Source: Alphaproteobacteria bacterium (GTDB lineage Bacteria > Pseudomonadota > Alphaproteobacteria > Reyranellales > Reyranellaceae). From it: DNA of 64,000 bases. Below, piece by piece: positions 1 through 64,000 of the stretch. Position 1 is the first letter of the stretch, and every line of letters begins with the position of its first letter. The notes under the pieces were generated by a model. It worked only from the letters and a program-made list of their open reading frames with translations. It was not told the origin of the DNA and ran no database searches. The DNA lies in contig JAFKFK010000008.1 of NCBI GenBank assembly GCA_017307275.1, positions 186,001-250,000 of the forward strand. Reading direction: 5' to 3'. Position numbers and translations under genes: made by a program.

Positions 1-459
1 GCGACCCCGCCCGGTTTGCGCTTCGCGTTCGCCATCAAGGCCAAGGTCGGCCCGGTCCAGGATCTCGGCCAGACGGCGCGGGGTCACCGGCGCATCATCG
101 ACATCGTGGGCGGCGAAGTGACAGGACCACGCCTTGAGGGCGAAATCCTGCCCGGCGGCGCCGACTGGCAAATCGTGCGCCCCGACGGCACGATCGAAGT
201 CGTGGCGCGCTACACGATCCGCAGCACGTCGGGCGCAATGATCTATGTCCAGAACAAGGGGCTACGCGTGGCGAGCCCGGAGATCCTGGCCCGCATGTCA
301 AAGGGCGAGCTGGTGCCCTTCGACAGCTATCATTTCCGCACGGCGCCCCGCTTCGAGACTGCCGACCTTGGCCTCAAGTGGCTGGAGCGAGCAACCTTCG
401 TTGGTGTCGCAACACGAGCGCCGGACCGTATCGCCATCGGCTTCCACGAGGTGCTTTAG
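1..459 (+). CDS. DUF3237 (UPF0311) family protein, 5' end cut by the window
   Basis: The frame is open from the first base of the window, so the true start probably lies upstream; the first in-window start codon is a TTG at 16. The visible product has about 150 residues. It shows the DUF3237 pattern: a G-T-A-R-G-like turn, then a GGE..GP.LEG segment, a PGGADW motif near residue 48, and a VARYTI..SGAMIYV stretch. The family forms small beta-barrel proteins of unknown biochemical role. The stop overlaps by 4 bp, tail to tail, the stop of the converging peroxidase gene. Family assignment is good; function is unknown. Confidence 0.75.
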   Translation, partial: ATPPGLRFAFAIKAKVGPVQDLGQTARGHRRIIDIVGGEVTGPRLEGEILPGGADWQIVRPDGTIEVVARYTIRSTSGAMIYVQNKGLRVASPEILARMSKGELVPFDSYHFRTAPRFETADLGLKWLERATFVGVATRAPDRIAIGFHEVL

Positions 460-1868
460 AGAGCCCGCAGGAAAACCACGAGATCCTGCTTCTCCGGCGT
501 CGTCAGCTTCGTCCCCAGCACGAGATTGAAGAACTCGACTGTGTCCTCAAGGGTGAGCAGCCGCCCATCGTGCAGATAAGGCGGTGAGTCCTTGATGCCA
601 CGCAGCGGGAACGTCTTGATCGGGCCATCGGCGCTGGCATATCGGCCGTTGATCATCACCGGCTTGTAGAAGCGTTCGGCCTGGAGATTGTGCATCAGGT
701 TGTCGGTGTAGAACGGCGCGGCGTGACAGGTGCCGCACTGGCCCTTGCTGAAGAATATATCCTGCCCGCGCAGCTCGGCAGCGCTTGCCTTTGCGGGATC
801 GAGCTTGCCGAGCACGTTCAGCTTCGGCGCCGGCGGGAAGTCCAGTAGCGCCTGGAACTCACCCATGAAATGGACCTGACTGCCTCGCTCCAGAACGTTG
901 ACACCCTTCTTGGTGGCAATCACCGGATCGCCGTCAAAGTAGGCGGCGCGCTGCTCGAATTCGGTGAAGTCCTCGACCGTCTTCAAGGCTCGCTGCGAAC
1001 CGAACAGCCGCTGGATGTTGACGCCCCGCAAGGGTGGCGTGTCGATGCGGTGGCGGAACTCCTGCGGACGAATGTCGCCGACCAGATGGGTCGCCGCATT
1101 GGTGTGGCCGTTGGCGTGGCAGTCGAAGCACGCGACGCCGCGGCTAGCCTTCTCTGACCGTCGATCCTCGGTCTGATTGAACTGCTGCTGCGGGAACGGT
1201 GTCAGGAGGAGGCGCAAACCCTCGATTTGTTTGGGATTCAGGATGCCGTTGAACAGCTCGTAGTAGTTGTCGATGGTCAGCAGCTTGCCCTGGGACACAT
1301 CGCCAAGATCGGGTCGCGTGGTCAGATAGATCGGCGGCGGAAACTCGGGCAGGAACTGGTCGGGCAGGTCGAACTCAAGATCGAAGCGCGTAAGGTCTCG
1401 CGCTTCCTGCTTCTTGATCTCCTCGATCTCGAACTTGGGAAACAGCATGCCGCCCTCGGCATGGTTGGGATGGGGCAGCGGATAGAATCCCTTGGGAAAC
1501 AGATCCCGGTCGCGAATCTCCGTCGGGCTCATGCCGGCGAGCTGGTCCCAGGTCACGCCGGCGGCAAGCTTGGCGCGTACGCCCTCCTGCACGGCCTTGC
1601 CCCGCGTCATCGTCACGCCGGCGGCGGGTCGATTGGCGAGGTCGTAACGTTCGGCCAAGAGATCGGCTTGCCGTTTCTGGATTGCGGGTTGCGCCGCTTT
1701 CATGCGCGCCAGGGTCGTGGCAAACGGTTCCTTGATATCGACCGGTGCATAGCTCGACGCGCCCCGCGGTGAAGGCGCGGGCGCCTGCTGTGCGTATGCA
1801 ATGGTGAGGCTGGTCAACGCAACGCTGGCCACCAGGAGCGTCCCATATCCGGGCTTTGACAGGTTCAT
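456..1868 (-). CDS. Di-haem cytochrome c peroxidase-like protein
   Basis: Predicted periplasmic c-type cytochrome of 470 residues related to the bacterial di-haem cytochrome c peroxidase/MauG superfamily. Residues 1-26 form a signal peptide ending AYA. Two covalent haem motifs are visible, CFDCH at 247-251 and CGTCH at 378-382. The segment LRGIKDSPPYLHDGR near 425 is typical of the C-terminal haem domain in this family. Members reduce hydrogen peroxide or carry out haem-based oxidations. The protein is longer than classical peroxidases (about 320-350), with an N-terminal region of about 200 residues whose role I cannot assign. It ends tail to tail with the DUF3237 gene. The exact substrate is unknown. 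Confidence 0.85.
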   Translation of the reverse strand: MNLSKPGYGTLLVASVALTSLTIAYAQQAPAPSPRGASSYAPVDIKEPFATTLARMKAAQPAIQKRQADLLAERYDLANRPAAGVTMTRGKAVQEGVRAKLAAGVTWDQLAGMSPTEIRDRDLFPKGFYPLPHPNHAEGGMLFPKFEIEEIKKQEARDLTRFDLEFDLPDQFLPEFPPPIYLTTRPDLGDVSQGKLLTIDNYYELFNGILNPKQIEGLRLLLTPFPQQQFNQTEDRRSEKASRGVACFDCHANGHTNAATHLVGDIRPQEFRHRIDTPPLRGVNIQRLFGSQRALKTVEDFTEFEQRAAYFDGDPVIATKKGVNVLERGSQVHFMGEFQALLDFPPAPKLNVLGKLDPAKASAAELRGQDIFFSKGQCGTCHAAPFYTDNLMHNLQAERFYKPVMINGRYASADGPIKTFPLRGIKDSPPYLHDGRLLTLEDTVEFFNLVLGTKLTTPEKQDLVVFLRAL

Positions 1869-1974
1869 GGAGCCTCCCCCGACTTACAAAGGAGAATTCA
1901 CAACCAACCATAACCTGTAATTGCAGAGCAGGCCGAAGGTTCCCGCTCATTGGGAATTTAGTCAGAGGGGACGA

Positions 1975-3816
1975 TCAGCGGCCGATCAGGTTCGCCCTGA
2001 CATTGGCCCAGAAGCCCGGGTCTCTCGGGGTCGCGCGGCTGTGCGCGGCCATACGGCGGTAGAGATCGCGCAACGACCGGCGCCTGCCGTGCGGCTTCAG
2101 CTCGGCGCCCTCCTTGCCGGGTTCCAGTTCGAGTTCTCGGGTATGGAAGAGCTCGAGGCCGGGACGATGCCCGATGCTGACTACCGCAGTGTCGGGCAGC
2201 TTCTCCAGCAGGAGGTTCATCACGTTTTCCTGCCCGGCTTCATCGAGGGCCGAGGTCGCCTCGTCCATGAAGATCCAGTCCGGCTTATGGATCAGCGTGC
2301 GGGCGAATGCGACGCGCTGCTGCTCGCCCCCGGACAGGATGTGATCCCAACGCTCTTCTTCGTCGAGGCGGCCGCGCAGATGGTCGAGTCCGACCTCGTG
2401 CAGTGCCTCGCGCAGGTCGTCGTCGGTGACGCCATTGGGCTCCTTGGGATAGAGCATTGCCTCGCGCAAAGTGCCGAGCGGGAAATAGGGCTTCTGCGGC
2501 ATGAAGGCGATCTCGCCGCGCGGCAGCTCCACCGAACCGCTCCCCCACGGCCAGACGCCGGCAACGGCGCGCATGATGGTACTCTTGCCACTGCCCGACT
2601 TGCCGCGGATCAGGACGCGCTCGCCACGGGCGATCTCGACTTCGGCATCGGCCACCAATGCCTCGCCATCGGGCCTCGACAGCCCGACATCGCGAAGGAT
2701 CAACCTGTCGCCCTCGCCCGGTGTTACTTCGATGCGCGCGCCGGCCGGCGCCTCCGCAGTCTCCTCGAGATCGTGGAGTGCCACGTGAAGATGGACCACC
2801 CGGTCGGTCGAGGCGCGCCAGTCGGCGAAGCGCGAAAAATTGTCGATCAGCCAGGACAGCGCCCATTGCACGCTGGAGAAGGCCTGCGCTGTCTGCATGA
2901 GCCCACCGAGCTGAAGCTCTCCACCGAGATAGCGCGGCAGGGCCACGACCAGCGGCACGACCGGTGCCAGGTAGGCAAGCGAGCTGGTGAGCAGGGCCAG
3001 GCTGCCCTGGCCCCGTGTCTGAACATGCCAGGCTTTGCGCAGGTCTCCGACCGACTCCTTGAGCCGGTCGCGTTCGTCCTGCTCGCCACGCATCAGCGCG
3101 ATGCCTTCGGCATTCTCGCGGGCGCGGATCAGCACCGACCGCATGTCGGCCTCGCGTCCCTGCCGCACGTTGCCGGCCTCGATCAGGCCACGGCCGAGCG
3201 CATAGGTGAGGATCGAACCGAACAGGGCATAGAGAACGGCGGCCCAGACCATGTAGCCCGGCAGGCTGAACGCAACGCCGCCGATGGTGACAGGCAGATC
3301 ACCCGACAGAACCCAGAGCACGCCAAGGAAGGTAATGAGCTGGAGGACACACTGCAGGATGCTCTGGGCGAACTCGACCGCGAGCTCCGTGGCAATGCGG
3401 ATATCCTCGGCGATACGGCCATCCGGGTTGTCGCATTCCTCGGCCAGCAGGCTGAGCTGGTACTGTCGTCCCGCGTTGAGCCAGCGCTGGGCCGTGACAT
3501 GCGTCAGCCAGGCCCGCCAGTTGAACTGCAGGCGACGGCGGATGTGGAGCTGGATGGCCACGGCGACGCCGGCCGAGGCGACGATGGCGGCCAGAATGTA
3601 GAGCTGCTCGACGAGCAGCGACGTGTCGCGCTTCTCCAAAGCGTTGAAGAAGTCCCGATTCCAGATGTTGAGCCACAGCGCGATGGCGACATTGATAATG
3701 CCGAACGCCGTCATCCCGGCGGTCAAAAGCCAGGCGACGCCGCGGTATCCGGGCGCCGTCCAGTAACCGCAGGCGACGGCGCCGAACGCGCGCAAGGAGC
3801 TGTGCGGTGTGTCCAC
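1975..3816 (-). CDS. ABCD/SbmA-YddA-type ABC transporter, fused permease and ATPase
   Basis: Single-chain half transporter of 613 residues. The N-terminal 330 residues hold about five or six membrane segments in the ABC_membrane_2 (ABCD/BacA-like) arrangement, including the typical WLNIWNRDFFNAL motif near residue 48. The C-terminal ATPase has Walker A GKSGSGKST at 405-413, signature LSGGEQQR at 494-501, and Walker B ending FMDEATSALD. Members of this group move peptides, cobalamin or fatty acyl compounds; the substrate here is not evident. The start abuts the stop of the class II aldolase gene upstream (3817), so the two are probably cotranscribed. The C-terminal 50 residues after the ATPase are basic and not assigned. 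Confidence 0.88.
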   Translation of the reverse strand: MDTPHSSLRAFGAVACGYWTAPGYRGVAWLLTAGMTAFGIINVAIALWLNIWNRDFFNALEKRDTSLLVEQLYILAAIVASAGVAVAIQLHIRRRLQFNWRAWLTHVTAQRWLNAGRQYQLSLLAEECDNPDGRIAEDIRIATELAVEFAQSILQCVLQLITFLGVLWVLSGDLPVTIGGVAFSLPGYMVWAAVLYALFGSILTYALGRGLIEAGNVRQGREADMRSVLIRARENAEGIALMRGEQDERDRLKESVGDLRKAWHVQTRGQGSLALLTSSLAYLAPVVPLVVALPRYLGGELQLGGLMQTAQAFSSVQWALSWLIDNFSRFADWRASTDRVVHLHVALHDLEETAEAPAGARIEVTPGEGDRLILRDVGLSRPDGEALVADAEVEIARGERVLIRGKSGSGKSTIMRAVAGVWPWGSGSVELPRGEIAFMPQKPYFPLGTLREAMLYPKEPNGVTDDDLREALHEVGLDHLRGRLDEEERWDHILSGGEQQRVAFARTLIHKPDWIFMDEATSALDEAGQENVMNLLLEKLPDTAVVSIGHRPGLELFHTRELELEPGKEGAELKPHGRRRSLRDLYRRMAAHSRATPRDPGFWANVRANLIGR

Positions 3817-4614
3817 TCAGTCGCGGAAGCTCGAATCGATACGGTCGAGCTTGCGCAGAAGGGCCGGCCAGTCGAGCAGGCCGAACGGCCGGCGGACATG
3901 GGGCTGGTAGTTCATGTAGGTCGCCTCGACCACGTCGGCCGGAACCTCGATCAGCTTGGTATTGCACGACATGGCCGCGATCTGCGTCTTGCAGGAAAGC
4001 TCCAGTCGATGCATGGCGTTGAACGCTTCGGGGATGGTGGCGCCGGTCGTGAGCAGGCCGTGGTTGCGCAGGATCATGGCGTTGTTGTCGCCGAGGCTCG
4101 CCACCAGCGCTTCACGGGCCGCCGTATCCAGCACGACGCCATCGAAGTCATGATAGCTGATCTTGGCGAAGCGCATCGAGGTCTGCGTGTTGGCCAGCAG
4201 GCCGCATTCCATGGTCGAGACCGCCATGCCCGGCCAGGTGTGCGTATGGATCACGCAGGCGATGTCGTGCTTGGCCATATGGATGGCGCTATGGATCACG
4301 AAGCCCGCACGGTTGACGCCGTATTCCAGGCCCCCGCTGAACTCAGGCTTGGTGAGGATGTTGCCCTCATGGTCGATCTTCAGCAGGCTCGACGCCGTGA
4401 TCTCTTCATAGAGGAGGCCATAGGCGTTGATGAGGAAGGCATTGTCTTCGCCCGGCACGCGGACCGAGATGTGGTTCGCGATCAGATCTGACATGCCGTA
4501 GAGGTCCATCAGCCGATAGCAAGCGGCGAGGTCGACACGGGCCTGCCATTCCTCGGGGGAGACCTGCGACCGGAGGTTGGCGACTTTCGCTGTCTTGAGG
4601 GCGTGCACGGCCAT
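3817..4614 (-). CDS. Class II aldolase/adducin domain protein
   Basis: Soluble 265-residue protein of the class II aldolase/adducin family, which includes L-fuculose-phosphate aldolase, L-ribulose-5-phosphate epimerase and many uncharacterised members. The metal-binding pattern is present: the HTHTWPG motif near residue 122 supplies two His ligands and RNHGLL near residue 183 supplies another His. Adducin-like bacterial homologues close to this form often lack a known sugar-phosphate substrate. The gene is upstream of, and contiguous with, the ABC transporter at 1975-3816, suggesting an operon. A 69-bp gap separates it from the TauE/SafE gene. Substrate unknown. Confidence 0.85.
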   Translation of the reverse strand: MAVHALKTAKVANLRSQVSPEEWQARVDLAACYRLMDLYGMSDLIANHISVRVPGEDNAFLINAYGLLYEEITASSLLKIDHEGNILTKPEFSGGLEYGVNRAGFVIHSAIHMAKHDIACVIHTHTWPGMAVSTMECGLLANTQTSMRFAKISYHDFDGVVLDTAAREALVASLGDNNAMILRNHGLLTTGATIPEAFNAMHRLELSCKTQIAAMSCNTKLIEVPADVVEATYMNYQPHVRRPFGLLDWPALLRKLDRIDSSFRD

Positions 4615-4683
4615 GGAAACGCTCCGGGGTGGAATTTGATCCCAGACCGTAAACCCGGCACGGCCTGACCGTCCATCGGCCGG

Positions 4684-5433
4684 TCAGATCAGCCCGCGCG
4701 CTGCGAGATAGGCCCCGAGGGCCAGCAACCCGGCGAAGAACCAGAACCGGAAGGTCTGCGGCGACAGGCGGGCCCGGACGGCCTGGCCGAGCCGCATGCC
4801 CAGAAGCGCAATGACGACCGCCGCAAGCGAGGGCCAGGCAAGCTCCCAGGTGAAGGCCCGGTCGCCGGCCAAGGTCACTGCCAGGGCCAGGGTCGAAACC
4901 GTGAAGGAAAGGCCAAGTGCCTGTACGAGCTCGTCCTTCTGCAGCCCGATCGCCTGCATGTAGGGAACGGCCGGGATCACGAAGACGCCGGTCGCCGCCG
5001 TGACGGCGCCCGTTACGGCCCCGGTCAGCGGGCCGAGCCAGGGTTCGGCCCCTCGCGGCACGACGAGCTTCAAGGCCGCCAGGCCCGAAACGGCATAGGC
5101 CATGAGGGCCACGCCCAAGGCCAGGGCGCCGTAAGGTCCGCCCAGGCCCGACAGGAAGGCCGCCCCTCCCCAGGTACCGACGCAGACCCCGAGATTGAGG
5201 GGCCACAGGCGGCGCATCACGGAGCGAAGGTGGGGGCCGCCCACCATCTGCCAGACGTTGGTGACCAGCGACGGCAGGATCAGCAGGGCCGCAGCTTCGG
5301 CCGGCGGCAGCACGACCACCAGCAGACCCATCGAGATCGTGGGAAGCCCCAGGCCGATGATGCCCTTGGTGAAACCCGCCAGCACGAAAACAGCCAGGAC
5401 AAAGACGAGAACGGTCGCCGTCATGGGCCACAC
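4684..5433 (-). CDS. TauE/SafE (TSUP) family sulfite/organosulfur exporter-like permease
   Basis: Integral membrane protein of 249 residues with about seven or eight hydrophobic segments. It starts with the TSUP-type sequence FVLAGFTKGIIGLGLPT and has a second related half (GAVTGAVTAATGVFVIPAVPYMQ). The family exports sulfite, sulfoacetate or other anions. The gene is divergent from the LysR regulator at 5517 and shares an 83-bp intergenic region carrying two inverted repeats, so that regulator probably controls it. Two in-frame ATG codons (5433 and 5424) are possible starts. The sulfur-oxidation cluster a few kilobases away makes sulfite export plausible, but the substrate is an inference. 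Confidence 0.85.
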   Translation of the reverse strand: MWPMTATVLVFVLAVFVLAGFTKGIIGLGLPTISMGLLVVVLPPAEAAALLILPSLVTNVWQMVGGPHLRSVMRRLWPLNLGVCVGTWGGAAFLSGLGGPYGALALGVALMAYAVSGLAALKLVVPRGAEPWLGPLTGAVTGAVTAATGVFVIPAVPYMQAIGLQKDELVQALGLSFTVSTLALAVTLAGDRAFTWELAWPSLAAVVIALLGMRLGQAVRARLSPQTFRFWFFAGLLALGAYLAARGLI

Positions 5434-5462
5434 ATGGCGGCAGACGCGCCGGGCGGCAATGT

Positions 5463-5498
5463 GGAGAATACAGGTTCTCCCTTCGGATCAGCCGAAGG
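5463..5498. promoter_or_regulatory. Two adjacent inverted repeats between divergent TauE/SafE and LysR genes
   Basis: GGAGAA-N6-TTCTCC (5463-5480) is followed by CCTTCGG-N5-CCGAAGG (5480-5498), both perfect dyads in an 83-bp divergent intergenic region. LysR regulators usually bind such dyads next to their own promoter. A ribosome-binding sequence GGAGAG lies just after, before the lysR ATG at 5517. Assignment as a LysR operator is inference from position. Confidence 0.45.
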
Positions 5499-5516
5499 CT
5501 AAATCGGAGAGAGCCT

Positions 5517-6404
5517 ATGCGCTTCGACCTCACCGACCTCCGCCTGTTCCGTCACGTCGTCGAGACAGAGAGCATCACCCGCGGCGCTGAGCGGACACAT
5601 CTCGCTCTGGCCTCGGCGAGTGCGCGCATCCGCGGCATGGAGGAGGTGCTGGGCGTACCGCTCCTGAAGCGGGGCCGGCGCGGCGTTCAGCCGACCGGCG
5701 CCGGCCGCGCCCTGCTCGATCACGCCCGCATCGTCCTGCAGCAGATCGAGACCATGCGCGGCGAGCTGGGTGCCTTTTCGCGGGGGCTCAAAGGCCATGT
5801 GCGGCTGCTCGCCAACACGGCCGCCATGTCCGAGCATCTGCCGGCCGTGCTGGCGGATTTCCTCGCAGCCAATCCCAGCATCGACCTCGACCTGGAGGAT
5901 CGCGAAAGCCCGGCGATTGCCGCCGCCATTGCGGTGGGCGACGCCGATATCGGCATCGCGACCGAAGCCTCGCTTGTGCCTGGCCTGGAAAGTCATCCGT
6001 TCCGGCCGGACCGGCTGGTGCTGGCCATGGCGTCGGGCCATCCCCTCGCCGGCCGGCGCCAGGTCGGCTTCGCCGAGTTGCTCGACCTCGATTTCGTCGG
6101 CCTAACGCGCGGCACGGCTCTCGACGAGCATGTGACGCGGCATGCCGCGCGACTCGGGCGGGCGCTGCGGCTCCGGGTCAGGGCGAACAGTCTCGACGCG
6201 GTCTGCGCCATGGTGGCGGCCGGCGTCGGAGTCGGCATCGTGCCAGAGGCGACGGCCCGCCGTCAGCGGCGCGCCCTGCCGCTCGCCATGGTGCGCATCG
6301 CCGAGCCCTGGGCAGCCCGCCAGCTCACCCTCTGCGTCCGCGATTCACGCCACCTGTCGCGGCCGGCGCGGCGTCTGTTCGAGGCCCTTAGGAAGAGCGC
6401 CTAG
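5517..6404 (+). CDS. LysR-family transcriptional regulator
   Basis: A 295-residue regulator with the LysR layout. Residues 1-60 form the winged helix-turn-helix (LRLFRHVVETESITRGAERTHLALASASARIRGMEE), followed by a linker helix and a type 2 periplasmic-binding-fold effector domain to about residue 292. Similar regulators often control a divergently transcribed transporter gene, and here a TauE/SafE exporter lies on the other strand 83 bp away. A GGAGAG ribosome-binding site precedes the ATG. The 3' end overlaps by 4 bp, tail to tail, the Lrp-family gene. The effector is not predictable from sequence. Confidence 0.9.
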   Translation: MRFDLTDLRLFRHVVETESITRGAERTHLALASASARIRGMEEVLGVPLLKRGRRGVQPTGAGRALLDHARIVLQQIETMRGELGAFSRGLKGHVRLLANTAAMSEHLPAVLADFLAANPSIDLDLEDRESPAIAAAIAVGDADIGIATEASLVPGLESHPFRPDRLVLAMASGHPLAGRRQVGFAELLDLDFVGLTRGTALDEHVTRHAARLGRALRLRVRANSLDAVCAMVAAGVGVGIVPEATARRQRRALPLAMVRIAEPWAARQLTLCVRDSRHLSRPARRLFEALRKSA

Positions 6405-6880
6405 CGTTTGCGCGTCGGCTTCAAGTCCGTGGCGATCGGATAGGCCGTGGTCGATTTCACCCGCTCCATCGAGAAGCGCGAGGTCACGTTCTTCAACGGC
6501 ATGGTGTCGATCAGCTTCTTGTAGAAGGCGTCGTAGGCCTGCATGTCGGTCACGGCGACCCGCAGCATGTAGTCGATGTCGCCGGCCATGCGATGAAACT
6601 CCATCACCTCGGGCATGGCAGTGACCGTCTGGGCGAACTTCGACAGCCAAGCCGAGGAATGGTCGCCGGTCTCGATGGAGACGAACACGGTCAGCCCCAT
6701 GCCGATGGATTCCGGCGAGATCAGTGCCACCCTCTTGAGGATGATCCCGGCCTTTTCCAGGCGCTGGATTCGCTTCCAGCACGGGCTTTGTGACAGCCCG
6801 ACCCGATGCGCAATCTGCGCTAGTGAAAGGCTCGCATCCTCCTGGAGGAGAGCCACGATCTTCCTGTCGATCGCATCCAT
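6401..6880 (-). CDS. Lrp/AsnC-family transcriptional regulator
   Basis: A 159-residue member of the Lrp/AsnC family. Residues 1-60 hold the DNA-binding helix-turn-helix (DRKIVALLQEDASLSLAQIAHRVGLSQSPCWKRIQRLE) and residues 65-155 the RAM/ligand-binding domain with the EVMEFHRMAGDIDYMLRV pattern. These proteins sense amino acids and act as local or global regulators. Length is normal for the family. The target is not evident; the gene sits between two genes of unrelated families. A small unassigned gene lies 33 bp upstream on the same strand. Confidence 0.9.
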   Translation of the reverse strand: MDAIDRKIVALLQEDASLSLAQIAHRVGLSQSPCWKRIQRLEKAGIILKRVALISPESIGMGLTVFVSIETGDHSSAWLSKFAQTVTAMPEVMEFHRMAGDIDYMLRVAVTDMQAYDAFYKKLIDTMPLKNVTSRFSMERVKSTTAYPIATDLKPTRKR

Positions 6881-6913
6881 GATTGAAATACCTGTGGTCG
6901 GCCTGCGGCCAGT

Positions 6914-7186
6914 CTAGACCGGAAGCGACTCCAGACGCACGGGGGCGCCAAGTCGGAGGCTGAGTGTTTCGGCCAACCCGTCGATGTCGCCGTCCACCGG
7001 GCCGGCATGGCTCGCCAGCCGCGGATCGGCGCCGTTGAACCAGGACAGCCGCCAGGCTCCGCCCTCACAGACCAGCGAACCGACCACGCGGCCGTGTACG
7101 GAGATGGCCCAGAGGGAGGGCTCGTCCTGGGCCGCCTGGATCAGGCGGGCAGCACGCGCAACGAGACTGGTCGCAAGGCTCAACAT
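6914..7186 (-). CDS. Hypothetical small protein
   Basis: A 90-residue open frame I do not recognise. The product has an N-terminal amphipathic helix (ATSLVARAARLIQAAQDE) and then alternating hydrophobic and polar residues that could form a small beta sheet (SVHGRVVGSLVCEGGAWRLSW). It has no signal peptide or metal motif. It is co-oriented with the Lrp gene downstream, 33 bp apart, which suggests possible cotranscription. Support rests on position, absence of a better alternative frame and compatible codon use; it may still be spurious. Confidence 0.5.
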   Translation of the reverse strand: MLSLATSLVARAARLIQAAQDEPSLWAISVHGRVVGSLVCEGGAWRLSWFNGADPRLASHAGPVDGDIDGLAETLSLRLGAPVRLESLPV

Positions 7187-7313
7187 GGCCCGACTCTAGA
7201 GGCCGACCGACAGCAGCAGCAATGAAACGCGCCGTCGAATTGCCGGCAGCCGGCGGCAGAAATACCTCCGCCAATGCGCCAGAGGAGAATTTTCCTCTCC
7301 CGGCAAGTGCCGC

Positions 7314-8285
7314 CTACTTGATCAGCCCCTGCTCCTTGTAGAAGCGCCTGACGCCTGGGTGCAGCACATCGAGCGACGGCACGGCCGCCAGCGTGTTCTT
7401 CGCGGTGCTCTGCCCGAGCTGGCGTGGAGCGAGGCCGGCGCGTTCGACGCGATGCAGGCCGGCAGCCAGCCGATAACCGACAGTCTCGTCGAGATCAGGC
7501 CGCGCCAGAATGAAGCTCCAGGAGCCCACGCTATGGATCGGCTCGGATTGGCCGGCATAGAGACCGGCCTGCACGGTGAAGCGGTGCAGAAAGTCGTACT
7601 TCGCCACAATACGATCCGCTTCCTCGGCCGTCGGCACGACGAAGCGCACACCGTTGGGATTGTTGGCGATGGTGACAAAGCCCGGCCAGCGCAGGCCACC
7701 ACCCCAAAGCGCCGATGCCGTGCCATCGATCACCATGGCCGGGCCATCCGAAAGCCGCTCCGTGTAGATCGAGTCGAAATCCTTGTCGACGTCGAGGCCC
7801 ATGCCGTCCATCACGTAGCGTCCCTGGACGGCAAGACCCGACCCGCGCGCATTCCAGACGACCGGCCGGCCCCTGAGATCGGTGATCGAGCGATAGCGGC
7901 TGTCGGCACGTACCGCAAACATGCCCGGAGTCGCATACATGACGGAGATGACGGTGAGTCTCGTCGCCGGCTTGCCTGTGCCGGTGAACAGCTCGTGCAC
8001 CACCTCGCCGAAGGCGAACCCGATGTCGAGTTCGCCGCGCTCCAGCATCGGCACGTTGTCGAGCGTGCCGCGCGTCGCGTGCTCCCGCATCTCCAGCGAT
8101 GGCTCCACCGACTTGAGGGCGTCGACAAAGGCGCCGCCATAGAGGACGAAGGCACCCCCTTCCGCGGCCGTGCCGACACTTACTCTCGTGGGCGCCGCCG
8201 CCGCATCACGCAGCAGTATCAGTCCCGGCAGCGACGCGAGCATCGAACGGCGAACGACAGAAGCCATGCGCCATGATACCGGCAA
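7314..8285 (-). CDS. TAXI-family TRAP transporter solute-binding protein
   Basis: Predicted periplasmic binding protein of 323 residues with an N-terminal signal sequence (residues 1-31, ending DAAAA). It carries the TAXI-type opening RVSVGTAAEGGAFVLYGGAF and the internal DLRGRPVVWNARGSG segment of this family. TAXI proteins deliver small organic acids to a TRAP permease; no DctM/DctQ-like permease gene lies in the window. It is the last gene of the minus-strand sox run, 52 bp after soxA. A role in supplying a substrate to the sulfur cluster is possible but not shown. Confidence 0.82.
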   Translation of the reverse strand: MPVSWRMASVVRRSMLASLPGLILLRDAAAAPTRVSVGTAAEGGAFVLYGGAFVDALKSVEPSLEMREHATRGTLDNVPMLERGELDIGFAFGEVVHELFTGTGKPATRLTVISVMYATPGMFAVRADSRYRSITDLRGRPVVWNARGSGLAVQGRYVMDGMGLDVDKDFDSIYTERLSDGPAMVIDGTASALWGGGLRWPGFVTIANNPNGVRFVVPTAEEADRIVAKYDFLHRFTVQAGLYAGQSEPIHSVGSWSFILARPDLDETVGYRLAAGLHRVERAGLAPRQLGQSTAKNTLAAVPSLDVLHPGVRRFYKEQGLIK

Positions 8286-8337
8286 TCCGGAAGGCCCCTA
8301 AGCGCGACCTACACTGCTGCACTGCATGACAAAACTC

Positions 8338-9114
8338 TCAGGGTCTGACGCCCGGCGACTCCAGGATCATGCCCTTGGCACGGTCCATGAGGTAAAGCTC
8401 CAGGGCGACGTACTCCGGCGCCCCCGCTGGGTAAGGCTCGGCGCGGATGCCGACCAGACAGTTGCGCAGACGCCGGCGCAGCGATCCCGGCCCCTGCCAT
8501 TCGAGGCGGTAGATCGGGTAGCCAGTGGGATGGGCCTGCGGGATGGTCACGCCCGCGAGCTTCTTGCCGGCGTTGTCGTCATGGCAGATGGCACAGGACA
8601 GGTTGAGCTGACCTTGCCGGCGCGCGTAGATCTCCGCGCCCTGCTCGCGATAGGCCGCCAGTCGAGGATCGTCGGGCGGTGCAATCGGCAACCCGCGCGA
8701 TTGCCGCGACACGAATGCAAGAAGTGCCAGCATGTCCTGGCTTTCCGGCGGCAGTGGTGGTGCTTTCTGGTTGTCGACGCGACAGAGGTTGATGCGGCCC
8801 TCGAGATCGATGGGCTTGTCGGCGCCGGACGGGATCGCCGGATAGCGCGCCGCCACGCCCTTCATGCTGACGTTCGCTGCGGCATGGCAGTCGGCGCAGG
8901 ACTTGTCGGCCGTGCCGACGCGCTGCTCCCAGAGCTTTGCGCCCTGCTGAACGAACAGCATGCCGGGATTGGCCGTGTCGTCGTCCTGCATCTGCTGCAG
9001 GGCGGCGCCCATATCCCGATAACCGGAACGGCGTTTGTCGCTCCCGCCCTGCGCAAGGGCGAGCGACGCACCGAACACCGCGGCAAGGACGATACCGAAG
9101 CGCAGCCCGGTCAT
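8338..9114 (-). CDS. soxA: Sulfur-oxidation di-haem cytochrome SoxA
   Basis: Catalytic subunit of SoxAX, which couples thiosulfate or another sulfane donor to the SoxY cysteine in the periplasm. The 258-residue product has a signal peptide (residues 1-21), two haem motifs (CADCH at 73-77 and CAICH at 174-178) and the catalytic-haem ligand cysteine C219 in the RNCLVGIRAEPY segment that defines SoxA. Length and motif spacing are normal. The start overlaps the soxZ stop by 4 bp (ATGA), so it is translationally coupled. Neighbours soxZ, soxY and soxX confirm the assignment. Confidence 0.95.
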   Translation of the reverse strand: MTGLRFGIVLAAVFGASLALAQGGSDKRRSGYRDMGAALQQMQDDDTANPGMLFVQQGAKLWEQRVGTADKSCADCHAAANVSMKGVAARYPAIPSGADKPIDLEGRINLCRVDNQKAPPLPPESQDMLALLAFVSRQSRGLPIAPPDDPRLAAYREQGAEIYARRQGQLNLSCAICHDDNAGKKLAGVTIPQAHPTGYPIYRLEWQGPGSLRRRLRNCLVGIRAEPYPAGAPEYVALELYLMDRAKGMILESPGVRP

Positions 9115-9431
9115 TCGACGGCGATCGCGACCTGCTCCTCGACGGCAAAGCCCTGGTCGCCGGTCCAGCGCAGGCGGATCGTGCCGCTCTCGGTCGCGAC
9201 GGCGAAGAACGAGACGAAGGGGTTGGCCGAGATAGCGGGTGACATCTCCAGGGCGAAGATCTCCGCGTCGTTCCAGGTCGCGGTGAAGTGCTCGATGATG
9301 TTGCGCGGGATGATCTGGCCGTTGGGACCGGGCCGAAAGCCGGTCTCCATGGGATGCATGATCAGCGCCTTGATCTCGATCACGTCGCCGCGTTTGGCCA
9401 TCTTCGGTGCATTGACGAGGATGTTGGCCAT
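9111..9431 (-). CDS. soxZ: Sulfur carrier subunit SoxZ
   Basis: SoxZ forms the SoxYZ heterodimer that presents covalently bound sulfur intermediates to the other Sox enzymes. The 106-residue product has the family pattern: MANILVNAPKMAKRGDVIEIKALI at the start, HPMETGFR, and a C-terminal RWTGDQGFAVEEQ. It lacks a signal peptide, as expected, because it is exported with SoxY. Its start codon overlaps the soxY stop (TGATG), and its ribosome-binding site lies inside the soxY C-terminal codons. Its end overlaps soxA by 4 bp. Confidence 0.95.
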   Translation of the reverse strand: MANILVNAPKMAKRGDVIEIKALIMHPMETGFRPGPNGQIIPRNIIEHFTATWNDAEIFALEMSPAISANPFVSFFAVATESGTIRLRWTGDQGFAVEEQVAIAVE

Positions 9432-9874
9432 CAGGTCGACTCCTCGAGGCAGGCGGCCAGAGTCACGATCACGTCGGCGCTGGCGCTCCAGAACTTGCCG
9501 TCGCTGGTCTCGGCGATGGCCACGATCTTCTGGCTGTCGCCGAGCTTGATCCGCGTGCCGACAATCGCCTTGCCGTTGCGCGCCGAAAGCTTCGCCGTGA
9601 AGACGTTGGGCTGCGGGTTCTTCTCGTTGAAGACATGGATGGCCTTCACATAGTCGCCGACCGTCATCGGGCTCTCGACCGACACGGTGAGCGGCACCGT
9701 ATTGCCGTTCTCGATCAGCGGCGGCATGTCGAGCTTGACCCGCTCTTCACGCACGGCCGCGCCGCCCAGAACCTTGCGGATCGCTTCGGCCATGGCATCG
9801 GGTGTCGCCGCTGCGCGGTCGAACGGCAGCAGGGCAACAACGGCAGTGCCGGCAAGGAAGCGACGTCGATCCAT
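9431..9874 (-). CDS. soxY: Sulfur carrier protein SoxY with atypical C-terminus
   Basis: SoxY carries sulfur intermediates on a C-terminal cysteine. The 147-residue product has a twin-arginine-type signal (DRRRFLAGTAVVALLP) and an immunoglobulin-like carrier domain with the SPMTVGDYVKAIHVFNEKNPQPN pattern. The usual C-terminal GGCGG arm is missing: the chain ends TLAACLEEST, so the only candidate carrier residue is C142, five residues from the end. Downstream soxZ is coupled by a one-base overlap. The family call is firm; the arm sequence differs from the textbook motif. Confidence 0.9.
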   Translation of the reverse strand: MDRRRFLAGTAVVALLPFDRAAATPDAMAEAIRKVLGGAAVREERVKLDMPPLIENGNTVPLTVSVESPMTVGDYVKAIHVFNEKNPQPNVFTAKLSARNGKAIVGTRIKLGDSQKIVAIAETSDGKFWSASADVIVTLAACLEEST

Positions 9875-10303
9875 TCAGTCCTTCAGGGTCACAAGATAGG
9901 CCACGACATCCTCGACCTGCGCGGCCGTCAGGATGGTCTTGCCGTCGAAATTACGGGCGACACGCTGCAACCCGGCCGTCCGATAGTAGGGCGGCATGAT
10001 CGTGTCGGCATTGAGACGCGAACCGTCGACGATGCGCAAGCGCAACTGCCCTGCAGACCAGCGCGTCCCCGCACCGGCCAAACTGGGCGCCAGATCGCCC
10101 TGGAAGCGCTCCTCGGCGATCGGCCCGCTGTGGCAAAGCAGGCAGAGACCGACACTGCGATTGGCCACGATGGCGCGTCCGCGCACGGCATCGCCGGGCT
10201 GGCCGGTCAACGACCTGGGAATGGCATCGCCCACGATCTCCTGCGCCATGGCTGCGGGGGCCGTTACGGTCAACGCGAAGGCGAGCAAATACCGGCATCG
10301 CAT
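9875..10303 (-). CDS. soxX: Mono-haem cytochrome SoxX
   Basis: SoxX accepts electrons from SoxA in the SoxAX complex. I chose the ATG at 10303 because it begins a clear signal peptide (MRCRYLLAFALTVTAPAAMA); a longer frame to 10414 would run 107 bp into the upstream flavoprotein gene. The 142-residue precursor has the haem motif CLLCH at 54-58 and a probable axial Met at 103 (IMPPYY). It abuts soxY directly and lies 4 bp after the flavoprotein stop, consistent with one operon. Confidence 0.92.
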   Translation of the reverse strand: MRCRYLLAFALTVTAPAAMAQEIVGDAIPRSLTGQPGDAVRGRAIVANRSVGLCLLCHSGPIAEERFQGDLAPSLAGAGTRWSAGQLRLRIVDGSRLNADTIMPPYYRTAGLQRVARNFDGKTILTAAQVEDVVAYLVTLKD

Positions 10304-10307
10304 GGTG

Positions 10308-11570
10308 TCAGCCGTAGACCTCGGCCGTGATGGTACGGAACCAGCTCGCCGCATAGAGCGCTTCCTGCCCACGCAGGCCACCCACCGCTTCGAGCGGGCT
10401 GACGCCGCCGGCACCCGGTATGTCCGCGAGCTGGCCGTTGGTCGGCCGGTAGACGCCCGCTATGGAAATGCCGTAGTCGGCCGCGACAAGGCTGTAGCAG
10501 GTGTTGATCAGGATCGGATCCGGGGCCTTGCGGCCAGCCAGCAGCTCGACGATCGCGGCGGCACAGACCTTGGCCTGAGCGTTCGCCGCGAAGGCTGATT
10601 TCGGCATGCCGCCCATGATCGCCGCATCGCCCAGCACATGGATGCCAGGACGCAGGGTCGACTCGAACGCGACGGGTTCGACGGGGCACCATCCCGTACG
10701 ATCAGCCACGCCGGCCTGCGCGGCGATGGCGCCAGCGCGTTGCGGCGGGATGACATTGGCAACGGCGGCCTTGTGGCTACCGAACTCGGTGATCAAGGTC
10801 AGCGTCGCGGGATCGACGGACGTCACCTTGCCGCCCTGACTCAACGGCACCCACTCGATCTTGCCGGGATAGAGTTCCGCCCAACCATTCTGGAACAGGC
10901 GTTGTTTGGAGAAGGCATCCTTGGCGTCGAGCAGCAGCAGCTTCGACTTCGGCTTCCAGATGTTGAGCCAATAGGCGATCAGGCTGGCGCGCTCGTAAGG
11001 CCCCGGCGGACAACGGAAGGGATTGGCCGGCGCCGACATGACCACGAGACCACCATCCGGCATGGACTGAAGCTGCTGGCGCAGCAGTACCGTCTGCGCA
11101 CCAGCCTTCCAGGCATGCGGCATCTTCTGTGCAGCGGCCTCGTCGTAGCCGGGAATGGCCGTCCAGTTGAAGTCGATACCCGGCGACATTACGAGCCGGT
11201 CGTAGGAAAGCCGATTGCCGTCGGCCAGGGTCACGGCCTTGGCATCGGCATCGACGGCCGTCGCGCTGGTTTCCGCAACCATGACGCCGGCGCGTTTGAC
11301 GCCGTCGTAGCGGAACTGCTGCTGCCCGATCTCGCGCAGATTGGCGAGCACCGAGTTGCTGAAGGGGCAAGAGGTATAGACTGGATTGGGCTCGACCAGA
11401 GTGACGGTGAGCTTGGGCTCCAATGCCTTCAAGGTGCGCGCTGCCGTAGCACCGGCAAAGCCGCCACCGATCACGACGACACGGCCAGCGCCGGCGCTCT
11501 GGGCCGAGACGACGGCGGGCGCCATGGCTGCCGCGGCACCTAGCTTCAGGAAATGGCGACGCGTCGACAT
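10308..11570 (-). CDS. soxF: SoxF/FccB-like flavocytochrome c sulfide dehydrogenase flavoprotein
   Basis: FAD protein of 420 residues that oxidises sulfide or sulfane sulfur with a cytochrome partner. A twin-arginine signal (STRRHFLKLGAAAAMAPAVVSA) targets it to the periplasm. The dinucleotide-binding motif VVVIGGGFAGATAA lies at 31-44. C68 in the TSCPFSN segment matches the position of the covalent FAD-linking Cys in FccB. The two redox cysteines of the family are present at C187 (FRCPPGPYE) and C358 (NTCYS). The neighbouring small cytochrome at 11577 is the likely haem subunit. Confidence 0.92.
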   Translation of the reverse strand: MSTRRHFLKLGAAAAMAPAVVSAQSAGAGRVVVIGGGFAGATAARTLKALEPKLTVTLVEPNPVYTSCPFSNSVLANLREIGQQQFRYDGVKRAGVMVAETSATAVDADAKAVTLADGNRLSYDRLVMSPGIDFNWTAIPGYDEAAAQKMPHAWKAGAQTVLLRQQLQSMPDGGLVVMSAPANPFRCPPGPYERASLIAYWLNIWKPKSKLLLLDAKDAFSKQRLFQNGWAELYPGKIEWVPLSQGGKVTSVDPATLTLITEFGSHKAAVANVIPPQRAGAIAAQAGVADRTGWCPVEPVAFESTLRPGIHVLGDAAIMGGMPKSAFAANAQAKVCAAAIVELLAGRKAPDPILINTCYSLVAADYGISIAGVYRPTNGQLADIPGAGGVSPLEAVGGLRGQEALYAASWFRTITAEVYG

Positions 11571-11576
11571 GCACCG

Positions 11577-11888
11577 CTACTCCGGCTGCGCGGCGAACCA
11601 GGCCGCGATGGCGTCGATCTGCTGGTCGTCGAAGCCCTTGGCGATGCGGCCCATCACGCTCGACGGCCACGCACCGCTTCGATACTCGCGCATGAAGGTG
11701 ACGATGTCCGCCGCTTTGCGCCCGGCGATGCGCGGGATCACCGAGTCGGCGATCTTCGCGTTCGCATGGCAGCCGGTGCACGAGCTGGCGCCCGGCGGTC
11801 CCCCGGGCGGCCCATCGGCCGCCCGAGCAGGTCCACCCGCCATCAACAATGCCGCAGCCAGGCCCGGCAGCAGCAGACGATGCATCAA
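11577..11888 (-). CDS. SoxE/FccA-like mono-haem cytochrome c
   Basis: A 103-residue exported cytochrome with a signal peptide (residues 1-23) and haem motif CTGCH at 37-41. A C-terminal Met in SSVMGRIAKGF is the likely axial ligand. Such cytochromes pair with the SoxF/FccB flavoprotein, whose gene follows 6 bp later, and take electrons from the FAD. The start overlaps the iorB-like stop by 4 bp, tying the molybdenum hydroxylase to the sulfur genes in one transcription unit. Confidence 0.88.
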   Translation of the reverse strand: MMHRLLLPGLAAALLMAGGPARAADGPPGGPPGASSCTGCHANAKIADSVIPRIAGRKAADIVTFMREYRSGAWPSSVMGRIAKGFDDQQIDAIAAWFAAQPE

Positions 11889-14053
11889 GCGCCTTTCTTG
11901 AGGTCTTGATTCATCAGCGGCAGGTTGCGCACGCGCTTGCCCGTCGCCTTGGCGATCGCGTTCAGCACCGCAGGTGCGGCCACCGCAATCGTCGGTTCGC
12001 CGACGCCGCCCCAGAAATCATGGGTCGGCACCAGCACCGTCTCCACCTGCGGCATCTCGTCGATGCGCATCACGTTGTAGCTGTCGAAGTTGGTTTGCTC
12101 GACGACGCCGTCCTTGACGGTGATCTCGCCGTAGAGCGCCGCCGATAGACCATAGACGAACGAGCCCGCGACCTGGCGCTCGATCTGTGCCGGGTTCACC
12201 ACATGGCCCGGATTGGTGGCCGCCGTGATCTTGTGGATCTTGAGCGTGCCGTCGGGGCTCACCGAAACCTCGGCAACGCCCGCGACATAGCTGCCATAGC
12301 CCATGACCTGCGAGATGCCGTGGAAATGCCCCTCGGGCAGCGGCTTGCCATAACCCGCCTTGTCACAGGCTGCCTTCAGCACCGCCGCCCACTTCGGCTT
12401 GAGGTACTTCAGACGGAAGGCGAGCGGGTCCTGGCCTGCGGCCGCGGCCAGCTCGTCCATGAAGCATTCCATGTACACGGCGTTCTGGTTCACGTTCACG
12501 CCACGCCAGAAGCCCGCCGTGATGTGCGGGTTGCGCATCGCGTGATCGACCAGGAGGTTTGGCAGCTCATAGCCATAGGCTGCCTCGACACCGGACTGCA
12601 TCAGGCCCTGGAAGACGACCGGGTCCATGCCGTTCTGCAGGTTCTGCGGCAGGAGCGAGGCCAGGATCGACTGGCCCGAGATGCGGATCTGCAGGCCGAC
12701 CAGGTTGCCCTGTGCGTCGAGGCCGCCGGTCAGCTTGGCCATCGTGATCGGATGGTACTGACAGTGCGTCATGTCCTCTTCGCGCGACCAGATGAGCTTG
12801 ATCGGCGTGCCGGGCATCTCCTTGGCGACCAGCACGGCTTGTCGAACATAGTCCGAGCGGCCGCGACGGCCGAAGCCGCCGCCCAGCAGCAGCTTGTAGA
12901 CATCGCACTTGCCGACGGGCAGGCCAGAAGCTTCGGAGGCTGCCGCAAGCGCTGCCTCGCCGTTCTGCGTGCCACACCAGACCTCGCACTTGTCGGCCGT
13001 GTAGCGCGCCGTGGCGTTCATCGGCTCCATGGTGACGTGATGCTGGTAGGGGAAGTTGTAGGTCGCCTCGACCTTCTTCGCGGCACCGGCGATCGCGGCC
13101 TTGGCGTCGCCCGCCTTGTTGCCGACGAACGCCTCGGTGGCGTCGAGGCCTTCCTTCAGCGAGGCATTGATCGTCGCCTGCTGGACTTTGCCCAGCTCGC
13201 CGACATCCCATTCGCTGGTTACAGCTGCGAGCGCGGACTGGGCGTGCCAATAGGTATCGGCCACGACCACGACAGCGTTGCCGTCGATCGCGAGGATCTT
13301 CTTCACGCCCGGCATCTTCTCGGCCTTGGCCGCGTCGAAGCTCTTCAGCTTGCCGCCGATCACCGGACAGGCGCGCACCGTGGCAACCAGCATGCCCGGC
13401 ATGGTGTAGTCCATGCCGTAGATCTGCTTTCCGGTGACCTTGTCGACCGTGTCGAGCCGCTTCAGCGGCTTGCCCGCGATCTTCCAGTCCTTGGGATCCT
13501 TGAGCTTCACTTCCTTGGGCGGTTCGAGCTGAGCCGCTGCCGCGGCGACGGCGCCATAAGTGAGCTTCTTGTCCTTGTGGGTGATCACGCCGTTGGCGAC
13601 GCTGCATTCGGCGGCCGGCACCTTCCACTGCGAGGCCGCAGCGGCGATCAGCATCTCGCGCGCCATGGCACCGCCTTCGCGGACATACTGGTTGCTCTCG
13701 CGAATGCCGCGGCTGCCGCCGGTCGAGAAATTCTTCCAGACGCGGTTGCGCGCAAGGTTCTCGCCAGGAGTCGGATATTCCCAGGTCACCTTGTTCCAGT
13801 CACACTCGAGCTCTTCGGCCACGAGCTGGCAAAGGCCGGTCAACGTGCCCTGCCCCATCTCGGAGCGGGCGATGCGAATCACCACCTTGTCGTCGGGATG
13901 GATCACCACCCAGGCGTTGAGTTCCTTGACAGCCTGCGCATTCGCTTCGCCATCATCGAGGAAGGGGACGTGGAAGCCGAGCGAGAAACCGCCGGCAACG
14001 GCCGCGCTGCTGACCAGGAAATTGCGCCGGCCGAGGGATGTGTGGATCGTCAT
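11885..14053 (-). CDS. Molybdopterin-binding subunit of an IorB-type xanthine dehydrogenase-family hydroxylase
   Basis: Large subunit (722 residues) of the isoquinoline 1-oxidoreductase-like branch of molybdenum hydroxylases. An N-terminal twin-arginine signal (LGRRNFLVSSAAVAGGFSLGF) indicates periplasmic export. Cofactor-binding segments include GGGFGRRGRSDY near residue 392 and the catalytic glutamate in WGGVGEPTIAVAAPA near 690. Substrates in this family are N-heterocycles or aldehydes; the actual one is unknown. The iron-sulfur subunit gene is 16 bp upstream and the sox cytochrome overlaps its end by 4 bp. A separate FAD subunit is absent, as is normal for this branch. CoxD/CoxE-like genes upstream are likely maturation factors. 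Confidence 0.9.
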   Translation of the reverse strand: MTIHTSLGRRNFLVSSAAVAGGFSLGFHVPFLDDGEANAQAVKELNAWVVIHPDDKVVIRIARSEMGQGTLTGLCQLVAEELECDWNKVTWEYPTPGENLARNRVWKNFSTGGSRGIRESNQYVREGGAMAREMLIAAAASQWKVPAAECSVANGVITHKDKKLTYGAVAAAAAQLEPPKEVKLKDPKDWKIAGKPLKRLDTVDKVTGKQIYGMDYTMPGMLVATVRACPVIGGKLKSFDAAKAEKMPGVKKILAIDGNAVVVVADTYWHAQSALAAVTSEWDVGELGKVQQATINASLKEGLDATEAFVGNKAGDAKAAIAGAAKKVEATYNFPYQHHVTMEPMNATARYTADKCEVWCGTQNGEAALAAASEASGLPVGKCDVYKLLLGGGFGRRGRSDYVRQAVLVAKEMPGTPIKLIWSREEDMTHCQYHPITMAKLTGGLDAQGNLVGLQIRISGQSILASLLPQNLQNGMDPVVFQGLMQSGVEAAYGYELPNLLVDHAMRNPHITAGFWRGVNVNQNAVYMECFMDELAAAAGQDPLAFRLKYLKPKWAAVLKAACDKAGYGKPLPEGHFHGISQVMGYGSYVAGVAEVSVSPDGTLKIHKITAATNPGHVVNPAQIERQVAGSFVYGLSAALYGEITVKDGVVEQTNFDSYNVMRIDEMPQVETVLVPTHDFWGGVGEPTIAVAAPAVLNAIAKATGKRVRNLPLMNQDLKKGA

Positions 14054-14069
14054 GGTGCGTCCTCCTCCC

Positions 14070-14519
14070 TTAGGCCTTGGCCGCGGCGTGAATCGCCTCG
14101 CGCACCTGCTGATAGGTGCCGCAGCGACAGATGTTGGTCATGGCCGCATCGATGTCGGCGTCGGTCGGCTTGGGATTGGCGGCCAGCAGCGCTGTCGCCG
14201 CCATGACCATGCCGCTCTGACAGTAGCCGCACTGGGGCACGTCGAGCGCGACCCAGGCTTGCTGGATCTTGTTCAGGGTGCCGTTGGCGGCCAGCGCCTC
14301 GACGGTCACGATCTTCTTGTCGGCCACGGCGCTGACGGGCACGCCACAGGACCGCGTGGCAACGCCATCGACGTGCACCGTGCAGGAGCCGCATTGGGAG
14401 ATACCACAGCCGTACTTGGTGCCGGTCAGGCCGAGCTGTTCGCGCAGCACCCAAAGCAGTGGTGTATCCGGCTCGGCGTTATGATCGAGCGCCTTGCCGT
14501 TGACGTTGAGAACAGCCAT
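14070..14519 (-). CDS. [2Fe-2S] subunit of an IorA-type molybdenum hydroxylase
   Basis: Small electron-transfer subunit of 149 residues. The N-terminal plant-type ferredoxin cluster is supplied by CGISQCGSC near residues 38-46 and the downstream C58; the C-terminal four-helix cluster is supplied by CGYCQSG near 98 and CRCGTY near 133. This two-cluster arrangement is diagnostic for the xanthine dehydrogenase family. It lies 16 bp before the large subunit gene, forming an iorAB pair. It has no signal peptide, so the assembled complex would be exported through the large subunit's twin-arginine signal. Confidence 0.92.
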
Positions 14520-14612
14520 CCCATTCTCCGTTGTTCAGGATTTATGGAAATAAGCCTAGCGTGCGCCATTGGCCTCGCCTAGCGGCGGCGGCTTCACGGT
14601 GGCGTGAGCCCG

Positions 14613-15941
14613 TCAGGCAACGCTGGCCTCGAAGACACGCCGATAGTTGCCGCCGAGCAACTTGGCCGTCTCCGCCTCATTGAATTTTGTCCGTAAGGCG
14701 GCGGTGAGCTGAGGCAGATCGGCGTAGCTCGGCAACGCGCTTGCACCGACAAGGCCGAGCTGATCGGTGCCGAGGCCGACATGATCGATGCCCACCACGT
14801 CGACGGTCTTGGCGAAGGCCTCGGAATAGGCCACCACGTTCGGAAAGTATGCCGTCACCGGCCACAGACCGATAACGCCACCCGTCGCCGCGATGGCCCG
14901 CGCATGATCGGGCAGGATGCGTCGCGTCCAAGCCAAGGGCTTCTCCGTCAGCGACGTGTGCGACAGGATCAGCGGCTTGGTCGTGACTGTGGCCGCCTTC
15001 TTCACCAGATCGTAGGTGCCGTGTGCCACATCGACCACGATGCCCATCTGGTTGCAGCGGCGGATGACATCGGCACCGAACGTCGTGAGGCCGCCATGGA
15101 TGCTGGGCTCGGTCTGGATGTCGCCCAGTTCGTTCGGCCGATAGTGCGTGAGCTGCAGGTGGCGCAGCGCCCAGCGTTGATACGCCTCGTCGAGACGTTC
15201 GATCTTGCCTTCGAGGAAGTCGGCACCTTCGGCAGCAACGATGACGGACGGCCGGCTGGCCCGTGCTGCACGCAGATCCGCAGCCGTCCTGATGATCGGC
15301 AATCCCTGTTCGCGCGCCAGTGCATGCAACGCCGGAAAAGATCGCTGGCTGAAGTCGTAGAGTTCGCCCGGCCGAGGGTCGCGGCTGGGCCGCAGGCGGC
15401 CATCGGTCAGTTTGATGATTGGCGAGTCGCCTACGACCGCGAGAGCGATGGCCGACATGCCGCCCTGGCGCATCGGATCGGCGACCGGCACGGACTGGCC
15501 ACGGCCAAAGCTCAACCAGATCAAATTGCCAGCATGGCTATGGATGTCGACAGCCATGCCGTCGACCGCTTGCGCCATCGCGGGGACTGGCAGGCAGAAG
15601 AGTGCGCTGGCCGCCATCGCCGCGCGGCGCGTGAGGCCCGGCACAACCTCGGCCCCTTCGAGCCGATACCGCCAGCGACCGGAATCGGAGGAGACGCGCC
15701 ACGTACCGCTCAATCGCAACGCGCCGTCGCCGATCTTCAGCGGTCGCTCGGCAGAGACCTCGACGACAGCCAGCGGATTGGCCGGCACGCAGCCCTGGCA
15801 ACAGCCAGGCTCGGCCATCATCAGGAAATGATCGGCGCTTGCCGTCGAAAGAGACGTGAGCGGAAAGCCTGCAATCTCTACCGTCTTGCCCCGGGCTCTA
15901 TCGGCGCGCCGTGTTCCGAGGTCGTTCCAGCGAAGCTGCAT
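14613..15941 (-). CDS. M19 membrane dipeptidase-like protein fused to an N-terminal Cys-rich domain
   Basis: The 442-residue frame has two parts. Residues 1-100 (GKTVEIAGFPLTS, then CCQGCVP at 47-53) resemble a small DUF3299-like domain. Residues about 125-440 are a peptidase M19/renal dipeptidase domain with metal ligands HSH (134-136), Glu in VIVAAEGADF, and His in VDVAHG and LSHTSL. Between them lies a twin-arginine-like export signal (TRRAAMAASALFCLPVPAMA, 105-124). An in-frame GTG at 15644 precedes that signal, so the peptidase may be translated separately as 343 residues. The gene lies inside the sulfur/redox cluster. M19 enzymes hydrolyse dipeptides, but many bacterial members have unknown substrates. 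Confidence 0.8.
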   Translation of the reverse strand: MQLRWNDLGTRRADRARGKTVEIAGFPLTSLSTASADHFLMMAEPGCCQGCVPANPLAVVEVSAERPLKIGDGALRLSGTWRVSSDSGRWRYRLEGAEVVPGLTRRAAMAASALFCLPVPAMAQAVDGMAVDIHSHAGNLIWLSFGRGQSVPVADPMRQGGMSAIALAVVGDSPIIKLTDGRLRPSRDPRPGELYDFSQRSFPALHALAREQGLPIIRTAADLRAARASRPSVIVAAEGADFLEGKIERLDEAYQRWALRHLQLTHYRPNELGDIQTEPSIHGGLTTFGADVIRRCNQMGIVVDVAHGTYDLVKKAATVTTKPLILSHTSLTEKPLAWTRRILPDHARAIAATGGVIGLWPVTAYFPNVVAYSEAFAKTVDVVGIDHVGLGTDQLGLVGASALPSYADLPQLTAALRTKFNEAETAKLLGGNYRRVFEASVA

Positions 15942-15974
15942 CGACGTCCCCTTCGTCAGGGGGAACGCCCCCGC

Positions 15975-17045
15975 TCAAAGCTTGGGAGGCGGATAGTAAG
16001 GCCTGTTCCCCAAGGCTTGCACCCTCTCCCAGAACTCAGGGCCCGATGCCTTGCCGACCTCATCGAGATCGGCAGCCTGTCGCCACATGCTCCATGAATC
16101 GGGGTGAAGGCGGCTGGCCTCTGCCATCTGCAGATCGCCTTCGGCCGCACGACCGTGCGCACGCAGCCAGACTCCCAGCCGGAAGCGGGCTCTCGCCTCG
16201 GCGATCTCCGGCGTCACCTTGGGCAGGCCGGCGCGGGCGACATCCGGAGGCATGGCATGCCGGCCAGTGTTCACCCATTCGCGAACGGCATCGAGATAGG
16301 CCTGACGGGCGGCAAGACGCGCCGCCTGGTCGGACGGCGACATCGTGCGGGTCGAGAGATCCATGCGCCGGAAATGATCGGTCGAACCAGCCGTCTCCGG
16401 TGGCCGCACGATGCGGCCCCGTTCGTCGATCCACACCGCCTGCGGCACGTTCACGAGATTGTAGAGATCTTCGAGGCGATGCTCCGTGTCGACGAGCTGC
16501 CAATAGCTGGACGTGCTGCCCGCCCGCGCCTGGTCGATCCAGGGACGGGCATGTTCGGCGCCACGGCTTTCCTCCGCGACGGCCACGACCATGAACCCCT
16601 TGTCCTTCAGCTCATCGTAGAGTGTCTGCCACACGGGCAAGTCGAAGCGGCAGCCTCACCAACTGGCCCATGTGGCAAGGAAGACCTTCGTGCCCCTGAG
16701 CTGCGACAGCGAACGCGGCACGCCATCGACATCGGGCAAGGTGAAGTCCGGCGCCATCAGTCCTTCGAGGGCGTGGTTGCGTTCGTCGGCCGGTGCGCCC
16801 AGGGCCCACACGTCGCCCGCTTCGCTGGCGATCGCCGGTCCACCGAGTTTTCTCCAGAAGGCCGCAACGTCGACGTCTGTACCCTTCACCGCCGTTTCAG
16901 GCAGAGGCACGCAGAGTTCTGCGCGGCACATTCCTTCAGGTTTCAGGGTCCAGCCGGTGACCTTCTCGGCGTCGGCCGCACTCATCCAGAGGCCGTCGCG
17001 CGTCGCGACGTCGTGCTGGTCAGTCGGCGTCAGAATGACGATCAT
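15975..17045 (-). CDS. ResA/TlpA-like redoxin with in-frame TGA at the catalytic Cys (candidate selenoprotein)
   Basis: One reading frame runs from the ATG at 17045 to the stop at 15975 and is interrupted only by a TGA at 16658-16656 (codon 130). If the TGA is read through, the product has 356 residues. Residues 1-90 form an uncharacterised domain with an MCRAELCVPLP segment. A redoxin domain follows, beginning APDFTLPDVDG, then a strand ending FLATWASW, the TGA, then GCRFDLPVW. The expected cis-proline motif (NVPQAVWIDERG, P201) lies after the TGA, so the fold spans it. The TGA replaces the first Cys of a Cys-Gly-Cys motif. The C-terminal 120 residues are helical. A start at 17087 would read through a hairpin and is unlikely. 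Alternatives are a nonsense mutation or a base error. It is co-oriented with the TPP enzyme and dipeptidase genes. Confidence 0.7.
16626..16653 (-). promoter_or_regulatory. Possible bacterial SECIS-like hairpin directly after the TGA
   Basis: Two bases after the TGA the mRNA can form a 7-bp stem, CUGCCGC with GUGGCAG (one G-U pair), enclosing a 14-base loop. Inside it an AC/GU pairing could close a six-base apical loop that begins about 16 bases after the TGA, within the distance usual for bacterial SECIS elements. I judged this by eye; the loop lacks an obvious leading G, so support is modest. Confidence 0.3.
16656..16658 (-). other. In-frame TGA, candidate selenocysteine codon
   Basis: On the minus strand the codons read TGG GCC AGT TGG TGA GGC TGC CGC. 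The TGA sits exactly where TlpA/ResA-type proteins have the first redox Cys after the WASW strand, and the second Cys (TGC) is intact two codons later. A Cys codon differs from TGA by one base. Confidence 0.55.
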
Positions 17046-17059
17046 TCCCGGAGCGAAGC

Positions 17060-17084
17060 ACCTTTCCCGACAAGGGGAAAGGTC
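17060..17084 (-). repeat. Palindromic hairpin upstream of the redoxin gene
   Basis: CCTTTCCC-N6-GGGAAAGG forms a perfect 8-bp stem 15 bp upstream of the chosen redoxin start. It resembles short dispersed palindromes of alphaproteobacterial genomes. It lies between the TPP-enzyme stop and the redoxin gene and could affect transcript processing; no T-run follows, so it is not a clear terminator. Confidence 0.5.
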
Positions 17085-17131
17085 CATCGCTACGGCCGAA
17101 ACGACAACTTGTCGTTACTTGGGCGCAGAAG

Positions 17132-18766
17132 TCACTTGGGCGTAGAAATCGTCACTTCCTTGGAAGTGATGAACTCCAGCAGGACCGGCACGCCCTTCTT
17201 GGTCTGCTCGATGCCACGCTTGATGGCCGGCACGATGTCCTCGACCTTGGTGATGCGCTCACCGTAGCCGCCGAAGGCACGCGCCATGGCGGCGTAGTCG
17301 CCGGAGATGTCGGTCGAGCGGTACTTCTCGGTCGAGATCTTCATGATGTGAAGCTCGATTGCCATCGAGAAGTTGTTGAGCAGGATCGACATGATTGGAA
17401 TGCGCTCGCGCACCGCCGTCTCGAAATCCATGCCGGTGAAACCGATGGCAGCGTCGCCCCAGACGTTGATGCAGAGCTTGTCCGGGCAGGCGAGCTTGGC
17501 GCCCATGGCGAGGCCGAGGCCGTAGCCCAGCTGCGTGGTCTTGCCCCAGCCGATGTAGGTGTGCGGCGCCGTCGTCTTCCAGAACGGCGAGAGCTGATCG
17601 CGCGGGCTGCCGGCATCATGCGTGATGATGGTGTTGGCGACGTCGACCGTGTGCTGAAGGTCCCACAGGACCCGATAGGGATTGAGTGGCGCCTCGTTGT
17701 TGGTCAGCTTCGGCATCCACTCCTTCAGCCACTCGTCGGCGATCGGCTTGATCTCAGCCACCACCGGGCCGGCATCGCGCTTCTTGCCGCCCACGAGCTT
17801 GCTGCACTCGTCGATCATGGCACGCAACGCGAGCTTGGCGTCGCCGACCAGGCCGTACTTGCAGCGCACGTCCTTGTTCAGGTGATTTGGGTCGAGCGTG
17901 GTGTGGATCACCACCTTCCCCTTGGGCATCGAGATGCCGAAATTGGTTTCGGTGAACGAGCAACCAATGCCGAACAGCACGTCGCAATTGTCGAGGAAAT
18001 GGCGCACCGCCTTCGGATAGGCGCGACCACCCGAGCCGAGCGACAGTGGATGGGTCTCGTCGAAGCTGCTCTTGCCTTGCAGCGAGGTGCAGACCGGAAT
18101 CGCCAGCAGCTCGGCCAGTTCCTTCAACTCGTCATAGGCCTCGGCCCAATGCACACCATGGCCGGCATAGATGACCGGTCGCTTGGCCTCGACCAGCGCC
18201 CTAGCGGCTTCCTTCACGGCGGCCGGATCGGGACCGTATTTGGTGGCGACGACGGGCTCGTAGTTCAGCGGATCGGGCGCATCCTCACCGTTGGCCTCGG
18301 CGGGGAACTCGATGATAACCGGCGCGCCGCGGCCATTGCGCAGCAGGCTGAAGGCCCGGCGCATGATGTTCTCGATGTCGGCGCCCGAGCTGATCGGCTC
18401 GGCATGCTTGGCGATGTGGGCCATGGAGATCGTCGAATTGAAATTCGGCGGCACGTGCGCGATGCGGCGCGAATAGCCCGCGGGGATGACCAGCAACGGC
18501 ACCGATTCGCCGAATGCCTGGGCGACGCCGCCATAGGCGTTCTCCGAGCCCGGCCCGCTCTGCATGCAGAACACGCCCATCTTGCGGCCCTTGGTCAGGC
18601 GAGACATCGCATCGGCCATATGCAGGCCGATGCGTTCCTGACGCACGATGATCGGACGGATGTCGATCGCCGCGCAGTGTTCGATCAAGTGGTTGACGGG
18701 GTAAGCGAAGAGATACTCGACGCCCTCGCGCTTCAGGATTTCGGCGACGGCCGGTCCGGTCTTCAT
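17132..18766 (-). CDS. Thiamine-diphosphate-requiring enzyme of the acetolactate synthase/decarboxylase superfamily
   Basis: A 544-residue enzyme with the three-domain layout of the family. The N-terminal pyrimidine-binding domain carries the catalytic Glu in IVRQERIGLHMADA near residue 44. A central domain follows, then a C-terminal cofactor domain with the GDAAIGFTGMDFETAV...NN motif near residues 433-464. The ATG at 18766 is preferred over a GTG at 18772 because GGGGGAG lies at the right distance. Members include acetolactate synthase, oxalyl-CoA decarboxylase and sulfoacetaldehyde acetyltransferase; I cannot choose among them. It follows the CoxE-like gene by about 16 bp and precedes the redoxin gene, so a role in the same pathway is likely. 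Confidence 0.88.
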   Translation of the reverse strand: MKTGPAVAEILKREGVEYLFAYPVNHLIEHCAAIDIRPIIVRQERIGLHMADAMSRLTKGRKMGVFCMQSGPGSENAYGGVAQAFGESVPLLVIPAGYSRRIAHVPPNFNSTISMAHIAKHAEPISSGADIENIMRRAFSLLRNGRGAPVIIEFPAEANGEDAPDPLNYEPVVATKYGPDPAAVKEAARALVEAKRPVIYAGHGVHWAEAYDELKELAELLAIPVCTSLQGKSSFDETHPLSLGSGGRAYPKAVRHFLDNCDVLFGIGCSFTETNFGISMPKGKVVIHTTLDPNHLNKDVRCKYGLVGDAKLALRAMIDECSKLVGGKKRDAGPVVAEIKPIADEWLKEWMPKLTNNEAPLNPYRVLWDLQHTVDVANTIITHDAGSPRDQLSPFWKTTAPHTYIGWGKTTQLGYGLGLAMGAKLACPDKLCINVWGDAAIGFTGMDFETAVRERIPIMSILLNNFSMAIELHIMKISTEKYRSTDISGDYAAMARAFGGYGERITKVEDIVPAIKRGIEQTKKGVPVLLEFITSKEVTISTPK

Positions 18767-18782
18767 CTTCACTCCCCCAATA

Positions 18783-19964
18783 CTACTTGCTCAGTTCCTT
18801 CATCGCGCTGTCGAGGCCGCCCAATGTCAGCGGGAACATGCGGTTGCTCGAAAGCTGCTGCAGAAGCTGGATCGACGGCGTGTAGCTCCAGTGCCGCTCG
18901 GGCACCGGGTTCAACCACACCATGCTGCGATAAGTGTCGGCCATACGCTGGATCCAGACCTGACCCGCCTCCTCGTTCCAGTGCTCCACCGAGCCACCGG
19001 GATAGGCGATCTCGTAGGGGCTCATCGAGGCGTCGCCGACGAAGATGATCTTGTAGTCGGGCGGATAGGTATGCAGGAGCTGCGCCGTCGAGAAGGTATC
19101 GACGTGGCGGCGGCGATTGTCCTTCCACAGCTTCTCGTAGAGGCAGTTGTGGAAGTAGAAGAATTCGAGGTGCTTGAACTCGGTGCGTGCCGCCGAGAAC
19201 AGCTCCTCGCAGACGCGGATGTGCGCGTCCATCGAGCCGCCGATATCGAACAGCAGCAGGAGCTTCACCTTGTTGCGCCGCTCCGGCACCATCTTGATGT
19301 CGAGATAGCCCGCGTTGCGCGCGGTCGAGCGGATCGTGTCGGGCATGTCGAGCTCGACCTCGGCGCCCTCGCGCGCGAACTTGCGCAGCCGGCGCAGCGC
19401 GATCTTGATGTTGCGCGTGCCGATCTCGACCGTGTCGTCGAGGTTCTTGTACTCGCGCTTGTCCCACACCTTGACCGCACGGCCTTCGCGGTTCTTGTCC
19501 TGGCCGATGCGCACGCCTTCGGGGTTGAAACCGTAGGCGCCGAACGGCGACGTGCCGGCCGTGCCGATCCACTTGCTGCCGCCCTGGTGGCGCTTCTGCT
19601 GCTCTTCGAGACGCTTCTTCAGCGTCTCCATGAGCTTTTCCCAACCGCCCATCGCCTCGATCTGCTTCTTCTCCTCTTCGGTCAGAAGCTTCTCGGCGAG
19701 CTTGCGCAGCCACTCCTCGGGGATCTCGGCGGTGATGCCTTCGGCAGGCAGCGCCTCAAGTCCCTTGAAGACATGGCCGAACACGCGGTCGAACTTGTCG
19801 AGGTTGCGCTCGTCCTTCACCAGTGCAGCGCGCGACAGGTAGTAGAAGTCGTCGACGCTGTATTCGGCGACGCCCTTGTCCATCGCGTCCATCAAGGAGA
19901 GGTATTCCTTGATGGAAACCGGCAGCTTGGCCTGCCGGAGCTCGAAGAAGAAGTTCACGAACAT
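18783..19964 (-). CDS. CoxE-like VWA domain protein
   Basis: A 393-residue protein with a C-terminal von Willebrand A domain. The metal-adhesion site reads LLFDIGGSMDAH near residue 225 (D-x-G-x-S form), followed by YFHNCLYEKLW and a FVGDASMSPYE segment. CoxE-type proteins work with a MoxR-class ATPase (CoxD) to insert or mature the active-site metal cofactor of molybdenum hydroxylases such as CO dehydrogenase. The MoxR-like gene lies immediately upstream and an IorAB-type hydroxylase downstream, which fits that role. N-terminal 130 residues are mostly helical and charged. Confidence 0.88.
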   Translation of the reverse strand: MFVNFFFELRQAKLPVSIKEYLSLMDAMDKGVAEYSVDDFYYLSRAALVKDERNLDKFDRVFGHVFKGLEALPAEGITAEIPEEWLRKLAEKLLTEEEKKQIEAMGGWEKLMETLKKRLEEQQKRHQGGSKWIGTAGTSPFGAYGFNPEGVRIGQDKNREGRAVKVWDKREYKNLDDTVEIGTRNIKIALRRLRKFAREGAEVELDMPDTIRSTARNAGYLDIKMVPERRNKVKLLLLFDIGGSMDAHIRVCEELFSAARTEFKHLEFFYFHNCLYEKLWKDNRRRHVDTFSTAQLLHTYPPDYKIIFVGDASMSPYEIAYPGGSVEHWNEEAGQVWIQRMADTYRSMVWLNPVPERHWSYTPSIQLLQQLSSNRMFPLTLGGLDSAMKELSK

Positions 19965-19982
19965 GGCGTGACTCCTATGGAG

Positions 19983-20831
19983 TTATTGACGCTGCTCCCG
20001 GCGCGCCATGAAGGCCAGACGCTCGAACAGATGGACGTCCTGCTCGTTCTTGAGCAGGGCGCCGTGCAGCGGCGGGATGAGCTGCTTGGAATCCTTGGAC
20101 CGCAGCGATTCGGGCGACATGTCCTCGACCATGAGGAGCTTCAGCCAGTCGAGCAGCTCGGAGGTCGAGGGCTTCTTCTTGAGGCCCGGCACTTCGCGGA
20201 TGTCGTAGAAGACGTTCAGCGCCTCGCGCAGCAGGTTGCGCTGCAGGTCGGGGAAGTGGACGTCGACGATCTGCGTCATCGTCTCGCGATCGGGGAAGCG
20301 GATGTAGTGGAAGAAGCAACGACGCAGGAAGGCGTCGGGCAGTTCCTTCTCGTTGTTCGAGGTGATCATCACGATCGGCCGCTGGTCGGCCTTGATGACC
20401 TGCTGCGTCTCGTAGACGTAGAACTCCATGCGATCGAGCTCGAGGAGCAGATCGTTCGGGAACTCGATGTCGGCCTTGTCGATTTCGTCGATCAGCAGGA
20501 TCGGCCGCTCCTTGGAGGTGAAGGCCTCCCACAGCTTGCCGCGCTTGATGTAGTTCGAGATGTCCTTCACGCGCTCGTCGCCCAACTGGCTGTCGCGCAG
20601 ACGCGAGACCGCGTCGTATTCGTAGAGGCCCTGCTGAGCCTTGGTGGTCGACTTGATGTGCCACTCGATGATCGGCGCGTTCAGCGCCTTGGCGACTTCG
20701 TGCGCCAGCACGGTCTTGCCGGTGCCCGGCTCACCTTTGATGAGCAGCGGACGCTGCAGCGCGATGGACGCATTCACGGCCACGCGCAGGTCGTCGCTGG
20801 CAACGTAGGAGTCGGTACCGGTAAATTTCAT
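19983..20831 (-). CDS. MoxR/CoxD-like AAA+ ATPase
   Basis: A 282-residue AAA+ ATPase. Walker A is GEPGTGKT near residue 33 and Walker B is ILLIDEIDKAD near 94; sensor residues lie in IVMITSNNEKELPDAFLRRC. The ATG at 20831 is chosen because the upstream extension to 20897 lacks similarity to the family and family members begin with such a FTGTDSYVA segment. MoxR proteins act as chaperones with VWA partners, and the partner gene follows after an 18-bp gap. The pair is likely needed to mature the molybdenum hydroxylase in the same cluster. Confidence 0.92.
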   Translation of the reverse strand: MKFTGTDSYVASDDLRVAVNASIALQRPLLIKGEPGTGKTVLAHEVAKALNAPIIEWHIKSTTKAQQGLYEYDAVSRLRDSQLGDERVKDISNYIKRGKLWEAFTSKERPILLIDEIDKADIEFPNDLLLELDRMEFYVYETQQVIKADQRPIVMITSNNEKELPDAFLRRCFFHYIRFPDRETMTQIVDVHFPDLQRNLLREALNVFYDIREVPGLKKKPSTSELLDWLKLLMVEDMSPESLRSKDSKQLIPPLHGALLKNEQDVHLFERLAFMARREQRQ

Positions 20832-20933
20832 GGTGCAAAATCCAGATTTCACGAGATCAGTGAAGATCACCCTAGAGGGGTGATTTGGGGCCAGCAAGAC
20901 CGCGCGCGCAGGTCAGCCGCCCGTACTCGCAGA

Positions 20934-21632
20934 TCAACCACCGACGCGGACGATGAAATAGACCAATGCCGCCGATACCAGCAGCAGCGATATCGCGAGG
21001 CGGTTCGAAACGAAGACGAGCTTCGGCGAAGCAGCGCCCGGCTCGACCACGTCGTCGGCCGGTTTGCGGCCGGTGAACATGGCGCCGATCAGATTCTGTC
21101 GCTTCCAGACGAGGTAGAAGAGAACGGCCAGGACATGCAGCCCCACCAGGATCAGCAGCACGTTGATCCAGAACGAATGAAAGGCCGTGGCGCGCTCGAC
21201 CCATTTGTCGGCGACCTTCAACGCCAAGGGACCGTTCACCATGCCCATGTCGGTGTCGGCCGCGAAGAGGCCGGTGGCAGCCTGTGCCAGCACGGCGAGG
21301 ATCATGACGACCACCATCGCGCCACCCAACGGATTGTGGCCGGCGTCGCGCGGGCGGCCGCGGCCTAACAGATGACCGAGATGTGCAATCGCTGCCGACG
21401 GTCCCTTGAGGAAGCTCGAGAAGCGCGCGGTCGTGCTGCCGAGGAAGCCCCAGGCGATGCGGAAGAACAGCAGCGTGAGAATCGCGTAACCCGACCAGAA
21501 GTGCAGGTTCATCCAGTCGCCGCCGGCTCGGGCGGTGAAGTAGGAAACCACCAGCAGCAGCGCGAGGCTCCAGTGGAAAAGGCGGACGGGAACGTCCCAG
21601 ACGAGAATCCGTATCGAAGTCTTGCCGGCCAT
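20934..21632 (-). CDS. Cytochrome b561-like di-haem membrane protein
   Basis: Integral membrane protein of 232 residues with about five membrane segments. The opening IRILVWDVPVRLFHWSLALLLVVSYF and the later HFWSGY and FHSFWINVLLILVGLHVLAVLFY segments contain the His ligands typical of b561/Ni-Fe hydrogenase cytochrome b subunits. It would pass electrons between periplasmic cytochromes and quinone. The ATG at 21632 is preferred over 21698. A cytochrome c' gene is divergent on the other strand, a pairing often seen with b561-type proteins. It is the first gene of the minus-strand run. Confidence 0.88.
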   Translation of the reverse strand: MAGKTSIRILVWDVPVRLFHWSLALLLVVSYFTARAGGDWMNLHFWSGYAILTLLFFRIAWGFLGSTTARFSSFLKGPSAAIAHLGHLLGRGRPRDAGHNPLGGAMVVVMILAVLAQAATGLFAADTDMGMVNGPLALKVADKWVERATAFHSFWINVLLILVGLHVLAVLFYLVWKRQNLIGAMFTGRKPADDVVEPGAASPKLVFVSNRLAISLLLVSAALVYFIVRVGG

Positions 21633-21819
21633 GCGCTCGTCATCTCCTTCTCGCGGCCATTCTCGGGCCGGCGTTTCTTCATACAAGTCCCAGCACACGC
21701 AGTCGTGATGAAGCGTTCCGCAGAAGTCCTGTTCGCTTCCGCCTCAACCTCTGCAACAAATACCCCGTCGACTAGGCATAAATTGCCCGTCGATCCGTTG
21801 AATTGATAGGGGATGGCCT

Positions 21820-22275
21820 ATGAGGAAGACTCTGGTTGTGGCACTGATCGGCGCGCTTGCTGCCGGTGGGATGGTGGGCGGCGCGACGATCGCCATGGCT
21901 CAGGGCGACGTGATCGCCGAGCGCAAGGAGAACCGCAAGCAGGCCGCCGCCGCGATGCGCGCAATCAAGGGCATCATCGACGCCAAGGGCGCGACCAGTG
22001 GCGCCGTCGAACAGGCGGCCAAGCTCAAGACGCTCGAAATCGCCTTCGCAAAGCAGTTCCCGGCCGGCTCCGACAAGGGCGACACCAAGGCCCTCCCCGC
22101 GATCTGGACCGACATGGCCGGTTTCCAGGCAGCCAACAAGGTTGCTGATGCCGCCTATGACAAGCTCGCCACTGCTGCGGGCTCGGGCAATCTCGAAGCG
22201 TTGACGGCGGCGTTCGGCGAGACCGGCAAGGCGTGCGGCGCCTGCCACGACAAGTTCCGCGCCAAGGCGAACTAG
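21820..22275 (+). CDS. Cytochrome c'
   Basis: Exported four-helix c-type cytochrome of 151 residues. The signal peptide spans residues 1-27 (ending AMA). The haem motif CGACH lies close to the C-terminus (CGACHDKFR), the hallmark of cytochrome c'. Helices contain the usual R-K/A-rich repeats (ERKENRKQAAAAMRAIKG). These proteins bind NO or CO and may protect against nitrosative stress; their electron partners are often b561-type proteins, and one is encoded divergently 187 bp away. A strong intrinsic terminator follows. Confidence 0.92.
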   Translation: MRKTLVVALIGALAAGGMVGGATIAMAQGDVIAERKENRKQAAAAMRAIKGIIDAKGATSGAVEQAAKLKTLEIAFAKQFPAGSDKGDTKALPAIWTDMAGFQAANKVADAAYDKLATAAGSGNLEALTAAFGETGKACGACHDKFRAKAN

Positions 22276-22306
22276 GTCGCAGCGACCTCGACCCTTTGAA
22301 GATGAA

Positions 22307-22332
22307 GGCGACGGCGATGCCGTCGCCTTTTT
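22307..22332 (+). terminator. Intrinsic terminator after cytochrome c'
   Basis: A perfect 9-bp stem, GGCGACGGC with GCCGTCGCC, encloses a GAT loop and is followed by TTTTTC. It lies 32 bp after the cytochrome c' stop. Confidence 0.9.
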
Positions 22333-22350
22333 CTTTGCCGAAACGGAAGA

Positions 22351-22446
22351 GGCCGACCGCTTGGGGAACGGCCGGCCTCCGCAGTGGCCCGTGACTGGTG
22401 TGGGAGGTTTGAAGCGAAGCCTTGGGGTGTTGGGAGTCTTCGCTTC
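22351..22446 (-). ncRNA. Structured element copy A (putative small RNA with C-rich loops)
   Basis: Shares about 95 bases of layout and partial identity with copy B at 23361-23460; both contain GGCC(G/A)..CCGCTTGGGGAACG.CCGGCC and GAAGCCTTGGGGTGT on the plus strand. Read on the minus strand it folds as a GCGAAG/CTTCGC hairpin with a loop containing CTCCCAACACCCCAAG, a C-rich linker with CCTCCCACACC, and a final GGCCGGCCG..CGGTCGGCC hairpin. Such C-rich loops resemble alphaproteobacterial anti-Shine-Dalgarno small RNAs (alpha-r14/cuckoo type). Strand and function are inference. It lies just downstream of the TetR gene. Confidence 0.4.
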
Positions 22447-22468
22447 GGTGGCTGACTAGGCCACCGCC
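22447..22468. terminator. Hairpin at the TetR gene 3' end
   Basis: GGTGGC with GCCACC encloses a short loop and spans the TetR stop codon (22456-22458). No long T-run follows on either strand, so it may act as a weak or bidirectional terminator or RNA stabiliser. Confidence 0.35.
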
Positions 22469-23106
22469 ACGGGCTGTTGAGGAACGGTAAGGGCCTGCAG
22501 GACGATCGCCTGCGCGGTGAAACGCCAGGTCCGCGACGCATGGACCGGCGACAGGCGAAGCTGCTCGCGCATGTTCATCCAGCTATCGAGACCGAAGGCC
22601 AGATCGAGCGAGTCGAGCACAAGATCGTGCGCCCCTGCATCGAGATTGCTGAGTTCGGCCTCGAACCACCCGGCGAGCCGCTCCCGCAGAAGCCGGCGAA
22701 GCTGCACGACTCCCGAGCCGACCGCCGGCGCCACGCTGCGCACGCGCTCGGCGAAGTGCCATACCGGCAACCACTCCTCGAAGAGCTGAGCGCGGTCGGC
22801 AACCAGCAGCTCGATGCGGCTGGACAGCGGCGCCGCGGCGTCGATCGGGCGATTGCCGTCGAATGCGCGGCTGACCGCGAGATCGAAAGCGGCCGCGTAA
22901 AGATCGGCCAGGCTCGTGAAATGCTGAAAGAGTGCGCGGCTCGAAACGCCGGCGATGGTCGCGATGGCGGCCGACGTCGGCTCGACATCACCAGCCTGGA
23001 TGAGATCCAGAGTGGCCTGAATCAGCGATTGGCGGGTCCGCAGGCCGCGAACGATGCGACCATCCTGCGAGCGCGATACGTCGACTGGGAATCCGATAAT
23101 TTTCAT
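22456..23106 (-). CDS. TetR-family transcriptional regulator
   Basis: A 216-residue regulator. Residues about 23-70 hold the TetR helix-turn-helix (TRQSLIQATLDLIQAGDVEPTSAAIATIAGVSSRALFQHFTSLADLYAAAF). The remaining helical domain binds an unknown ligand. Its C-terminal layout (SWMNMREQLRLSPVHASRTWRFTAQAIVLQ) resembles the second TetR protein of the window at 58514. The gene is isolated and flanked by the two copies of a structured repeat, with an 830-bp gene-free region upstream that includes a TGCA-N4-TGCATATCT box 69 bp before its start. Confidence 0.9.
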   Translation of the reverse strand: MKIIGFPVDVSRSQDGRIVRGLRTRQSLIQATLDLIQAGDVEPTSAAIATIAGVSSRALFQHFTSLADLYAAAFDLAVSRAFDGNRPIDAAAPLSSRIELLVADRAQLFEEWLPVWHFAERVRSVAPAVGSGVVQLRRLLRERLAGWFEAELSNLDAGAHDLVLDSLDLAFGLDSWMNMREQLRLSPVHASRTWRFTAQAIVLQALTVPQQPVAVA

Positions 23107-23174
23107 AGGGAAACCAATAGAATAAAAATGGCTTTAATGTCCAAACGATAACAGGTCGCCGCGAGACTGTAATC

Positions 23175-23191
23175 TGCAAAAATGCATATCT
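23175..23191 (+). promoter_or_regulatory. 17-bp box, copy 1 (TGCAAAAATGCATATCT)
   Basis: One of three near-identical sites with consensus TGCA(A/G)AA(A/T)TGCATATCT. This one lies 69 bp upstream of the TetR gene start. The TGCA-N4-TGCA core suggests a dimeric DNA-binding protein. Confidence 0.5.
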
Positions 23192-23360
23192 CGCCAGAGT
23201 TGACGCCTGATTTTGCTGCATTTTTTTTCTGAGATAGGCGTTTTTGGGGGATCTGACATTGCAGCAGACACGCAGAATGCTAATTTCCAGCTGCAGTGAT
23301 TCCAGCTTTTCGTCGAATTTTCGTAAGGTCGGGGGCTAGGTCTGCAGGGCAGCCACAAAT

Positions 23361-23460
23361 ACGAAAGGCCGGCCGCTTGGGGAACGACCGGCCTTCCTTA
23401 GAAACCCGCCTGGGTGTGGGGTTGTCGAAGCCTTGGGGTGTGTGGGAAGGGGGCTTCAAC
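23361..23460 (-). ncRNA. Structured element copy B (putative small RNA with C-rich loops)
   Basis: Related copy of the element at 22351-22446. On the minus strand it gives a GAAGCC/GGCTTC hairpin with a loop containing CCCACACACCCCAA, a linker with CCCCACACCC, and a terminal hairpin AAGGCCGG..CCGGCCTT followed by TTCGTATTT, which could terminate transcription. The C-rich loops are conserved while flanking bases differ, suggesting selection on structure and loop. Independent expression is not shown. Confidence 0.42.
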
Positions 23461-23627
23461 GAGCGGCTTGGGAGGCCGCCGGCGGGTATGAGAATTTCGG
23501 GTGGTACGGCGCGCCGTAGAGAGCGCAGCCAGTTCTAGGTCGAAAATCCTTCCAGATATGAATTACAGCGACGGTTCGACGTCCCTTATGCCTGCAACCT
23601 AACAAATGACGACCCGCCTCCGTTAGT

Positions 23628-23644
23628 TGCAAAATTGCATATCT
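23628..23644 (+). promoter_or_regulatory. 17-bp box, copy 2 (TGCAAAATTGCATATCT)
   Basis: Second copy of the TGCA-N4-TGCATATCT site, 296 bp upstream of the first SEL1 gene, within an AT-rich stretch. It differs from copy 1 at one position. Confidence 0.5.
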
Positions 23645-23939
23645 GAATTTGGAGGGATCGGCGAAACACTAGGAAATCCTGCACATTTCACTCATCAGAT
23701 AGTCAGGAAGGGGGATGCAGACTGCGCGCGCATTGTCTCATCTTAGGAAGAAATTCCTTTAATTACATGACCTTATGGAAAACCCCTCGACGGCGAGTGA
23801 GCAAAAATTAATGCAATTAGTCGGTCGCGGCACGAGGAACGGCCACACTTCGTGTTTCAGCCCCAATTCCATGCTAGACGACGCCACGTCATCCCAATAT
23901 CGGCCGGCATGACCGGCCACAGACACCGGGAGCTTCTCT

Positions 23940-24437
23940 GTGCGCTTTGTCCGTTCCTGCCGCGCCCTTCTTCCCCTGGCCGGCGCCGCTCTGATGCTGG
24001 GCGCGCTCGCCCACCCCGCCTCCGCCAATATGGAAGAAGCCGTGAAGGCACTGCAGGCCGGTGATGTCGTTGCGGCCGAGAAGGACCTGCAGGTCCTCGT
24101 CAAGGAACGCGATCCACGTGCCCAGTTCCTGTTGGGCCTCTACATTTACGGCAATGCCGAATCCAAGCTCTTCGACCTCAGCAAGGCGGCCCCGCTCCTG
24201 CTCGACGCTTCCGAGCGCGGCTATCTCCCGGCGATGATCCCGCTGGCGGGCGCCTATGCCGAGGGCAAGGGCGTCCCGAAGAGCCTGTTCGAGGCTTACA
24301 AGTGGTGCGCCATTGCCGAGAAGTGGAACGTCCCCAATGCCCAGCTCGCCCTTGATCAGGCGGCTCGCGAACTGAAGCCCGACGAAGTCGAGAAGGCCAA
24401 GGCCGCAGCGATGGCCTTCCAGTTCAAGACGAAATGA
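23940..24437 (+). CDS. Exported SEL1-repeat protein
   Basis: A 165-residue protein with a signal peptide (residues 1-29, ending ASA) and two to three SEL1/TPR-like repeats, for example AQFLLGLYIYGNAESKLFDLSKAAPLLLDASERGYLPAMIPLAGAYAEGKG. SEL1 proteins act as periplasmic or membrane-associated scaffolds for protein complexes. The start is a GTG. The stop overlaps the start of a second, longer SEL1 gene (ATGA), so the two are cotranscribed and perhaps arose by duplication. The partner protein is unknown. Confidence 0.85.
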   Translation: MRFVRSCRALLPLAGAALMLGALAHPASANMEEAVKALQAGDVVAAEKDLQVLVKERDPRAQFLLGLYIYGNAESKLFDLSKAAPLLLDASERGYLPAMIPLAGAYAEGKGVPKSLFEAYKWCAIAEKWNVPNAQLALDQAARELKPDEVEKAKAAAMAFQFKTK

Positions 24438-25636
24438 TTGCCGCGCGAGCGGCGCTGATCGCGGCGCTGCTCGTCGCGAGCACGACCGCTCAAGCTCAGC
24501 AGAGCGATGCGTCGGACGTCGCAGCTCCGTTGCGCCCGGCCGTCATGGCCTATCGCCAGGGCAATGTGGCTTCGGCCGAACAAGCCTTGCGCTCCCTGCG
24601 CACGCCCAGCGCCGATGCCGATGCTTGGCTCGGCGCCATCCTGATCGAACGCGGCGCCACGGCCGAGGGCCTCCGGCTGATCCAGCGCGCTGCCGATGCG
24701 GGGTCGAGCGAGGGCCAGCATCGGCTGGGATTGATCTATGCCCGCGGCGACGCGGGACAGCCACGCAACGATGCGCGCGCCGCGGAACTCTTCACCAAGG
24801 CGGCGGAGCAAGGCCATCGCCGCGCCCAGACCAATCTTGGCCTGCTCTATCTTCGTGGCCAGGGCGTGCCGCGCGACCTCGTGCAGGCGCGCGCCTGGCT
24901 CGAGAAGGCAGCCTCCGACAACGATCCCTACGCGATGTACGCTCTCGGCCGTGCCATGGACGACAGCGCGCCACCGGTTGCGGCCGACCCGACCCGCGCG
25001 GCCGATCTGTTTCGCCGAGCCGCCGAGAAGGGCCATCCCCTGGCCGCCCTGCGTTATGGTCTCGCCCTGTCCGAAGGTGCCGGCGTCAAGAAGGACCTCC
25101 CCGCGTCGCATCGCTGGCTGGTGCAGGCGCAGGAGAACGGCGTCCCGGAAGCCGCACTTGCGCTCGGCGACATTGCCGTGCGCATGCCGATGCAACGCGA
25201 CAAGGCCGCCAACGACAAGGCGTTGAAGGTTGCCATCGCCTGGTACGAGACTGCCGCCAACGGCGGCGTGCCATCGGCGCAGTTCAAGCTCGCCAATGCC
25301 TATCTCGGCGGCGTCGGTGTCCCGCGCGACCCGGCACAGGCGCAGCTCTGGTACAACCGCGCCGCCCAACAAGGACTCGCCGAAGCACAGCAGGCGCTGG
25401 GGGTGATGCTGGTGAGCGGCGCCAGCGGCGTCACCGACCCGGCCGAGGGCTACAAGTGGCTGCTGCTTGCCGAACGGAGCGGCCGTCCCGATGCCAGCGC
25501 CGCGCGCGAGAAGCTCGCTGACAAGGTCCCCGACCGCGACCGCCGACGCGCGGAGGGGCTTGCCCAAGCCTTCAAGCCGACGTCCGAGCTGCCACGCGAC
25601 GATGGCCAGCCCCGCCTCATGGCGCCGCGCCGCTAA
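24434..25636 (+). CDS. Exported multi-SEL1-repeat protein
   Basis: A 400-residue protein with a signal peptide (residues 1-22, ending AQA) and a run of SEL1 repeats covering most of the chain; units such as AQTNLGLLYLRGQGVPRDLVQARAWLEKAA and AQFKLANAYLGGVGVPRDPAQAQLWYNRAA recur about every 36 residues. Proteins of this form are often periplasmic scaffolds or regulators of envelope enzymes. It is translationally coupled to the shorter SEL1 gene upstream; the mmcB gene follows 12 bp later and may share the transcript. Confidence 0.88.
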   Translation: MIAARAALIAALLVASTTAQAQQSDASDVAAPLRPAVMAYRQGNVASAEQALRSLRTPSADADAWLGAILIERGATAEGLRLIQRAADAGSSEGQHRLGLIYARGDAGQPRNDARAAELFTKAAEQGHRRAQTNLGLLYLRGQGVPRDLVQARAWLEKAASDNDPYAMYALGRAMDDSAPPVAADPTRAADLFRRAAEKGHPLAALRYGLALSEGAGVKKDLPASHRWLVQAQENGVPEAALALGDIAVRMPMQRDKAANDKALKVAIAWYETAANGGVPSAQFKLANAYLGGVGVPRDPAQAQLWYNRAAQQGLAEAQQALGVMLVSGASGVTDPAEGYKWLLLAERSGRPDASAAREKLADKVPDRDRRRAEGLAQAFKPTSELPRDDGQPRLMAPRR

Positions 25637-25648
25637 AGGTTTGCGCCG

Positions 25649-26116
25649 GTGGAAACGCCGCCCAGCACCGCGCGGTCGACGCGCCCCGAAGTCACCCTTG
25701 CCGTCTGCCGCGGCACCTGCCGGCTGCTGCGTCAGGCCGGCTACTCGGTACTCCTCGAACTGCCGCTGCCTGACGGCCGTCGCGCCGACATCATGGCGAT
25801 CACCGCCAACGGTGACCTGACGATCGTCGAGGTGAAATCGTCGATCGAGGATTGGCGCGTCGACCAGAAATGGCCGGACTATCTCGACTGGTGTGACCAG
25901 CTCTTCTTCGCCGTGCCGATCGACTTCCCGCAGGAGCTGATTGCCCAGGAGGTCGGATTGATCGTGGCCGACGCTTATGGCGCCGAGATCCTACGTCGGC
26001 CGATGCGGCAACCTTTGGCGGCGGCCCGGCGCAAGTCGCTGCTGATCGATTGCGCGCGCCTCGCTTCGGAGCGGCTCGCCCGGCTCAACGATCCGGACTT
26101 CGCCGACTTTACCTAG
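25649..26116 (+). CDS. mmcB: MmcB-family DNA repair protein
   Basis: A 155-residue protein of the MmcB family, described in Caulobacter as part of the response to mitomycin C and other DNA damage. The nuclease-like PD-(D/E)XK pattern is visible: RRADIMAITANGDLTIVEVKSS near residues 45-66, with later WRVDQKWPDYLDWCDQLFFAV. The start is a GTG. The end overlaps by 8 bp, tail to tail, the converging ABC transporter gene. In Caulobacter the gene is LexA-controlled; I do not see a clear LexA box here, and the gene appears to follow the SEL1 genes. Confidence 0.85.
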   Translation: METPPSTARSTRPEVTLAVCRGTCRLLRQAGYSVLLELPLPDGRRADIMAITANGDLTIVEVKSSIEDWRVDQKWPDYLDWCDQLFFAVPIDFPQELIAQEVGLIVADAYGAEILRRPMRQPLAAARRKSLLIDCARLASERLARLNDPDFADFT

Positions 26117-28280
26117 AAGCGTTGGGTGTCCGTCCGCGGCTCGCCTCGGCCATGCGGATGCGGGCATAGGCCATGACCTCCGTCGGCGGCCCGATACGTT
26201 CTATGCGGCCATCCATCACCAACGCGACGCGATCGGCGATCGCCAGCGGTGCGAGTCGATGGGTGATCATGATCACCGTGCGGCCGCGCGTGTTGCCCTT
26301 GAGCTGGCGCAGGAGCTGTTCCTCGGTGGCCGGATCGAGCGCGCTGGTCGCCTCGTCGAGGATCAGGATGCGCGGGTTGCGGATCAACGCGCGCGCGATG
26401 CAGAGGAGCTGCCGCTGCCCCGTCGACAGGCCCTGCCCGCGCTCGCCCAGCACGGTGTTGTATCCCTGTGGCAGGCGTTGGATGAACTCATGCGCGCCGA
26501 CGAACTTGGCCACCGCGACGACACGGCCGGGATCCTTGTCGGCAACGCCCATCGCGATGTTCTCGCGCACTGAACCCGTGAAAAGCTGGACGTCCTGCGG
26601 CACGGCGCCGATCTGCGCGCGCAACTGCGCCGGCGAAATGTGCGCGATGTCCGTACCGTCGACCAGCACGCGGCCGTCGGCCGGCTGCACCAGGCCCTGG
26701 ATCAAATTGGCGATCGTGCTCTTGCCGGAGCCGGAGGGCCCGACGATGCCCAGGATCTCCCCCGCCACGACACTGAGATCGGCCTCGCGCAGGATTGCCG
26801 GTGCGCGTTCGTCGGCGCGATAGGTCACGCGTTCAAGCGCGATATCACCCGCCAGTGCCGGCATGGGCGCAAACTCGCCGGGCGGGCTTTCCGTCGGCTC
26901 GTTCATCAATTCGTCGATGCGCTTGAAGGCGGCACCCACGGCCTGGAGCTGGTGCCACGCACCAACCAGCTGCCGCATCGGCTGCAGTGCGCGCGTCGCC
27001 AGCATATTGGCCGCGATCAGACCACCAATCGTCAGCCGATGGTCGGCAACCTCGCTGATGCCGATTACGACGATGATGAGCGACGCGACGAGCTGCAATG
27101 TTCCCGAAGCGCTGGCGGCGATGTTCGCGAGATTGTTGGCGCGCAGGCTGGTGTGGGCCGATTGCTCGACCCGCGCCTGCCAGCGTTTCTCGACCTCTGC
27201 TTCGAGGCCCAGCGCCTTGATGGTGGCGGCATTGGCGACTGTCTCGGTCAGCGTCGAGCTCTTGGCCGCGAGCGCCTGAAAGCTTTCATCCGCCAGCCGG
27301 CGCTGTGCGCGATGCATGGCGAGCGACACGCCGATCAGCACGGGAATGGCCACCGCGGCGACCAGGCCCAGGATCGTACTGATGGCAAAAGTGGCAATCA
27401 GGAATAGCGCAACGAACAACAGATCTATCGCCAACACCGGCATCTGGCCGGTGAGGAAGGAGCGCAGCACATCGAGCTGACGCAACCGCTCCGCAATGAC
27501 ACCCGATGGCGTGCGCTCGAAGTGCCGGTAAGGCAAGGCCACGAGGTGATGCAACACTTCGGCACTCATCAGCGCGTCGAGCCGCGCGCCGGTCCGGGCC
27601 GACAACCAGCCACGCGACACGCGCAGTCCGAAGTCCGCTGCGTAGGCCACCAGCATGCCGGCGCAGAGAACGGTCATCACCGACGACAGACTTCCCGGTG
27701 GGTGCTGGCCGATCACCGTGTTGACTGCCAGCATCATGAAGAGCGGCGTCAGAAGGCCCAGCACATTGATGAGGAACGAAGCCGCCGCGAGCCTCAGTAC
27801 GACAGGCCGCACGCGCTTCCAGAACGGTGCGTACCACTGCTCCGCTGCCTCCTGCAGCACAGGCTCGCGCAGTACCAGGGCGCGCGAGCCGAGTGCCATC
27901 ATCGCCTCGTCGCCGAGTTGCCAGGCGCGCCCTTCGACGACATCGAGAACGGTCCAGCGTCGGGCCCGTCCGGAGACGACGACATGTACTGTCTGGTCGG
28001 GCGCCAGCAGAGCGAAGGGCTTCGGCAGTTCGTCGAGTCTGGCCGCGTCGAGGTCGACGGCTTCGGCGACAAAGCCAAGCCGCTTGCCGGCGGTAAGAAA
28101 AGCCGCTTCGTCGAGACCCGACGCCGGCACTGCCGCGAGGCGACGCACATCGGCTTCGCTCACCGGCCGGCCGACCTGCTGGGTGATGTACAGCAGGGCC
28201 CTCATGAGCGAGTCGACGCGGGGACGGCTCGCGCTGTCCCACAGGGACTGCTGGAAGCCGCCATTCTCAAGCGGAGCCAT
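26109..28280 (-). CDS. Type I secretion-like ABC transporter with degenerate C39 domain
   Basis: A 723-residue fusion. Residues 1-125 form a C39-like domain without a catalytic Cys (a CLD as in HlyB). About five or six membrane segments follow (150-430), then an ATPase domain with Walker A GPSGSGKST near 510, signature LSTGQRQLL and Walker B ILILDEATSALD. Such proteins (LssB/HlyB type) export large unfolded polypeptides, normally with a membrane fusion protein and an outer-membrane channel; neither is encoded nearby. ATG 28280 is preferred over 28337, which lies close to the metK terminator. Substrate unknown. Confidence 0.82.
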   Translation of the reverse strand: MAPLENGGFQQSLWDSASRPRVDSLMRALLYITQQVGRPVSEADVRRLAAVPASGLDEAAFLTAGKRLGFVAEAVDLDAARLDELPKPFALLAPDQTVHVVVSGRARRWTVLDVVEGRAWQLGDEAMMALGSRALVLREPVLQEAAEQWYAPFWKRVRPVVLRLAAASFLINVLGLLTPLFMMLAVNTVIGQHPPGSLSSVMTVLCAGMLVAYAADFGLRVSRGWLSARTGARLDALMSAEVLHHLVALPYRHFERTPSGVIAERLRQLDVLRSFLTGQMPVLAIDLLFVALFLIATFAISTILGLVAAVAIPVLIGVSLAMHRAQRRLADESFQALAAKSSTLTETVANAATIKALGLEAEVEKRWQARVEQSAHTSLRANNLANIAASASGTLQLVASLIIVVIGISEVADHRLTIGGLIAANMLATRALQPMRQLVGAWHQLQAVGAAFKRIDELMNEPTESPPGEFAPMPALAGDIALERVTYRADERAPAILREADLSVVAGEILGIVGPSGSGKSTIANLIQGLVQPADGRVLVDGTDIAHISPAQLRAQIGAVPQDVQLFTGSVRENIAMGVADKDPGRVVAVAKFVGAHEFIQRLPQGYNTVLGERGQGLSTGQRQLLCIARALIRNPRILILDEATSALDPATEEQLLRQLKGNTRGRTVIMITHRLAPLAIADRVALVMDGRIERIGPPTEVMAYARIRMAEASRGRTPNASR

Positions 28281-28337
28281 TTCCGAAGGGTACCCGGAAA
28301 GGTGTTGGGACTCAATTAGTTGGCACTGAGTCCTCAA

Positions 28338-28373
28338 GCAAAAGGCGCGCGAGGCAGGGCCCCACGCGCCTTT
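28338..28373 (-). terminator. Intrinsic terminator after metK
   Basis: On the minus strand AAAGGCGCG pairs with CGCGCCTTT, followed by TTGC, about 20 bp after the metK stop. The T-run is short, so efficiency is uncertain. Confidence 0.65.
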
Positions 28374-28393
28374 CGAAGACTATGCCTGCCGCT

Positions 28394-29680
28394 TTAGCGG
28401 GCGCCGAAAGCGCGCTTCAGTTCGGGCACGAGATCGGTGCGCTCCCACGAGAAGCCGCCGTCCTTCTCGGGCTTGCGGCCGAAATGACCATAGGCCGCGG
28501 TGCGCCGGTAGATCGGCTTGTTGAGCTCCAGCGAGCGGCGGATGTTGGTCGGCCGCAGCGGGAAGAGATCCGAGAGGACCTTCTCGAGTTTACGCTCGTC
28601 GACCTTGCCGGTGCCCTGCGTGTCGACATAGAGCGACATCGGATCGGCAACGCCAATCGCATAGGCCACCTGGATCAGGCAGCGGTCAGCGAGGCCGGCA
28701 GCAACGACGTTCTTGGCGAGATAGCGCGCGGCATAGGCCGCCGAGCGGTCGACCTTGGTCGGATCCTTGCCCGAGAAGGCGCCGCCGCCATGGGGCGCGT
28801 AGCCGCCGTAGGTGTCGACGATGATCTTGCGGCCCGTCAGGCCGCAATCGCCATCGGGACCGCCGACGACGAAGTTGCCGGTCGGGTTGACGAAGAAGTC
28901 GGCAGCCTTCTTGGGCATCCAGCCCTTCGGCAGCGACTTCTCGACGTGGCCTGCGATCATCTCGCGGATCATGCCCGAGTTGTACTTCTTGCCCTTCTTG
29001 TTGGCTTCGCGGTGCTGCGTGGACACCACGACCTTGGTGGCGCCGACGGCCTTGCCGTCGATGTAGCGCACCGTCACCTGGCTCTTGGCGTCGGGCTGCA
29101 GGTCGGGCAGTTCGCCCGAGCGACGCGCCTTGCTCAGCACTTCGAGGATCTTGTGCGAGAAATAGATCGGGGCCGGCATGAACGAGCCCTTCTCGTACTC
29201 TTCGCTGTCGCGGCAGGCGAAGCCGAACATCAGGCCCTGGTCACCCGCGCCTTCCTGTTCACCAAGGTTGCCGCCCTTCTTCTTGGCATCGACACCCATG
29301 GCGATGTCGGGCGACTGGCCGTGCAGCAGCACGTCGATGTCGGCGCCGTGGAAGGAGAAGCCGTCCTGGTCGTAGCCGATGTCGCGCACCACGTTGCGGG
29401 CGATCTCGGAGATGGCCTCGCGATTCACGATGGTGTGCTTGCCGTACTTCTTCATGTACGGCTCAGACGCACGGCCTTCACCGGCAATTACGATCTTGTT
29501 GGTCGTCGCCAGCGTCTCGCAGCCCAGACGGGTGTTGGCGTGGCTGTCGTCGGCATGGCCGAGCTTCACGTCGTTGGCGATGAACGCATCGAGGATCGCG
29601 TCCGAGATCTGGTCGCAGACCTTGTCCGGATGGCCTTCGGAAACCGATTCGCTGGTAAAAATATAGTCTTTGAGCGCCAC
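28394..29680 (-). CDS. metK: S-adenosylmethionine synthetase
   Basis: Makes S-adenosylmethionine from methionine and ATP. The 428-residue product begins [27 protein letters not shown], contains the [16 protein letters not shown] variant segment, the [10 protein letters not shown] motif and the [27 protein letters not shown] phosphate-binding region. It is longer than the E. coli enzyme (384) because of insertions near residues 200-250 that are usual in alphaproteobacteria. The start is a GTG preceded by GGAGGG. The 5' leader carries a SAM-II-like riboswitch, giving feedback control. An XRE regulator gene lies upstream. Confidence 0.96.
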
Positions 29681-29738
29681 TTTAAGCCCTCCACGGTTGT
29701 CGCTGGACTCCCGGGCAGGGCGGAAAGACCGCCAACGT

Positions 29739-29791
29739 CCGGCTTAGCCTTTATTAGCGCGGTGGCAAGTCGTCCAAATCCGTCCGCGGCG
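29739..29791 (-). promoter_or_regulatory. SAM-II-type riboswitch upstream of metK
   Basis: The minus strand contains the SAM-II elements in order: GGATTTGG, CTTGCC, CTAATAAAG, GCTAAGCC. P1 can form as CGCGG with CCGCG. The pseudoknot can form as TTGCC with GGCTAA (one bulged T) and as GG with CC, both pairings covarying from the published metX example. It lies about 60 bp before the metK GTG, farther than usual, so whether it blocks the ribosome-binding site directly is unclear. Confidence 0.7.
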
Positions 29792-29881
29792 ACCTCGACC
29801 ATCGAAGCCGCGCCGTTAAAAACTCCAACTGACAGGAGAAATCAAGAGGCTCGCATGCCTCAGATGGTGGCCTTCTGGCGA

Positions 29882-30349
29882 CTAGTCCTTGTTGCGGCCC
29901 TTTCGGCCCCCAAGAACCTCGGCATGGCTGGCGGCCCCGATTGCCTTGACCATCTCGAAGATGCGCTTGCGCACGCGGCTTTCGCGAATCTTGTAGTAGG
30001 CGCGCACCAGTTCCAGCGTCTCGCGTTTGATCAGCGGATCCTTCTCCTGCTCGAAGGGCGTCGCCGCTTCGCCAAAGCCGCTCTTACGGCCACGGCCCGA
30101 CATCGGCCGGCCCGCCAAGGCATTGGACGGCATTTCGTCGAAGAAATAGGAAACCGGAACGTCCAGCACCTTCGCGAATTCAAAGAGCCGGCTTGAGCCA
30201 ATGCGGTTGGAGCCGCGTTCATACTTCTGAATCTGCTGGAAGGTGAGACCAACCGCCGTCCCGAGCTTCTCCTGGCTCATGCCGAGGAGAGTGCGTCGCT
30301 GGCGCATACGCGCTCCGACGTGGACATCTACGGGATGCGATCTCGCCAT
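29882..30349 (-). CDS. XRE-family helix-turn-helix regulator (PraR-like)
   Basis: A 155-residue regulator with a lambda-repressor-type helix-turn-helix at about residues 14-68 (VGARMRQRRTLLGMSQEKLGTAVGLTFQQIQKYERGSNRI) and a C-terminal tail with a helical KRETLELVRAYYKIRESRVRKRIFEMVKAI segment. In rhizobia a similar regulator (PraR) sits between lnt and metK, the same place as here. ATG 30349 is chosen over 30379 because the upstream residues are not part of the fold. A 17-bp TGCA-N4-TGCATATCT box lies about 100 bp upstream, a candidate autoregulatory operator. Confidence 0.88.
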   Translation of the reverse strand: MARSHPVDVHVGARMRQRRTLLGMSQEKLGTAVGLTFQQIQKYERGSNRIGSSRLFEFAKVLDVPVSYFFDEMPSNALAGRPMSGRGRKSGFGEAATPFEQEKDPLIKRETLELVRAYYKIRESRVRKRIFEMVKAIGAASHAEVLGGRKGRNKD

Positions 30350-30446
30350 GGGGTCCCCATCTTTCCGGATACAAATCACGAGGTAAAACGCCGCTTCAGC
30401 ACAAAAGTGCCGAACGAGCGTTAATGTACCGTCCTGACTTCACATG

Positions 30447-30463
30447 TGCAGAAATGCATATCT
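30447..30463 (+). promoter_or_regulatory. 17-bp box, copy 3 (TGCAGAAATGCATATCT)
   Basis: Third copy of the TGCA-N4-TGCATATCT site, about 100 bp upstream of the XRE regulator start in the promoter region between that gene and lnt. A partial site (GCATATCAC) follows at 30477. Its position suggests that the XRE protein may bind all three sites. Confidence 0.5.
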
Positions 30464-30542
30464 ACGCGAGCAGGCCGCATATCACTTTAACTCGTTCCGA
30501 GTACAATGCAAGCCGAACCTTGTTCGTTAAACGCCTGAATTT

Positions 30543-32051
30543 CTAAGCATTTTCAGCCCTAGCGAAACGAGATGAGACAATCAGCACAATCGCAGCGACT
30601 GCAAGAAGGACGAGCAGAACCCAGTCGCCCCATCGCCCGTAGGGCGTGATGTCGCGGGCCATCGGCAACGGATGGTCGATGATTCCTTCCTGCTGCATAT
30701 CGAGTGAGACGAGCACCCGGCCATAAGCATCGATTATGGCCGAGACCCCCGTGTTGGCGGCACGGATCATGGGCAGCCCTTCCTCGATCGACCGCATCCG
30801 GGCACTGGCGAGGTGTTGATAAGGGCCGCTCGACAGGCCGAACCAGGCGTCGTTGGTGACATTCAGCAGCCAGCGCGGCCGGGCGCCAGGGCCGGTGACG
30901 GCGGCAGGAAAGATCACCTCGTAACAGATCACCGGCGAGACCGATGGCAGGCCCGGCAGATCCAGGGTCACCCGTGCCTCGCCTTCCTCGAACGAGCCGC
31001 GGCCAATGAAACCGGCGACCGGCGCGAGCTGGCGGTGAAAGGGAATGTACTCGCCGAGCGGGACGAGATGGACCTTGTCGTAGTGCGCAACGATCGCGCC
31101 TGCAGGATCGACGACCAGCAGCGAATTCCAGACGCCATCGCCCCGGACGCCGGTGCTTCGCGCAGCGCCGGTCAGCAGGTAGCCGCCCGGCGGGGCTGCC
31201 GTGCCCATCACCTTCAGCGCCGGTGAACCCGGCTCCACGATGAACGGTGGCGCCGTTTCCGGCCAGACCACCGCGCTCAGCCGGTCGAAGCCCTCGCGCC
31301 GGCTCATCTCCACGAGCTTCGCCAACTGCCGTGCCCGGTTCTCCGGCAGCCACTTTTCCGCCTGCGGCGTGTTGGGCTGCACGATGCGCACGAGAGGGCC
31401 TTCGGCTGCATTGACCGGCGCCATGGCCATCTGCCCGCCGAAGCCGGCAACACCGACCAGCACCAGCGCGGCGACCGATGCCCGCCAACCGGCCGCGGGG
31501 GCAGCAAGCACGAGAAAACTCAGGAGGCCGAGCCCGTAGACGCCGAACAACGACGCGCTCTGCAGCAACGGCGTCGCGAAGGCCCAGACGTGGCCGAGCG
31601 GGTTCCACGGATAGCCGGTGAAGACATGCCCGCGCAGCCATTCCGTTGCCGTCCAAGCAATGGCAAGCAGCAGCAGCCGGCAATGACGTCCACCGAAGCG
31701 CGGCCAGCGCAACGCAGCCCACTTCGCTGCCGCCCCCGCGAGCCCGGGAAAGAACCCCAGGATCGCCGCCAGCCCGATCACGATCGGCGGTCCTGCAAAG
31801 GCGAAGTCCGCGGGCGGCACGAAGAAGGCGTCGAGGATCCAGTAGGAGCCGACCGCAAAATGGCCGAGCCCCCAGGCCCAGCCCCGCCAAAGCGCGCTTC
31901 TGGGGCCTGGCGCCGTGTCCCACTGCCAGACGAAGACGACGACACCCAGGACGGCCAGAGGCAGCCACTGCAATGGCGGCATGGCGAGCGCAGCCAAAGC
32001 ACCGGCAATGAAGGCGACGCCAGCGGCGCGCCAGCCTGTAAGGTTCTTCAC
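30543..32051 (-). CDS. lnt: Apolipoprotein N-acyltransferase
   Basis: Transfers a third acyl chain to the N-terminus of lipoproteins in the inner membrane. The 502-residue product (GTG start at 32051, just after the upstream CBS gene; a longer frame would overlap that gene) has about seven membrane segments and a nitrilase-type catalytic domain with Glu in AVVWPETAPPF, Lys in YDKVHLVPLGEYIPF and Cys in SPVICYEVIFP. A C-terminal membrane helix ends the chain. It lies in the conserved block ybeY-corC-lnt. Confidence 0.94.
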   Translation of the reverse strand: MKNLTGWRAAGVAFIAGALAALAMPPLQWLPLAVLGVVVFVWQWDTAPGPRSALWRGWAWGLGHFAVGSYWILDAFFVPPADFAFAGPPIVIGLAAILGFFPGLAGAAAKWAALRWPRFGGRHCRLLLLAIAWTATEWLRGHVFTGYPWNPLGHVWAFATPLLQSASLFGVYGLGLLSFLVLAAPAAGWRASVAALVLVGVAGFGGQMAMAPVNAAEGPLVRIVQPNTPQAEKWLPENRARQLAKLVEMSRREGFDRLSAVVWPETAPPFIVEPGSPALKVMGTAAPPGGYLLTGAARSTGVRGDGVWNSLLVVDPAGAIVAHYDKVHLVPLGEYIPFHRQLAPVAGFIGRGSFEEGEARVTLDLPGLPSVSPVICYEVIFPAAVTGPGARPRWLLNVTNDAWFGLSSGPYQHLASARMRSIEEGLPMIRAANTGVSAIIDAYGRVLVSLDMQQEGIIDHPLPMARDITPYGRWGDWVLLVLLAVAAIVLIVSSRFARAENA

Positions 32052-32064
32052 GATGATGCTGCGA

Positions 32065-33015
32065 TCAGACGATCGGCGCCGACTGGGTCGGCGGCCGGAC
32101 TCGCAGGCGGCGAATGCGCCTGGGATCGACATCGAGAATTTCGAACTCGACGCCGGAGGGATGACGGACCACTTCACCGCGCTCGGGAATGCGACCGAGC
32201 AGCGAGAAGATCAGGCCGCCGACCGTATCGATCTCGCGCCGCTCGTCGTCGGACAGAACGCGGCCGATCTCTTCCTCCAGAAGCTCGATGGGCGTGCGGC
32301 CGTTGACATCGATCGTGCCATCGACGCGACGCGCAACCGTTGGGGTCTGCGCGACGTCGTGCTCGTCTTCGATCTCGCCCACGATTTCCTCGACGAGATC
32401 CTCGATGGTGAGAAGTCCGTCGGTGCCGCCGAACTCGTCGACGACCAACGCCATGTGCGTGCGCGAGCGGCGCATGTCGAGCAGCATGTCGAGCACCGGC
32501 AAGGTAGGCGCCACGAAGACGACCCGCCGAAGGATGTCGCGCAGATTGAACTTCTTGGCAGTGCCCCAGTAGGCCAGCACGTCCTTGATGTGGATCATGC
32601 CGATCACATCGTCGAGCGACTCGCGATAGATCGGGTAACGCGAATGCGCCTCGGCCTGGATCAGGCGCACGACTTCGTCGAGCGGCGTATCGGCGGCGAT
32701 GGCGGAGATATCGACTCGCGGCACCATCACGTCGGCCACGGTCTTGTCGCGCAGCTTCAAGATGTTGGCGAGGAGTACGCGCTGATCTTCACTGATCGGC
32801 GTATCGCTCTCCGGCGTTTCCTCGATCAGTTCCTCGATCGCTTCGCGAACGGCTTCATTCTTTTCGCGCCGCCTGAGGCGCCGCAGGATTGCACGCAGCA
32901 ACCCGCCATTAGAGGGGGCCTCGGGGATCGATGATGAGGTCGAAACCGCGGGCTCGCTTGTAGACGCCGGGCCTTGAAAGCCCGGCCGTGTACTGTGCGC
33001 TGTAGAGTCCGGCAT
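32065..33015 (-). CDS. CorC/HlyC-family CBS-domain protein
   Basis: A 316-residue cytosolic protein with two CBS domains (residues about 90-220, for example ILKLRDKTVADVMVPRVDISAIAADTPLDEVVRLI) and a C-terminal CorC_HlyC transporter-associated domain (VDVNGRTPIELLEEEIGRVLSDDERREIDTVGGLIFSLLGRIPERGE). Family members are linked to magnesium/cobalt efflux, though the exact role is unsettled. In most alphaproteobacteria it directly follows ybeY; here a divergent aldo/keto reductase gene stands between them. lnt follows 13 bp later. Confidence 0.92.
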   Translation of the reverse strand: MPDSTAHSTRPGFQGPASTSEPAVSTSSSIPEAPSNGGLLRAILRRLRRREKNEAVREAIEELIEETPESDTPISEDQRVLLANILKLRDKTVADVMVPRVDISAIAADTPLDEVVRLIQAEAHSRYPIYRESLDDVIGMIHIKDVLAYWGTAKKFNLRDILRRVVFVAPTLPVLDMLLDMRRSRTHMALVVDEFGGTDGLLTIEDLVEEIVGEIEDEHDVAQTPTVARRVDGTIDVNGRTPIELLEEEIGRVLSDDERREIDTVGGLIFSLLGRIPERGEVVRHPSGVEFEILDVDPRRIRRLRVRPPTQSAPIV

Positions 33016-33065
33016 GATTGCTAAGATAGGCTATCGCTCCCGCGTTGCAATCATGGAAGTTCCTG

Positions 33066-33896
33066 ATGCGTTCCTGCAATTTGCCTTCCGGCACGGCAAT
33101 GCCGGTTCTCGGCCTCGGTACCTGGCGCATGGGCGAGAGCGCCAGGCGGCGCGCCGAGGAGCTCGATGCACTGAAGTATGGCCTCGATCTTGGCTATCCG
33201 ATGATCGACACGGCAGAGATGTACGGCGAAGGCGGCGCCGAGGAGATCGTGGGCGATGCGCTCACCGGTCGCGCCGCGCTTCCCTACATCGTGAGCAAGG
33301 TCTATCCGCACAACGCTACCCGCAGTGGCACGATCGCCGCCTGCGAACGCAGTCTGAAACGCATGAGGATCGAGCGCATCGATCTCTATCTGCTGCACTG
33401 GCGTGGCGGCGCCCGGATCGAGGAAACCTTCGAGGCGTTCCATCGCCTGCGCGACGCCGGCAAGATCGCTGACTTCGGCGTCAGCAATTTCGATTTGGAC
33501 GATATGGAAGACGCCGCAGAGCTCGACAAAGGCCTGAACGGCAGCAACCAGGTGCTCTATTGCCTGTCGCGCCGCGGCCCCGAGTTCGACCTGTTGCCGT
33601 GGATGCGCAAGCGTTCGATCCCGTTGATGGCCTATTCGCCGCTCGATCAAGGCGGACTGCTGCGCAAGGCATCGCTGAAGAAGCTTGCCGACGAGGTGGG
33701 TTGCACGCCGGCGCAACTCGCAATCGCCTGGCTGCTCGCCCGGCCCGGCGTCGTCACCATTCCGAAATCGGCAAGCCGCGACCGCGTGAAAGAGAATTTC
33801 GGCGCCCTCGACGTCAAGCTCTCGCCACAGGTTCTCGCGGAACTCGACCGAGCCTTCCCGCCACCCAAGGGCAAGCAGCCTCTCGAAATGCTCTAG
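33066..33896 (+). CDS. Aldo/keto reductase
   Basis: NAD(P)H-dependent oxidoreductase of 276 residues with the TIM-barrel AKR signature: GLGTWRMGE, then DTAEMYGEGGAEEIVGDAL with the catalytic Asp and Tyr, the catalytic Lys in VSKVYP, and His in LLLHWRGG. The C-terminal cofactor loop reads TIPKSASRDRVKENF. ATG 33066 with a GGAAG ribosome-binding site is preferred over a TTG at 33045. The gene is on the opposite strand to, and inserted inside, the conserved ybeY-corC-lnt block. Substrate unknown. Confidence 0.92.
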   Translation: MRSCNLPSGTAMPVLGLGTWRMGESARRRAEELDALKYGLDLGYPMIDTAEMYGEGGAEEIVGDALTGRAALPYIVSKVYPHNATRSGTIAACERSLKRMRIERIDLYLLHWRGGARIEETFEAFHRLRDAGKIADFGVSNFDLDDMEDAAELDKGLNGSNQVLYCLSRRGPEFDLLPWMRKRSIPLMAYSPLDQGGLLRKASLKKLADEVGCTPAQLAIAWLLARPGVVTIPKSASRDRVKENFGALDVKLSPQVLAELDRAFPPPKGKQPLEML

Positions 33897-33899
33897 CGC

Positions 33900-34391
33900 T
33901 CAGCGCACGAGGTAAGGATCGGCAATCCCGAGTTTCGCCAGCACGCGCCGCTCCAGTGCTTCCATGCGTTCGGCGTCGTCGTCGCCGGTCTCATGGTCAT
34001 AGCCCAGCAGATGCAGAACGCCATGCACGACCAGATGCGTAAAATGGTCGGCCGGGGATTTGCGTTGCTCGCGCGCCTCGCGCCACACGGTCTGCCGCGC
34101 CAGCACGATGTCGCCCAGGAACTCACGCTCGCCCGACGGATAGGAAAGAACGTTGGTCGGCTTGTCCTTCTTGCGGTCGCGCGCATTGAGCTTGCGCACG
34201 GCCTTATCGTCGGCCAACGCGACGGTCAGCGCTCGCTGACCACGGCGTCGCGTTCCTGCAAAGGCGGCGCGCGCTGCGCGCCGCGCCAATCTCGCAGCAT
34301 CGGGCAGCGCTTTCGCCCAACCGTCATCGAGTTCGACCACGGTGCAGACGAGAGACGGCTCAGCCTTTGGTTTTCTTGTCGCGCGCGTCAT
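33900..34391 (-). CDS. ybeY: Endoribonuclease YbeY
   Basis: Zinc-dependent endoribonuclease needed for 16S rRNA 3'-end maturation and ribosome quality control. The 163-residue product carries the zinc motif HGVLHLLGYDH (His 123, 127, 133) and the preceding TNVLSYP substrate-binding segment. The start overlaps the end of phoH by 32 bp, which is usual in this operon. It is followed tail to tail by the aldo/keto reductase gene on the other strand, with a 3-bp gap. Confidence 0.95.
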   Translation of the reverse strand: MTRATRKPKAEPSLVCTVVELDDGWAKALPDAARLARRAARAAFAGTRRRGQRALTVALADDKAVRKLNARDRKKDKPTNVLSYPSGEREFLGDIVLARQTVWREAREQRKSPADHFTHLVVHGVLHLLGYDHETGDDDAERMEALERRVLAKLGIADPYLVR

Positions 34392-35336
34392 AGGCCTCGA
34401 CGATGCGGGTCACGAGGTCGTGCCGCACAACGTCCTTTGAAGTGAGCCGCACAAAGCGCACGCCATCGACGTCTTTCAGCGTGTCGACCGCATCGTTGAG
34501 ACCGGACTTCTGTCCGCCCGGCAGGTCGGTCTGGCTGGGATCGCCGGTGATCACCATGCGCGAGCCCTCGCCCAGACGGGTCAGGAACATGCGCATCTGC
34601 ATCGGCGTCGTATTCTGCGCTTCGTCGAGAATGACGAAGCAATGCGCGAGCGTCCGGCCACGCATGAAGGCAAGCGGCGCGATCTCGATCTCGCCGGACT
34701 CCATGCGATGGGCGATCTGCTCCGCCGGGATCATGTCGTGCAGCGCGTCGTAGAGCGGCCTGAGATAGGGGTCGATCTTCTCTTTCATGTCGCCGGGCAG
34801 GAAGCCCAGCCGCTCGCCGGCTTCGACGGCGGGACGTGACAGAACGATGCGTTCGACCTTGCCGGCCAGCAGCAGCGACACGCCCATCGCCACCGCAAGA
34901 TAGGTCTTGCCCGAGCCGGCCGGCCCTAGCGCGAAGACCATGTCGCGCTCGCGCAGGGCGGCGAGGTAGGTGCGCTGGCCGGGCGAGCGCGCTTGCACGG
35001 TGCGGCGGCGCGTGCGGATGCCTTCGCCATCGCCGCCCTCATTGCTGGTGCGGGCAAAGCGCACGGCGGCGTCGACGTCGGCGGACTCGATGGACAGGCC
35101 CCGCTTCAGCCGCTCGTAGAGGCTGGTGATTGCCTTCTGCGCCACCGCCGCATCATCGGGTGCACCGGCGATGGCGAGCTGGTTGCCGCGTGCGCTGAGC
35201 TGCGCGTTCGTGAGCTGCTCGATGCGCACGAGATTGCGGTCGTGATTGCCGTAGAGCACGGCCAGCAGCGCATTGTCGTCGAAGGTCATGCGGCGCACAT
35301 CGGCCGCACGTGCAGGAGCGTTCGCCGTTGGATCGC

Positions 35337-35340
<4 letters not shown>
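34360..35340 (-). CDS. phoH: PhoH-family ATPase
   Basis: A 326-residue PhoH-like protein (YbeZ type), an ATPase linked with YbeY in RNA metabolism. The P-loop [11 protein letters not shown] is at 139-149; Walker B lies in [24 protein letters not shown], and the GDPSQTDLP motif follows. An N-terminal KH-like region (residues about 40-95) precedes the ATPase, as is normal for this group. The start overlaps the miaB stop by 4 bp. Confidence 0.95.
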
Positions 35341-36761
<1,421 letters not shown>

Positions 36762-36805
36762 CGGTCTCCGTTGCTGGAACGGCGCGGTTCTATCACCACC
36801 GCCCG

Positions 36806-37687
36806 TCAGGGTCGAGGGGCGGTCGCTGCCGGGCCGGTGGCCGGCTGATCGAGGGACGGCATCAGGTCCGGCCGGCCGGAATTTGCCGCCTGGACGCCGG
36901 CGGACACCTGCTGGAAGCAATATTCGGCAAGCTTCTTGCGGTCGCCGAGCCTGTCTATGTCGACGGGCGGGAAAAAGGTCACGACCGCCTCGGTTTCGCC
37001 GAGGCAGACCATCTGCCAGAGGTGCGGCACCAGGTCGAGATCGCCGAACCAGGCGAAGAGCGGCCGCCAGTAGCGACCGAGCGGAATGCCGTCGAGGCGT
37101 GTGTAGGAGATCGCCACGGGCTGGACGATGATCGGCTTGTCCTCGCGGCGGAGCTGGGCCACGGCAAAGAGCGCGCTGCGAAAGGGCAACACGCGTGTAC
37201 CGTCGCTGCTGGTCCCTTCGGGAAACAGCATGAGATTGTCGCCGGTATCCAGGCGCTTCAGCATCTCGTCGCGGCTGTTGTTGGTCTTGCTCGAACGCCG
37301 GTCGACGAAGATCGTGCGTTGCGCCTTGGCCAGGGTGCTGAAGAAGGGCCAGGTCGCGACTTCCGCCTTGGCCACGAAGCAGCCTGGAATGCGGCTGCCC
37401 AACACTTCGATGTCGAGATAGGAGACATGATTGCAGACGAAGAGCGTCGGCATCACGGTCGAACGCCGGCCGTTCACCTTCACCTTGATGCCGAGAATCA
37501 CGCAGACCATGCGGTGATAGAGCACCGGCAGCCAACGCACGACCGGCCTCACGCGCAACGCCAGCGCAATCAGATGGAACGGCAATGCGATGATGGTGAG
37601 CAGGAGATAGCTCACGAGCCGGAACACGCCGCGCAGAGGGGAGCCTATCCACATCGCTGCAAACGGGGCGTCAGTCGTGCTGGTCAC
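36806..37687 (-). CDS. 1-acylglycerol-3-phosphate acyltransferase-like protein (PlsC/OlsA type)
   Basis: A 293-residue membrane-anchored acyltransferase with an N-terminal hydrophobic helix ([18 protein letters not shown]). The catalytic NHVSYLD motif (HX4D) lies near residue 86 and the FPEGTSSDG motif near 155. The gene directly upstream, overlapping by 17 bp, encodes an OlsB-like N-acyltransferase, so the pair may make ornithine lipid (OlsBA) rather than phosphatidic acid. That link is known from Rhizobium; the specificity here is inferred. The start is a GTG. Confidence 0.85.
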
Positions 37688-38522
37688 GCATCCCGCGTTC
37701 GTAGTGGCGGATGTATTTTTCCGTCACCAGCTCGGTCTTCACGGTGATGAAGACATCGGTGCTGTTGAACTGATGGTCGATGACCGCGCCGTCGCCGACG
37801 AAACCGCCGAGCCGCAGATACCCCTTGATGAGCGGTGGTACGCGCGCCATTGCCTTTCGTGGGTCGTAGGAGTCGGGCGCCATCATATTCATATTCACGT
37901 AGCGGCTCTCGACGGCGCGTACGCGAATCTCCGGCGGCGCCAGATGATGATGATACAGGTAGCTCAGCGCCACGGCGTGCTGCGTGGGATCGATCCCCGG
38001 CAAGCTGGCACAGCCGAACATCACCTGGATATTGTAGTGGTAGGCATAGAGGGCAATGCCACGCCACAGCATCTGCATCGTTGCCGTGTTGCGCGCATCC
38101 TTGGCGATGCACGAGCGGCCGAGCTCCAGGACCTCGCCCGGATAGTCGATCATCGCGCGGATGTCGTACTCCGAGGCGGAATAGAAAGTCCCGATCTGCG
38201 CCGCGGTGGCACGGCGGATCAGACGATAGGTGCCGACGATACCTTCAGGCCCCTCGCCACGGCGGCGATCGAGCACCAGCAGGTGATCGCAGGCCGTATC
38301 GAACTTGTCGTAGTCACGACGACGTGCCGCCATCTCGGGCGTCGGAACCGCCGCCATCTCTTCGTAGAAAATGCGATAACGCAGCGCCTGCGCTGCATCG
38401 ATTTCAGCAGCGTCCTGCGCCAAGCGGACCTCAAAGTCGCCAGCGACGACCTTCACGATCTCCGCATTGGAGACAGGTGGGCCTAGAAGCTCGGCTTCGC
38501 TGTCAACGCGGTCGATGCGCAT
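37671..38522 (-). CDS. OlsB-like GNAT-fold N-acyltransferase
   Basis: A 283-residue protein of the OlsB/hemolysin-like acyltransferase group, which N-acylates ornithine with 3-hydroxyacyl-ACP. Visible features are the start domain RLAQDAAEIDAAQALRYRIFYEEM, the VGTYRLI strand and the LELGRSCIAKDARN acyl-donor region. The downstream overlapping gene encodes a PlsC/OlsA-type acyltransferase, matching the olsBA order. It opens the conserved block that runs to lnt. Ornithine-lipid synthesis is an inference from family and neighbour. Confidence 0.82.
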   Translation of the reverse strand: MRIDRVDSEAELLGPPVSNAEIVKVVAGDFEVRLAQDAAEIDAAQALRYRIFYEEMAAVPTPEMAARRRDYDKFDTACDHLLVLDRRRGEGPEGIVGTYRLIRRATAAQIGTFYSASEYDIRAMIDYPGEVLELGRSCIAKDARNTATMQMLWRGIALYAYHYNIQVMFGCASLPGIDPTQHAVALSYLYHHHLAPPEIRVRAVESRYVNMNMMAPDSYDPRKAMARVPPLIKGYLRLGGFVGDGAVIDHQFNSTDVFITVKTELVTEKYIRHYERGMRDQHD

Positions 38523-38588
38523 GTCTCATCCGCAAGGGGGCCGCCCCGATCATGTGCCCATTATCGAGGTGTCTCGGGCTCCGTCCAC

Positions 38589-39026
38589 TCATTTTTGACG
38601 GTCGGATTTGCTGTCCAGCGGCACGCCGTAGAGCTCGAGCCGATGACCGACCAGGCGATAGCCCGCCTTTTCGGCGATCTTCCGCTGCAGCTCCTCGATC
38701 TCGTCGTTGTGGAATTCCACAACTTTGCCGCTCTGAATGTCGATCAGATGGTCGTGGTGCTCTTCCGGTGTTTCTTCATAGCGCGCGCGACCGTCGCCGA
38801 AATCGTGCTTGGCGAGAATGCCCGCTTCCTCGAACAGCCGTACCGTCCGGTAAACCGTAGCGATCGAAATATTGGGATCGATCGCCGTCGCACGACGATG
38901 CACCGACTCAACGTCGGGGTGATCCGAAGAATCCGAAAGCACGCGCGCAATGATGCGCCGCTGGTCGGTCATCTTCAGGCCGCGCTCGGCGCAGAGAACT
39001 TCGAGTTTGGATTTCCGGTCAGGCAT
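38589..39026 (-). CDS. fur: Fur-family metal-responsive regulator
   Basis: A 145-residue Fur-family repressor. The winged helix (MTDQRRIIARVLSDSSDHPDVESVHRRATAIDPNISIATVYRTVRLFEEAGI) is followed by the metal-binding HHDHLIDIQSGKVVEFHNDEIEELQ region. No C-terminal CXXC pair is present. In alphaproteobacteria Fur proteins may sense iron or manganese (Mur); sequence alone does not decide. The ATG at 39026 is chosen because it starts the family pattern; a much longer frame runs into the divergent tusA-like gene, which starts 47 bp away. Confidence 0.92.
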   Translation of the reverse strand: MPDRKSKLEVLCAERGLKMTDQRRIIARVLSDSSDHPDVESVHRRATAIDPNISIATVYRTVRLFEEAGILAKHDFGDGRARYEETPEEHHDHLIDIQSGKVVEFHNDEIEELQRKIAEKAGYRLVGHRLELYGVPLDSKSDRQK

Positions 39027-39072
39027 GACGACATACCCTACACTGACCAGAGTTCGCGGTATAGTTGGGGAC

Positions 39073-39315
39073 ATGTCCGACAAGCCTATACAGGCAGACC
39101 ATGACATCGACATTACCGGGGAGGTCTGCCCCATGACCTTCGTGCGCACCAAACTGCGCCTGGAGCGCCTGAAATCGGGCGAGATCCTGAGCGTCCGGCT
39201 GCGTGGCGAAGAGCCGTTGCGCAACGTTCCCCGTGCGGCGCGCGACGAAGGCCATACAATCCTCGGGATCGCGGCCGACGGCGACGCCCATATCGTGACG
39301 ATCCGGCGGCTTTGA
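39073..39315 (+). CDS. TusA-family sulfurtransferase-like protein
   Basis: An 80-residue protein with the TusA/SirA pattern: the Cys-Pro motif DITGEVCPMTFVRTKLRLERLKSGE, with the active Cys near residue 18, and the C-terminal half GHTILGIAADGDAHIVTIRRL. TusA proteins carry sulfur as a persulfide for tRNA thiolation or sulfur oxidation. The gene is divergent from fur with only 46 bp between the starts, and ends abutting the rimI stop on the other strand. It is too short to appear as a separate long frame; the ATG at 39073 fits the family start. Confidence 0.88.
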   Translation: MSDKPIQADHDIDITGEVCPMTFVRTKLRLERLKSGEILSVRLRGEEPLRNVPRAARDEGHTILGIAADGDAHIVTIRRL

Positions 39316-39789
39316 TCAGTTGAGAGTGAGACGCATGATAACGGCGTCGGCCGGCGGGCCATCGACACGCGCATAGTAGCCGGCGCGACGGCCGGCAACG
39401 ACGAAGCCAAGAGAATCGTAGAGCGCACGCGCGGCCGGATTATCCACGCCGACTTCAAGGAATAACGTCCGGGCGCCGGCAAGGTGTACCTGCTCGATCA
39501 CCGCCGCGAGCAATCGGCGGCCGGCCCCACGGCGGCGATGGCGCGGACTTACGGCGACAGTCAGCAATTCCGCCTCATCGGCGGCGACTCGGCAGATCGC
39601 CATGCCGACATCGCCGCTCTTCGCTTCGAGCAGAAATCCGGCCGTTCCCGGCGACGCGAGAAGGCCCGCGATATCCTGGCGCGTCCAGCCACGCTCCCCC
39701 AACGGCACGAAGGCTTCACGATGGAGGCGGGCGGCACGATCGAGATCGAGGGCACCCAGGGGTCGCTGGACGGGTTCGTCGTCGATCAT
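39316..39789 (-). CDS. rimI: Ribosomal protein S18 alanine N-acetyltransferase-like
   Basis: GNAT-family acetyltransferase of 157 residues. The acetyl-CoA loop (AVSPRHRRRGAGRRLLAAVIEQ) and the LEVGVDNPAARALYDSLGFVVAGRRAGYY C-terminal part match RimI. The start is the ATG at 39789, overlapping the tsaB stop by 4 bp; tsaB-rimI pairing is conserved and supports the call. A frame extending to 39885 would lie inside tsaB. Confidence 0.9.
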   Translation of the reverse strand: MIDDEPVQRPLGALDLDRAARLHREAFVPLGERGWTRQDIAGLLASPGTAGFLLEAKSGDVGMAICRVAADEAELLTVAVSPRHRRRGAGRRLLAAVIEQVHLAGARTLFLEVGVDNPAARALYDSLGFVVAGRRAGYYARVDGPPADAVIMRLTLN

Positions 39790-40496
39790 TCGACCGTACG
39801 GCGGGCGCCGTCGGGCAAGGTGATGTTGACCCCTCTCAGATAGAGAGGCCGCGGCAGACCTTCCTCGTGATTCCGCACACGCCATGCCTCAACGTCTGTC
39901 CGCAAGGCCAGACGAGCCAGCACGACGGGATCCGGCGGGGCGTCTTCTTCGATAGCATCCGTGCCGTTTGCCGTGAGGGCAGTCACCAAAGGCGCAACGC
40001 CATGGCCGATGACCGTGCATGCCTGGCCAGAGAGCCGGGCCACCAAATCCGCTGTCGACGTCGCGAAGGGCAAAGCCTCGCCTTCTCCGAGAGCGCAGAA
40101 CCAGTCTCCCAGATGCGTATCCACAGCCGCGACCGACAGCCGGCCGACCGGCGATGCCTGGGCGAGAAGGACCGAGGTCGTGGAAACGCCTGCCAACGGC
40201 ACGCCGAGCCCGACGGCAAGGCCACGCGCCGCCGCAAGCCCCACCCTCACGCCCGTGAAGCTGCCGGGTCCGATCGTCACGGCAACAAGATCGATTTCGT
40301 GTCGCGCCACGCCCGCACGCTCCAGGACTTCGCCGATCGCCGGCAGAAGACGCGCCGCCTGATCGCGGCCCTCCTCGCGCGCCACGACCAAGCCGACACC
40401 ATTGCGCACGACCGCCACGCTCTGGCCACTCACGGCGCAATCGAAGGCGAGGACGGTGCTGGCGCCGCCCCGAGCGGCTGGGCAATCTGGGGTCAT
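39786..40496 (-). CDS. tsaB: tRNA threonylcarbamoyladenosine synthesis protein TsaB
   Basis: Partner of TsaD in making t6A37 in tRNAs. The 236-residue ASKHA-fold protein shows FDCAVSGQSVAVV at the start, HEIDLVAVTIGPGSFTGVRVGLAAARGLAVGLGVPL in the core, and the usual C-terminal helix region. rimI follows with a 4-bp overlap. The start codon at 40496 overlaps by 2 bp the start codon of the divergent dipeptidase gene within a CATG palindrome, leaving no intergenic space on either side. Confidence 0.93.
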   Translation of the reverse strand: MTPDCPAARGGASTVLAFDCAVSGQSVAVVRNGVGLVVAREEGRDQAARLLPAIGEVLERAGVARHEIDLVAVTIGPGSFTGVRVGLAAARGLAVGLGVPLAGVSTTSVLLAQASPVGRLSVAAVDTHLGDWFCALGEGEALPFATSTADLVARLSGQACTVIGHGVAPLVTALTANGTDAIEEDAPPDPVVLARLALRTDVEAWRVRNHEEGLPRPLYLRGVNITLPDGARRTVE

Positions 40497-41052
40497 GAAA
40501 CTCGACTTGGTTGCGATCGCCCCGCCCGACTTCGACGTCGACGTGACACTGGCCTATGCGACAGAGGCAAATCTAACGGGACGGCCGGTCTACCGGAATG
40601 CCGAATGCTGGCTGCATCGCGAGGCCGCCGAAAAGCTCGCCGCGGCCGTTGCGCTCGCCCGTGCGCTGGGACTTCGGCTGCGTATCTTCGACGCGCTACG
40701 GCCAACGGAGGCGCAATGGACCCTGTGGAATGCCTGCCCGGACCCCGAGTTCCTCGCCGATCCGCGCCGTGGCTCGCCTCACTCGCGCGGCGTCGCCGTC
40801 GATCTCACTTTGCTCGACGCCTCGGGCAAGGAACTCGACATGGGCACCGCCTTCGATGCCTTCACGCCCCTCTCGCACCATGCACGAACCGACGTACCGG
40901 TCGAAGCACAACGCAACCGCCTGCTGCTGATGGGTCTCATGACCTCGGCAGGCTGGGACTTCTATCGCAACGAATGGTGGCACTATCAGCTCTTCGATGC
41001 GCGACGGTATCCGCTGGTCAGCGATGCCGACCTGCCGCGCCCGATGATGTGA
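40495..41052 (+). CDS. ddpX: D-alanyl-D-alanine dipeptidase (VanX/DdpX-like)
   Basis: Zinc dipeptidase of 185 residues. The VanX-type motifs are visible: the SPHSRGVAVDLTL segment with its His and Asp ligands near residues 98-105, and the catalytic Glu and His ligand in NEWWHYQLF near 159-165. These enzymes cleave D-Ala-D-Ala, used in vancomycin resistance or in nutrient recycling from peptidoglycan. It has no signal peptide. The start lies inside the tsaB start codon on the other strand, so its promoter must lie inside tsaB. Confidence 0.88.
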   Translation: MKLDLVAIAPPDFDVDVTLAYATEANLTGRPVYRNAECWLHREAAEKLAAAVALARALGLRLRIFDALRPTEAQWTLWNACPDPEFLADPRRGSPHSRGVAVDLTLLDASGKELDMGTAFDAFTPLSHHARTDVPVEAQRNRLLLMGLMTSAGWDFYRNEWWHYQLFDARRYPLVSDADLPRPMM

Positions 41053-41068
41053 TACGCCGGCGCTCGGC

Positions 41069-42196
41069 CTAGAAGCTCGACAGCTTCGCCCGGTCGAAGT
41101 CGCTGAGTTCGTTCTCGCGCATGATCTGGCGCACGAACTGCACATAGCCTTGGCCGCGCTCGGAATAACGCAGCAAGGTGCCGATCAGGCGGAAACCATC
41201 CGGATGCTCGGTGCGCGCGCGCATGGCAGCGCGCTCGGCACGGAAGCTGGCATAAGCCGGATGTGTATTGAGATTGGTGACATAGGCATCGGTTGACTCG
41301 CCGACATCGGCGAATGGCTGGGGCATCCCCGCCCCTGGCTTCCAAGGGACATCGACGCTGTGACGACCGGTTGACTGGATCTGGCCGAACAGCGCGTTGC
41401 CGTTGCGCGCGGCAAAGGACGTGCCCCAGCCCGATTCGACGCCGGCCTGCGCGATCGCCATCGACGGCGGCACGATGTCGACGCGGCGGACCAGCTCGTC
41501 GAGCTTGTCGGCCGACGTCTCGTAACGCTCGGCCAAGTCGTCGAGCCAGACGCGTTCGATGGCGGTCAGCATCCGCGGGTCGGTGGCGAGCTTGTTACGC
41601 AGATAGAGAAGCTGCTCGCGGTCGGCGAGCACGCGCTGATTGGCCTCGAGGATGACCGGCAGCAATGCCGTGATGAACAGCATCTTGCGCTCGACGCCAT
41701 CCTTGGCGCTGAGGTCGCCCGGAACGCGATCGACCTTGAGTGGCGGCACCGCCTCGCCCTGACGGACATCGGTCAACGTGTAGGCAACATCGCGGAAGAA
41801 GCCGGCGAGCTCGTCGGCCGAACGCGGGCTGATCGCACGGACCTGCACCTGGCGGCGAACGGCATTGCCGGGCGCCGCAAATCGGCCGTGGCCGCCGGAG
41901 GTGCCCGTCGCGGAATCACGGGGTGAGCGCACCGTCGTATCATCGGCTTCGCTCATCTCATGGCGCACAAAGACGAGAGCGGCCGGCTCGGCATTCATGG
42001 CCAGAAAAGCCGGCTGACCAAGTGTCTGTGCGTGCGCCGAACTAACCGGTGCGAAGGAAAGGTAGGAAACTACATCGATCGACGGTGCAGGCTCGTAGAA
42101 GCCCACGCCTGCCGTAAACACCGCCGCCCAAGCGGCAGGAAAAGCATATTTGCGCCCGCATTGGACTGCAGGCCGAACCGTTAATCGCATTGCCAC
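41069..42196 (-). CDS. Exported glucosaminidase-domain protein (Bax/FlgJ-like)
   Basis: A 375-residue protein with a long N-terminal signal region (residues 1-56, ending SSAHA). The C-terminal half has the Bax-type N-acetylglucosaminidase pattern: PPSMAIAQAGVESGWGTSFAARNGNALFGQ with the catalytic Glu in VESGWG, then YVTNLNTHPAYASFR and RYSERGQGYVQFVRQIM. It would cut peptidoglycan in the periplasm. A linker of about 100 residues is rich in Ala/Arg. It follows nifU-like by 96 bp and converges with ddpX. Confidence 0.85.
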   Translation of the reverse strand: MAMRLTVRPAVQCGRKYAFPAAWAAVFTAGVGFYEPAPSIDVVSYLSFAPVSSAHAQTLGQPAFLAMNAEPAALVFVRHEMSEADDTTVRSPRDSATGTSGGHGRFAAPGNAVRRQVQVRAISPRSADELAGFFRDVAYTLTDVRQGEAVPPLKVDRVPGDLSAKDGVERKMLFITALLPVILEANQRVLADREQLLYLRNKLATDPRMLTAIERVWLDDLAERYETSADKLDELVRRVDIVPPSMAIAQAGVESGWGTSFAARNGNALFGQIQSTGRHSVDVPWKPGAGMPQPFADVGESTDAYVTNLNTHPAYASFRAERAAMRARTEHPDGFRLIGTLLRYSERGQGYVQFVRQIMRENELSDFDRAKLSSF

Positions 42197-42292
42197 ACTC
42201 TTCGTTTCGTTTTCGAACGAACGACAGATCGCGCAGCCGCCCCCACGGCCGCGAACCCCTCTACGCTTACGCTTAGGTTGGAAGACGGCTCG

Positions 42293-42838
42293 CTACTGAG
42301 CCGCCTGCACTTCCACAACTTCTGGCACGTAGTGCTTCAGAAGATTCTCGATCCCCATCTTCAACGTGGCCGTCGAACTCGGGCAACCCGAGCAGGAACC
42401 CTGCATGTGCAGGTAGACGATGCCATCGCGGAAGTCGTGAAAGACGATATCGCCGCCATCCTGGGCCACGGCGGGCCGGACGCGGGTATCGAGCAACTCC
42501 TTGATCTGCGCGACGACTTCGTCGTCGTCCTCAGAAGCCGAAGCTGCCCGTTCTTCGGCGATCACCGGATCGCCTGAAGTGTAATGCTCCATGATACCGC
42601 CGAGGATCGACGGCTTGAGAATCTGCCAGTCCCGGTCGGCCGTCTTGGTGACGGTCACGAAATCGGAACCGAAAAACACGCGCTCGACGCCCTCCACCGC
42701 GAACAACCGCTTGGCAAGCGGCGACGGCGTAGCGGCCTCGGCATTGGCAAAGTCCGCCGTGCCCTTCTCCATGACCACCCGGCCCGGGAGAAACTTCAGG
42801 GTCGACGGGTTTGGCGTCTGCTCGGTCTGGATGAACAA
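42293..42838 (-). CDS. NifU-like iron-sulfur cluster scaffold protein
   Basis: A 181-residue protein with the Nfu N-terminal domain (FIQTEQTPNPSTLKFLPGRVV) and the C-terminal NifU domain with the CSGC cluster-binding motif near residue 150 (MQGSCSGCPSSTATLKMGIENLL). It delivers iron-sulfur clusters to target proteins. I chose the TTG at 42838 because it gives exactly the family N-terminus and is preceded by GGAGG; a longer frame to 42916 lacks similarity. An AT-rich promoter-like region lies upstream. Confidence 0.92.
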   Translation of the reverse strand: MFIQTEQTPNPSTLKFLPGRVVMEKGTADFANAEAATPSPLAKRLFAVEGVERVFFGSDFVTVTKTADRDWQILKPSILGGIMEHYTSGDPVIAEERAASASEDDDEVVAQIKELLDTRVRPAVAQDGGDIVFHDFRDGIVYLHMQGSCSGCPSSTATLKMGIENLLKHYVPEVVEVQAAQ

Positions 42839-43138
42839 ACCTACCTCCGTATCGAGCGCTCCGCGGGGATCCGCTTCGCGTCGTTCTGGCTGGGAACAGG
42901 ACGTCTCCGTCCCCACTCGATGCCTTCGGACGTAGGAACCGCCGCCAAGTCGATCAAGACGATTCTTCGAAACAATTGTATAAATATTATGGAAAATTCA
43001 CTTATTATTAATATTTATCAACCCACTAAACATCAAAGATCGACATGCAACCTTGAGGCACAAGACAGATACAAAAACGGGCGCGGCGCAGATCGCCGCA
43101 GATTTCGCAGCCAAACATGACGCATGAGTCACGAACGA
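42839..43138. other. AT-rich gene-free region between nifU-like and usp genes
   Basis: No gene is seen. The part around 42960-43020 is markedly AT-rich (runs such as TATAAATATTATGG and ATTATTAATATTTATCA) compared with its GC-rich surroundings. It probably contains the promoter of the nifU-like gene; a terminator-like hairpin for the usp gene lies at its right end. Confidence 0.5.
43073..43099 (-). terminator. Probable intrinsic terminator after the universal stress protein gene
   Basis: On the minus strand GCGGC pairs with GCCGC around a seven-base loop, then GCCCG and TTTTT follow, 40 bp after the usp stop. Confidence 0.5.
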
Positions 43139-43621
43139 TCAGGAGATGGCGTCGATCTCCACTTCGGTAAGCGCACCGGGAACGATGGTGAGCGGGATAC
43201 GAAGCTGCCCGCCGAGCTTGCCCGTAAAAGCGGTGACGAGTGGTCCCGGACCTTCGACGCCGGACGCGCTGCCCAGCACCAGAACGGAGATCGACTTGTC
43301 CTCGGCAAGGAGCTTCACCAGCTCGTCGCGACTCTTGCCTTCGCGGATGTAGGTCGCCGGCGGCTGACCCGTGAGGGAGATGGCAACGTCGGCATGCTTT
43401 GCCACGACGAGTTCGGCCTGCTGCCGCGCCTCCTCGCGCATCAATTCCACGACGGAGCCCCATTGCTGGGCCTCCGGCGGGTCCATGACATAGAGCATGG
43501 CGACACGGCCACCCGTGCGTTTGGCACGACGGCAGGCATAGCGCAGCGCGTTGCGCATTTCCGGGCTTTCATCGACGACGACGAGGAAGACGCGCTCGTC
43601 GGTCCTGGGCTGCACGCTCAT
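43139..43621 (-). CDS. UspA-family universal stress protein
   Basis: A 160-residue single-domain universal stress protein. The fold starts with FLVVVDESPEMRNALRYACRRAKRTGGRVAMLYVMD and ends with the SISVLVLGSASGVEGPGPLVTAFTGKLGGQLRIPLTIV region, where a degenerate ATP-binding G-2X-G-9X-G-like motif is visible. Such proteins are induced by stress and starvation. It is isolated, with a terminator-like hairpin downstream. Confidence 0.88.
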   Translation of the reverse strand: MSVQPRTDERVFLVVVDESPEMRNALRYACRRAKRTGGRVAMLYVMDPPEAQQWGSVVELMREEARQQAELVVAKHADVAISLTGQPPATYIREGKSRDELVKLLAEDKSISVLVLGSASGVEGPGPLVTAFTGKLGGQLRIPLTIVPGALTEVEIDAIS

Positions 43622-43654
43622 GATCCGCTTCCCCCTTGTTAAGACGTCGTACGA

Positions 43655-44497
43655 TCAGAGGCGTCGCACGATGGCGCCGCCGATCCATCCGGCAAACAGA
43701 GCCATCAGGATCGCGCCGAGGCCGTAGAGCGGGCCCTCGTGGGCCGACCAGCCGGCGAGCTGGGCGCTAAACCCGACCTTGCCCACCGGCAAAGGCCGCG
43801 ACACGGCGGCCACGATCTTGCCGTCGCGCAGCAGATAGGCCTTCACCTCGTAGATCCCCTCCGGCAGCCGCGACGGGAACGGCAGGTCGACACGAAACAA
43901 CCGTCCCGCCTGCACTGTCACCTGACCAATCGCCGCGGGATAAAGACCCTCCTGCCGCTTCACCTCGACCAGGCCGGACCGGAACTTCGCCAGTTCGGCA
44001 CTGTCGCGCGGCGTCGCCGGCTTGATGGTCGACAGCCGGTCCTCCAGCGACAGGATCTCGCCACCCGCCCCGCGCGCCAGAAGGCGCTGCAACGGCTGGC
44101 TGGCGGCAATGGCGTAGTAGGCCGGAACATCGTCAAACGACTGCCGGCCGGTGTTCAGCCACAGCCCCAGCACCCGCTGCTTGCGCATCACCGTCTCGCG
44201 CGCCGCCGGTCCCTGCACCACGACCACGATCTCGCCCGGCGGGTCGAACATACCGAACATCAGAATGCTCTCGCCCTGGAAGGCCGACGTGATCGACACG
44301 CGGGCGAGCGAAAGATCGACGATCAGCTCAGGCGTCGTCGGCTCTGTCGGTACCGACGGCGGCGCGCTGGAATCAGGCGGACCGCCCATCGGGGGCAGGC
44401 TTGCCGGCGGAGGCTCGACACGTTGGGCAAAGGCCGGCACGGCAAAGGCCGCCGGCAGAACTGCCAGCAGACCTAAAAGGGCGAGCCGCCAGGTCAT
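43655..44497 (-). CDS. TIGR02186-family membrane protein
   Basis: A 280-residue protein of a family found mainly in alphaproteobacteria and usually next to a TSUP permease gene, as here. It has a signal peptide (residues 1-24), a Pro-rich linker, a conserved domain with ITSAFQGESILMFGMFDPPGEIVVVVQGPA and RKQRVLGLWLN, and a C-terminal membrane helix (LYGLGAILMALFAGWIGGAI). The ATG at 44497 overlaps the permease stop by 4 bp. Function is unknown; an accessory role in anion or sulfite transport is an inference from pairing. Confidence 0.85.
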   Translation of the reverse strand: MTWRLALLGLLAVLPAAFAVPAFAQRVEPPPASLPPMGGPPDSSAPPSVPTEPTTPELIVDLSLARVSITSAFQGESILMFGMFDPPGEIVVVVQGPAARETVMRKQRVLGLWLNTGRQSFDDVPAYYAIAASQPLQRLLARGAGGEILSLEDRLSTIKPATPRDSAELAKFRSGLVEVKRQEGLYPAAIGQVTVQAGRLFRVDLPFPSRLPEGIYEVKAYLLRDGKIVAAVSRPLPVGKVGFSAQLAGWSAHEGPLYGLGAILMALFAGWIGGAIVRRL

Positions 44498-45420
44498 GGC
44501 AACACCTCGCGCGTGCTGAGCGAATAGATCGAGCTCGGCGTTCGCAGAAGCTCGGTCAGCAGCTCGGCAGCCACCGCCAGGATCAGGACCGACATCAGCC
44601 CGCGCAGCGCCACGCCCGGCAGCTTGGCGGCAAGCCGCGAGCCGATCGGCGCGCCGACCACGCCGCCCATGATCAGCAGCAGCGCCAGGACCACGTCGAC
44701 TGTCCCGTTGGTCGCGGCCTGCAGGAAGGTGACGTTGGCCGCCACGAACAGGATCTGGAAGTTGGACGTGCCGATCACGACCGAGGTCGGCATGCCGAGC
44801 AGGTAGATCATCGCCGGGACCAGCACGAAGCCGCCGCCCACACCCAGGATCGCCGACAGGATGCCGATGATGAAGCCCAGGGCGAGGGGCAGCAGCGCGC
44901 TGATGTAAAGCTTCGACTTGTAGAAGCGCAGCTTCAGCGGCAGGCGATGCACGAGATAATGGGTGTGCAGCTTGCCACGTGGCGCCTCGGGATTGCGCCG
45001 GCGCTTGAGATAGGTGCGGAGGCTTTCGGCCAGCATCAGGAGGCCGATCGACGACAGCATCACGACGTAGAGAACGGCGATGACGAAGTCGATCTGGCCG
45101 ATGCGCTTCAGATAGGTGAACAGCGAAACGCCGGCCGACGAGCCGATCATGCCGCCCAGCAGCAGCACCAGCCCCATGCGCAGGTCGACGTTGCCGCGCC
45201 GCCATTGCACCTGAAGCGAGGAGACCGAATTGGCGATCACCTGGTTGGCCTGGCTCGCGACGGCGACCGCGGGCGGGATACCGACGAAAATCAGCAGTGG
45301 CGTGGCAAGGAATCCGCCGCCGACACCGAACATGCCGGCCAACAGACCGGCCGCAGCCCCCAGTCCGAGCAGGATGAACACGTTCATCGACTGCTCGGCA
45401 ATGGGCAGATAGATCTCCAC
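44494..45420 (-). CDS. TauE/SafE (TSUP) family permease
   Basis: Membrane protein of 308 residues with about eight membrane segments and two internally related halves, each carrying the GMFGVGGGFLATPLLI / AILGVGGGFVLVPAMIYLLGMP signature. The family exports sulfite, sulfoacetate or similar anions. It is translationally coupled to the TIGR02186-family gene, a common pair. It differs from the smaller TauE/SafE protein at 4684. Substrate unknown. Confidence 0.9.
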   Translation of the reverse strand: MEIYLPIAEQSMNVFILLGLGAAAGLLAGMFGVGGGFLATPLLIFVGIPPAVAVASQANQVIANSVSSLQVQWRRGNVDLRMGLVLLLGGMIGSSAGVSLFTYLKRIGQIDFVIAVLYVVMLSSIGLLMLAESLRTYLKRRRNPEAPRGKLHTHYLVHRLPLKLRFYKSKLYISALLPLALGFIIGILSAILGVGGGFVLVPAMIYLLGMPTSVVIGTSNFQILFVAANVTFLQAATNGTVDVVLALLLIMGGVVGAPIGSRLAAKLPGVALRGLMSVLILAVAAELLTELLRTPSSIYSLSTREVLP

Positions 45421-45428
45421 TCTGGCGC

Positions 45429-46469
45429 CTACTTCAAGAGGATGTTGCTGATTTCACGCAACTGCGTGCGTGCCCGCAGCAGGTAGAAGCCCTGTGCGAG
45501 GAGGTGGTTGGGGATCAGGAGCGCGTCGGGGTAGCCGTTCCACACGATCCAGGGATCGAGCTGTGCGGCCACTCGGAAGGTCTCCATCGTGCCGTTCCAG
45601 GCATTGGTCAGCTCGCGGTCGCGGATGACGTTCTGGAAGTCGATCCCGAGATCGCGCAGCAGCAGGTAGTAGGCGTAGATGCGCCCCTTGTTGAAATAGA
45701 AGATGTCGTCGCAAGTCGAATCGAACAGATCGCCGGCCTTTTCGATGACATGCTGGTCGATCGTCGCGGAGTCCGAGCCGATATCGTTGGAGATGCGGTC
45801 GAGCAAAGCCTGCAGATTGTCGGCGCGGCGCTCGAACACGGCTTGCCCCGCCCCCAGGCGCTTGTTGTAGGCCATGAGCTTGTCGCGGCCCGCGCGATAC
45901 TTTTGCGCCGAGGTCGTCGACGGCAGCAGCGAGACGCTGGGCTGCCACAGCCAGATGTTGGGCTGCTCGTTCAGGAAGCCGCGCGCCTGTTCGAGGTCGC
46001 GGTCGGTCTGGCTGGAGCCGCGCGTGCGGCCAACCTGATCCATCAGCTCGGTACTGAAGCGACCCAGCGCCGACATGATGCCACGCTGGAAGTTCGGCAT
46101 GTTGTCGAGCAGGCCGGCCGGCGTGAAGAACGGCATCATCGGCGTCCAGGTGTGGACGTCGACTTCGCGTGTCACGAGATCTGCTGCGGTTGCCACGGCG
46201 CGGCTTTCGCCAGGCGCAACCCCACGCGCCGTGAACTGCGGATCGTCGTCGATATCCTCGGTCACGAGCGCACCGACCGGATAGTAGAGGAGGACCAGCA
46301 CGACGAGGACGCGCCAGGTCCAGCCCCATATCGATCTGCGGCCTGCCGGCGCGGCGGTCGCCGAGGTCGCGGACCTTCCTGGACGCCACGACCGCACGCG
46401 ATCCCAAGTCCTCCGCCACCAGGAAGGCGCTGCCGCGGAGGGTGCGCCGTAGTCCGGTTCGAATGTCAT
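45429..46469 (-). CDS. DUF2333-family protein
   Basis: A 346-residue protein with one N-terminal membrane helix (residues about 50-65, WRVLVVLVLLYYPVGALV) and a large domain of the DUF2333 family (HTWTPMMPFFTPAGLLDNMPNFQRGIMSALGRFSTEL, DDIFYFNKGRIYAYYLLLRDLGIDF). Its function is unknown; the domain is predicted to face the periplasm. ATG 46469 is preferred over 46526 because the extension precedes the family start. It lies 8 bp upstream of the TSUP permease gene. Confidence 0.85.
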   Translation of the reverse strand: MTFEPDYGAPSAAAPSWWRRTWDRVRSWRPGRSATSATAAPAGRRSIWGWTWRVLVVLVLLYYPVGALVTEDIDDDPQFTARGVAPGESRAVATAADLVTREVDVHTWTPMMPFFTPAGLLDNMPNFQRGIMSALGRFSTELMDQVGRTRGSSQTDRDLEQARGFLNEQPNIWLWQPSVSLLPSTTSAQKYRAGRDKLMAYNKRLGAGQAVFERRADNLQALLDRISNDIGSDSATIDQHVIEKAGDLFDSTCDDIFYFNKGRIYAYYLLLRDLGIDFQNVIRDRELTNAWNGTMETFRVAAQLDPWIVWNGYPDALLIPNHLLAQGFYLLRARTQLREISNILLK

Positions 46470-46565
46470 AGCCCACCTTACCATTCGTCTCGTGACGAAA
46501 CAGGGGCGCTGCCTGCTAGAGTGCATGTTTGTCGGCCAAATGAAGTTTGTAGGGAGTTTTGCGAC

Positions 46566-47519
46566 ATGGCGCTCGATCCGGAATCACAGCGGCTCATCGA
46601 TCTGATGGCGGCGGCAAACCGTCCGGCGTGGAATACGCTGAGCCCGCAGGATGCGCGCGCGCAGTATCTCGCCCTGCGCCCCGCCGCACAGGGACCGCGC
46701 CCGGCCGAGGTGAAAGTGGCCGACCGCACCATTCCCGGACCGGCGGGCGAGTTGGCCGTGCGCATCTATCGGCCGACCTCGGCGCCGGCCGATGCCAAGC
46801 TGCCCGCCCTGGTCTACGCCCATGGCGGTGGTTGGGTGTTCGGCAATCTCGATAGCCACGACGTGCTTTGTGCCCAGCTCGCGATCGAGGCGGGCATCGT
46901 GGTGTTCCATATCGACTACCGGCTGGCGCCCGAAGCACGCTTCCCCGGTGCCTTCGACGACGTCGTGGCCGGGCTGAAGTGGGTAGCGGCCAACGGCGGA
47001 TCGGTCGGCATCGACACCTCGCGGCTCGCCATCGGCGGCGATAGCGCCGGCGGCAATCTCGCCGCCGCCGTGTCGATCTGGGCGCGCGACAATGGCGGGC
47101 CGAAGCTGCGCCTGCAGCTTCTCGCCTATCCTGTGACCGACGCGGTCGCGCGCTCCGAGTCCTACCGCCGGTACGAGGACGGCTACGGCCTCAATGCCGT
47201 AACCATGGAGTGGTTCTTCGACCACTACACGCCCGACAAGGCGGATCGCAGCGACTGGCGCGTCTCGCCGATCCGCGCCGCTTCCCTCGCCGGCCTGCCG
47301 CCGGCGCTGGTGGTCACGGCGGGTTACGACCCGCTGCGCGACGAAGGCCGGGCCTATGCATTCCGCCTGCACCAGGAAGGCACGCAAGCCGATCTCGTGG
47401 AATTCGGCGGCATGCTGCATGGCTTCCTGAGTTCGCCCATGCTGTTGCACGGCGCACGTCGCGGCACGACGCTCTGTGCTGCGGCGTTGCGCGAAGCCCT
47501 GGTGTTGCGCGACCAGTGA
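46566..47519 (+). CDS. Alpha/beta hydrolase of the hormone-sensitive lipase family
   Basis: Esterase-like enzyme of 317 residues. The oxyanion-hole motif HGGGWVFG lies near residue 84, the nucleophile elbow GGDSAGGN near 160 and the catalytic His in GGMLHGFLS near 285; the Asp is in VTAGYDPLRDEG. Substrates are short-chain esters in characterised relatives. A longer frame beginning at 45504 is a shadow of DUF2333; the ATG at 46566 starts the family pattern. An MFS transporter gene follows 10 bp later, so the two may act together. Confidence 0.92.
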   Translation: MALDPESQRLIDLMAAANRPAWNTLSPQDARAQYLALRPAAQGPRPAEVKVADRTIPGPAGELAVRIYRPTSAPADAKLPALVYAHGGGWVFGNLDSHDVLCAQLAIEAGIVVFHIDYRLAPEARFPGAFDDVVAGLKWVAANGGSVGIDTSRLAIGGDSAGGNLAAAVSIWARDNGGPKLRLQLLAYPVTDAVARSESYRRYEDGYGLNAVTMEWFFDHYTPDKADRSDWRVSPIRAASLAGLPPALVVTAGYDPLRDEGRAYAFRLHQEGTQADLVEFGGMLHGFLSSPMLLHGARRGTTLCAAALREALVLRDQ

Positions 47520-47529
47520 GGACACTGGC

Positions 47530-48666
47530 GTGAGCGCAACCGCCGCGCCGAACCCCACACCTGGCACCGCCCCCGTCGGCATGGCGCTGCCGGGGTTGGT
47601 GATCGCCATTGGCATGATCGGCGACACGCTGCTCTACGCCGTGTTGCCGCTCTACCACGACCAGTTCGGGTTGAGCCTGGCCATGGTCGGCGTGCTGCTC
47701 TCGCTCAACCGCTGGATCCGCCTGCTCGCCAACTCCGCCGTCGCGCATCTCGGCGAGCGCATCGGCCCGCACGCCTTGATGATCGCCGCGGCCATCGGCT
47801 CGGCCATTTCGACGGCGACCTACGGCCTGGTCGAGGATGCGACCGTCCAGATTTTCGCCCGCATCCTCTGGGGCATTTCCTATGCCTCGCTCAATCTCGC
47901 CACCTTGGCCTATGCGGTGAGCGACCGCGCCAACGCCGGCAAGCGGGTCGGGGCAAGCCGCGCCGCGATCGGCCTCGTGCAGGCAGCCTCTCTGGTCGGC
48001 GGCGCCTGGATCGTGCTGCAGCTCGACGCTCGTTCGGTGTTCGTGATCTATGGCGGGCTGACGTTGATCGCGCTCGCGGCTGCGCTGATGCTGCCGCGCC
48101 TGCCGCCCGAACCGGCGGCTAAACGAGGCTTCAAGCTGCCCGTCCCGCACCGGCTCGAAGTCTGGGGCTTCGTGATGGGCTTCGCGGGCGACGGCGTATT
48201 CCTGCTCACCCTCGCCTTCCTGATGAAGGACTCCATCACCTCGATGGCGGCCATCATGGCGACGGCGATGCTGCTGGCATTGCGCTGGCTGGTCGAGGTC
48301 ACGACGGGACCGATCGGCGGCTGGATCGGCGACCGCTTCGGTGCGCAACGCATCTCGATCGCCAATGCCGTTCTTCTCGTCGGTGGCTTCGTGCTGATTG
48401 CCGCCGACCATGAAGTGCTGGGGGCGCTGCTGGTCGTCATGACGCGCGGCATGTTCAACACGCTGATCCCCGTGCTGGTGATCGAGCGCGGCCATGGCAG
48501 CGTGCTCTCCAGCCAGGCGAGCTATTCGACGTGGCGCGATTTCGGCGCCGCCGTGGGCCCGCTCACCGCGCCCTGGCTGTTCCTCAACGTGCCGCAAACG
48601 CCGCTCTACGCGGCGCTCTCTCTGGCCTTGGGCGCGGCCGCCTACTTTTGCCTGGTCAGGCGCTAG
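47530..48666 (+). CDS. MFS transporter
   Basis: Major facilitator superfamily protein of 378 residues with about twelve hydrophobic segments, for example LVIAIGMIGDTLLYAVLPLYHDQFGLSLAMVGVLLSLNRW at the start and a central loop near residue 190. The start is a GTG at 47530, with an ATG at 47578 as an alternative. It lies 10 bp after the hydrolase gene and probably shares its transcript. The end overlaps gloB by 4 bp tail to tail. Substrate unknown. Confidence 0.88.
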   Translation: MSATAAPNPTPGTAPVGMALPGLVIAIGMIGDTLLYAVLPLYHDQFGLSLAMVGVLLSLNRWIRLLANSAVAHLGERIGPHALMIAAAIGSAISTATYGLVEDATVQIFARILWGISYASLNLATLAYAVSDRANAGKRVGASRAAIGLVQAASLVGGAWIVLQLDARSVFVIYGGLTLIALAAALMLPRLPPEPAAKRGFKLPVPHRLEVWGFVMGFAGDGVFLLTLAFLMKDSITSMAAIMATAMLLALRWLVEVTTGPIGGWIGDRFGAQRISIANAVLLVGGFVLIAADHEVLGALLVVMTRGMFNTLIPVLVIERGHGSVLSSQASYSTWRDFGAAVGPLTAPWLFLNVPQTPLYAALSLALGAAAYFCLVRR

Positions 48667-49439
48667 CGGAACACATCCTTGCGGTGACGCACTTCGGCGA
48701 ACACCGCGATCGGATCGCCGCCGGCCATGCCGACCGCGGCCTGCACCGTCGGCACATCGGCCCGCAGGAACGGGTTGGTGGCCTTCTCTTCGCCCAGCAG
48801 CGACGGCACGGTGGCCTCACCCTTGGCTCGCGCCGCATCGATGGCGGCGGAGCGTTCGAGCAGCTTCTTGTTGTCGCGTTCGACCGTCACGGCGAAGCGT
48901 GCATTCGACTGCGTATACTCGTGGGCACAGTAGACGCGCATTTCGTCAGGTAACGCACGCAGGCGGCTGAGCGACGTCCAGAACTGCTGCGGCGTGCCTT
49001 CGAACATGCGGCCGCAGCCCAGCGCGAACAGCGTATCCCCGCAAAACAGGGCCTTCTGCTCCCGAAAGGCATAGGCGATGTGGCCGCTGGTGTGGCCGGG
49101 CACGAAGAAAACCTCCGCCTCGGCCTCACCGAAACGGTAGCGGTCGCCGTCGTCGACTTCGACGTCGATGCCGGGAATGCGGGCGCGGTCCTGGCGCAGG
49201 CCGACAATGGTGCAGCCCGTTGCCTGCTTGATCTCCAGGTTGCCGCCGACATGGTCGCCGTGATGGTGCGTGTTCAGGATATGGGTGATCTTCCAGCGGC
49301 GTTTTTCGGCCTCGGCCAGGACCGGCCCGGCCACGGCGGGGTCGACGACGCCGACGGCACCGCTCTGCGGCTCGCGCATCAACCACACGTAATTGTCGCT
49401 CAGGACCGGGATACGGACGATGTCTAGGGTGGTACTCAT
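48663..49439 (-). CDS. gloB: Hydroxyacylglutathione hydrolase (glyoxalase II)
   Basis: Hydrolyses S-D-lactoylglutathione to D-lactate and glutathione. The 258-residue metallo-beta-lactamase-fold enzyme has the metal motif THHHGDH near residue 53 and further ligands in VPGHTSGHIAY, FCGDTLFALGCGR and YCAHEYT. The C-terminal glyoxalase II domain (NPFLRADVPTVQAA) is present. Start at ATG 49439 gives the family start TLDIVRIPVLSDNYVWL. A methyltransferase gene is divergent 84 bp away. Confidence 0.95.
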   Translation of the reverse strand: MSTTLDIVRIPVLSDNYVWLMREPQSGAVGVVDPAVAGPVLAEAEKRRWKITHILNTHHHGDHVGGNLEIKQATGCTIVGLRQDRARIPGIDVEVDDGDRYRFGEAEAEVFFVPGHTSGHIAYAFREQKALFCGDTLFALGCGRMFEGTPQQFWTSLSRLRALPDEMRVYCAHEYTQSNARFAVTVERDNKKLLERSAAIDAARAKGEATVPSLLGEEKATNPFLRADVPTVQAAVGMAGGDPIAVFAEVRHRKDVFR

Positions 49440-49523
49440 GATACGCAACGCTAGCAGAGCTGTGATGCGCCGGCCATCGCCGGACCATGGCAGCAGGGGC
49501 GCGAATTCTGCTAGGATTGCCGC

Positions 49524-50300
49524 ATGTGGAACGACGTCCTCGACCTTGAGGAATTCTACAGCAGCACCCTGGGCCAGATGACGGCCCGGCTGTTGCGCGC
49601 CCGGCTGCGCGACGTATGGCCGAACGTGCGCGGCGAGGCGGTCCTGGGACTGGGCTATGCCACGCCGCTGCTCCGCCCGTTTGTCGAAGAAGCCAGCCGC
49701 ACAATGGCCTTCATGCCGGCGCAGCAGGGTGTCGCGCGCTGGCCGCGCGAGGGCCGCAACCATGCCACCCTGGTCGACGAACTCGATCTGCCCCTGCCCG
49801 ACCGCTCGGTCGACCGCGTGCTACTGGTTCACGCCGTGGAGTGCACCGAGCAGCTCCGCCCCATGCTGCGCGAGATCTGGCGCGTCATGTCCGACGGCGG
49901 CCGCATGATCGTCGTGGCCCCGACCCGTGCCGGCTTCTGGTCGCAGGTCGACCGCTCGCCCTTCTATCAAGGCCATCCCTATTCGTCGGGCCAGCTCGCC
50001 GCTCTCCTGCGTGCCAACATGTTCGCCCCGCTGCGGCAGGCGCGCGCGCTCTATATGCCGCCGACCAATTCGCGGCTCCTCATGCGCATGGCGCCAGCCG
50101 TCGAGCGCTTTGGCCAGCGTTGGCTTGGCCGCTTTGCCGGCGTCAGCGTCATCGAATCCGGCAAGCAGCTCTATGCCGGCATCGCGGAACGGGCACATTC
50201 GCCCGAGCTCGCGGTCGTCCGGCCCAAGCTGCGGGTCGCAAGCTCGCGCGATACGCATGCCGCGCGTAACTCCAAGGACGGCGAAGCCCCCGCCTCCTGA
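49524..50300 (+). CDS. Class I SAM-dependent methyltransferase-like protein
   Basis: A 258-residue protein with a methyltransferase type 11 pattern: the SAM-binding glycine region GEAVLGLGYATPLLR near residue 36, LPLPDRSVDRVLLVHAVECTE near 90 and LREIWRVMSDGGRMIVVAP near 112. In alphaproteobacteria this gene often lies next to gloB, as here (divergent). The glycine motif is less regular than in classical enzymes, and the substrate is unknown. Confidence 0.82.
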   Translation: MWNDVLDLEEFYSSTLGQMTARLLRARLRDVWPNVRGEAVLGLGYATPLLRPFVEEASRTMAFMPAQQGVARWPREGRNHATLVDELDLPLPDRSVDRVLLVHAVECTEQLRPMLREIWRVMSDGGRMIVVAPTRAGFWSQVDRSPFYQGHPYSSGQLAALLRANMFAPLRQARALYMPPTNSRLLMRMAPAVERFGQRWLGRFAGVSVIESGKQLYAGIAERAHSPELAVVRPKLRVASSRDTHAARNSKDGEAPAS

Positions 50301-50329
50301 CCCCACCTTCTTACCTCCGGATCGACAAC

Positions 50330-51262
50330 ATGACTTTCTCTCCGCGCGTCATCGCGCTGCTCGGGTTTGGCGAAGCGGGATCGGCCATTGCCCAGGGTCT
50401 TTGCGTCGAAGGCGGTTGGCGTGGCACGGCCAAGCCAGGCGACAATGCCCCGCGCCGCCTGATCGCGATCGATACGGCCCTGGACAAGGATGCGCGTGGC
50501 ACGACGCTGGGCAAGGCCGCCCGCGCCCTCGATGTCGCGATCTCCGACAGCTACACCGAGGCGCTGAGCGAAGCCGACCTCGTGATCTGCGCCGTACAGG
50601 GTGAGCACGCGCTCGAAGCGGCCACCGCTGCTGCCCCACTCCTCAAGAAAGGCGCGCACTTCCTCGACCTCTGTACCGTCACCGGCAAGATGTCCGACGA
50701 GGATCGCGTCGAGATCGAAAAGGGGGCGGGGCGCTATGTCGACGTCGCCGTCATGGGCGGCTTCTTCAAGCAAGGCATCAAGGCGCCGATGCTGGTCGCG
50801 GGCGAGGATGCCGAGCAAGCCGTGACGTGGATGAACGCCAACGGTTTCGAAACGAAGCTGCTCGGCCCGAAGCCCGGCAGCGCCTCTTCGGTGAAGATGC
50901 TGCGCAGTACGCTGATCAAAGGCGTCGAAGCGCTGGGCGTCGAGGCACTGGTGACGGCCAAGCGCCAGGGCATCTTGGAAGAAGTGCTGGCCTGCCTCTC
51001 CGATGCCGACCAGATGCCGTTCCGCGACTACATCGCCATGCTGGTGCAGACGCACATCGTGCACGCCCATCGCCGCTGGGAGGAAATGGGCCTCGTGGCG
51101 AAGACCCTGCGCGAGACCGGCGTCGATCCGTTGATGACCGAAGCCATCGAACGCAACCACCGGCGCACGGTCGATGCCGGAATCGCGCCGGCCAACGGCC
51201 AGGTGCCAAGCCTCGACGATGCCCTGACGATTCTTTCCGAGAAGGTGATCCGTGGCGTCTGA
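50330..51262 (+). CDS. NAD(P)-binding beta-hydroxyacid dehydrogenase-like protein (DUF1932)
   Basis: A 310-residue oxidoreductase of the 6-phosphogluconate dehydrogenase-like family. The Rossmann motif is VIALLGFGEAGSAIAQGL near residue 7. The C-terminal helical part (LLGPKPGSASSVKMLRSTLIKGVEALGVEALVTAKRQG) matches the DUF1932 domain, with a Lys in the usual catalytic position. Substrate unknown. Two further genes follow on the same strand with overlaps of 11 and 8 bp, forming a small operon. Confidence 0.85.
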   Translation: MTFSPRVIALLGFGEAGSAIAQGLCVEGGWRGTAKPGDNAPRRLIAIDTALDKDARGTTLGKAARALDVAISDSYTEALSEADLVICAVQGEHALEAATAAAPLLKKGAHFLDLCTVTGKMSDEDRVEIEKGAGRYVDVAVMGGFFKQGIKAPMLVAGEDAEQAVTWMNANGFETKLLGPKPGSASSVKMLRSTLIKGVEALGVEALVTAKRQGILEEVLACLSDADQMPFRDYIAMLVQTHIVHAHRRWEEMGLVAKTLRETGVDPLMTEAIERNHRRTVDAGIAPANGQVPSLDDALTILSEKVIRGV

Positions 51263-51740
51263 TGTCTTCGACCGGCTCGTCGCCCTCCTGAGTGATGCCA
51301 AGGCGAAGTTCCGCGTCATCGAGCACGAGGCGGAAGGAAAATCCGAAGCGATCAGCGTCATTCGTGGCAACCGTCCCGACCAGGCCGCCAAAGCGATGGT
51401 TCTCGACGTGCGCGGCGGCGGCGGTGGCCGGCGCCATGTGCTGGCGATCCTGCCGGGCAATCGCAAGCTCGACTTCAATGCCGTCGCCACGCTCTTCGAG
51501 GCACGCAAGTGCGGCTTCGCCTCGCCGGACACCGCGCAGGAGCTGACGGGCTGCGTGATGGGCGCCGTGCCTCCCTTCGCGCTGAACCCGGATCTCGCGG
51601 TGGTGGTCGAGGAAGACCTGCTCGCCAACGAGACGCTGTTCTTCAACGCCGGCCGGCTCGACCGCTCGATGGAGCTCGACACCAAGGACTGGATCGCGGC
51701 GGCCCAGCCGCGCATCGCGAGGATAGCTGCGCGTGGCTGA
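51252..51740 (+). CDS. YbaK/ProX-family aminoacyl-tRNA deacylase-like protein
   Basis: A 162-residue single-domain protein of the YbaK/prolyl-tRNA editing family. Visible segments are FRVIEHEAEGKSEAISVIRGN, QAAKAMVLDVRG, HVLAILPGNRKLDFNAV and the C-terminal DLAVVVEEDLLANETLFFNAG. These proteins hydrolyse mischarged aminoacyl-tRNAs. The conserved Lys is present in AAKAM. The start is a GTG overlapping the upstream dehydrogenase gene by 11 bp. Confidence 0.85.
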   Translation: MASDVFDRLVALLSDAKAKFRVIEHEAEGKSEAISVIRGNRPDQAAKAMVLDVRGGGGGRRHVLAILPGNRKLDFNAVATLFEARKCGFASPDTAQELTGCVMGAVPPFALNPDLAVVVEEDLLANETLFFNAGRLDRSMELDTKDWIAAAQPRIARIAARG

Positions 51741-52200
51741 CGGCGCGGCCTCGGAATGGCGCTTCGCCCCAGCAAACGAAGCCCACTTCGAGCCGCTGCT
51801 GGCGATCCGCATCGACGTCATGCGCGAGCATCTGGAGCGCGTCTTTCGTTACGACCCATCGCGCGCCCGGCGGTTCTTCCGCGAGCATTTCGATCGGCCT
51901 GGCCTGCGCCTGATCCTGATCGGCGACACACTGGCGGGATGCGTCGCCTTCCGGACCGGAGACGACGCCATCACGATCGACTCCTTCTATCTCGACCGCC
52001 GCCTCCAGAATCGCGGGCTCGGCGCGGCGATCCTGAAAGTGCTGCTGGCCGAGGCCGATGCGCTGGCCAAGCCGGTGCGTCTCGACGTGCTGCAGGGCAG
52101 CCCCGCCGACCGCTTCTACGAACGCCACGGCTTCCGGAAGATCAAGGAAGACGAGATCGAGCGCACCTACGAACGGCCGACGCCGACGGCAACTCGGTAA
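51733..52200 (+). CDS. GNAT-family N-acetyltransferase
   Basis: A 155-residue acetyltransferase with the acetyl-CoA loop LQNRGLGAAILKVLLAEADAL near residue 94 and a C-terminal RFYERHGFRKIKEDEIERTYERP typical of GNAT proteins. The substrate is unknown. The start is a GTG overlapping the YbaK-like gene by 8 bp, so the three genes from 50330 form one operon. Confidence 0.87.
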   Translation: MADGAASEWRFAPANEAHFEPLLAIRIDVMREHLERVFRYDPSRARRFFREHFDRPGLRLILIGDTLAGCVAFRTGDDAITIDSFYLDRRLQNRGLGAAILKVLLAEADALAKPVRLDVLQGSPADRFYERHGFRKIKEDEIERTYERPTPTATR

Positions 52201-52277
52201 CCAGGTCGTAGGCTGGACGAGCCTGAGTCGAGGCACCATCCTGTAAAGCAGCACTGTTTCGTTGCGGATGAGTGACC

Positions 52278-53129
52278 ATGGCCGACCAGTCTCGTCTCCA
52301 TTTCGACGCTACCGATCTCGCGGCCTATCTCGACCGCATCGGCTATTCGGGACCGGTGGCGCCCGATCTGCCGACGCTTCGCGCCTTGCACGCGCATCAT
52401 GTGGCCGCGATCGCCTTCGAGAATATCGATCCGATGTTCCGCCACACGCCCGACCTGTCGGCGCGCGGGCTGATGACAAAGCTCGTCCATGGCGGGCGCG
52501 GTGGCTATTGCTACGAGCAGAACGGGCTCTACCTCGGCATGCTGCAGCACATCGGCTTCGAGGCGCATGGGCTGATGGGCCGGGTGCGCTGGGGTTCCCC
52601 TGCCGACAACGTCACGCCGCGCAGCCACATGATGATCCATGTGACCTTGCCCGAAGGCCCCTACCTCACCGATGCAGGCTTCGGCGGCATGACGCCAACG
52701 GGTCCGTTGAAATTCGAGGCCGATATCGTTCAGGAAACGCCGCACGAGCCGTTCCGGCTGTTGCGCGACGGCAGCGACTGGTTGCTGCAGGCCGAGGTCG
52801 CTGGCACCTGGAACGATGTCTATCGGTTCGATCTCAATCCGCAGATCCCGATCGACTACAAAGCGAGCAACTACTATCTCGCCAACAGCGACGATTCCTT
52901 TTTCACGCAGGGCGTGATTGCGGCGCGTCACGTGGCGGGGCAGCGCATGGCGCTGGGCAACCACAGCTTCACGATCTACCCGACCGGCAAGGCCCCGCAA
53001 CGGCGGACGCTGAAGGATGCCGCCGAAATCTGCGACACGCTGGAGACGGAATTCGGTATCCGCCTGCCCGACCGCGATGCCCTGATCGCGCGGATCGACG
53101 CGAAGGCCTCTAGTCCCGGCGCAGCATGA
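52278..53129 (+). CDS. nat: Arylamine N-acetyltransferase
   Basis: Transfers acetyl from acetyl-CoA to arylamines or hydrazines. The 283-residue product has the NAT catalytic triad: Cys in GGRGGYCYEQNGLY near residue 72, His in TPRSHMMIHV near 112 and Asp in LTDAGFGG near 127. The HHVAAIAFENIDP N-terminal motif is present. ATG 52278 is preferred over a GTG at 52272. The 3' end overlaps metW by 20 bp, tail to tail. Confidence 0.92.
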   Translation: MADQSRLHFDATDLAAYLDRIGYSGPVAPDLPTLRALHAHHVAAIAFENIDPMFRHTPDLSARGLMTKLVHGGRGGYCYEQNGLYLGMLQHIGFEAHGLMGRVRWGSPADNVTPRSHMMIHVTLPEGPYLTDAGFGGMTPTGPLKFEADIVQETPHEPFRLLRDGSDWLLQAEVAGTWNDVYRFDLNPQIPIDYKASNYYLANSDDSFFTQGVIAARHVAGQRMALGNHSFTIYPTGKAPQRRTLKDAAEICDTLETEFGIRLPDRDALIARIDAKASSPGAA

Positions 53130-53715
53130 ACACCGCCTGCTCGCCGATCAGGTTGGCGAGCAACGGCGGCATCTGGATACGGCGGCTCTTGCTGTTCAGC
53201 ACGATAGCCCGCTCGACCCGCACGCCCATGTCGCGGCAGAGCGCGCGGAAGTCGTCGATGCTGCAGAGATGGATGTTGGGCGTGTCGTACCACTTGTAGG
53301 GCAGCGACGGAGTCTCGGGCATGCGCCCGCCGAACACCATCCGCAGGCGGACCTGCCAGTGCGCGAAGTTGGGAAACGACACGATGGCGCGCTTGCCGAC
53401 TCGCAGCATCTGGCGCAGCACTTCGCGCGGCTCGCGTGTGGCCTGCAGCGTTTGGCTCAGGATCACGTAGTCGAAGGCATCGTCGGGATAGTCGCGCAGG
53501 GCGGCGTCGGCGTCGCCCTGGATCACCGACAGGCCGTTGGCGACGCAGGCGTTCACGCCCGCCTGGCTCAATTCCATGCCGCGGGCATCGACGCGCTTGA
53601 AGTTCACCAGATAGGCCAGCAGCGAGCCGTCGCCACAGCCGACGTCGAGCGCACGCGTGCCCGGCTCGACCATATCGGCGATGAGCTGGAGATCGACGCG
53701 AATGGTGGCGGTCAC
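53110..53715 (-). CDS. metW: Methionine biosynthesis protein MetW
   Basis: A 201-residue methyltransferase-fold protein that works with MetX in homoserine acetylation in many alpha- and betaproteobacteria. The SAM-binding region [17 protein letters not shown] lies near residue 20, followed by [10 protein letters not shown] and [27 protein letters not shown], and the family segment [17 protein letters not shown]. The start overlaps the metX stop by 4 bp. It is controlled with metX by the SAM-II leader upstream. Confidence 0.95.
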
Positions 53716-54881
53716 GACACGGCCCCGAGGCCGCGCACGGCAGCCGCGCCCTTGAGGAAACCCGAGAGGGTCCGAAACATCTCCGGCTCGTCGAGCAGGA
53801 AGGCGTCGTGGCCCTTGTCGCTCTCGACCTCGACGAACGACACGTTGGCCGCGGCTGCATTCAACGCATGCACGACTTCCCGGCTTTCGCGGGTCGGGAA
53901 CAGCCAGTCGCTGGTGAAGGACATCAGGCAGAAGCGCGTGGGCGTGCCCTTGAAGGCATTGGCCAGTACACCGCCATGCGCGCCCGCGAGATCGAAATAG
54001 TCCATGGCGCGCGTGATGTAGAGGTAGGAGTTAGCGTCGAAGCGATCGACGAAGGTCGAGCCCTGGTGGCGCAGATAGCTCTCCACCTGGAAGTCGGCGT
54101 CGAAGCTGAAGCCCAGCACGTTGCGGTTCTGCAGCGCGCGGCCGAACTTGCGCTGCAACGCCTGCTCCGAGAGATAAGTGATGTGCGCAGTCATGCGCGC
54201 CACCGCGAGGCCGCGCGCCGGCACGGTCTGATGCAGGCGATAATCGCCACCCTTCCATTCCGGATCGGCCATGATCGCCTGACGGCCGACCTCGTGAAAC
54301 GCGATGTTCTGCGCCGAATGATGCGCGGCGCACGCGATCGGCACGGCGGAAAAGACACGCTTGGGATAGGTCGCCGCCCATTCGAGCACCTGCATGCCGC
54401 CCATCGAACCGCCGATGACGCAGAACAGGTCGGGAATACCGAGATGATCGAGGAGTGCCGCCTGCGCACGCACCATGTCGCCGATGGTCACCACCGGAAA
54501 ACGCAGGTTCCAGGGCTCGCCGGTCGCCGGATCTCGCGCCAGCGGGCCGGTCGTACCCATGCAATGGCCCAGCACGTTGACGCAGATGATGAAGTAGCGC
54601 GCCGGGTCGAGCACCTTGCCCGGCCCGACCAGACTGTCCCACCAGCCTTCCTTGCCGGTCACGGGATGGCGCTCGGCCACGAACTGGTCGCAGGTGAGCG
54701 GATGGCAGATCAGGACGGCATTTGTCCTGGCTGCATTCAGGGTGCCGTAGGTCTGGTAGGCGACCCGGTAAGGACCGAGATCGACTCCGCAATCGAGCCG
54801 AAGCGGATGCTCCGCGCCCAGAACCGCGTGGCGGCACTGGGCGAGCGCCTTGCGCTCGGCATCGGTCAAGTCGTCCAGCAC
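53712..54881 (-). CDS. metX: Homoserine O-acetyltransferase
   Basis: Acetylates (or succinylates) homoserine in methionine synthesis. The 389-residue alpha/beta hydrolase-fold enzyme shows HPLTCDQF, the nucleophile motif [13 protein letters not shown] near residue 158, the [17 protein letters not shown] segment and the catalytic Asp and His near the C-terminus ([18 protein letters not shown]). It is followed by metW with an ATGA overlap. The 5' leader has a SAM-II riboswitch and a strong terminator, giving SAM-dependent feedback. Confidence 0.95.
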
Positions 54882-54921
54882 ATGCCCTCTCTACCGGCCC
54901 GCACACACGGAAAGGCCCACG

Positions 54922-54955
54922 AAAAAGCCCCCGACCGGAAGGGCGGGGGCTTTTT
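54922..54955 (-). terminator. Intrinsic terminator in the metX leader
   Basis: On the minus strand AAAAAGCCCCCG pairs with CGGGGGCTTTTT around a short loop, a strong hairpin with a T-run 41 bp before the metX start and 9 bp after the riboswitch. It probably acts as an attenuator; by symmetry it can also work on the plus strand. Confidence 0.85.
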
Positions 54956-54963
54956 CGAGCACT

Positions 54964-55018
54964 CCGACCTTTTAGCGGTGTTTAACGTGGCCGCAAGCCG
55001 GTCGGCTCAAATTCCACG
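54964..55018 (-). promoter_or_regulatory. SAM-II riboswitch upstream of metX
   Basis: The minus strand shows the full SAM-II signature: P1 CGTGG with CCACG, the AATTTG loop, CCGACC pairing with GGTCGG, and TTGCGG pairing with CCGCTAA, with the conserved TTAAA and GCTAAA segments. It closely matches the published Agrobacterium metA element. SAM binding is expected to stabilise the pseudoknot and lower metX-metW expression. Confidence 0.92.
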
Positions 55019-55130
55019 ATAGAAGCCTATACGTAGCTTGACCGTTTCGCGCAAGCGCCTTGCATTTGTTTGACTTTACGCCGGCAGGCCGAACGTAGTA
55101 TCGCCGCTGCGCACAGGAACAACCGGCAGT

Positions 55131-55982
55131 ATGGACGCTTCCACCCTCGACAATCTACGACTGGAAATCGACGCCATCGATGGTGAATTGCACGGCCTGA
55201 TTCGCCGTCGTGCGGCCCTCGTCGGAGAGATCTCGGCCGCCAAGCCGGCCGGCAGCGTGGCCTTGCGGCCCGGGCGCGAAGCTCAAGTCATGCGCCAGCG
55301 GCTGGCCGCTCATGAAGGCGGGTTCCCGCCGACGGCGGTCTATCGCATGTGGCGCGAGATGGTGAGCTCCTTCACCTTGATGCAGACACCGGGATTGAAG
55401 ATTGCCATCTGCCGGCCCGCCAACCAGCCAGGCTACTGGGACCTCGCGCGCGATCACTTCGGCTGCCAGATCCCGTTCGTCGCCCACGACACGCCCGCCC
55501 AGGTACTGGCTGCGGTGCGTGCCAGCCCGACAACGCTCGGCGTCGTGCCGGCCCCCATCGAAGCCGATACCGCCCCGTGGTGGCCGCTGCTTGCCAGCGG
55601 CGAGGCGACGCTGCCGAACGTCGTGGCACGACTGCCCTTTCTCGTCATGCCCAACGCCCGGGCACGCGGCATCTCCGCTTTCGTATTGGCCCGTATCGAG
55701 CCGGAACCCAGCGGCGACGATCGCGCCCTGATCTCGATCGAAGCCAAGAACGGCCTCAGCCGTGATCGTATTGCGGGCGCCGTGGCCAAGGTCGGGCTGC
55801 CGCCTTTCACTTCAGCGCTGGACCAGGTTGTAGCCGGCGTGCATCACTATCTCGTCGAACTGCCGGGCGTGATCGCCGACGACGACCAGCGCCTGCGCGA
55901 CCTCGGAGCGGCATTGGGCCTCGAAAACGGTCTCGTTGCGGTGCTCGGCGCCTACGCCGTTCCGGCCGATATCCGGTCGTAA
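55131..55982 (+). CDS. Chorismate mutase with C-terminal extension
   Basis: Converts chorismate to prephenate. Residues about 5-90 form an AroQ-type helical domain (LDNLRLEIDAIDGELHGLIRRRAALVGEI, then the RPGREAQVMRQRLAAH and FPPTAVYRMWREMVSSF helices). The remaining 190 residues (beginning GLKIAICRP) have faint resemblance to a prephenate dehydratase-like plus ACT-like arrangement but no clear catalytic motif. hisC and tyrA follow in order, the standard alphaproteobacterial arrangement for aromatic amino acid synthesis. Confidence 0.88.
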   Translation: MDASTLDNLRLEIDAIDGELHGLIRRRAALVGEISAAKPAGSVALRPGREAQVMRQRLAAHEGGFPPTAVYRMWREMVSSFTLMQTPGLKIAICRPANQPGYWDLARDHFGCQIPFVAHDTPAQVLAAVRASPTTLGVVPAPIEADTAPWWPLLASGEATLPNVVARLPFLVMPNARARGISAFVLARIEPEPSGDDRALISIEAKNGLSRDRIAGAVAKVGLPPFTSALDQVVAGVHHYLVELPGVIADDDQRLRDLGAALGLENGLVAVLGAYAVPADIRS

Positions 55983-56006
55983 CCTGAACCTTTACGGGAG
56001 ACTGCC

Positions 56007-57095
56007 ATGAGCGCGCTCACCCCGCGTCCGGGCATCATGAAGATTGCGCCCTATGTGCCGGGCAAGGACTCGGTCGAGGGCAAGGAAACCATCGCCAAGC
56101 TCTCGTCCAACGAGGGTGCGCTGGGTCCCTCGCCCAAGGCGATGGCCGCCTACGCCAAGATGGCAACCGAGCTGCACCGCTATCCCGACGGCGGCACCGA
56201 CAAGCTGCGTACGGCGATCGGCCGTCACTATGGGCTCGACGCGGCGCGCATCGTCTGCGGCGCCGGTTCCGACGAACTTCTGAACCTGCTGGTGCGCGCC
56301 TACTGCGGGCCGGGCGACGAGCTGCTCTACAGCCAGTTCGGCTTCCTGATGTATCCCATCAACGCGCTGGGCGTCGGGGCAACGCCGGTGGCTGCGCCGG
56401 AAAAGGACTATCGCGCCGATGTCGACGCGATGCTTTCGTGCGTCACCAACAAGACGCGCATCGTCTGCCTTGCCAATCCGAACAATCCGACGGGCACCTA
56501 TATCACCAAGGACGACGTGCGCCGCCTGCATGCCGGCCTGCCGAAGAACGTGCTGCTGGTGATCGACGCGGCCTATGCCGAGTATGTCAGCCGCAACGAC
56601 TACGAGTCGGGCGTCGAGCTGGTCGACCAGGCCGAGAACGTCGTGATGACGCGCACCTTCTCGAAGATCTACGGGCTGGGCGGGCTGCGCCTCGGCTGGA
56701 TGTACGGTCCCGCCGGCATCATCGACGTGATGAGCCGCCTGCGTCAGCCGTTCAACGTCAACCTGGCGGCACAGGCGGCGGGCGTCGCGGCGATGGAAGA
56801 CATCGCCCACACCGACGCCAGCCGCACCAACAACGATATCTGGCTGCCCTGGCTCAGCGCGGAACTGACCAAGCTCGGCCTGAAGCCGCTGCCCAGCGTC
56901 GGCAACTTCCTGCTGGTCGGCTTCGGCTCCAAGGAGCGCGCCGCCGCAGCCAACGACTGGCTGATGAACGACGGGCTGATCCCGCGCATGGTTGCAGGCT
57001 ACGGCCTGCCCGAACATCTGCGCATTACCATCGGCAACGAGACCGAAGTGAAGGCCGTCGCCGCCTCGCTCACCCGCTTCGTCGCCGCCAAATGA
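56007..57095 (+). CDS. hisC: Histidinol-phosphate aminotransferase
   Basis: PLP-dependent aminotransferase of 362 residues that can serve histidine and, in this genomic context, tyrosine/phenylalanine synthesis. Visible are KLSSNEGALGPSPKA near the start, the ANPNNPTGTYI motif near 155, DAAYAEY and the PLP-lysine motif RTFSKIYGLGGLRLGW near 217. The gene lies between chorismate mutase and tyrA; its stop overlaps the tyrA ATG by 4 bp. A role as aromatic aminotransferase is likely but inferred. Confidence 0.93.
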   Translation: MSALTPRPGIMKIAPYVPGKDSVEGKETIAKLSSNEGALGPSPKAMAAYAKMATELHRYPDGGTDKLRTAIGRHYGLDAARIVCGAGSDELLNLLVRAYCGPGDELLYSQFGFLMYPINALGVGATPVAAPEKDYRADVDAMLSCVTNKTRIVCLANPNNPTGTYITKDDVRRLHAGLPKNVLLVIDAAYAEYVSRNDYESGVELVDQAENVVMTRTFSKIYGLGGLRLGWMYGPAGIIDVMSRLRQPFNVNLAAQAAGVAAMEDIAHTDASRTNNDIWLPWLSAELTKLGLKPLPSVGNFLLVGFGSKERAAAANDWLMNDGLIPRMVAGYGLPEHLRITIGNETEVKAVAASLTRFVAAK

Positions 57096-57991
57096 CGACG
57101 CCAGCAACCGCGGCGCCGATATTCGACAAGATCGCGCTGATCGGCATCGGCCTGATCGGCGGCTCCATCGCCCTGGAAGCGCGCAAGCGTGGACTGGCCA
57201 GGAGCATCGTGGCCGCCACGCGCAGCCCCGAAACTGCCGCTCTCGCCAACAAGCTGAAGCTCGCCGACCATTGCGGGACAGACCTTGCGGCAGCCTGCAA
57301 GGACGCCGACCTGGTCATCGTCTGCACACCGGTCGGCGCCTGCGGACCGGCTACCCAGGCGATCGCATCAAGCCTGAAGCCAGGCTGCATCGTGTCGGAT
57401 GTCGGCTCGGTCAAGCAGACCGTGATCGCCGACATGGCGCCGCATATTCCCAAGGGCGTGCATTTCGTGCCGGCACATCCCGTGGCCGGCACAGAGAATT
57501 CCGGCCCCGAAGCCGCGCTGCTCGACCTGTTCGAGGGCCGCTGGTGCATCCTGACGCCGCTGCCCAACAGCGATGCCGCTGCGGTCGCGAAGCTCGAAGC
57601 CTTCTGGAAGGGGCTGGGCAGCCAGGTCGAGCGGATCGATCCCAAGGACCACGACCGCATCCTGGCCATCACCTCGCACCTGCCCCACCTGATCGCCTAC
57701 ACGATCGTGGGCACGGCCGACGACCTCGGCGGACACCTCAACAGCGAAGTGCTGAAGTTCGCCGCTGGTGGCTTTCGTGATTTCACGCGCATCGCCGCCT
57801 CCGATCCCACGATGTGGCGCGATGTCTTCATGAACAACCGCGAGGCCGTCCTCGAGGTGCTGCAGCGCTTCCAGGAAGATCTCTTCTATCTGCAGCGCGC
57901 CATCCGCTGGGGCGAGGGCGACAAGCTGTTCGACCTGTTCACGCGCACGCGCGAGATTCGCCGCGCCCTGATCCACCTCCATCAGGCGTGA
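57092..57991 (+). CDS. tyrA: Prephenate/arogenate dehydrogenase
   Basis: Oxidative decarboxylation of prephenate or arogenate in tyrosine synthesis. The 299-residue product has the NAD(P)-binding motif KIALIGIGLIGGSIALEARKRG near residue 14, the VSDVGSVKQTV segment, the catalytic His in FVPAHPVAGTENSGP near 128, and the C-terminal SHLPHLIAYTIVG and GGFRDFTRIAASDPTMW motifs. It is coupled to hisC upstream and, through a GTGA overlap, to the ChaC-like gene downstream. Confidence 0.95.
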   Translation: MTTPATAAPIFDKIALIGIGLIGGSIALEARKRGLARSIVAATRSPETAALANKLKLADHCGTDLAAACKDADLVIVCTPVGACGPATQAIASSLKPGCIVSDVGSVKQTVIADMAPHIPKGVHFVPAHPVAGTENSGPEAALLDLFEGRWCILTPLPNSDAAAVAKLEAFWKGLGSQVERIDPKDHDRILAITSHLPHLIAYTIVGTADDLGGHLNSEVLKFAAGGFRDFTRIAASDPTMWRDVFMNNREAVLEVLQRFQEDLFYLQRAIRWGEGDKLFDLFTRTREIRRALIHLHQA

Positions 57992-58563
57992 GCGCAGCCA
58001 AGCCTCGCTGGGTCTTCGGCTACGGCTCGCTGATGTGGAATCCGGGCTTTGCCACGCCCGAAACACAGCCCGCCCGCCTGCAGGGCTGGCACCGTGCCTT
58101 CTGCATCTACTCCGAACATTATCGCGGCACGCCCAAGCAGCCGGGCCTGATCCTGGGCCTGCTGCCGGGTGGTGCCTGCCGCGGCCTCGCGCATCGCCTG
58201 CCGGCGGCGACCTACGACGAGGTGCGCCGCTACCTGATCCATCGCGAAATCGACAATGACGGCGTCTACGAGGAGACGATCCGGCCGATCCACCTCGACG
58301 ACGGGCGGACCGTGCCGGCGCTGGTCTATCTCGCCGATCGCAAACACCGGCAGTTTGCCGGCAAGCTGCCGCTTGCTACGGCAGCCGCCCTAGTGCGCCG
58401 CGGACGCGGCGCCACCGGGACCAACCTGGAATACGTGCTGAACACGGTCGCCCATCTGGACGACCTCGGATTGCACGACCCAGCGCTCGAGGCGTTGGCG
58501 AAGCGAGCCGCGGTTAGCGGCGCGCCGTCTCGTTCGCGAACACGGACTTCACGACGAACTTGA
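57988..58563 (+). CDS. ChaC-like gamma-glutamylcyclotransferase
   Basis: A 191-residue protein of the ChaC family, which degrades glutathione to 5-oxoproline and Cys-Gly. The start motif WVFGYGSLMWNPGF binds the gamma-glutamyl group and the catalytic Glu is in DNDGVYEETIRP near residue 90. The start is a GTG overlapping the tyrA stop. The last 17 residues are Arg/Ser-rich and lie over the end of the converging TetR gene (50-bp overlap), so they may be a readthrough extension. Confidence 0.87.
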   Translation: MSAAKPRWVFGYGSLMWNPGFATPETQPARLQGWHRAFCIYSEHYRGTPKQPGLILGLLPGGACRGLAHRLPAATYDEVRRYLIHREIDNDGVYEETIRPIHLDDGRTVPALVYLADRKHRQFAGKLPLATAAALVRRGRGATGTNLEYVLNTVAHLDDLGLHDPALEALAKRAAVSGAPSRSRTRTSRRT

Positions 58564-59143
58564 GCTCGTCGCGCGACTGCTCGACCGACAGGCCGAGCCG
58601 CTGGCGCAGCACAACCCAGCTCTCCGGCGCAATCGCCAGGGCCAGTGCCGTCAGCGTCCGCTCGCGGGACTCGGCCGGCATCTCAGCCAGTTCGGCGGCG
58701 AAGGCTTGCGAGAGATGTGCAGTGTTCGCGCTGTAGATCTGGGAGATCATGTCCGCGGCTTCGGAGGAGCGACGCTGCAGCGTCTCCACGAAGGTCCACA
58801 TCGGGCGGAGCTGCTCGTAGCGATCGGCGCACTGGCTGACCAGATAGTTGATGCGCTCTTCGAAGGCGAACCCTCCGGCAATCTCCGGGGCTTCACCGAC
58901 CAAAGCCGCGAGAACGCGGCCGAGAACGGCGACATAGAGTTCCGCCGTGTCGGCAAAATGCTGGAACACAGTGCGAGCCGATACACCGGCCATCTGTGCA
59001 ATGTCGCGTACGATCGGCGCGACCTGCCCTGCTGCGGCAAGGGCAAGAGCTGAGGCGACGATGGCTTCGCGTGTACGCGCGACGCGATCGCCGCGACCGG
59101 CATTCTGTAGCGGCTTCGATTGAGTCAGGGCTTGAACGTCCAT
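58514..59143 (-). CDS. TetR-family transcriptional regulator
   Basis: A 209-residue regulator with an N-terminal helix-turn-helix (RTREAIVASALALAAAGQVAPIVRDIAQMAGVSARTVFQHFADTAELYVAVL). The C-terminal ligand domain ends ALALAIAPESWVVLRQRLGLSVEQSRDEL, similar in layout to the TetR protein at 22456. ATG 59143 is preferred over 59161 because the preceding residues are not conserved. The PLP enzyme gene is divergent 199 bp away and is a possible target. Confidence 0.88.
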   Translation of the reverse strand: MDVQALTQSKPLQNAGRGDRVARTREAIVASALALAAAGQVAPIVRDIAQMAGVSARTVFQHFADTAELYVAVLGRVLAALVGEAPEIAGGFAFEERINYLVSQCADRYEQLRPMWTFVETLQRRSSEAADMISQIYSANTAHLSQAFAAELAEMPAESRERTLTALALAIAPESWVVLRQRLGLSVEQSRDELKFVVKSVFANETARR

Positions 59144-59342
59144 GCACTGTCCCCCGGGCAAGTGGGTTGCGGACTCTCCGACAACCTTCCTTCAATACAT
59201 CTTTAGCGTGTAGGCAACGCAGCACGAATGAAGATACTAGTGCATCTCCGCTGCCGATGCGACGATGCGCTATAACGGCGCGATTGCCGTAAGCAACCTG
59301 TAAGCTGGCCATCGAGCCACGCTCGTCGAACATGGTGTCCGG

Positions 59343-60497
59343 ATGTCCGAAAAGATCTTTGCTCCCGCATCGCTCGCAGCGCAAGCCATGGGCTGGATCG
59401 ACCCGGTCACCAAGGCCGTGGTGCCGCCCATTCACATGGCGAGCACGTATTTACGGGACGAGGACAATGGCTATCGCTCCGGCCGTATCTACGCTCGTGC
59501 CGATAATCCCACGTTCGATCAGGCCGAGACAACTCTGGCGGCTCTCGAGGGCGGGGCCAAAGCCCTGGTCTTCTCCTCGGGTATGAGCGCGGCTACCGCC
59601 TGCTTCCTCGCCCTGGCGCCGGGCGATCATGTCGTAGCTTCGAAGGTCATGTACTGGGCGCTGCGCAACTGGCTGATGACCTTCGCCACCCATTGGGGTC
59701 TGAAAATCGATTTCGTCGATGCCGACCGCACCGATGAGGTGGCCGCCGCCGTGAAGCCCGGCGTCACCAAACTGGTCTGGATCGAGACACCAGCCAACCC
59801 GACCTGGTGCGTGGCCGATATCGCCGCGATCGCCGAGATCGCGCACAAGGCTGGCGCACTGCTGGGCGTCGACTCGACGGTGGCGACGCCGGTACTGACA
59901 CGGCCGATTGAACACGGCGCCGACATCGTCATGCACTCGGCGACCAAGTACCTGAACGGACATTCCGACATCATCGCCGGTGCGCTGGTCGGTGCGCGCG
60001 ACGACGCTTACTGGGCGAAACTCCGCACCATCCGCGCGCAGCTCGGCACGATCCTCGGCCAGACCGAAGCGTGGCTGCTGATGCGCGGCATGCGGACTCT
60101 CTTTCCCCGCGTCGCCTGGGCCTGCCGCTCGGCCCAGACACTTGCCGAAAAGTTTACCGCCCATCCGATGGTGGCCGAGGTGCTCTATCCCGGCCTGCCC
60201 TCCTTCGCCGGCCATCAGGCGGCCGCCCGTCAGATGACCGGTGGTTTCGGCGGCATGCTGTCTGTCCGCGTGAAGGGTGGCGAGCGCGCGGCCATCGCGA
60301 CGGCGGCACGGGTCGAACTGTGGAAGCGGGCGACATCGCTGGGCGGCGTCGAAAGCCTGATCGAACACCGAGCCAGCATCGAAGGCCCCGGCACGCCGTG
60401 CCCGCCCGACCTGCTGCGCCTCTCCGTCGGCGTCGAGGAAGCGAACGACCTGTTCGACGATCTCGACCAAGCACTGAAGCGTGCCCATAACGCTTGA
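59343..60497 (+). CDS. Cys/Met metabolism PLP-dependent enzyme (transsulfuration family)
   Basis: A 384-residue enzyme of the cystathionine gamma-synthase/O-acetylhomoserine sulfhydrylase family. The PLP site reads VMHSATKYLNGHSDIIAGA near residue 200, with the Lys in the usual place; other family segments are IHMASTYLRDEDNGYRSGRIYARADNPTF and WIETPANPTWCVADI. Members cleave or form C-S bonds of homocysteine/cysteine derivatives. It is not next to metX, and its leader lacks a SAM-II motif. The exact reaction is not decided by sequence. It ends 9 bp before a palindromic repeat. Confidence 0.85.
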   Translation: MSEKIFAPASLAAQAMGWIDPVTKAVVPPIHMASTYLRDEDNGYRSGRIYARADNPTFDQAETTLAALEGGAKALVFSSGMSAATACFLALAPGDHVVASKVMYWALRNWLMTFATHWGLKIDFVDADRTDEVAAAVKPGVTKLVWIETPANPTWCVADIAAIAEIAHKAGALLGVDSTVATPVLTRPIEHGADIVMHSATKYLNGHSDIIAGALVGARDDAYWAKLRTIRAQLGTILGQTEAWLLMRGMRTLFPRVAWACRSAQTLAEKFTAHPMVAEVLYPGLPSFAGHQAAARQMTGGFGGMLSVRVKGGERAAIATAARVELWKRATSLGGVESLIEHRASIEGPGTPCPPDLLRLSVGVEEANDLFDDLDQALKRAHNA

Positions 60498-60505
60498 AAT
60501 CAACT

Positions 60506-60584
60506 CTGTCGTCCTGAGCGCAGCGAAGGACCTCATCACCGCTTGCCACGGGCATGAGATCCTTCGCTGCGCTCAGGATGACAG
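60506..60584. repeat. Dispersed inverted repeat (31-bp arms)
   Basis: Two nearly complementary 31-bp arms (60506-60536 and 60554-60584), each containing TCCTGAGCGCAGCGAAGGA or its complement, surround a 17-bp spacer. This sequence type occurs as a dispersed palindrome in many bacterial genomes. The right arm extends 12 bp into the dehydratase gene and supplies its last codons and stop. It may act as a bidirectional terminator for the two converging genes. Confidence 0.8.
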
Positions 60585-61565
60585 TGAGAATCCCTCCCGC
60601 AACGGATCGTCTGCGTCGAAGCGGAACCGGCTTTCGCCAACAATATGGGCCTGCCCACCGACCTCGACGATCACCGCCTTGCGCGGGCCGACGGCCGGCG
60701 CATCGCGCACGATGCGGCCGCTGAAATGGGCACCAGTGCAGCTTTCGAACAGCCGTTCCTCGCCGGTGCGAACCTGCCTCCGCGCCGCCATCAGCGCCAT
60801 GCGCGCGGTGACGCCGCTGCCGGTCGGGCTGCGGTCGATCTGCCGGCCGGCGAAGATGCAAACGTTGCGGCTCGCCTGTCCGTTCGCGCCGTCGCCGCCA
60901 TCGGTCAGGATCGTGCCGTAGAGAAAGGCGAGGTCGGGCTCCGATGGGTGCTCGATCGGAATGGCCTTGGCCGCCGCCAGAGCAATCTCCTCGCCCGCAT
61001 CGACGATAGCGCGCATCGGTGACGTCCTGAGATCGAGCCCGATCGAGTCCGCAGCCAGGATTGCGTAGAAAGCGCCGCCATAAGCGATATCGACCGTCAC
61101 AGGCCCCCAGGTCGCGGTCGGTGCGATGCGATCCAACGCATAGGCAAAGGCGGGCACGCTCTCGAAGCGCACCGTACCGTCGGCCGCCACGCGCGCCGTC
61201 ACCAGGCCGCAGGGGCATTGCAGGCGTACGATGGTCTCGGGCTCGGTACGCGCAACCCTTCCGCTCTCGACCGCCCATCGCGCCAGCGCGATCGTCGCGT
61301 GGCCACACATGGTGCTGTAGCCCTCGTTGTGCATGAAGAGCACGGCAAGGTCGGCGTCGGGATGATCGGGTTCGACGAGCAGCGCACCGTACATGCCATC
61401 GTGGCCGCGCGGCTCCAGCATCAGGCCGCGCCGCAGGTGATCGAAGCGCTCCTTCGCCTCGCGCCGCTTGTCGAGCAGCGTCTTGCCGGAAAAAGCCGGC
61501 CAACCGTCGACGACGATGCGCGTGGGCTCGCCACCCGTGTGCATCTCGACGGTCGAGAGGATCAA
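60573..61565 (-). CDS. Trans-3-hydroxy-L-proline dehydratase-like (proline racemase family)
   Basis: A 330-residue enzyme of the proline racemase superfamily. The first catalytic Cys is in NEGYSTMCGHATIALA near residue 92. The second catalytic position, in DRSPTGSGVTARMA near 256, is Thr instead of Cys; this Cys/Thr pair marks trans-3-hydroxyproline dehydratases rather than racemases. The TTG start overlaps the acyl-CoA dehydrogenase stop (TTGA). The last three residues and the stop codon come from a palindromic repeat. Hydroxyproline catabolism is the expected role. Confidence 0.88.
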   Translation of the reverse strand: MILSTVEMHTGGEPTRIVVDGWPAFSGKTLLDKRREAKERFDHLRRGLMLEPRGHDGMYGALLVEPDHPDADLAVLFMHNEGYSTMCGHATIALARWAVESGRVARTEPETIVRLQCPCGLVTARVAADGTVRFESVPAFAYALDRIAPTATWGPVTVDIAYGGAFYAILAADSIGLDLRTSPMRAIVDAGEEIALAAAKAIPIEHPSEPDLAFLYGTILTDGGDGANGQASRNVCIFAGRQIDRSPTGSGVTARMALMAARRQVRTGEERLFESCTGAHFSGRIVRDAPAVGPRKAVIVEVGGQAHIVGESRFRFDADDPLREGFSLSS

Positions 61566-62731
61566 GCGCCTGCCTCTTTGGCGGCTCCAAACACCTGTCC
61601 GAGACCGGCGCCGATGCGCTCGTTCATCATCTCGATCGAGCCATCGGTGTAGGCGGCGATCTTGGCGCCTGCGAGATGGCGCGCCAGCGGATAGTCCGCC
61701 CGCAGGCCGTTGGCGCCCATCGCCTGGATGCAGTCGGCAATGCGCTGGACGGCCATGTCGGTGGCGAACTTCTTGGCGTAGGCTGCCGGCAGGACGGCGT
61801 CGGCGCCCTCGTCGATCAGACGGGCGGCGCGATAGGTAAGAAGCCGTGCGGCTTCGAGATCGGTCGCCGCATCCACGAGTTTCCAGCGCACGCCCTGATG
61901 CTCCAACACCGGCCGGCCGAAGGTCTTGCGCTGTTGCGTGTAGCGCACCGCCGTTTCGAGCGAGGCCTGCAGCATGCCGCAGCACATGGCGGCGACATAG
62001 GCGCGCGCGCCGTTGATGCCGGCGAGTGCCGCCTTGAAGGCCTGGCCCGGCGGATGCAGCACCGCTTCGTCCGGCGCGAAGTAGTCCACCAACCGGAAGC
62101 CGCCGACACCGATGGCATGGCCGCCATGCAGTTCGAACGGCTTCTCGCGATGAAAGCCCGGCCGCTCCGCCTCGATCGCAAAGCAGGCGATGCCGCGATA
62201 GCCCTTCGCCTTGTCGGTCTGCGCATAGGCGACCGAAAGGCCCGCGACCGCCGCGTTGGTGATCCACGCCTTGGCGCCGTTCAGCTTCCAGCCGCCCTCG
62301 ACGCGAACGGCTTCCATCTCAAGCCCGCCGAAATCGCTGCCGACGCCGGGTTCGCTGAGCCCGGCGCAACCGATCACGTCGCCGGTCAACATGCGCGGCA
62401 ACAGGCGCGCGACATGCGCAGGCTGGCCATCGCGGGCAAAGCGTGCGCACGCGTTGTGATGGTTGATCATGGCGAACGCGAAAGCGAAGTCGGCCTTGGC
62501 GATCTCCTCGAAGGCCCGCAGCTTGCAGGAGAAGGACAGCCCCTGCCCGCCATGCTCCTTGGCCAGTTCGATCGTGTTGAAGCCCTGTACACAGCCCGCC
62601 TTGATCGTCTCCAGCGGATAGTGCCGGTCCCACTCCCAGCGGGCGGCGTTCGGGGCGACATGCTCTTCGGCAAAGGCCCGGGCGCGCGCCACGACGGCAC
62701 GCTCTTCGGCAGTCAAGATCTCGTCCAGCAT
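61562..62731 (-). CDS. Acyl-CoA dehydrogenase
   Basis: FAD enzyme of 389 residues oxidising an acyl-CoA. Visible are GCAGLSEPGVGSDFGGLEM (FAD/substrate loop) near 130, NGAKAWITNAAVAGL near 160, YTQQRKTFGRPVLEHQGVRWKL near 265 and the catalytic region ADYPLARHLAGAKIAAYTDGSIEMMNERIG at the C-terminus, with Glu in the usual TDGSIE position. ATG 62731 is chosen; a longer frame would run into the tRNA gene region. It is coupled to the hydroxyproline dehydratase gene. Chain-length preference unknown. Confidence 0.9.
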   Translation of the reverse strand: MLDEILTAEERAVVARARAFAEEHVAPNAARWEWDRHYPLETIKAGCVQGFNTIELAKEHGGQGLSFSCKLRAFEEIAKADFAFAFAMINHHNACARFARDGQPAHVARLLPRMLTGDVIGCAGLSEPGVGSDFGGLEMEAVRVEGGWKLNGAKAWITNAAVAGLSVAYAQTDKAKGYRGIACFAIEAERPGFHREKPFELHGGHAIGVGGFRLVDYFAPDEAVLHPPGQAFKAALAGINGARAYVAAMCCGMLQASLETAVRYTQQRKTFGRPVLEHQGVRWKLVDAATDLEAARLLTYRAARLIDEGADAVLPAAYAKKFATDMAVQRIADCIQAMGANGLRADYPLARHLAGAKIAAYTDGSIEMMNERIGAGLGQVFGAAKEAGA

Positions 62732-62787
62732 TCGTTTGAGATACACGATTGGACCTCGAGCGCAACCGCGGGCTACAATGCCGACAG

Positions 62788-62863
<76 letters not shown>

Positions 62864-62906
62864 AAAAATCTTCGCCAAAGATAATCGGGCAGGAAGCGTC
62901 GGCATC

Positions 62907-64000
62907 ATGGGGTCGGTTATTTCGCCACCGGTCGAGTCCATTCCGGTTCCTGACGGCGGTGACTTCGAATTCGACGGGCCGCGCTTTACCGCCTACTGGC
63001 GGCATCTCGCCGGCAAGCTCGCCCAGCTCCCGCCCAAGCCGCAACGCGACGGCAAGACCTACGCTGAAGCGGAAGCGCTGAAGCAGGCCGCGCGTGACGC
63101 CCGGTTCGCCTTCCTCCGCCGCTATGCCATTTCGATCTACGACAGACTGACCGCCAACCGGACCAAGTTCGTGCGCATCGAGCGGCTGGTCTATGACGCA
63201 GCCGACCTTGTGCCGGGCCTCGCCCCGACCCGCGCGGAGGTCGCGGCCGAAGCCGAGCTGCGCCAATCCGAAAAGGAAGGCGTGGAGATCGACCAGGGCA
63301 TTCTCTGCAATCAGTTCCTGGCCGATCCCGGCTGCGGGATGCACCTCTGCCACGCCATGCTTCTGCCGCGCGAAGAATCGGCTGATGCACTCGCCAAGTT
63401 CCAGCGCGACGGCAAGCTCGACCTCGGCTTTGCGCGAGTCGAGCGCCAGGGCAAGGCGGCCGTACTGCTGCTGGCCAACCGCCGCTTCCTCAATTCCGAA
63501 GACAACTCGACCCAGACCGCGACCGAGATCGGCGCTGATGTCTGCATTCTCGACCGGCAGAGCGAGGTCGCCGTGTTGCGCGGCGATGTCGTGCCGGAAG
63601 GCAAGTATGCAGGCCGCCGCGTCTACAATGCCGGCATCAACCTCACGCACCTCTACTACGGCAAGATCCCGTTCCTGTGGTTCCTGGTCCGCGACCTGGG
63701 CTTCGTGAACAAGCTGTTCCGCGGTGTCGCCCGGCCCGACGTCTCGCCCGACGAAGTCGCCGGCGACTCGATCGAGAAGCTCTGGATTTCGGCGGTCGAG
63801 ACCTTCGCCATCGGCGGCGGCTGCCAGATCCTGCTGGCGACCGATTTCAACATCGCCGGCCGCGATGCCTACATGACTCTGCCCGCGCGCAAGGAAGGCA
63901 TCATTCCGGCGATGGCCAATCTACGGATGGCGCGTTTCGTCGGCGATCGCCTCACTCGCCAGGCGATCATGTACGAGCGCCGCATCGACTGCGATTCAGA
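62907..64000 (+). CDS. DpgC-like enoyl-CoA hydratase-fold dioxygenase, 3' end beyond the window
   Basis: The frame begins at ATG 62907 and stays open to the window edge (364 codons visible). An N-terminal helical region of about 180 residues (CNQFLADPGCGMHLCHAML) precedes a crotonase-fold domain with the VETFAIGGGCQILLATDFNIAGRDAYMTLPARKEGIIPAMANLRMARFVGD segment. This layout matches DpgC, the cofactor-independent 3,5-dihydroxyphenylacetyl-CoA 1,2-dioxygenase of glycopeptide antibiotic producers, and related proteins in proteobacteria. The actual substrate here is unknown. It lies 43 bp after tRNA-Gly. Confidence 0.8.
   Translation, partial: MGSVISPPVESIPVPDGGDFEFDGPRFTAYWRHLAGKLAQLPPKPQRDGKTYAEAEALKQAARDARFAFLRRYAISIYDRLTANRTKFVRIERLVYDAADLVPGLAPTRAEVAAEAELRQSEKEGVEIDQGILCNQFLADPGCGMHLCHAMLLPREESADALAKFQRDGKLDLGFARVERQGKAAVLLLANRRFLNSEDNSTQTATEIGADVCILDRQSEVAVLRGDVVPEGKYAGRRVYNAGINLTHLYYGKIPFLWFLVRDLGFVNKLFRGVARPDVSPDEVAGDSIEKLWISAVETFAIGGGCQILLATDFNIAGRDAYMTLPARKEGIIPAMANLRMARFVGDRLTRQAIMYERRIDCDS

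Follow-up and report, generated by a model that had tools for sequence, protein, structure and literature searches.

Twin C-rich RNAs flanking a TetR-family gene in Reyranella and a candidate operator shared with an XRE-family regulator

The window analysed in this work, a stretch of DNA of 64,000 nucleotides, contains on its minus strand two homologous RNAs of approximately 133 nt each, which are located on either side of a gene encoding a TetR-family regulator (Table 1). These RNAs, designated copy A and copy B, are probably twin trans-acting small RNAs (sRNAs) whose C-rich loops would pair with a limited set of mRNAs and which would be under the control of an XRE-family regulator of the PraR/CdxA type.

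Table 1. Features of the sRNA locus and of the XRE gene region (positions in the window)
Feature	Position	Strand	Basis and remarks
Copy A, 3'-UTR-type homologue over the TetR 3' end	~22342..22474	minus	folding z -6.83; copy-B-only model R1, 61 bits
Copy A, P1	22474-22466/22395-22387	minus	
Copy A, P2	22465-22460/22452-22447	minus	
Copy A, P3	22446-22438/22419-22411	minus	
Copy A, terminator	22380-22367/22361-22348	minus	
TetR-family regulator, 216 aa	22456..23106	minus	Pfam TetR_N PF00440, 25.1 bits (cutoff 24)
Box AGATATGCATTTTTGCA upstream of TetR	23175..23191	minus	candidate operator; pattern search of own genome
Copy B, putative free-standing sRNA	23355..23487	minus	folding z -6.01; model R1, 162.7 bits; covariation
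Copy B, P1	23487-23481/23410-23404	minus	
Copy B, P2	23480-23475/23467-23462	minus	
Copy B, P3	23460-23452/23432-23424	minus	
Copy B, C-rich 19-nt P3 loop CCCUUCCCACACACCCCAA	23433..23451	minus	conservation 0.95 in B; A-vs-B identity 0.75
Copy B, terminator hairpin, then U-rich tail	23397-23383/23377-23363	minus	terminator scan
Copy B, terminator loop CCCCA	23378..23382	minus	A-vs-B identity 0.97; terminator scan
Conserved leader segment with CATATCTGGAAGG element, resembling an inverted half of the box	23534..23580	minus	alignment; between box and P1
Box AGATATGCAATTTTGCA upstream of copy B	23628..23644	minus	candidate operator; pattern search of own genome
XRE (HTH_3) regulator between lnt and metK	29882..30349	minus	HTH_3, 49 bits; lnt and metK neighbours; conserved start; candidate reader of the box
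Box AGATATGCATTTCTGCA, 1 mismatch, upstream of the XRE gene	30447..30463	minus	third and last own-genome site at <=2 mismatches

Copy B is located approximately 250 nt upstream of the TetR start, between that start and the next, divergent gene. Both copies share one fold, in which the outer stem P1 encloses the hairpins P2 and P3; a short unpaired segment then leads to an intrinsic terminator hairpin whose loop is CCCCA. The initial annotation, made from the sequence of this region, had recognised two related elements flanking the TetR gene, but had given their length as about 95 bases, overlooking the outer stem P1 and the hairpin P2; copy B also runs to 23487, beyond the end assigned to the region, and copy A overlaps the TetR stop codon. 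The terminator-like hairpin that had been described at the end of copy B is present at 23397-23363 and precedes a T-rich tail. The CCCCAAG loops reported for the minus strand were likewise recovered, this motif occurring in 74 of the 79 copies collected.

The predicted minus-strand structures are considerably more stable than those of shuffled sequences, with z = -6.83 for copy A (22342-22480) and z = -6.01 for copy B (23355-23490), and none of 200 shuffles was equally stable. For the plus strand of the same regions, z values were -1.98 (A) and -0.33 (B), which disfavours a plus-strand RNA and suggests that the minus strand would be the transcribed one. A promoter scan of the region found no sigma-70-like promoter.

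The homology of the two copies was assessed using a covariance model (R1) built from 30 copy-B sequences, with copy A left out. A covariance search over related genomes, with a model of both copies, had been proposed in the initial annotation as a check; the search made here recovered copy A blind as well as the RNA across the genus. Copy A of the window was found at 61 bits (E 1.3e-10), and copies A of other loci scored 52-96 bits, with one more at 26 bits. In the copy-B alignment (30 rows), 97.1% of the cells were paired and 6 pairs were altered on both sides, each value being reached in 0 of 500 shuffles; the number of further pair types did not exceed that of the shuffles (308/500). An alignment of 59 rows, comprising A, B and other-locus copies, showed 98.0% pairing and alterations on both sides in 22 of 37 pairs (0/500 shuffles for all five measures), these values being biased towards the structure because the alignment was fitted to the model. 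As for the earlier statement that the stems differ while the loops are conserved, the comparison of A with B agrees with it for the stems P1 and P3 (identity 0.41 and 0.57) and for the loops of P3 and of the terminator (0.75 and 0.97), but not for the P2 loop (0.34), the P2 stem (0.71) or the terminator stem (0.87).

The TetR-family protein has no match to a specific NCBIfam family above its cutoff. In copy A, the TetR codons CCC GTG GCG GTG GCC make up the 5' arms of P1 and P2, and the stop codon of the gene lies inside the P2 loop. In the 31 genomes with copy A together with the window, the summed synonymous entropy of the last five TetR codons was 0.40, compared to at least 2.88 in the 84 other scorable five-codon windows, and the fourfold sites of these codons differed from those elsewhere in the gene with p = 1.4e-4. 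The synonymous sites in the last five TetR codons of copy-A genomes are, thus, nearly frozen. In R. massiliensis 521, GTG is replaced with GCG at the fourth of these codons, and GCCACC with GCCGCC in the opposite P2 arm; judging from base pairing, these are compensating changes across the stop codon. In two loci, a palindromic insert of ~33 nt was observed just past the TetR stop, inside the P2 loop of copy A, with the rest of the copy intact (L019, 413-591, minus strand; L205, 2632-2808, plus strand). Small RNAs that are located in 3'-UTRs and share the terminator of the mRNA are known from enterobacteria. Copy A resembles them in using the terminator of an mRNA and in its possible release by processing, and it differs in that its 5' stem arm is made up of codons whose synonymous sites are frozen and that a free-standing sibling is present upstream.

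Only two copies of the RNA were found in the own genome (5.3 Mb, 92% complete), the next match of R1 having 16.5 bits. Genome-wide dispersal as an ordinary repeat, which the initial annotation had named as the finding that would speak against a functional RNA, was therefore not observed, and the dispersed-repeat reading is ruled out by this copy number. Named relatives, among them Reyranella massiliensis 521, R. soli NBRC 108950 and Enhydrobacter aerosaccus ATCC 27094, identify the genus as Reyranella in the GTDB sense. Within it, the RNA was detected in 58 of 65 genomes at E <= 0.001. Among the 76 genomes of the order, 61 gave a match at E <= 0.05, namely 60 of the 65 members of the genus (two of them weakly, 26-31 bits) and one genome of a sister genus (G452), which contains two copies of 105-106 bits; no match at this threshold was found in the remaining 10 genomes of the order outside the genus. 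In a set of 385 genomes of the class, four matching members of the genus scored above 145 bits and the matches in other genera did not exceed 37.7 bits. The weak class-wide matches of model R2 outside the genus (33/385 genomes, <=37.7 bits) were taken as chance, and the eight of them that were run through Rfam matched no sRNA family. The initial proposal of a functional structured RNA is, accordingly, backed by covariation, by conservation across the genus and by the lack of dispersal.

The arrangement of the locus is conserved as well. Of 49 named loci, 48 have copy B upstream of TetR, and in a set of 30 loci a TetR relative adjoins copy B in 29; the single exception in each set is cut by a contig end. 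Copy A was found in 31 of the 49 named loci (E <= 1e-5), and the 18 loci without it include two that are cut within TetR (L225, L226) and one that reads N there (L215). In several lineages copy A is absent or decayed and is therefore dispensable. At least three loci (L203, L212 and L213) contain what seems, as judged by eye, to be a decayed copy A without a terminator. The genomes without copy A have different TetR C-termini, often with a plain hairpin. On the TetR tree, whose rooting and long branches are unsure, the presence of copy A requires 5 changes, of which well-supported branches force at least 3, and copy A has therefore been gained or lost more than once. The comparison of loci indicates that copy A comes and goes and copy B stays.

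Orphan copies located away from TetR were identified in six genomes of the genus (L071-L076, no TetR match at E <= 0.01) and in the sister-genus genome G452 (L113). Five of these seven are preceded by the dyad box described below. The orphan copy of L076 (2682-3012) follows a tRNA gene at a distance of ~130 nt and lacks an upstream box.

These data bear on the possibility that both copies are mere elaborate terminators or cis-acting leader structures without a function in trans. Strong intrinsic terminators do end both copies, and copy A is placed where the terminator of TetR is expected. This explanation is nevertheless improbable, since according to the ORF list no long minus-strand ORF ends at copy B, which moreover keeps its own upstream box; P1-P3 covary, the conservation of the C-rich loops exceeds the needs of a terminator, and the orphan copies occur without TetR.

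A search of the window with Rfam at the gathering score detected only a tRNA and a SAM_alpha riboswitch, and no family was assigned to the two copies. The riboswitch is located at 54952-55027 on the minus strand (52.2 bits). The closest Rfam family is ar14 (RF02344), whose whole model aligned to copy B with 21.1 bits at a gathering score of 58.8 (E 0.23). The ar14/cuckoo RNAs are defined by the motif CCUCCUCCC in hairpin loops (PMC10746234, PMC3927594). This group, which includes NfeR1 of Sinorhizobium, SmelA075 and SmelA099 (RF02344), is characterised by multiple hairpins, conserved C-rich loops, diverged stems and several copies per genome, features in which the RNAs described here are similar (PMC10746234, PMC3927594). 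Both copies do have several hairpins whose loops are C-rich and whose stems have diverged, the P2 loop not being common to A and B. Unlike the ar14/cuckoo RNAs, the copies lack CCUCCUCCC, are closed by the outer stem P1 and provide no support for general masking of Shine-Dalgarno sequences.

The RNAs could alternatively be members of the ar14/cuckoo group (NfeR1, CcsR), that is, general anti-Shine-Dalgarno sRNAs, as the same kind of architecture, with several C-rich loops and a terminator and with alignment to the whole ar14 model, might imply. Such membership is very unlikely: the anti-Shine-Dalgarno motif CCUCCUCCC was found in none of the 79 copies, the score of copy B is far below the gathering score, and ar14 was above its cutoff in 0 of 61 genomes. 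The likeness to alphaproteobacterial sRNAs with C-rich loops that had been noted in the initial annotation, together with a proposed comparison with alpha-r14 and cuckoo families, therefore holds for the architecture but not for family membership, RF02344 being the nearest family and remaining under the cutoff. The associated idea of Shine-Dalgarno masking as a general mechanism found no support, the loops fitting 345 predicted ribosome-binding regions no more often than shuffled loops of the same composition. Matches of at least 6 bases were obtained for 2-6% of these regions with the loops and for 13% with the cuckoo motif (345 predicted genes, 464 kb), in a weak test in which such matches are inflated, since gene starts were assigned by a home-made rule based partly on the Shine-Dalgarno score. 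The start region of the XRE gene was also considered as an sRNA target; it contains GGGGA in the window, but no conserved complement was found in 17 genomes. Since the loops performed no better than shuffled ones and the XRE start is not conserved in this respect, no target is supported.

The missing target signal, in both the ribosome-binding regions and the XRE start, would suit another explanation, according to which the C-rich RNAs act not by pairing with mRNAs but as a sponge or decoy that captures a protein (or another RNA) with affinity for repeated loops of the CCCCAAG type. CCCAAG occurs at least twice in 58 of the 79 copies and the motif is also present in the highly conserved terminator loop. 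We regard a sponge as unlikely, because the locus suggests no binding protein and the conservation of the long P3 loop in copy B goes beyond what a repeated short motif would need.

CcsR1-4 of Rhodobacter sphaeroides (ccaF1-CcsR) are sibling sRNAs produced from a single locus that also contains a protein-coding gene (PMC10253847), and the present copies are similar in this respect. Unlike CcsR1-4, they are tied to TetR and a dyad box, and one copy overlaps a coding sequence. A DUF1127 gene, a trait of the CcsR/CIN1 locus, was absent from the neighbours scanned with Pfam, a set that covers some of the small ORFs. In a genome of another alphaproteobacterial family, two neighbouring ar14-like matches of 56.9 and 52.9 bits, just below the cutoff, were observed (G059:C1:245431-245802, L100); they perhaps form a CcsR-like array. 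Searches of the literature for Reyranella small RNAs, cuckoo RNAs, CCUCCUCCC and PraR combined with sRNA revealed no description of the RNA reported here.

A 17-base dyad box, AGATATGCANTTTTGCA, resembling an operator, is located upstream of both copy B and TetR. With up to 2 mismatches allowed, it occurs at three sites in the whole own genome of 5.3 Mb, and the reversed pattern at none. The third site precedes the listed start of the XRE gene by 67 nt and its conserved ATG by 97 nt; the listed ORF extends to 30379 and begins with GTG, the conserved ATG at 30349 being 30 nt downstream, and all distances given for listed starts use the GTG. Each of the 65 genomes of the genus contains at least one box, mostly about three, and the reversed control gave 0 sites in 60 genomes and 1 site in 5. 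At <=3 mismatches, the box precedes copy B in 47 of 47 loci (within 250 nt) and TetR in 48 of 48, TetR rather than the box having served to select these loci. The control stretches past TetR that were long enough, their count not being given, contained no box at <=3 mismatches.

The distance from the box to the P1 stem of copy B is bimodal (~51-54 or 111-150 nt), and the transcription start of copy B is therefore uncertain. In addition, an imperfect inverted repeat of the type GGCAGCGCT...AGCGCGCC is conserved between the box and P1 upstream of copy B (~23500-23560 in the window); genomes with the box ~51 nt from P1 have other sequence in its place.

The distance from the box to the TetR start is near-constant (62-69 nt), and autoregulation of TetR-family genes is common. 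The box might, consequently, be bound by TetR itself, which would then control both its own gene and copy B, or by some third factor, the reading of the RNAs as sRNAs remaining unchanged. This is a somewhat unlikely alternative to the XRE regulator, given several genomes in which the RNA was not detected. Four of them (G009, G082, G085 and G088) contain a box 66-76 nt before the listed XRE start; in G009, G082 and G088 the TetR relative with the highest identity reaches no more than 38%, and in G085 a relative of 84% identity is located at a contig end, so that the RNA of this genome may merely be unassembled. Since the box is kept before the XRE gene in RNA-less genomes, XRE is favoured over TetR as its reader. 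In two other RNA-less genomes (G020, G078) the box sites are not beside XRE, and in G017 no site was found with the second pattern. TetR or a third factor would be in line with the XRE orthologues of other families, where a box (<=4 mismatches) was found in 1 of 29 cases, 0.32 being expected; the link between XRE and the box is thus drawn from this genus. One locus of another family of the order (L147, G037) contains a single box-like site and no XRE match.

The XRE gene encodes an HTH_3 protein and lies beside lnt and metK, the position of PraR/PhrR/CdxA. At the XRE loci of other families, lnt was adjacent in 28 of 29 cases and metK in 25 of 29, and the cdxA neighbourhood is conserved across the class (PMC10688885). 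PMC4149787 lists the praR promoter among the PraR-bound Rhizobium promoters from which MEME yielded a TTGCAA core. Speaking against XRE as the reader, this core is present at the copy-B site only among the three sites of the window. In other families, it precedes 3 of 29 XRE genes, where 1.65 would be expected. A SELEX consensus, CAAC-N5-GTTG, has also been reported (PMC5527310). Unlike the PraR/PhrR/CdxA systems, the candidate operator described here has only three genomic sites, one of them at an sRNA, and CAAC-N5-GTTG was not matched to the box. The box regulon, consisting of copy B, the TetR-copy A transcript and XRE itself, most likely belongs to an XRE regulator of the PraR/CdxA type, which also appears to control itself.

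Taken as probable, the sRNA reading would imply the following mechanism. Copy B would be a free-standing sRNA with its own promoter and its own intrinsic terminator. Copy A would be a further copy superimposed on the end of TetR; it would terminate the TetR mRNA and could possibly be released from it by processing as a 3'-UTR sRNA. The conserved unpaired C-rich stretches, namely the P3 loop, the single-stranded part that precedes the closing P1 arm and the terminator loop, are the likely contact sites; they most likely base-pair with a limited number of mRNAs at G-rich segments, in the manner of other multi-loop sRNAs of Alphaproteobacteria. Through the dyad operator, copy B and the transcript of TetR and copy A would belong to a single regulon of three promoters, and the XRE regulator beside metK would read the box, including that at its own promoter.

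A bolder version is tentative, and we hold it to be possible rather than probable: a closed three-promoter circuit in which an XRE regulator of the PraR line would control itself, TetR and the sRNA, the latter occurring twice, once free-standing and once half inside the TetR reading frame. The C-terminus of TetR would then be shaped by the RNA, and both promoters would feed sibling sRNAs to the same new set of targets, distinct from anti-Shine-Dalgarno targets.

The RNAs represent a real sRNA family of a known general kind, apparently undescribed, in Reyranella and one sister genus; its coding overlap is unusual and its candidate regulon is compact. The results provide a well-supported sRNA family for a genus in which no small-RNA literature was found, and a clear example in which an RNA stem constrains the C-terminal codons of a regulator. 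They also outline a small circuit, in which three operator-like sites in the whole genome may tie a regulator in the position of PraR to an sRNA, and suggest that alphaproteobacterial C-rich multi-loop sRNAs need not carry the cuckoo motif.
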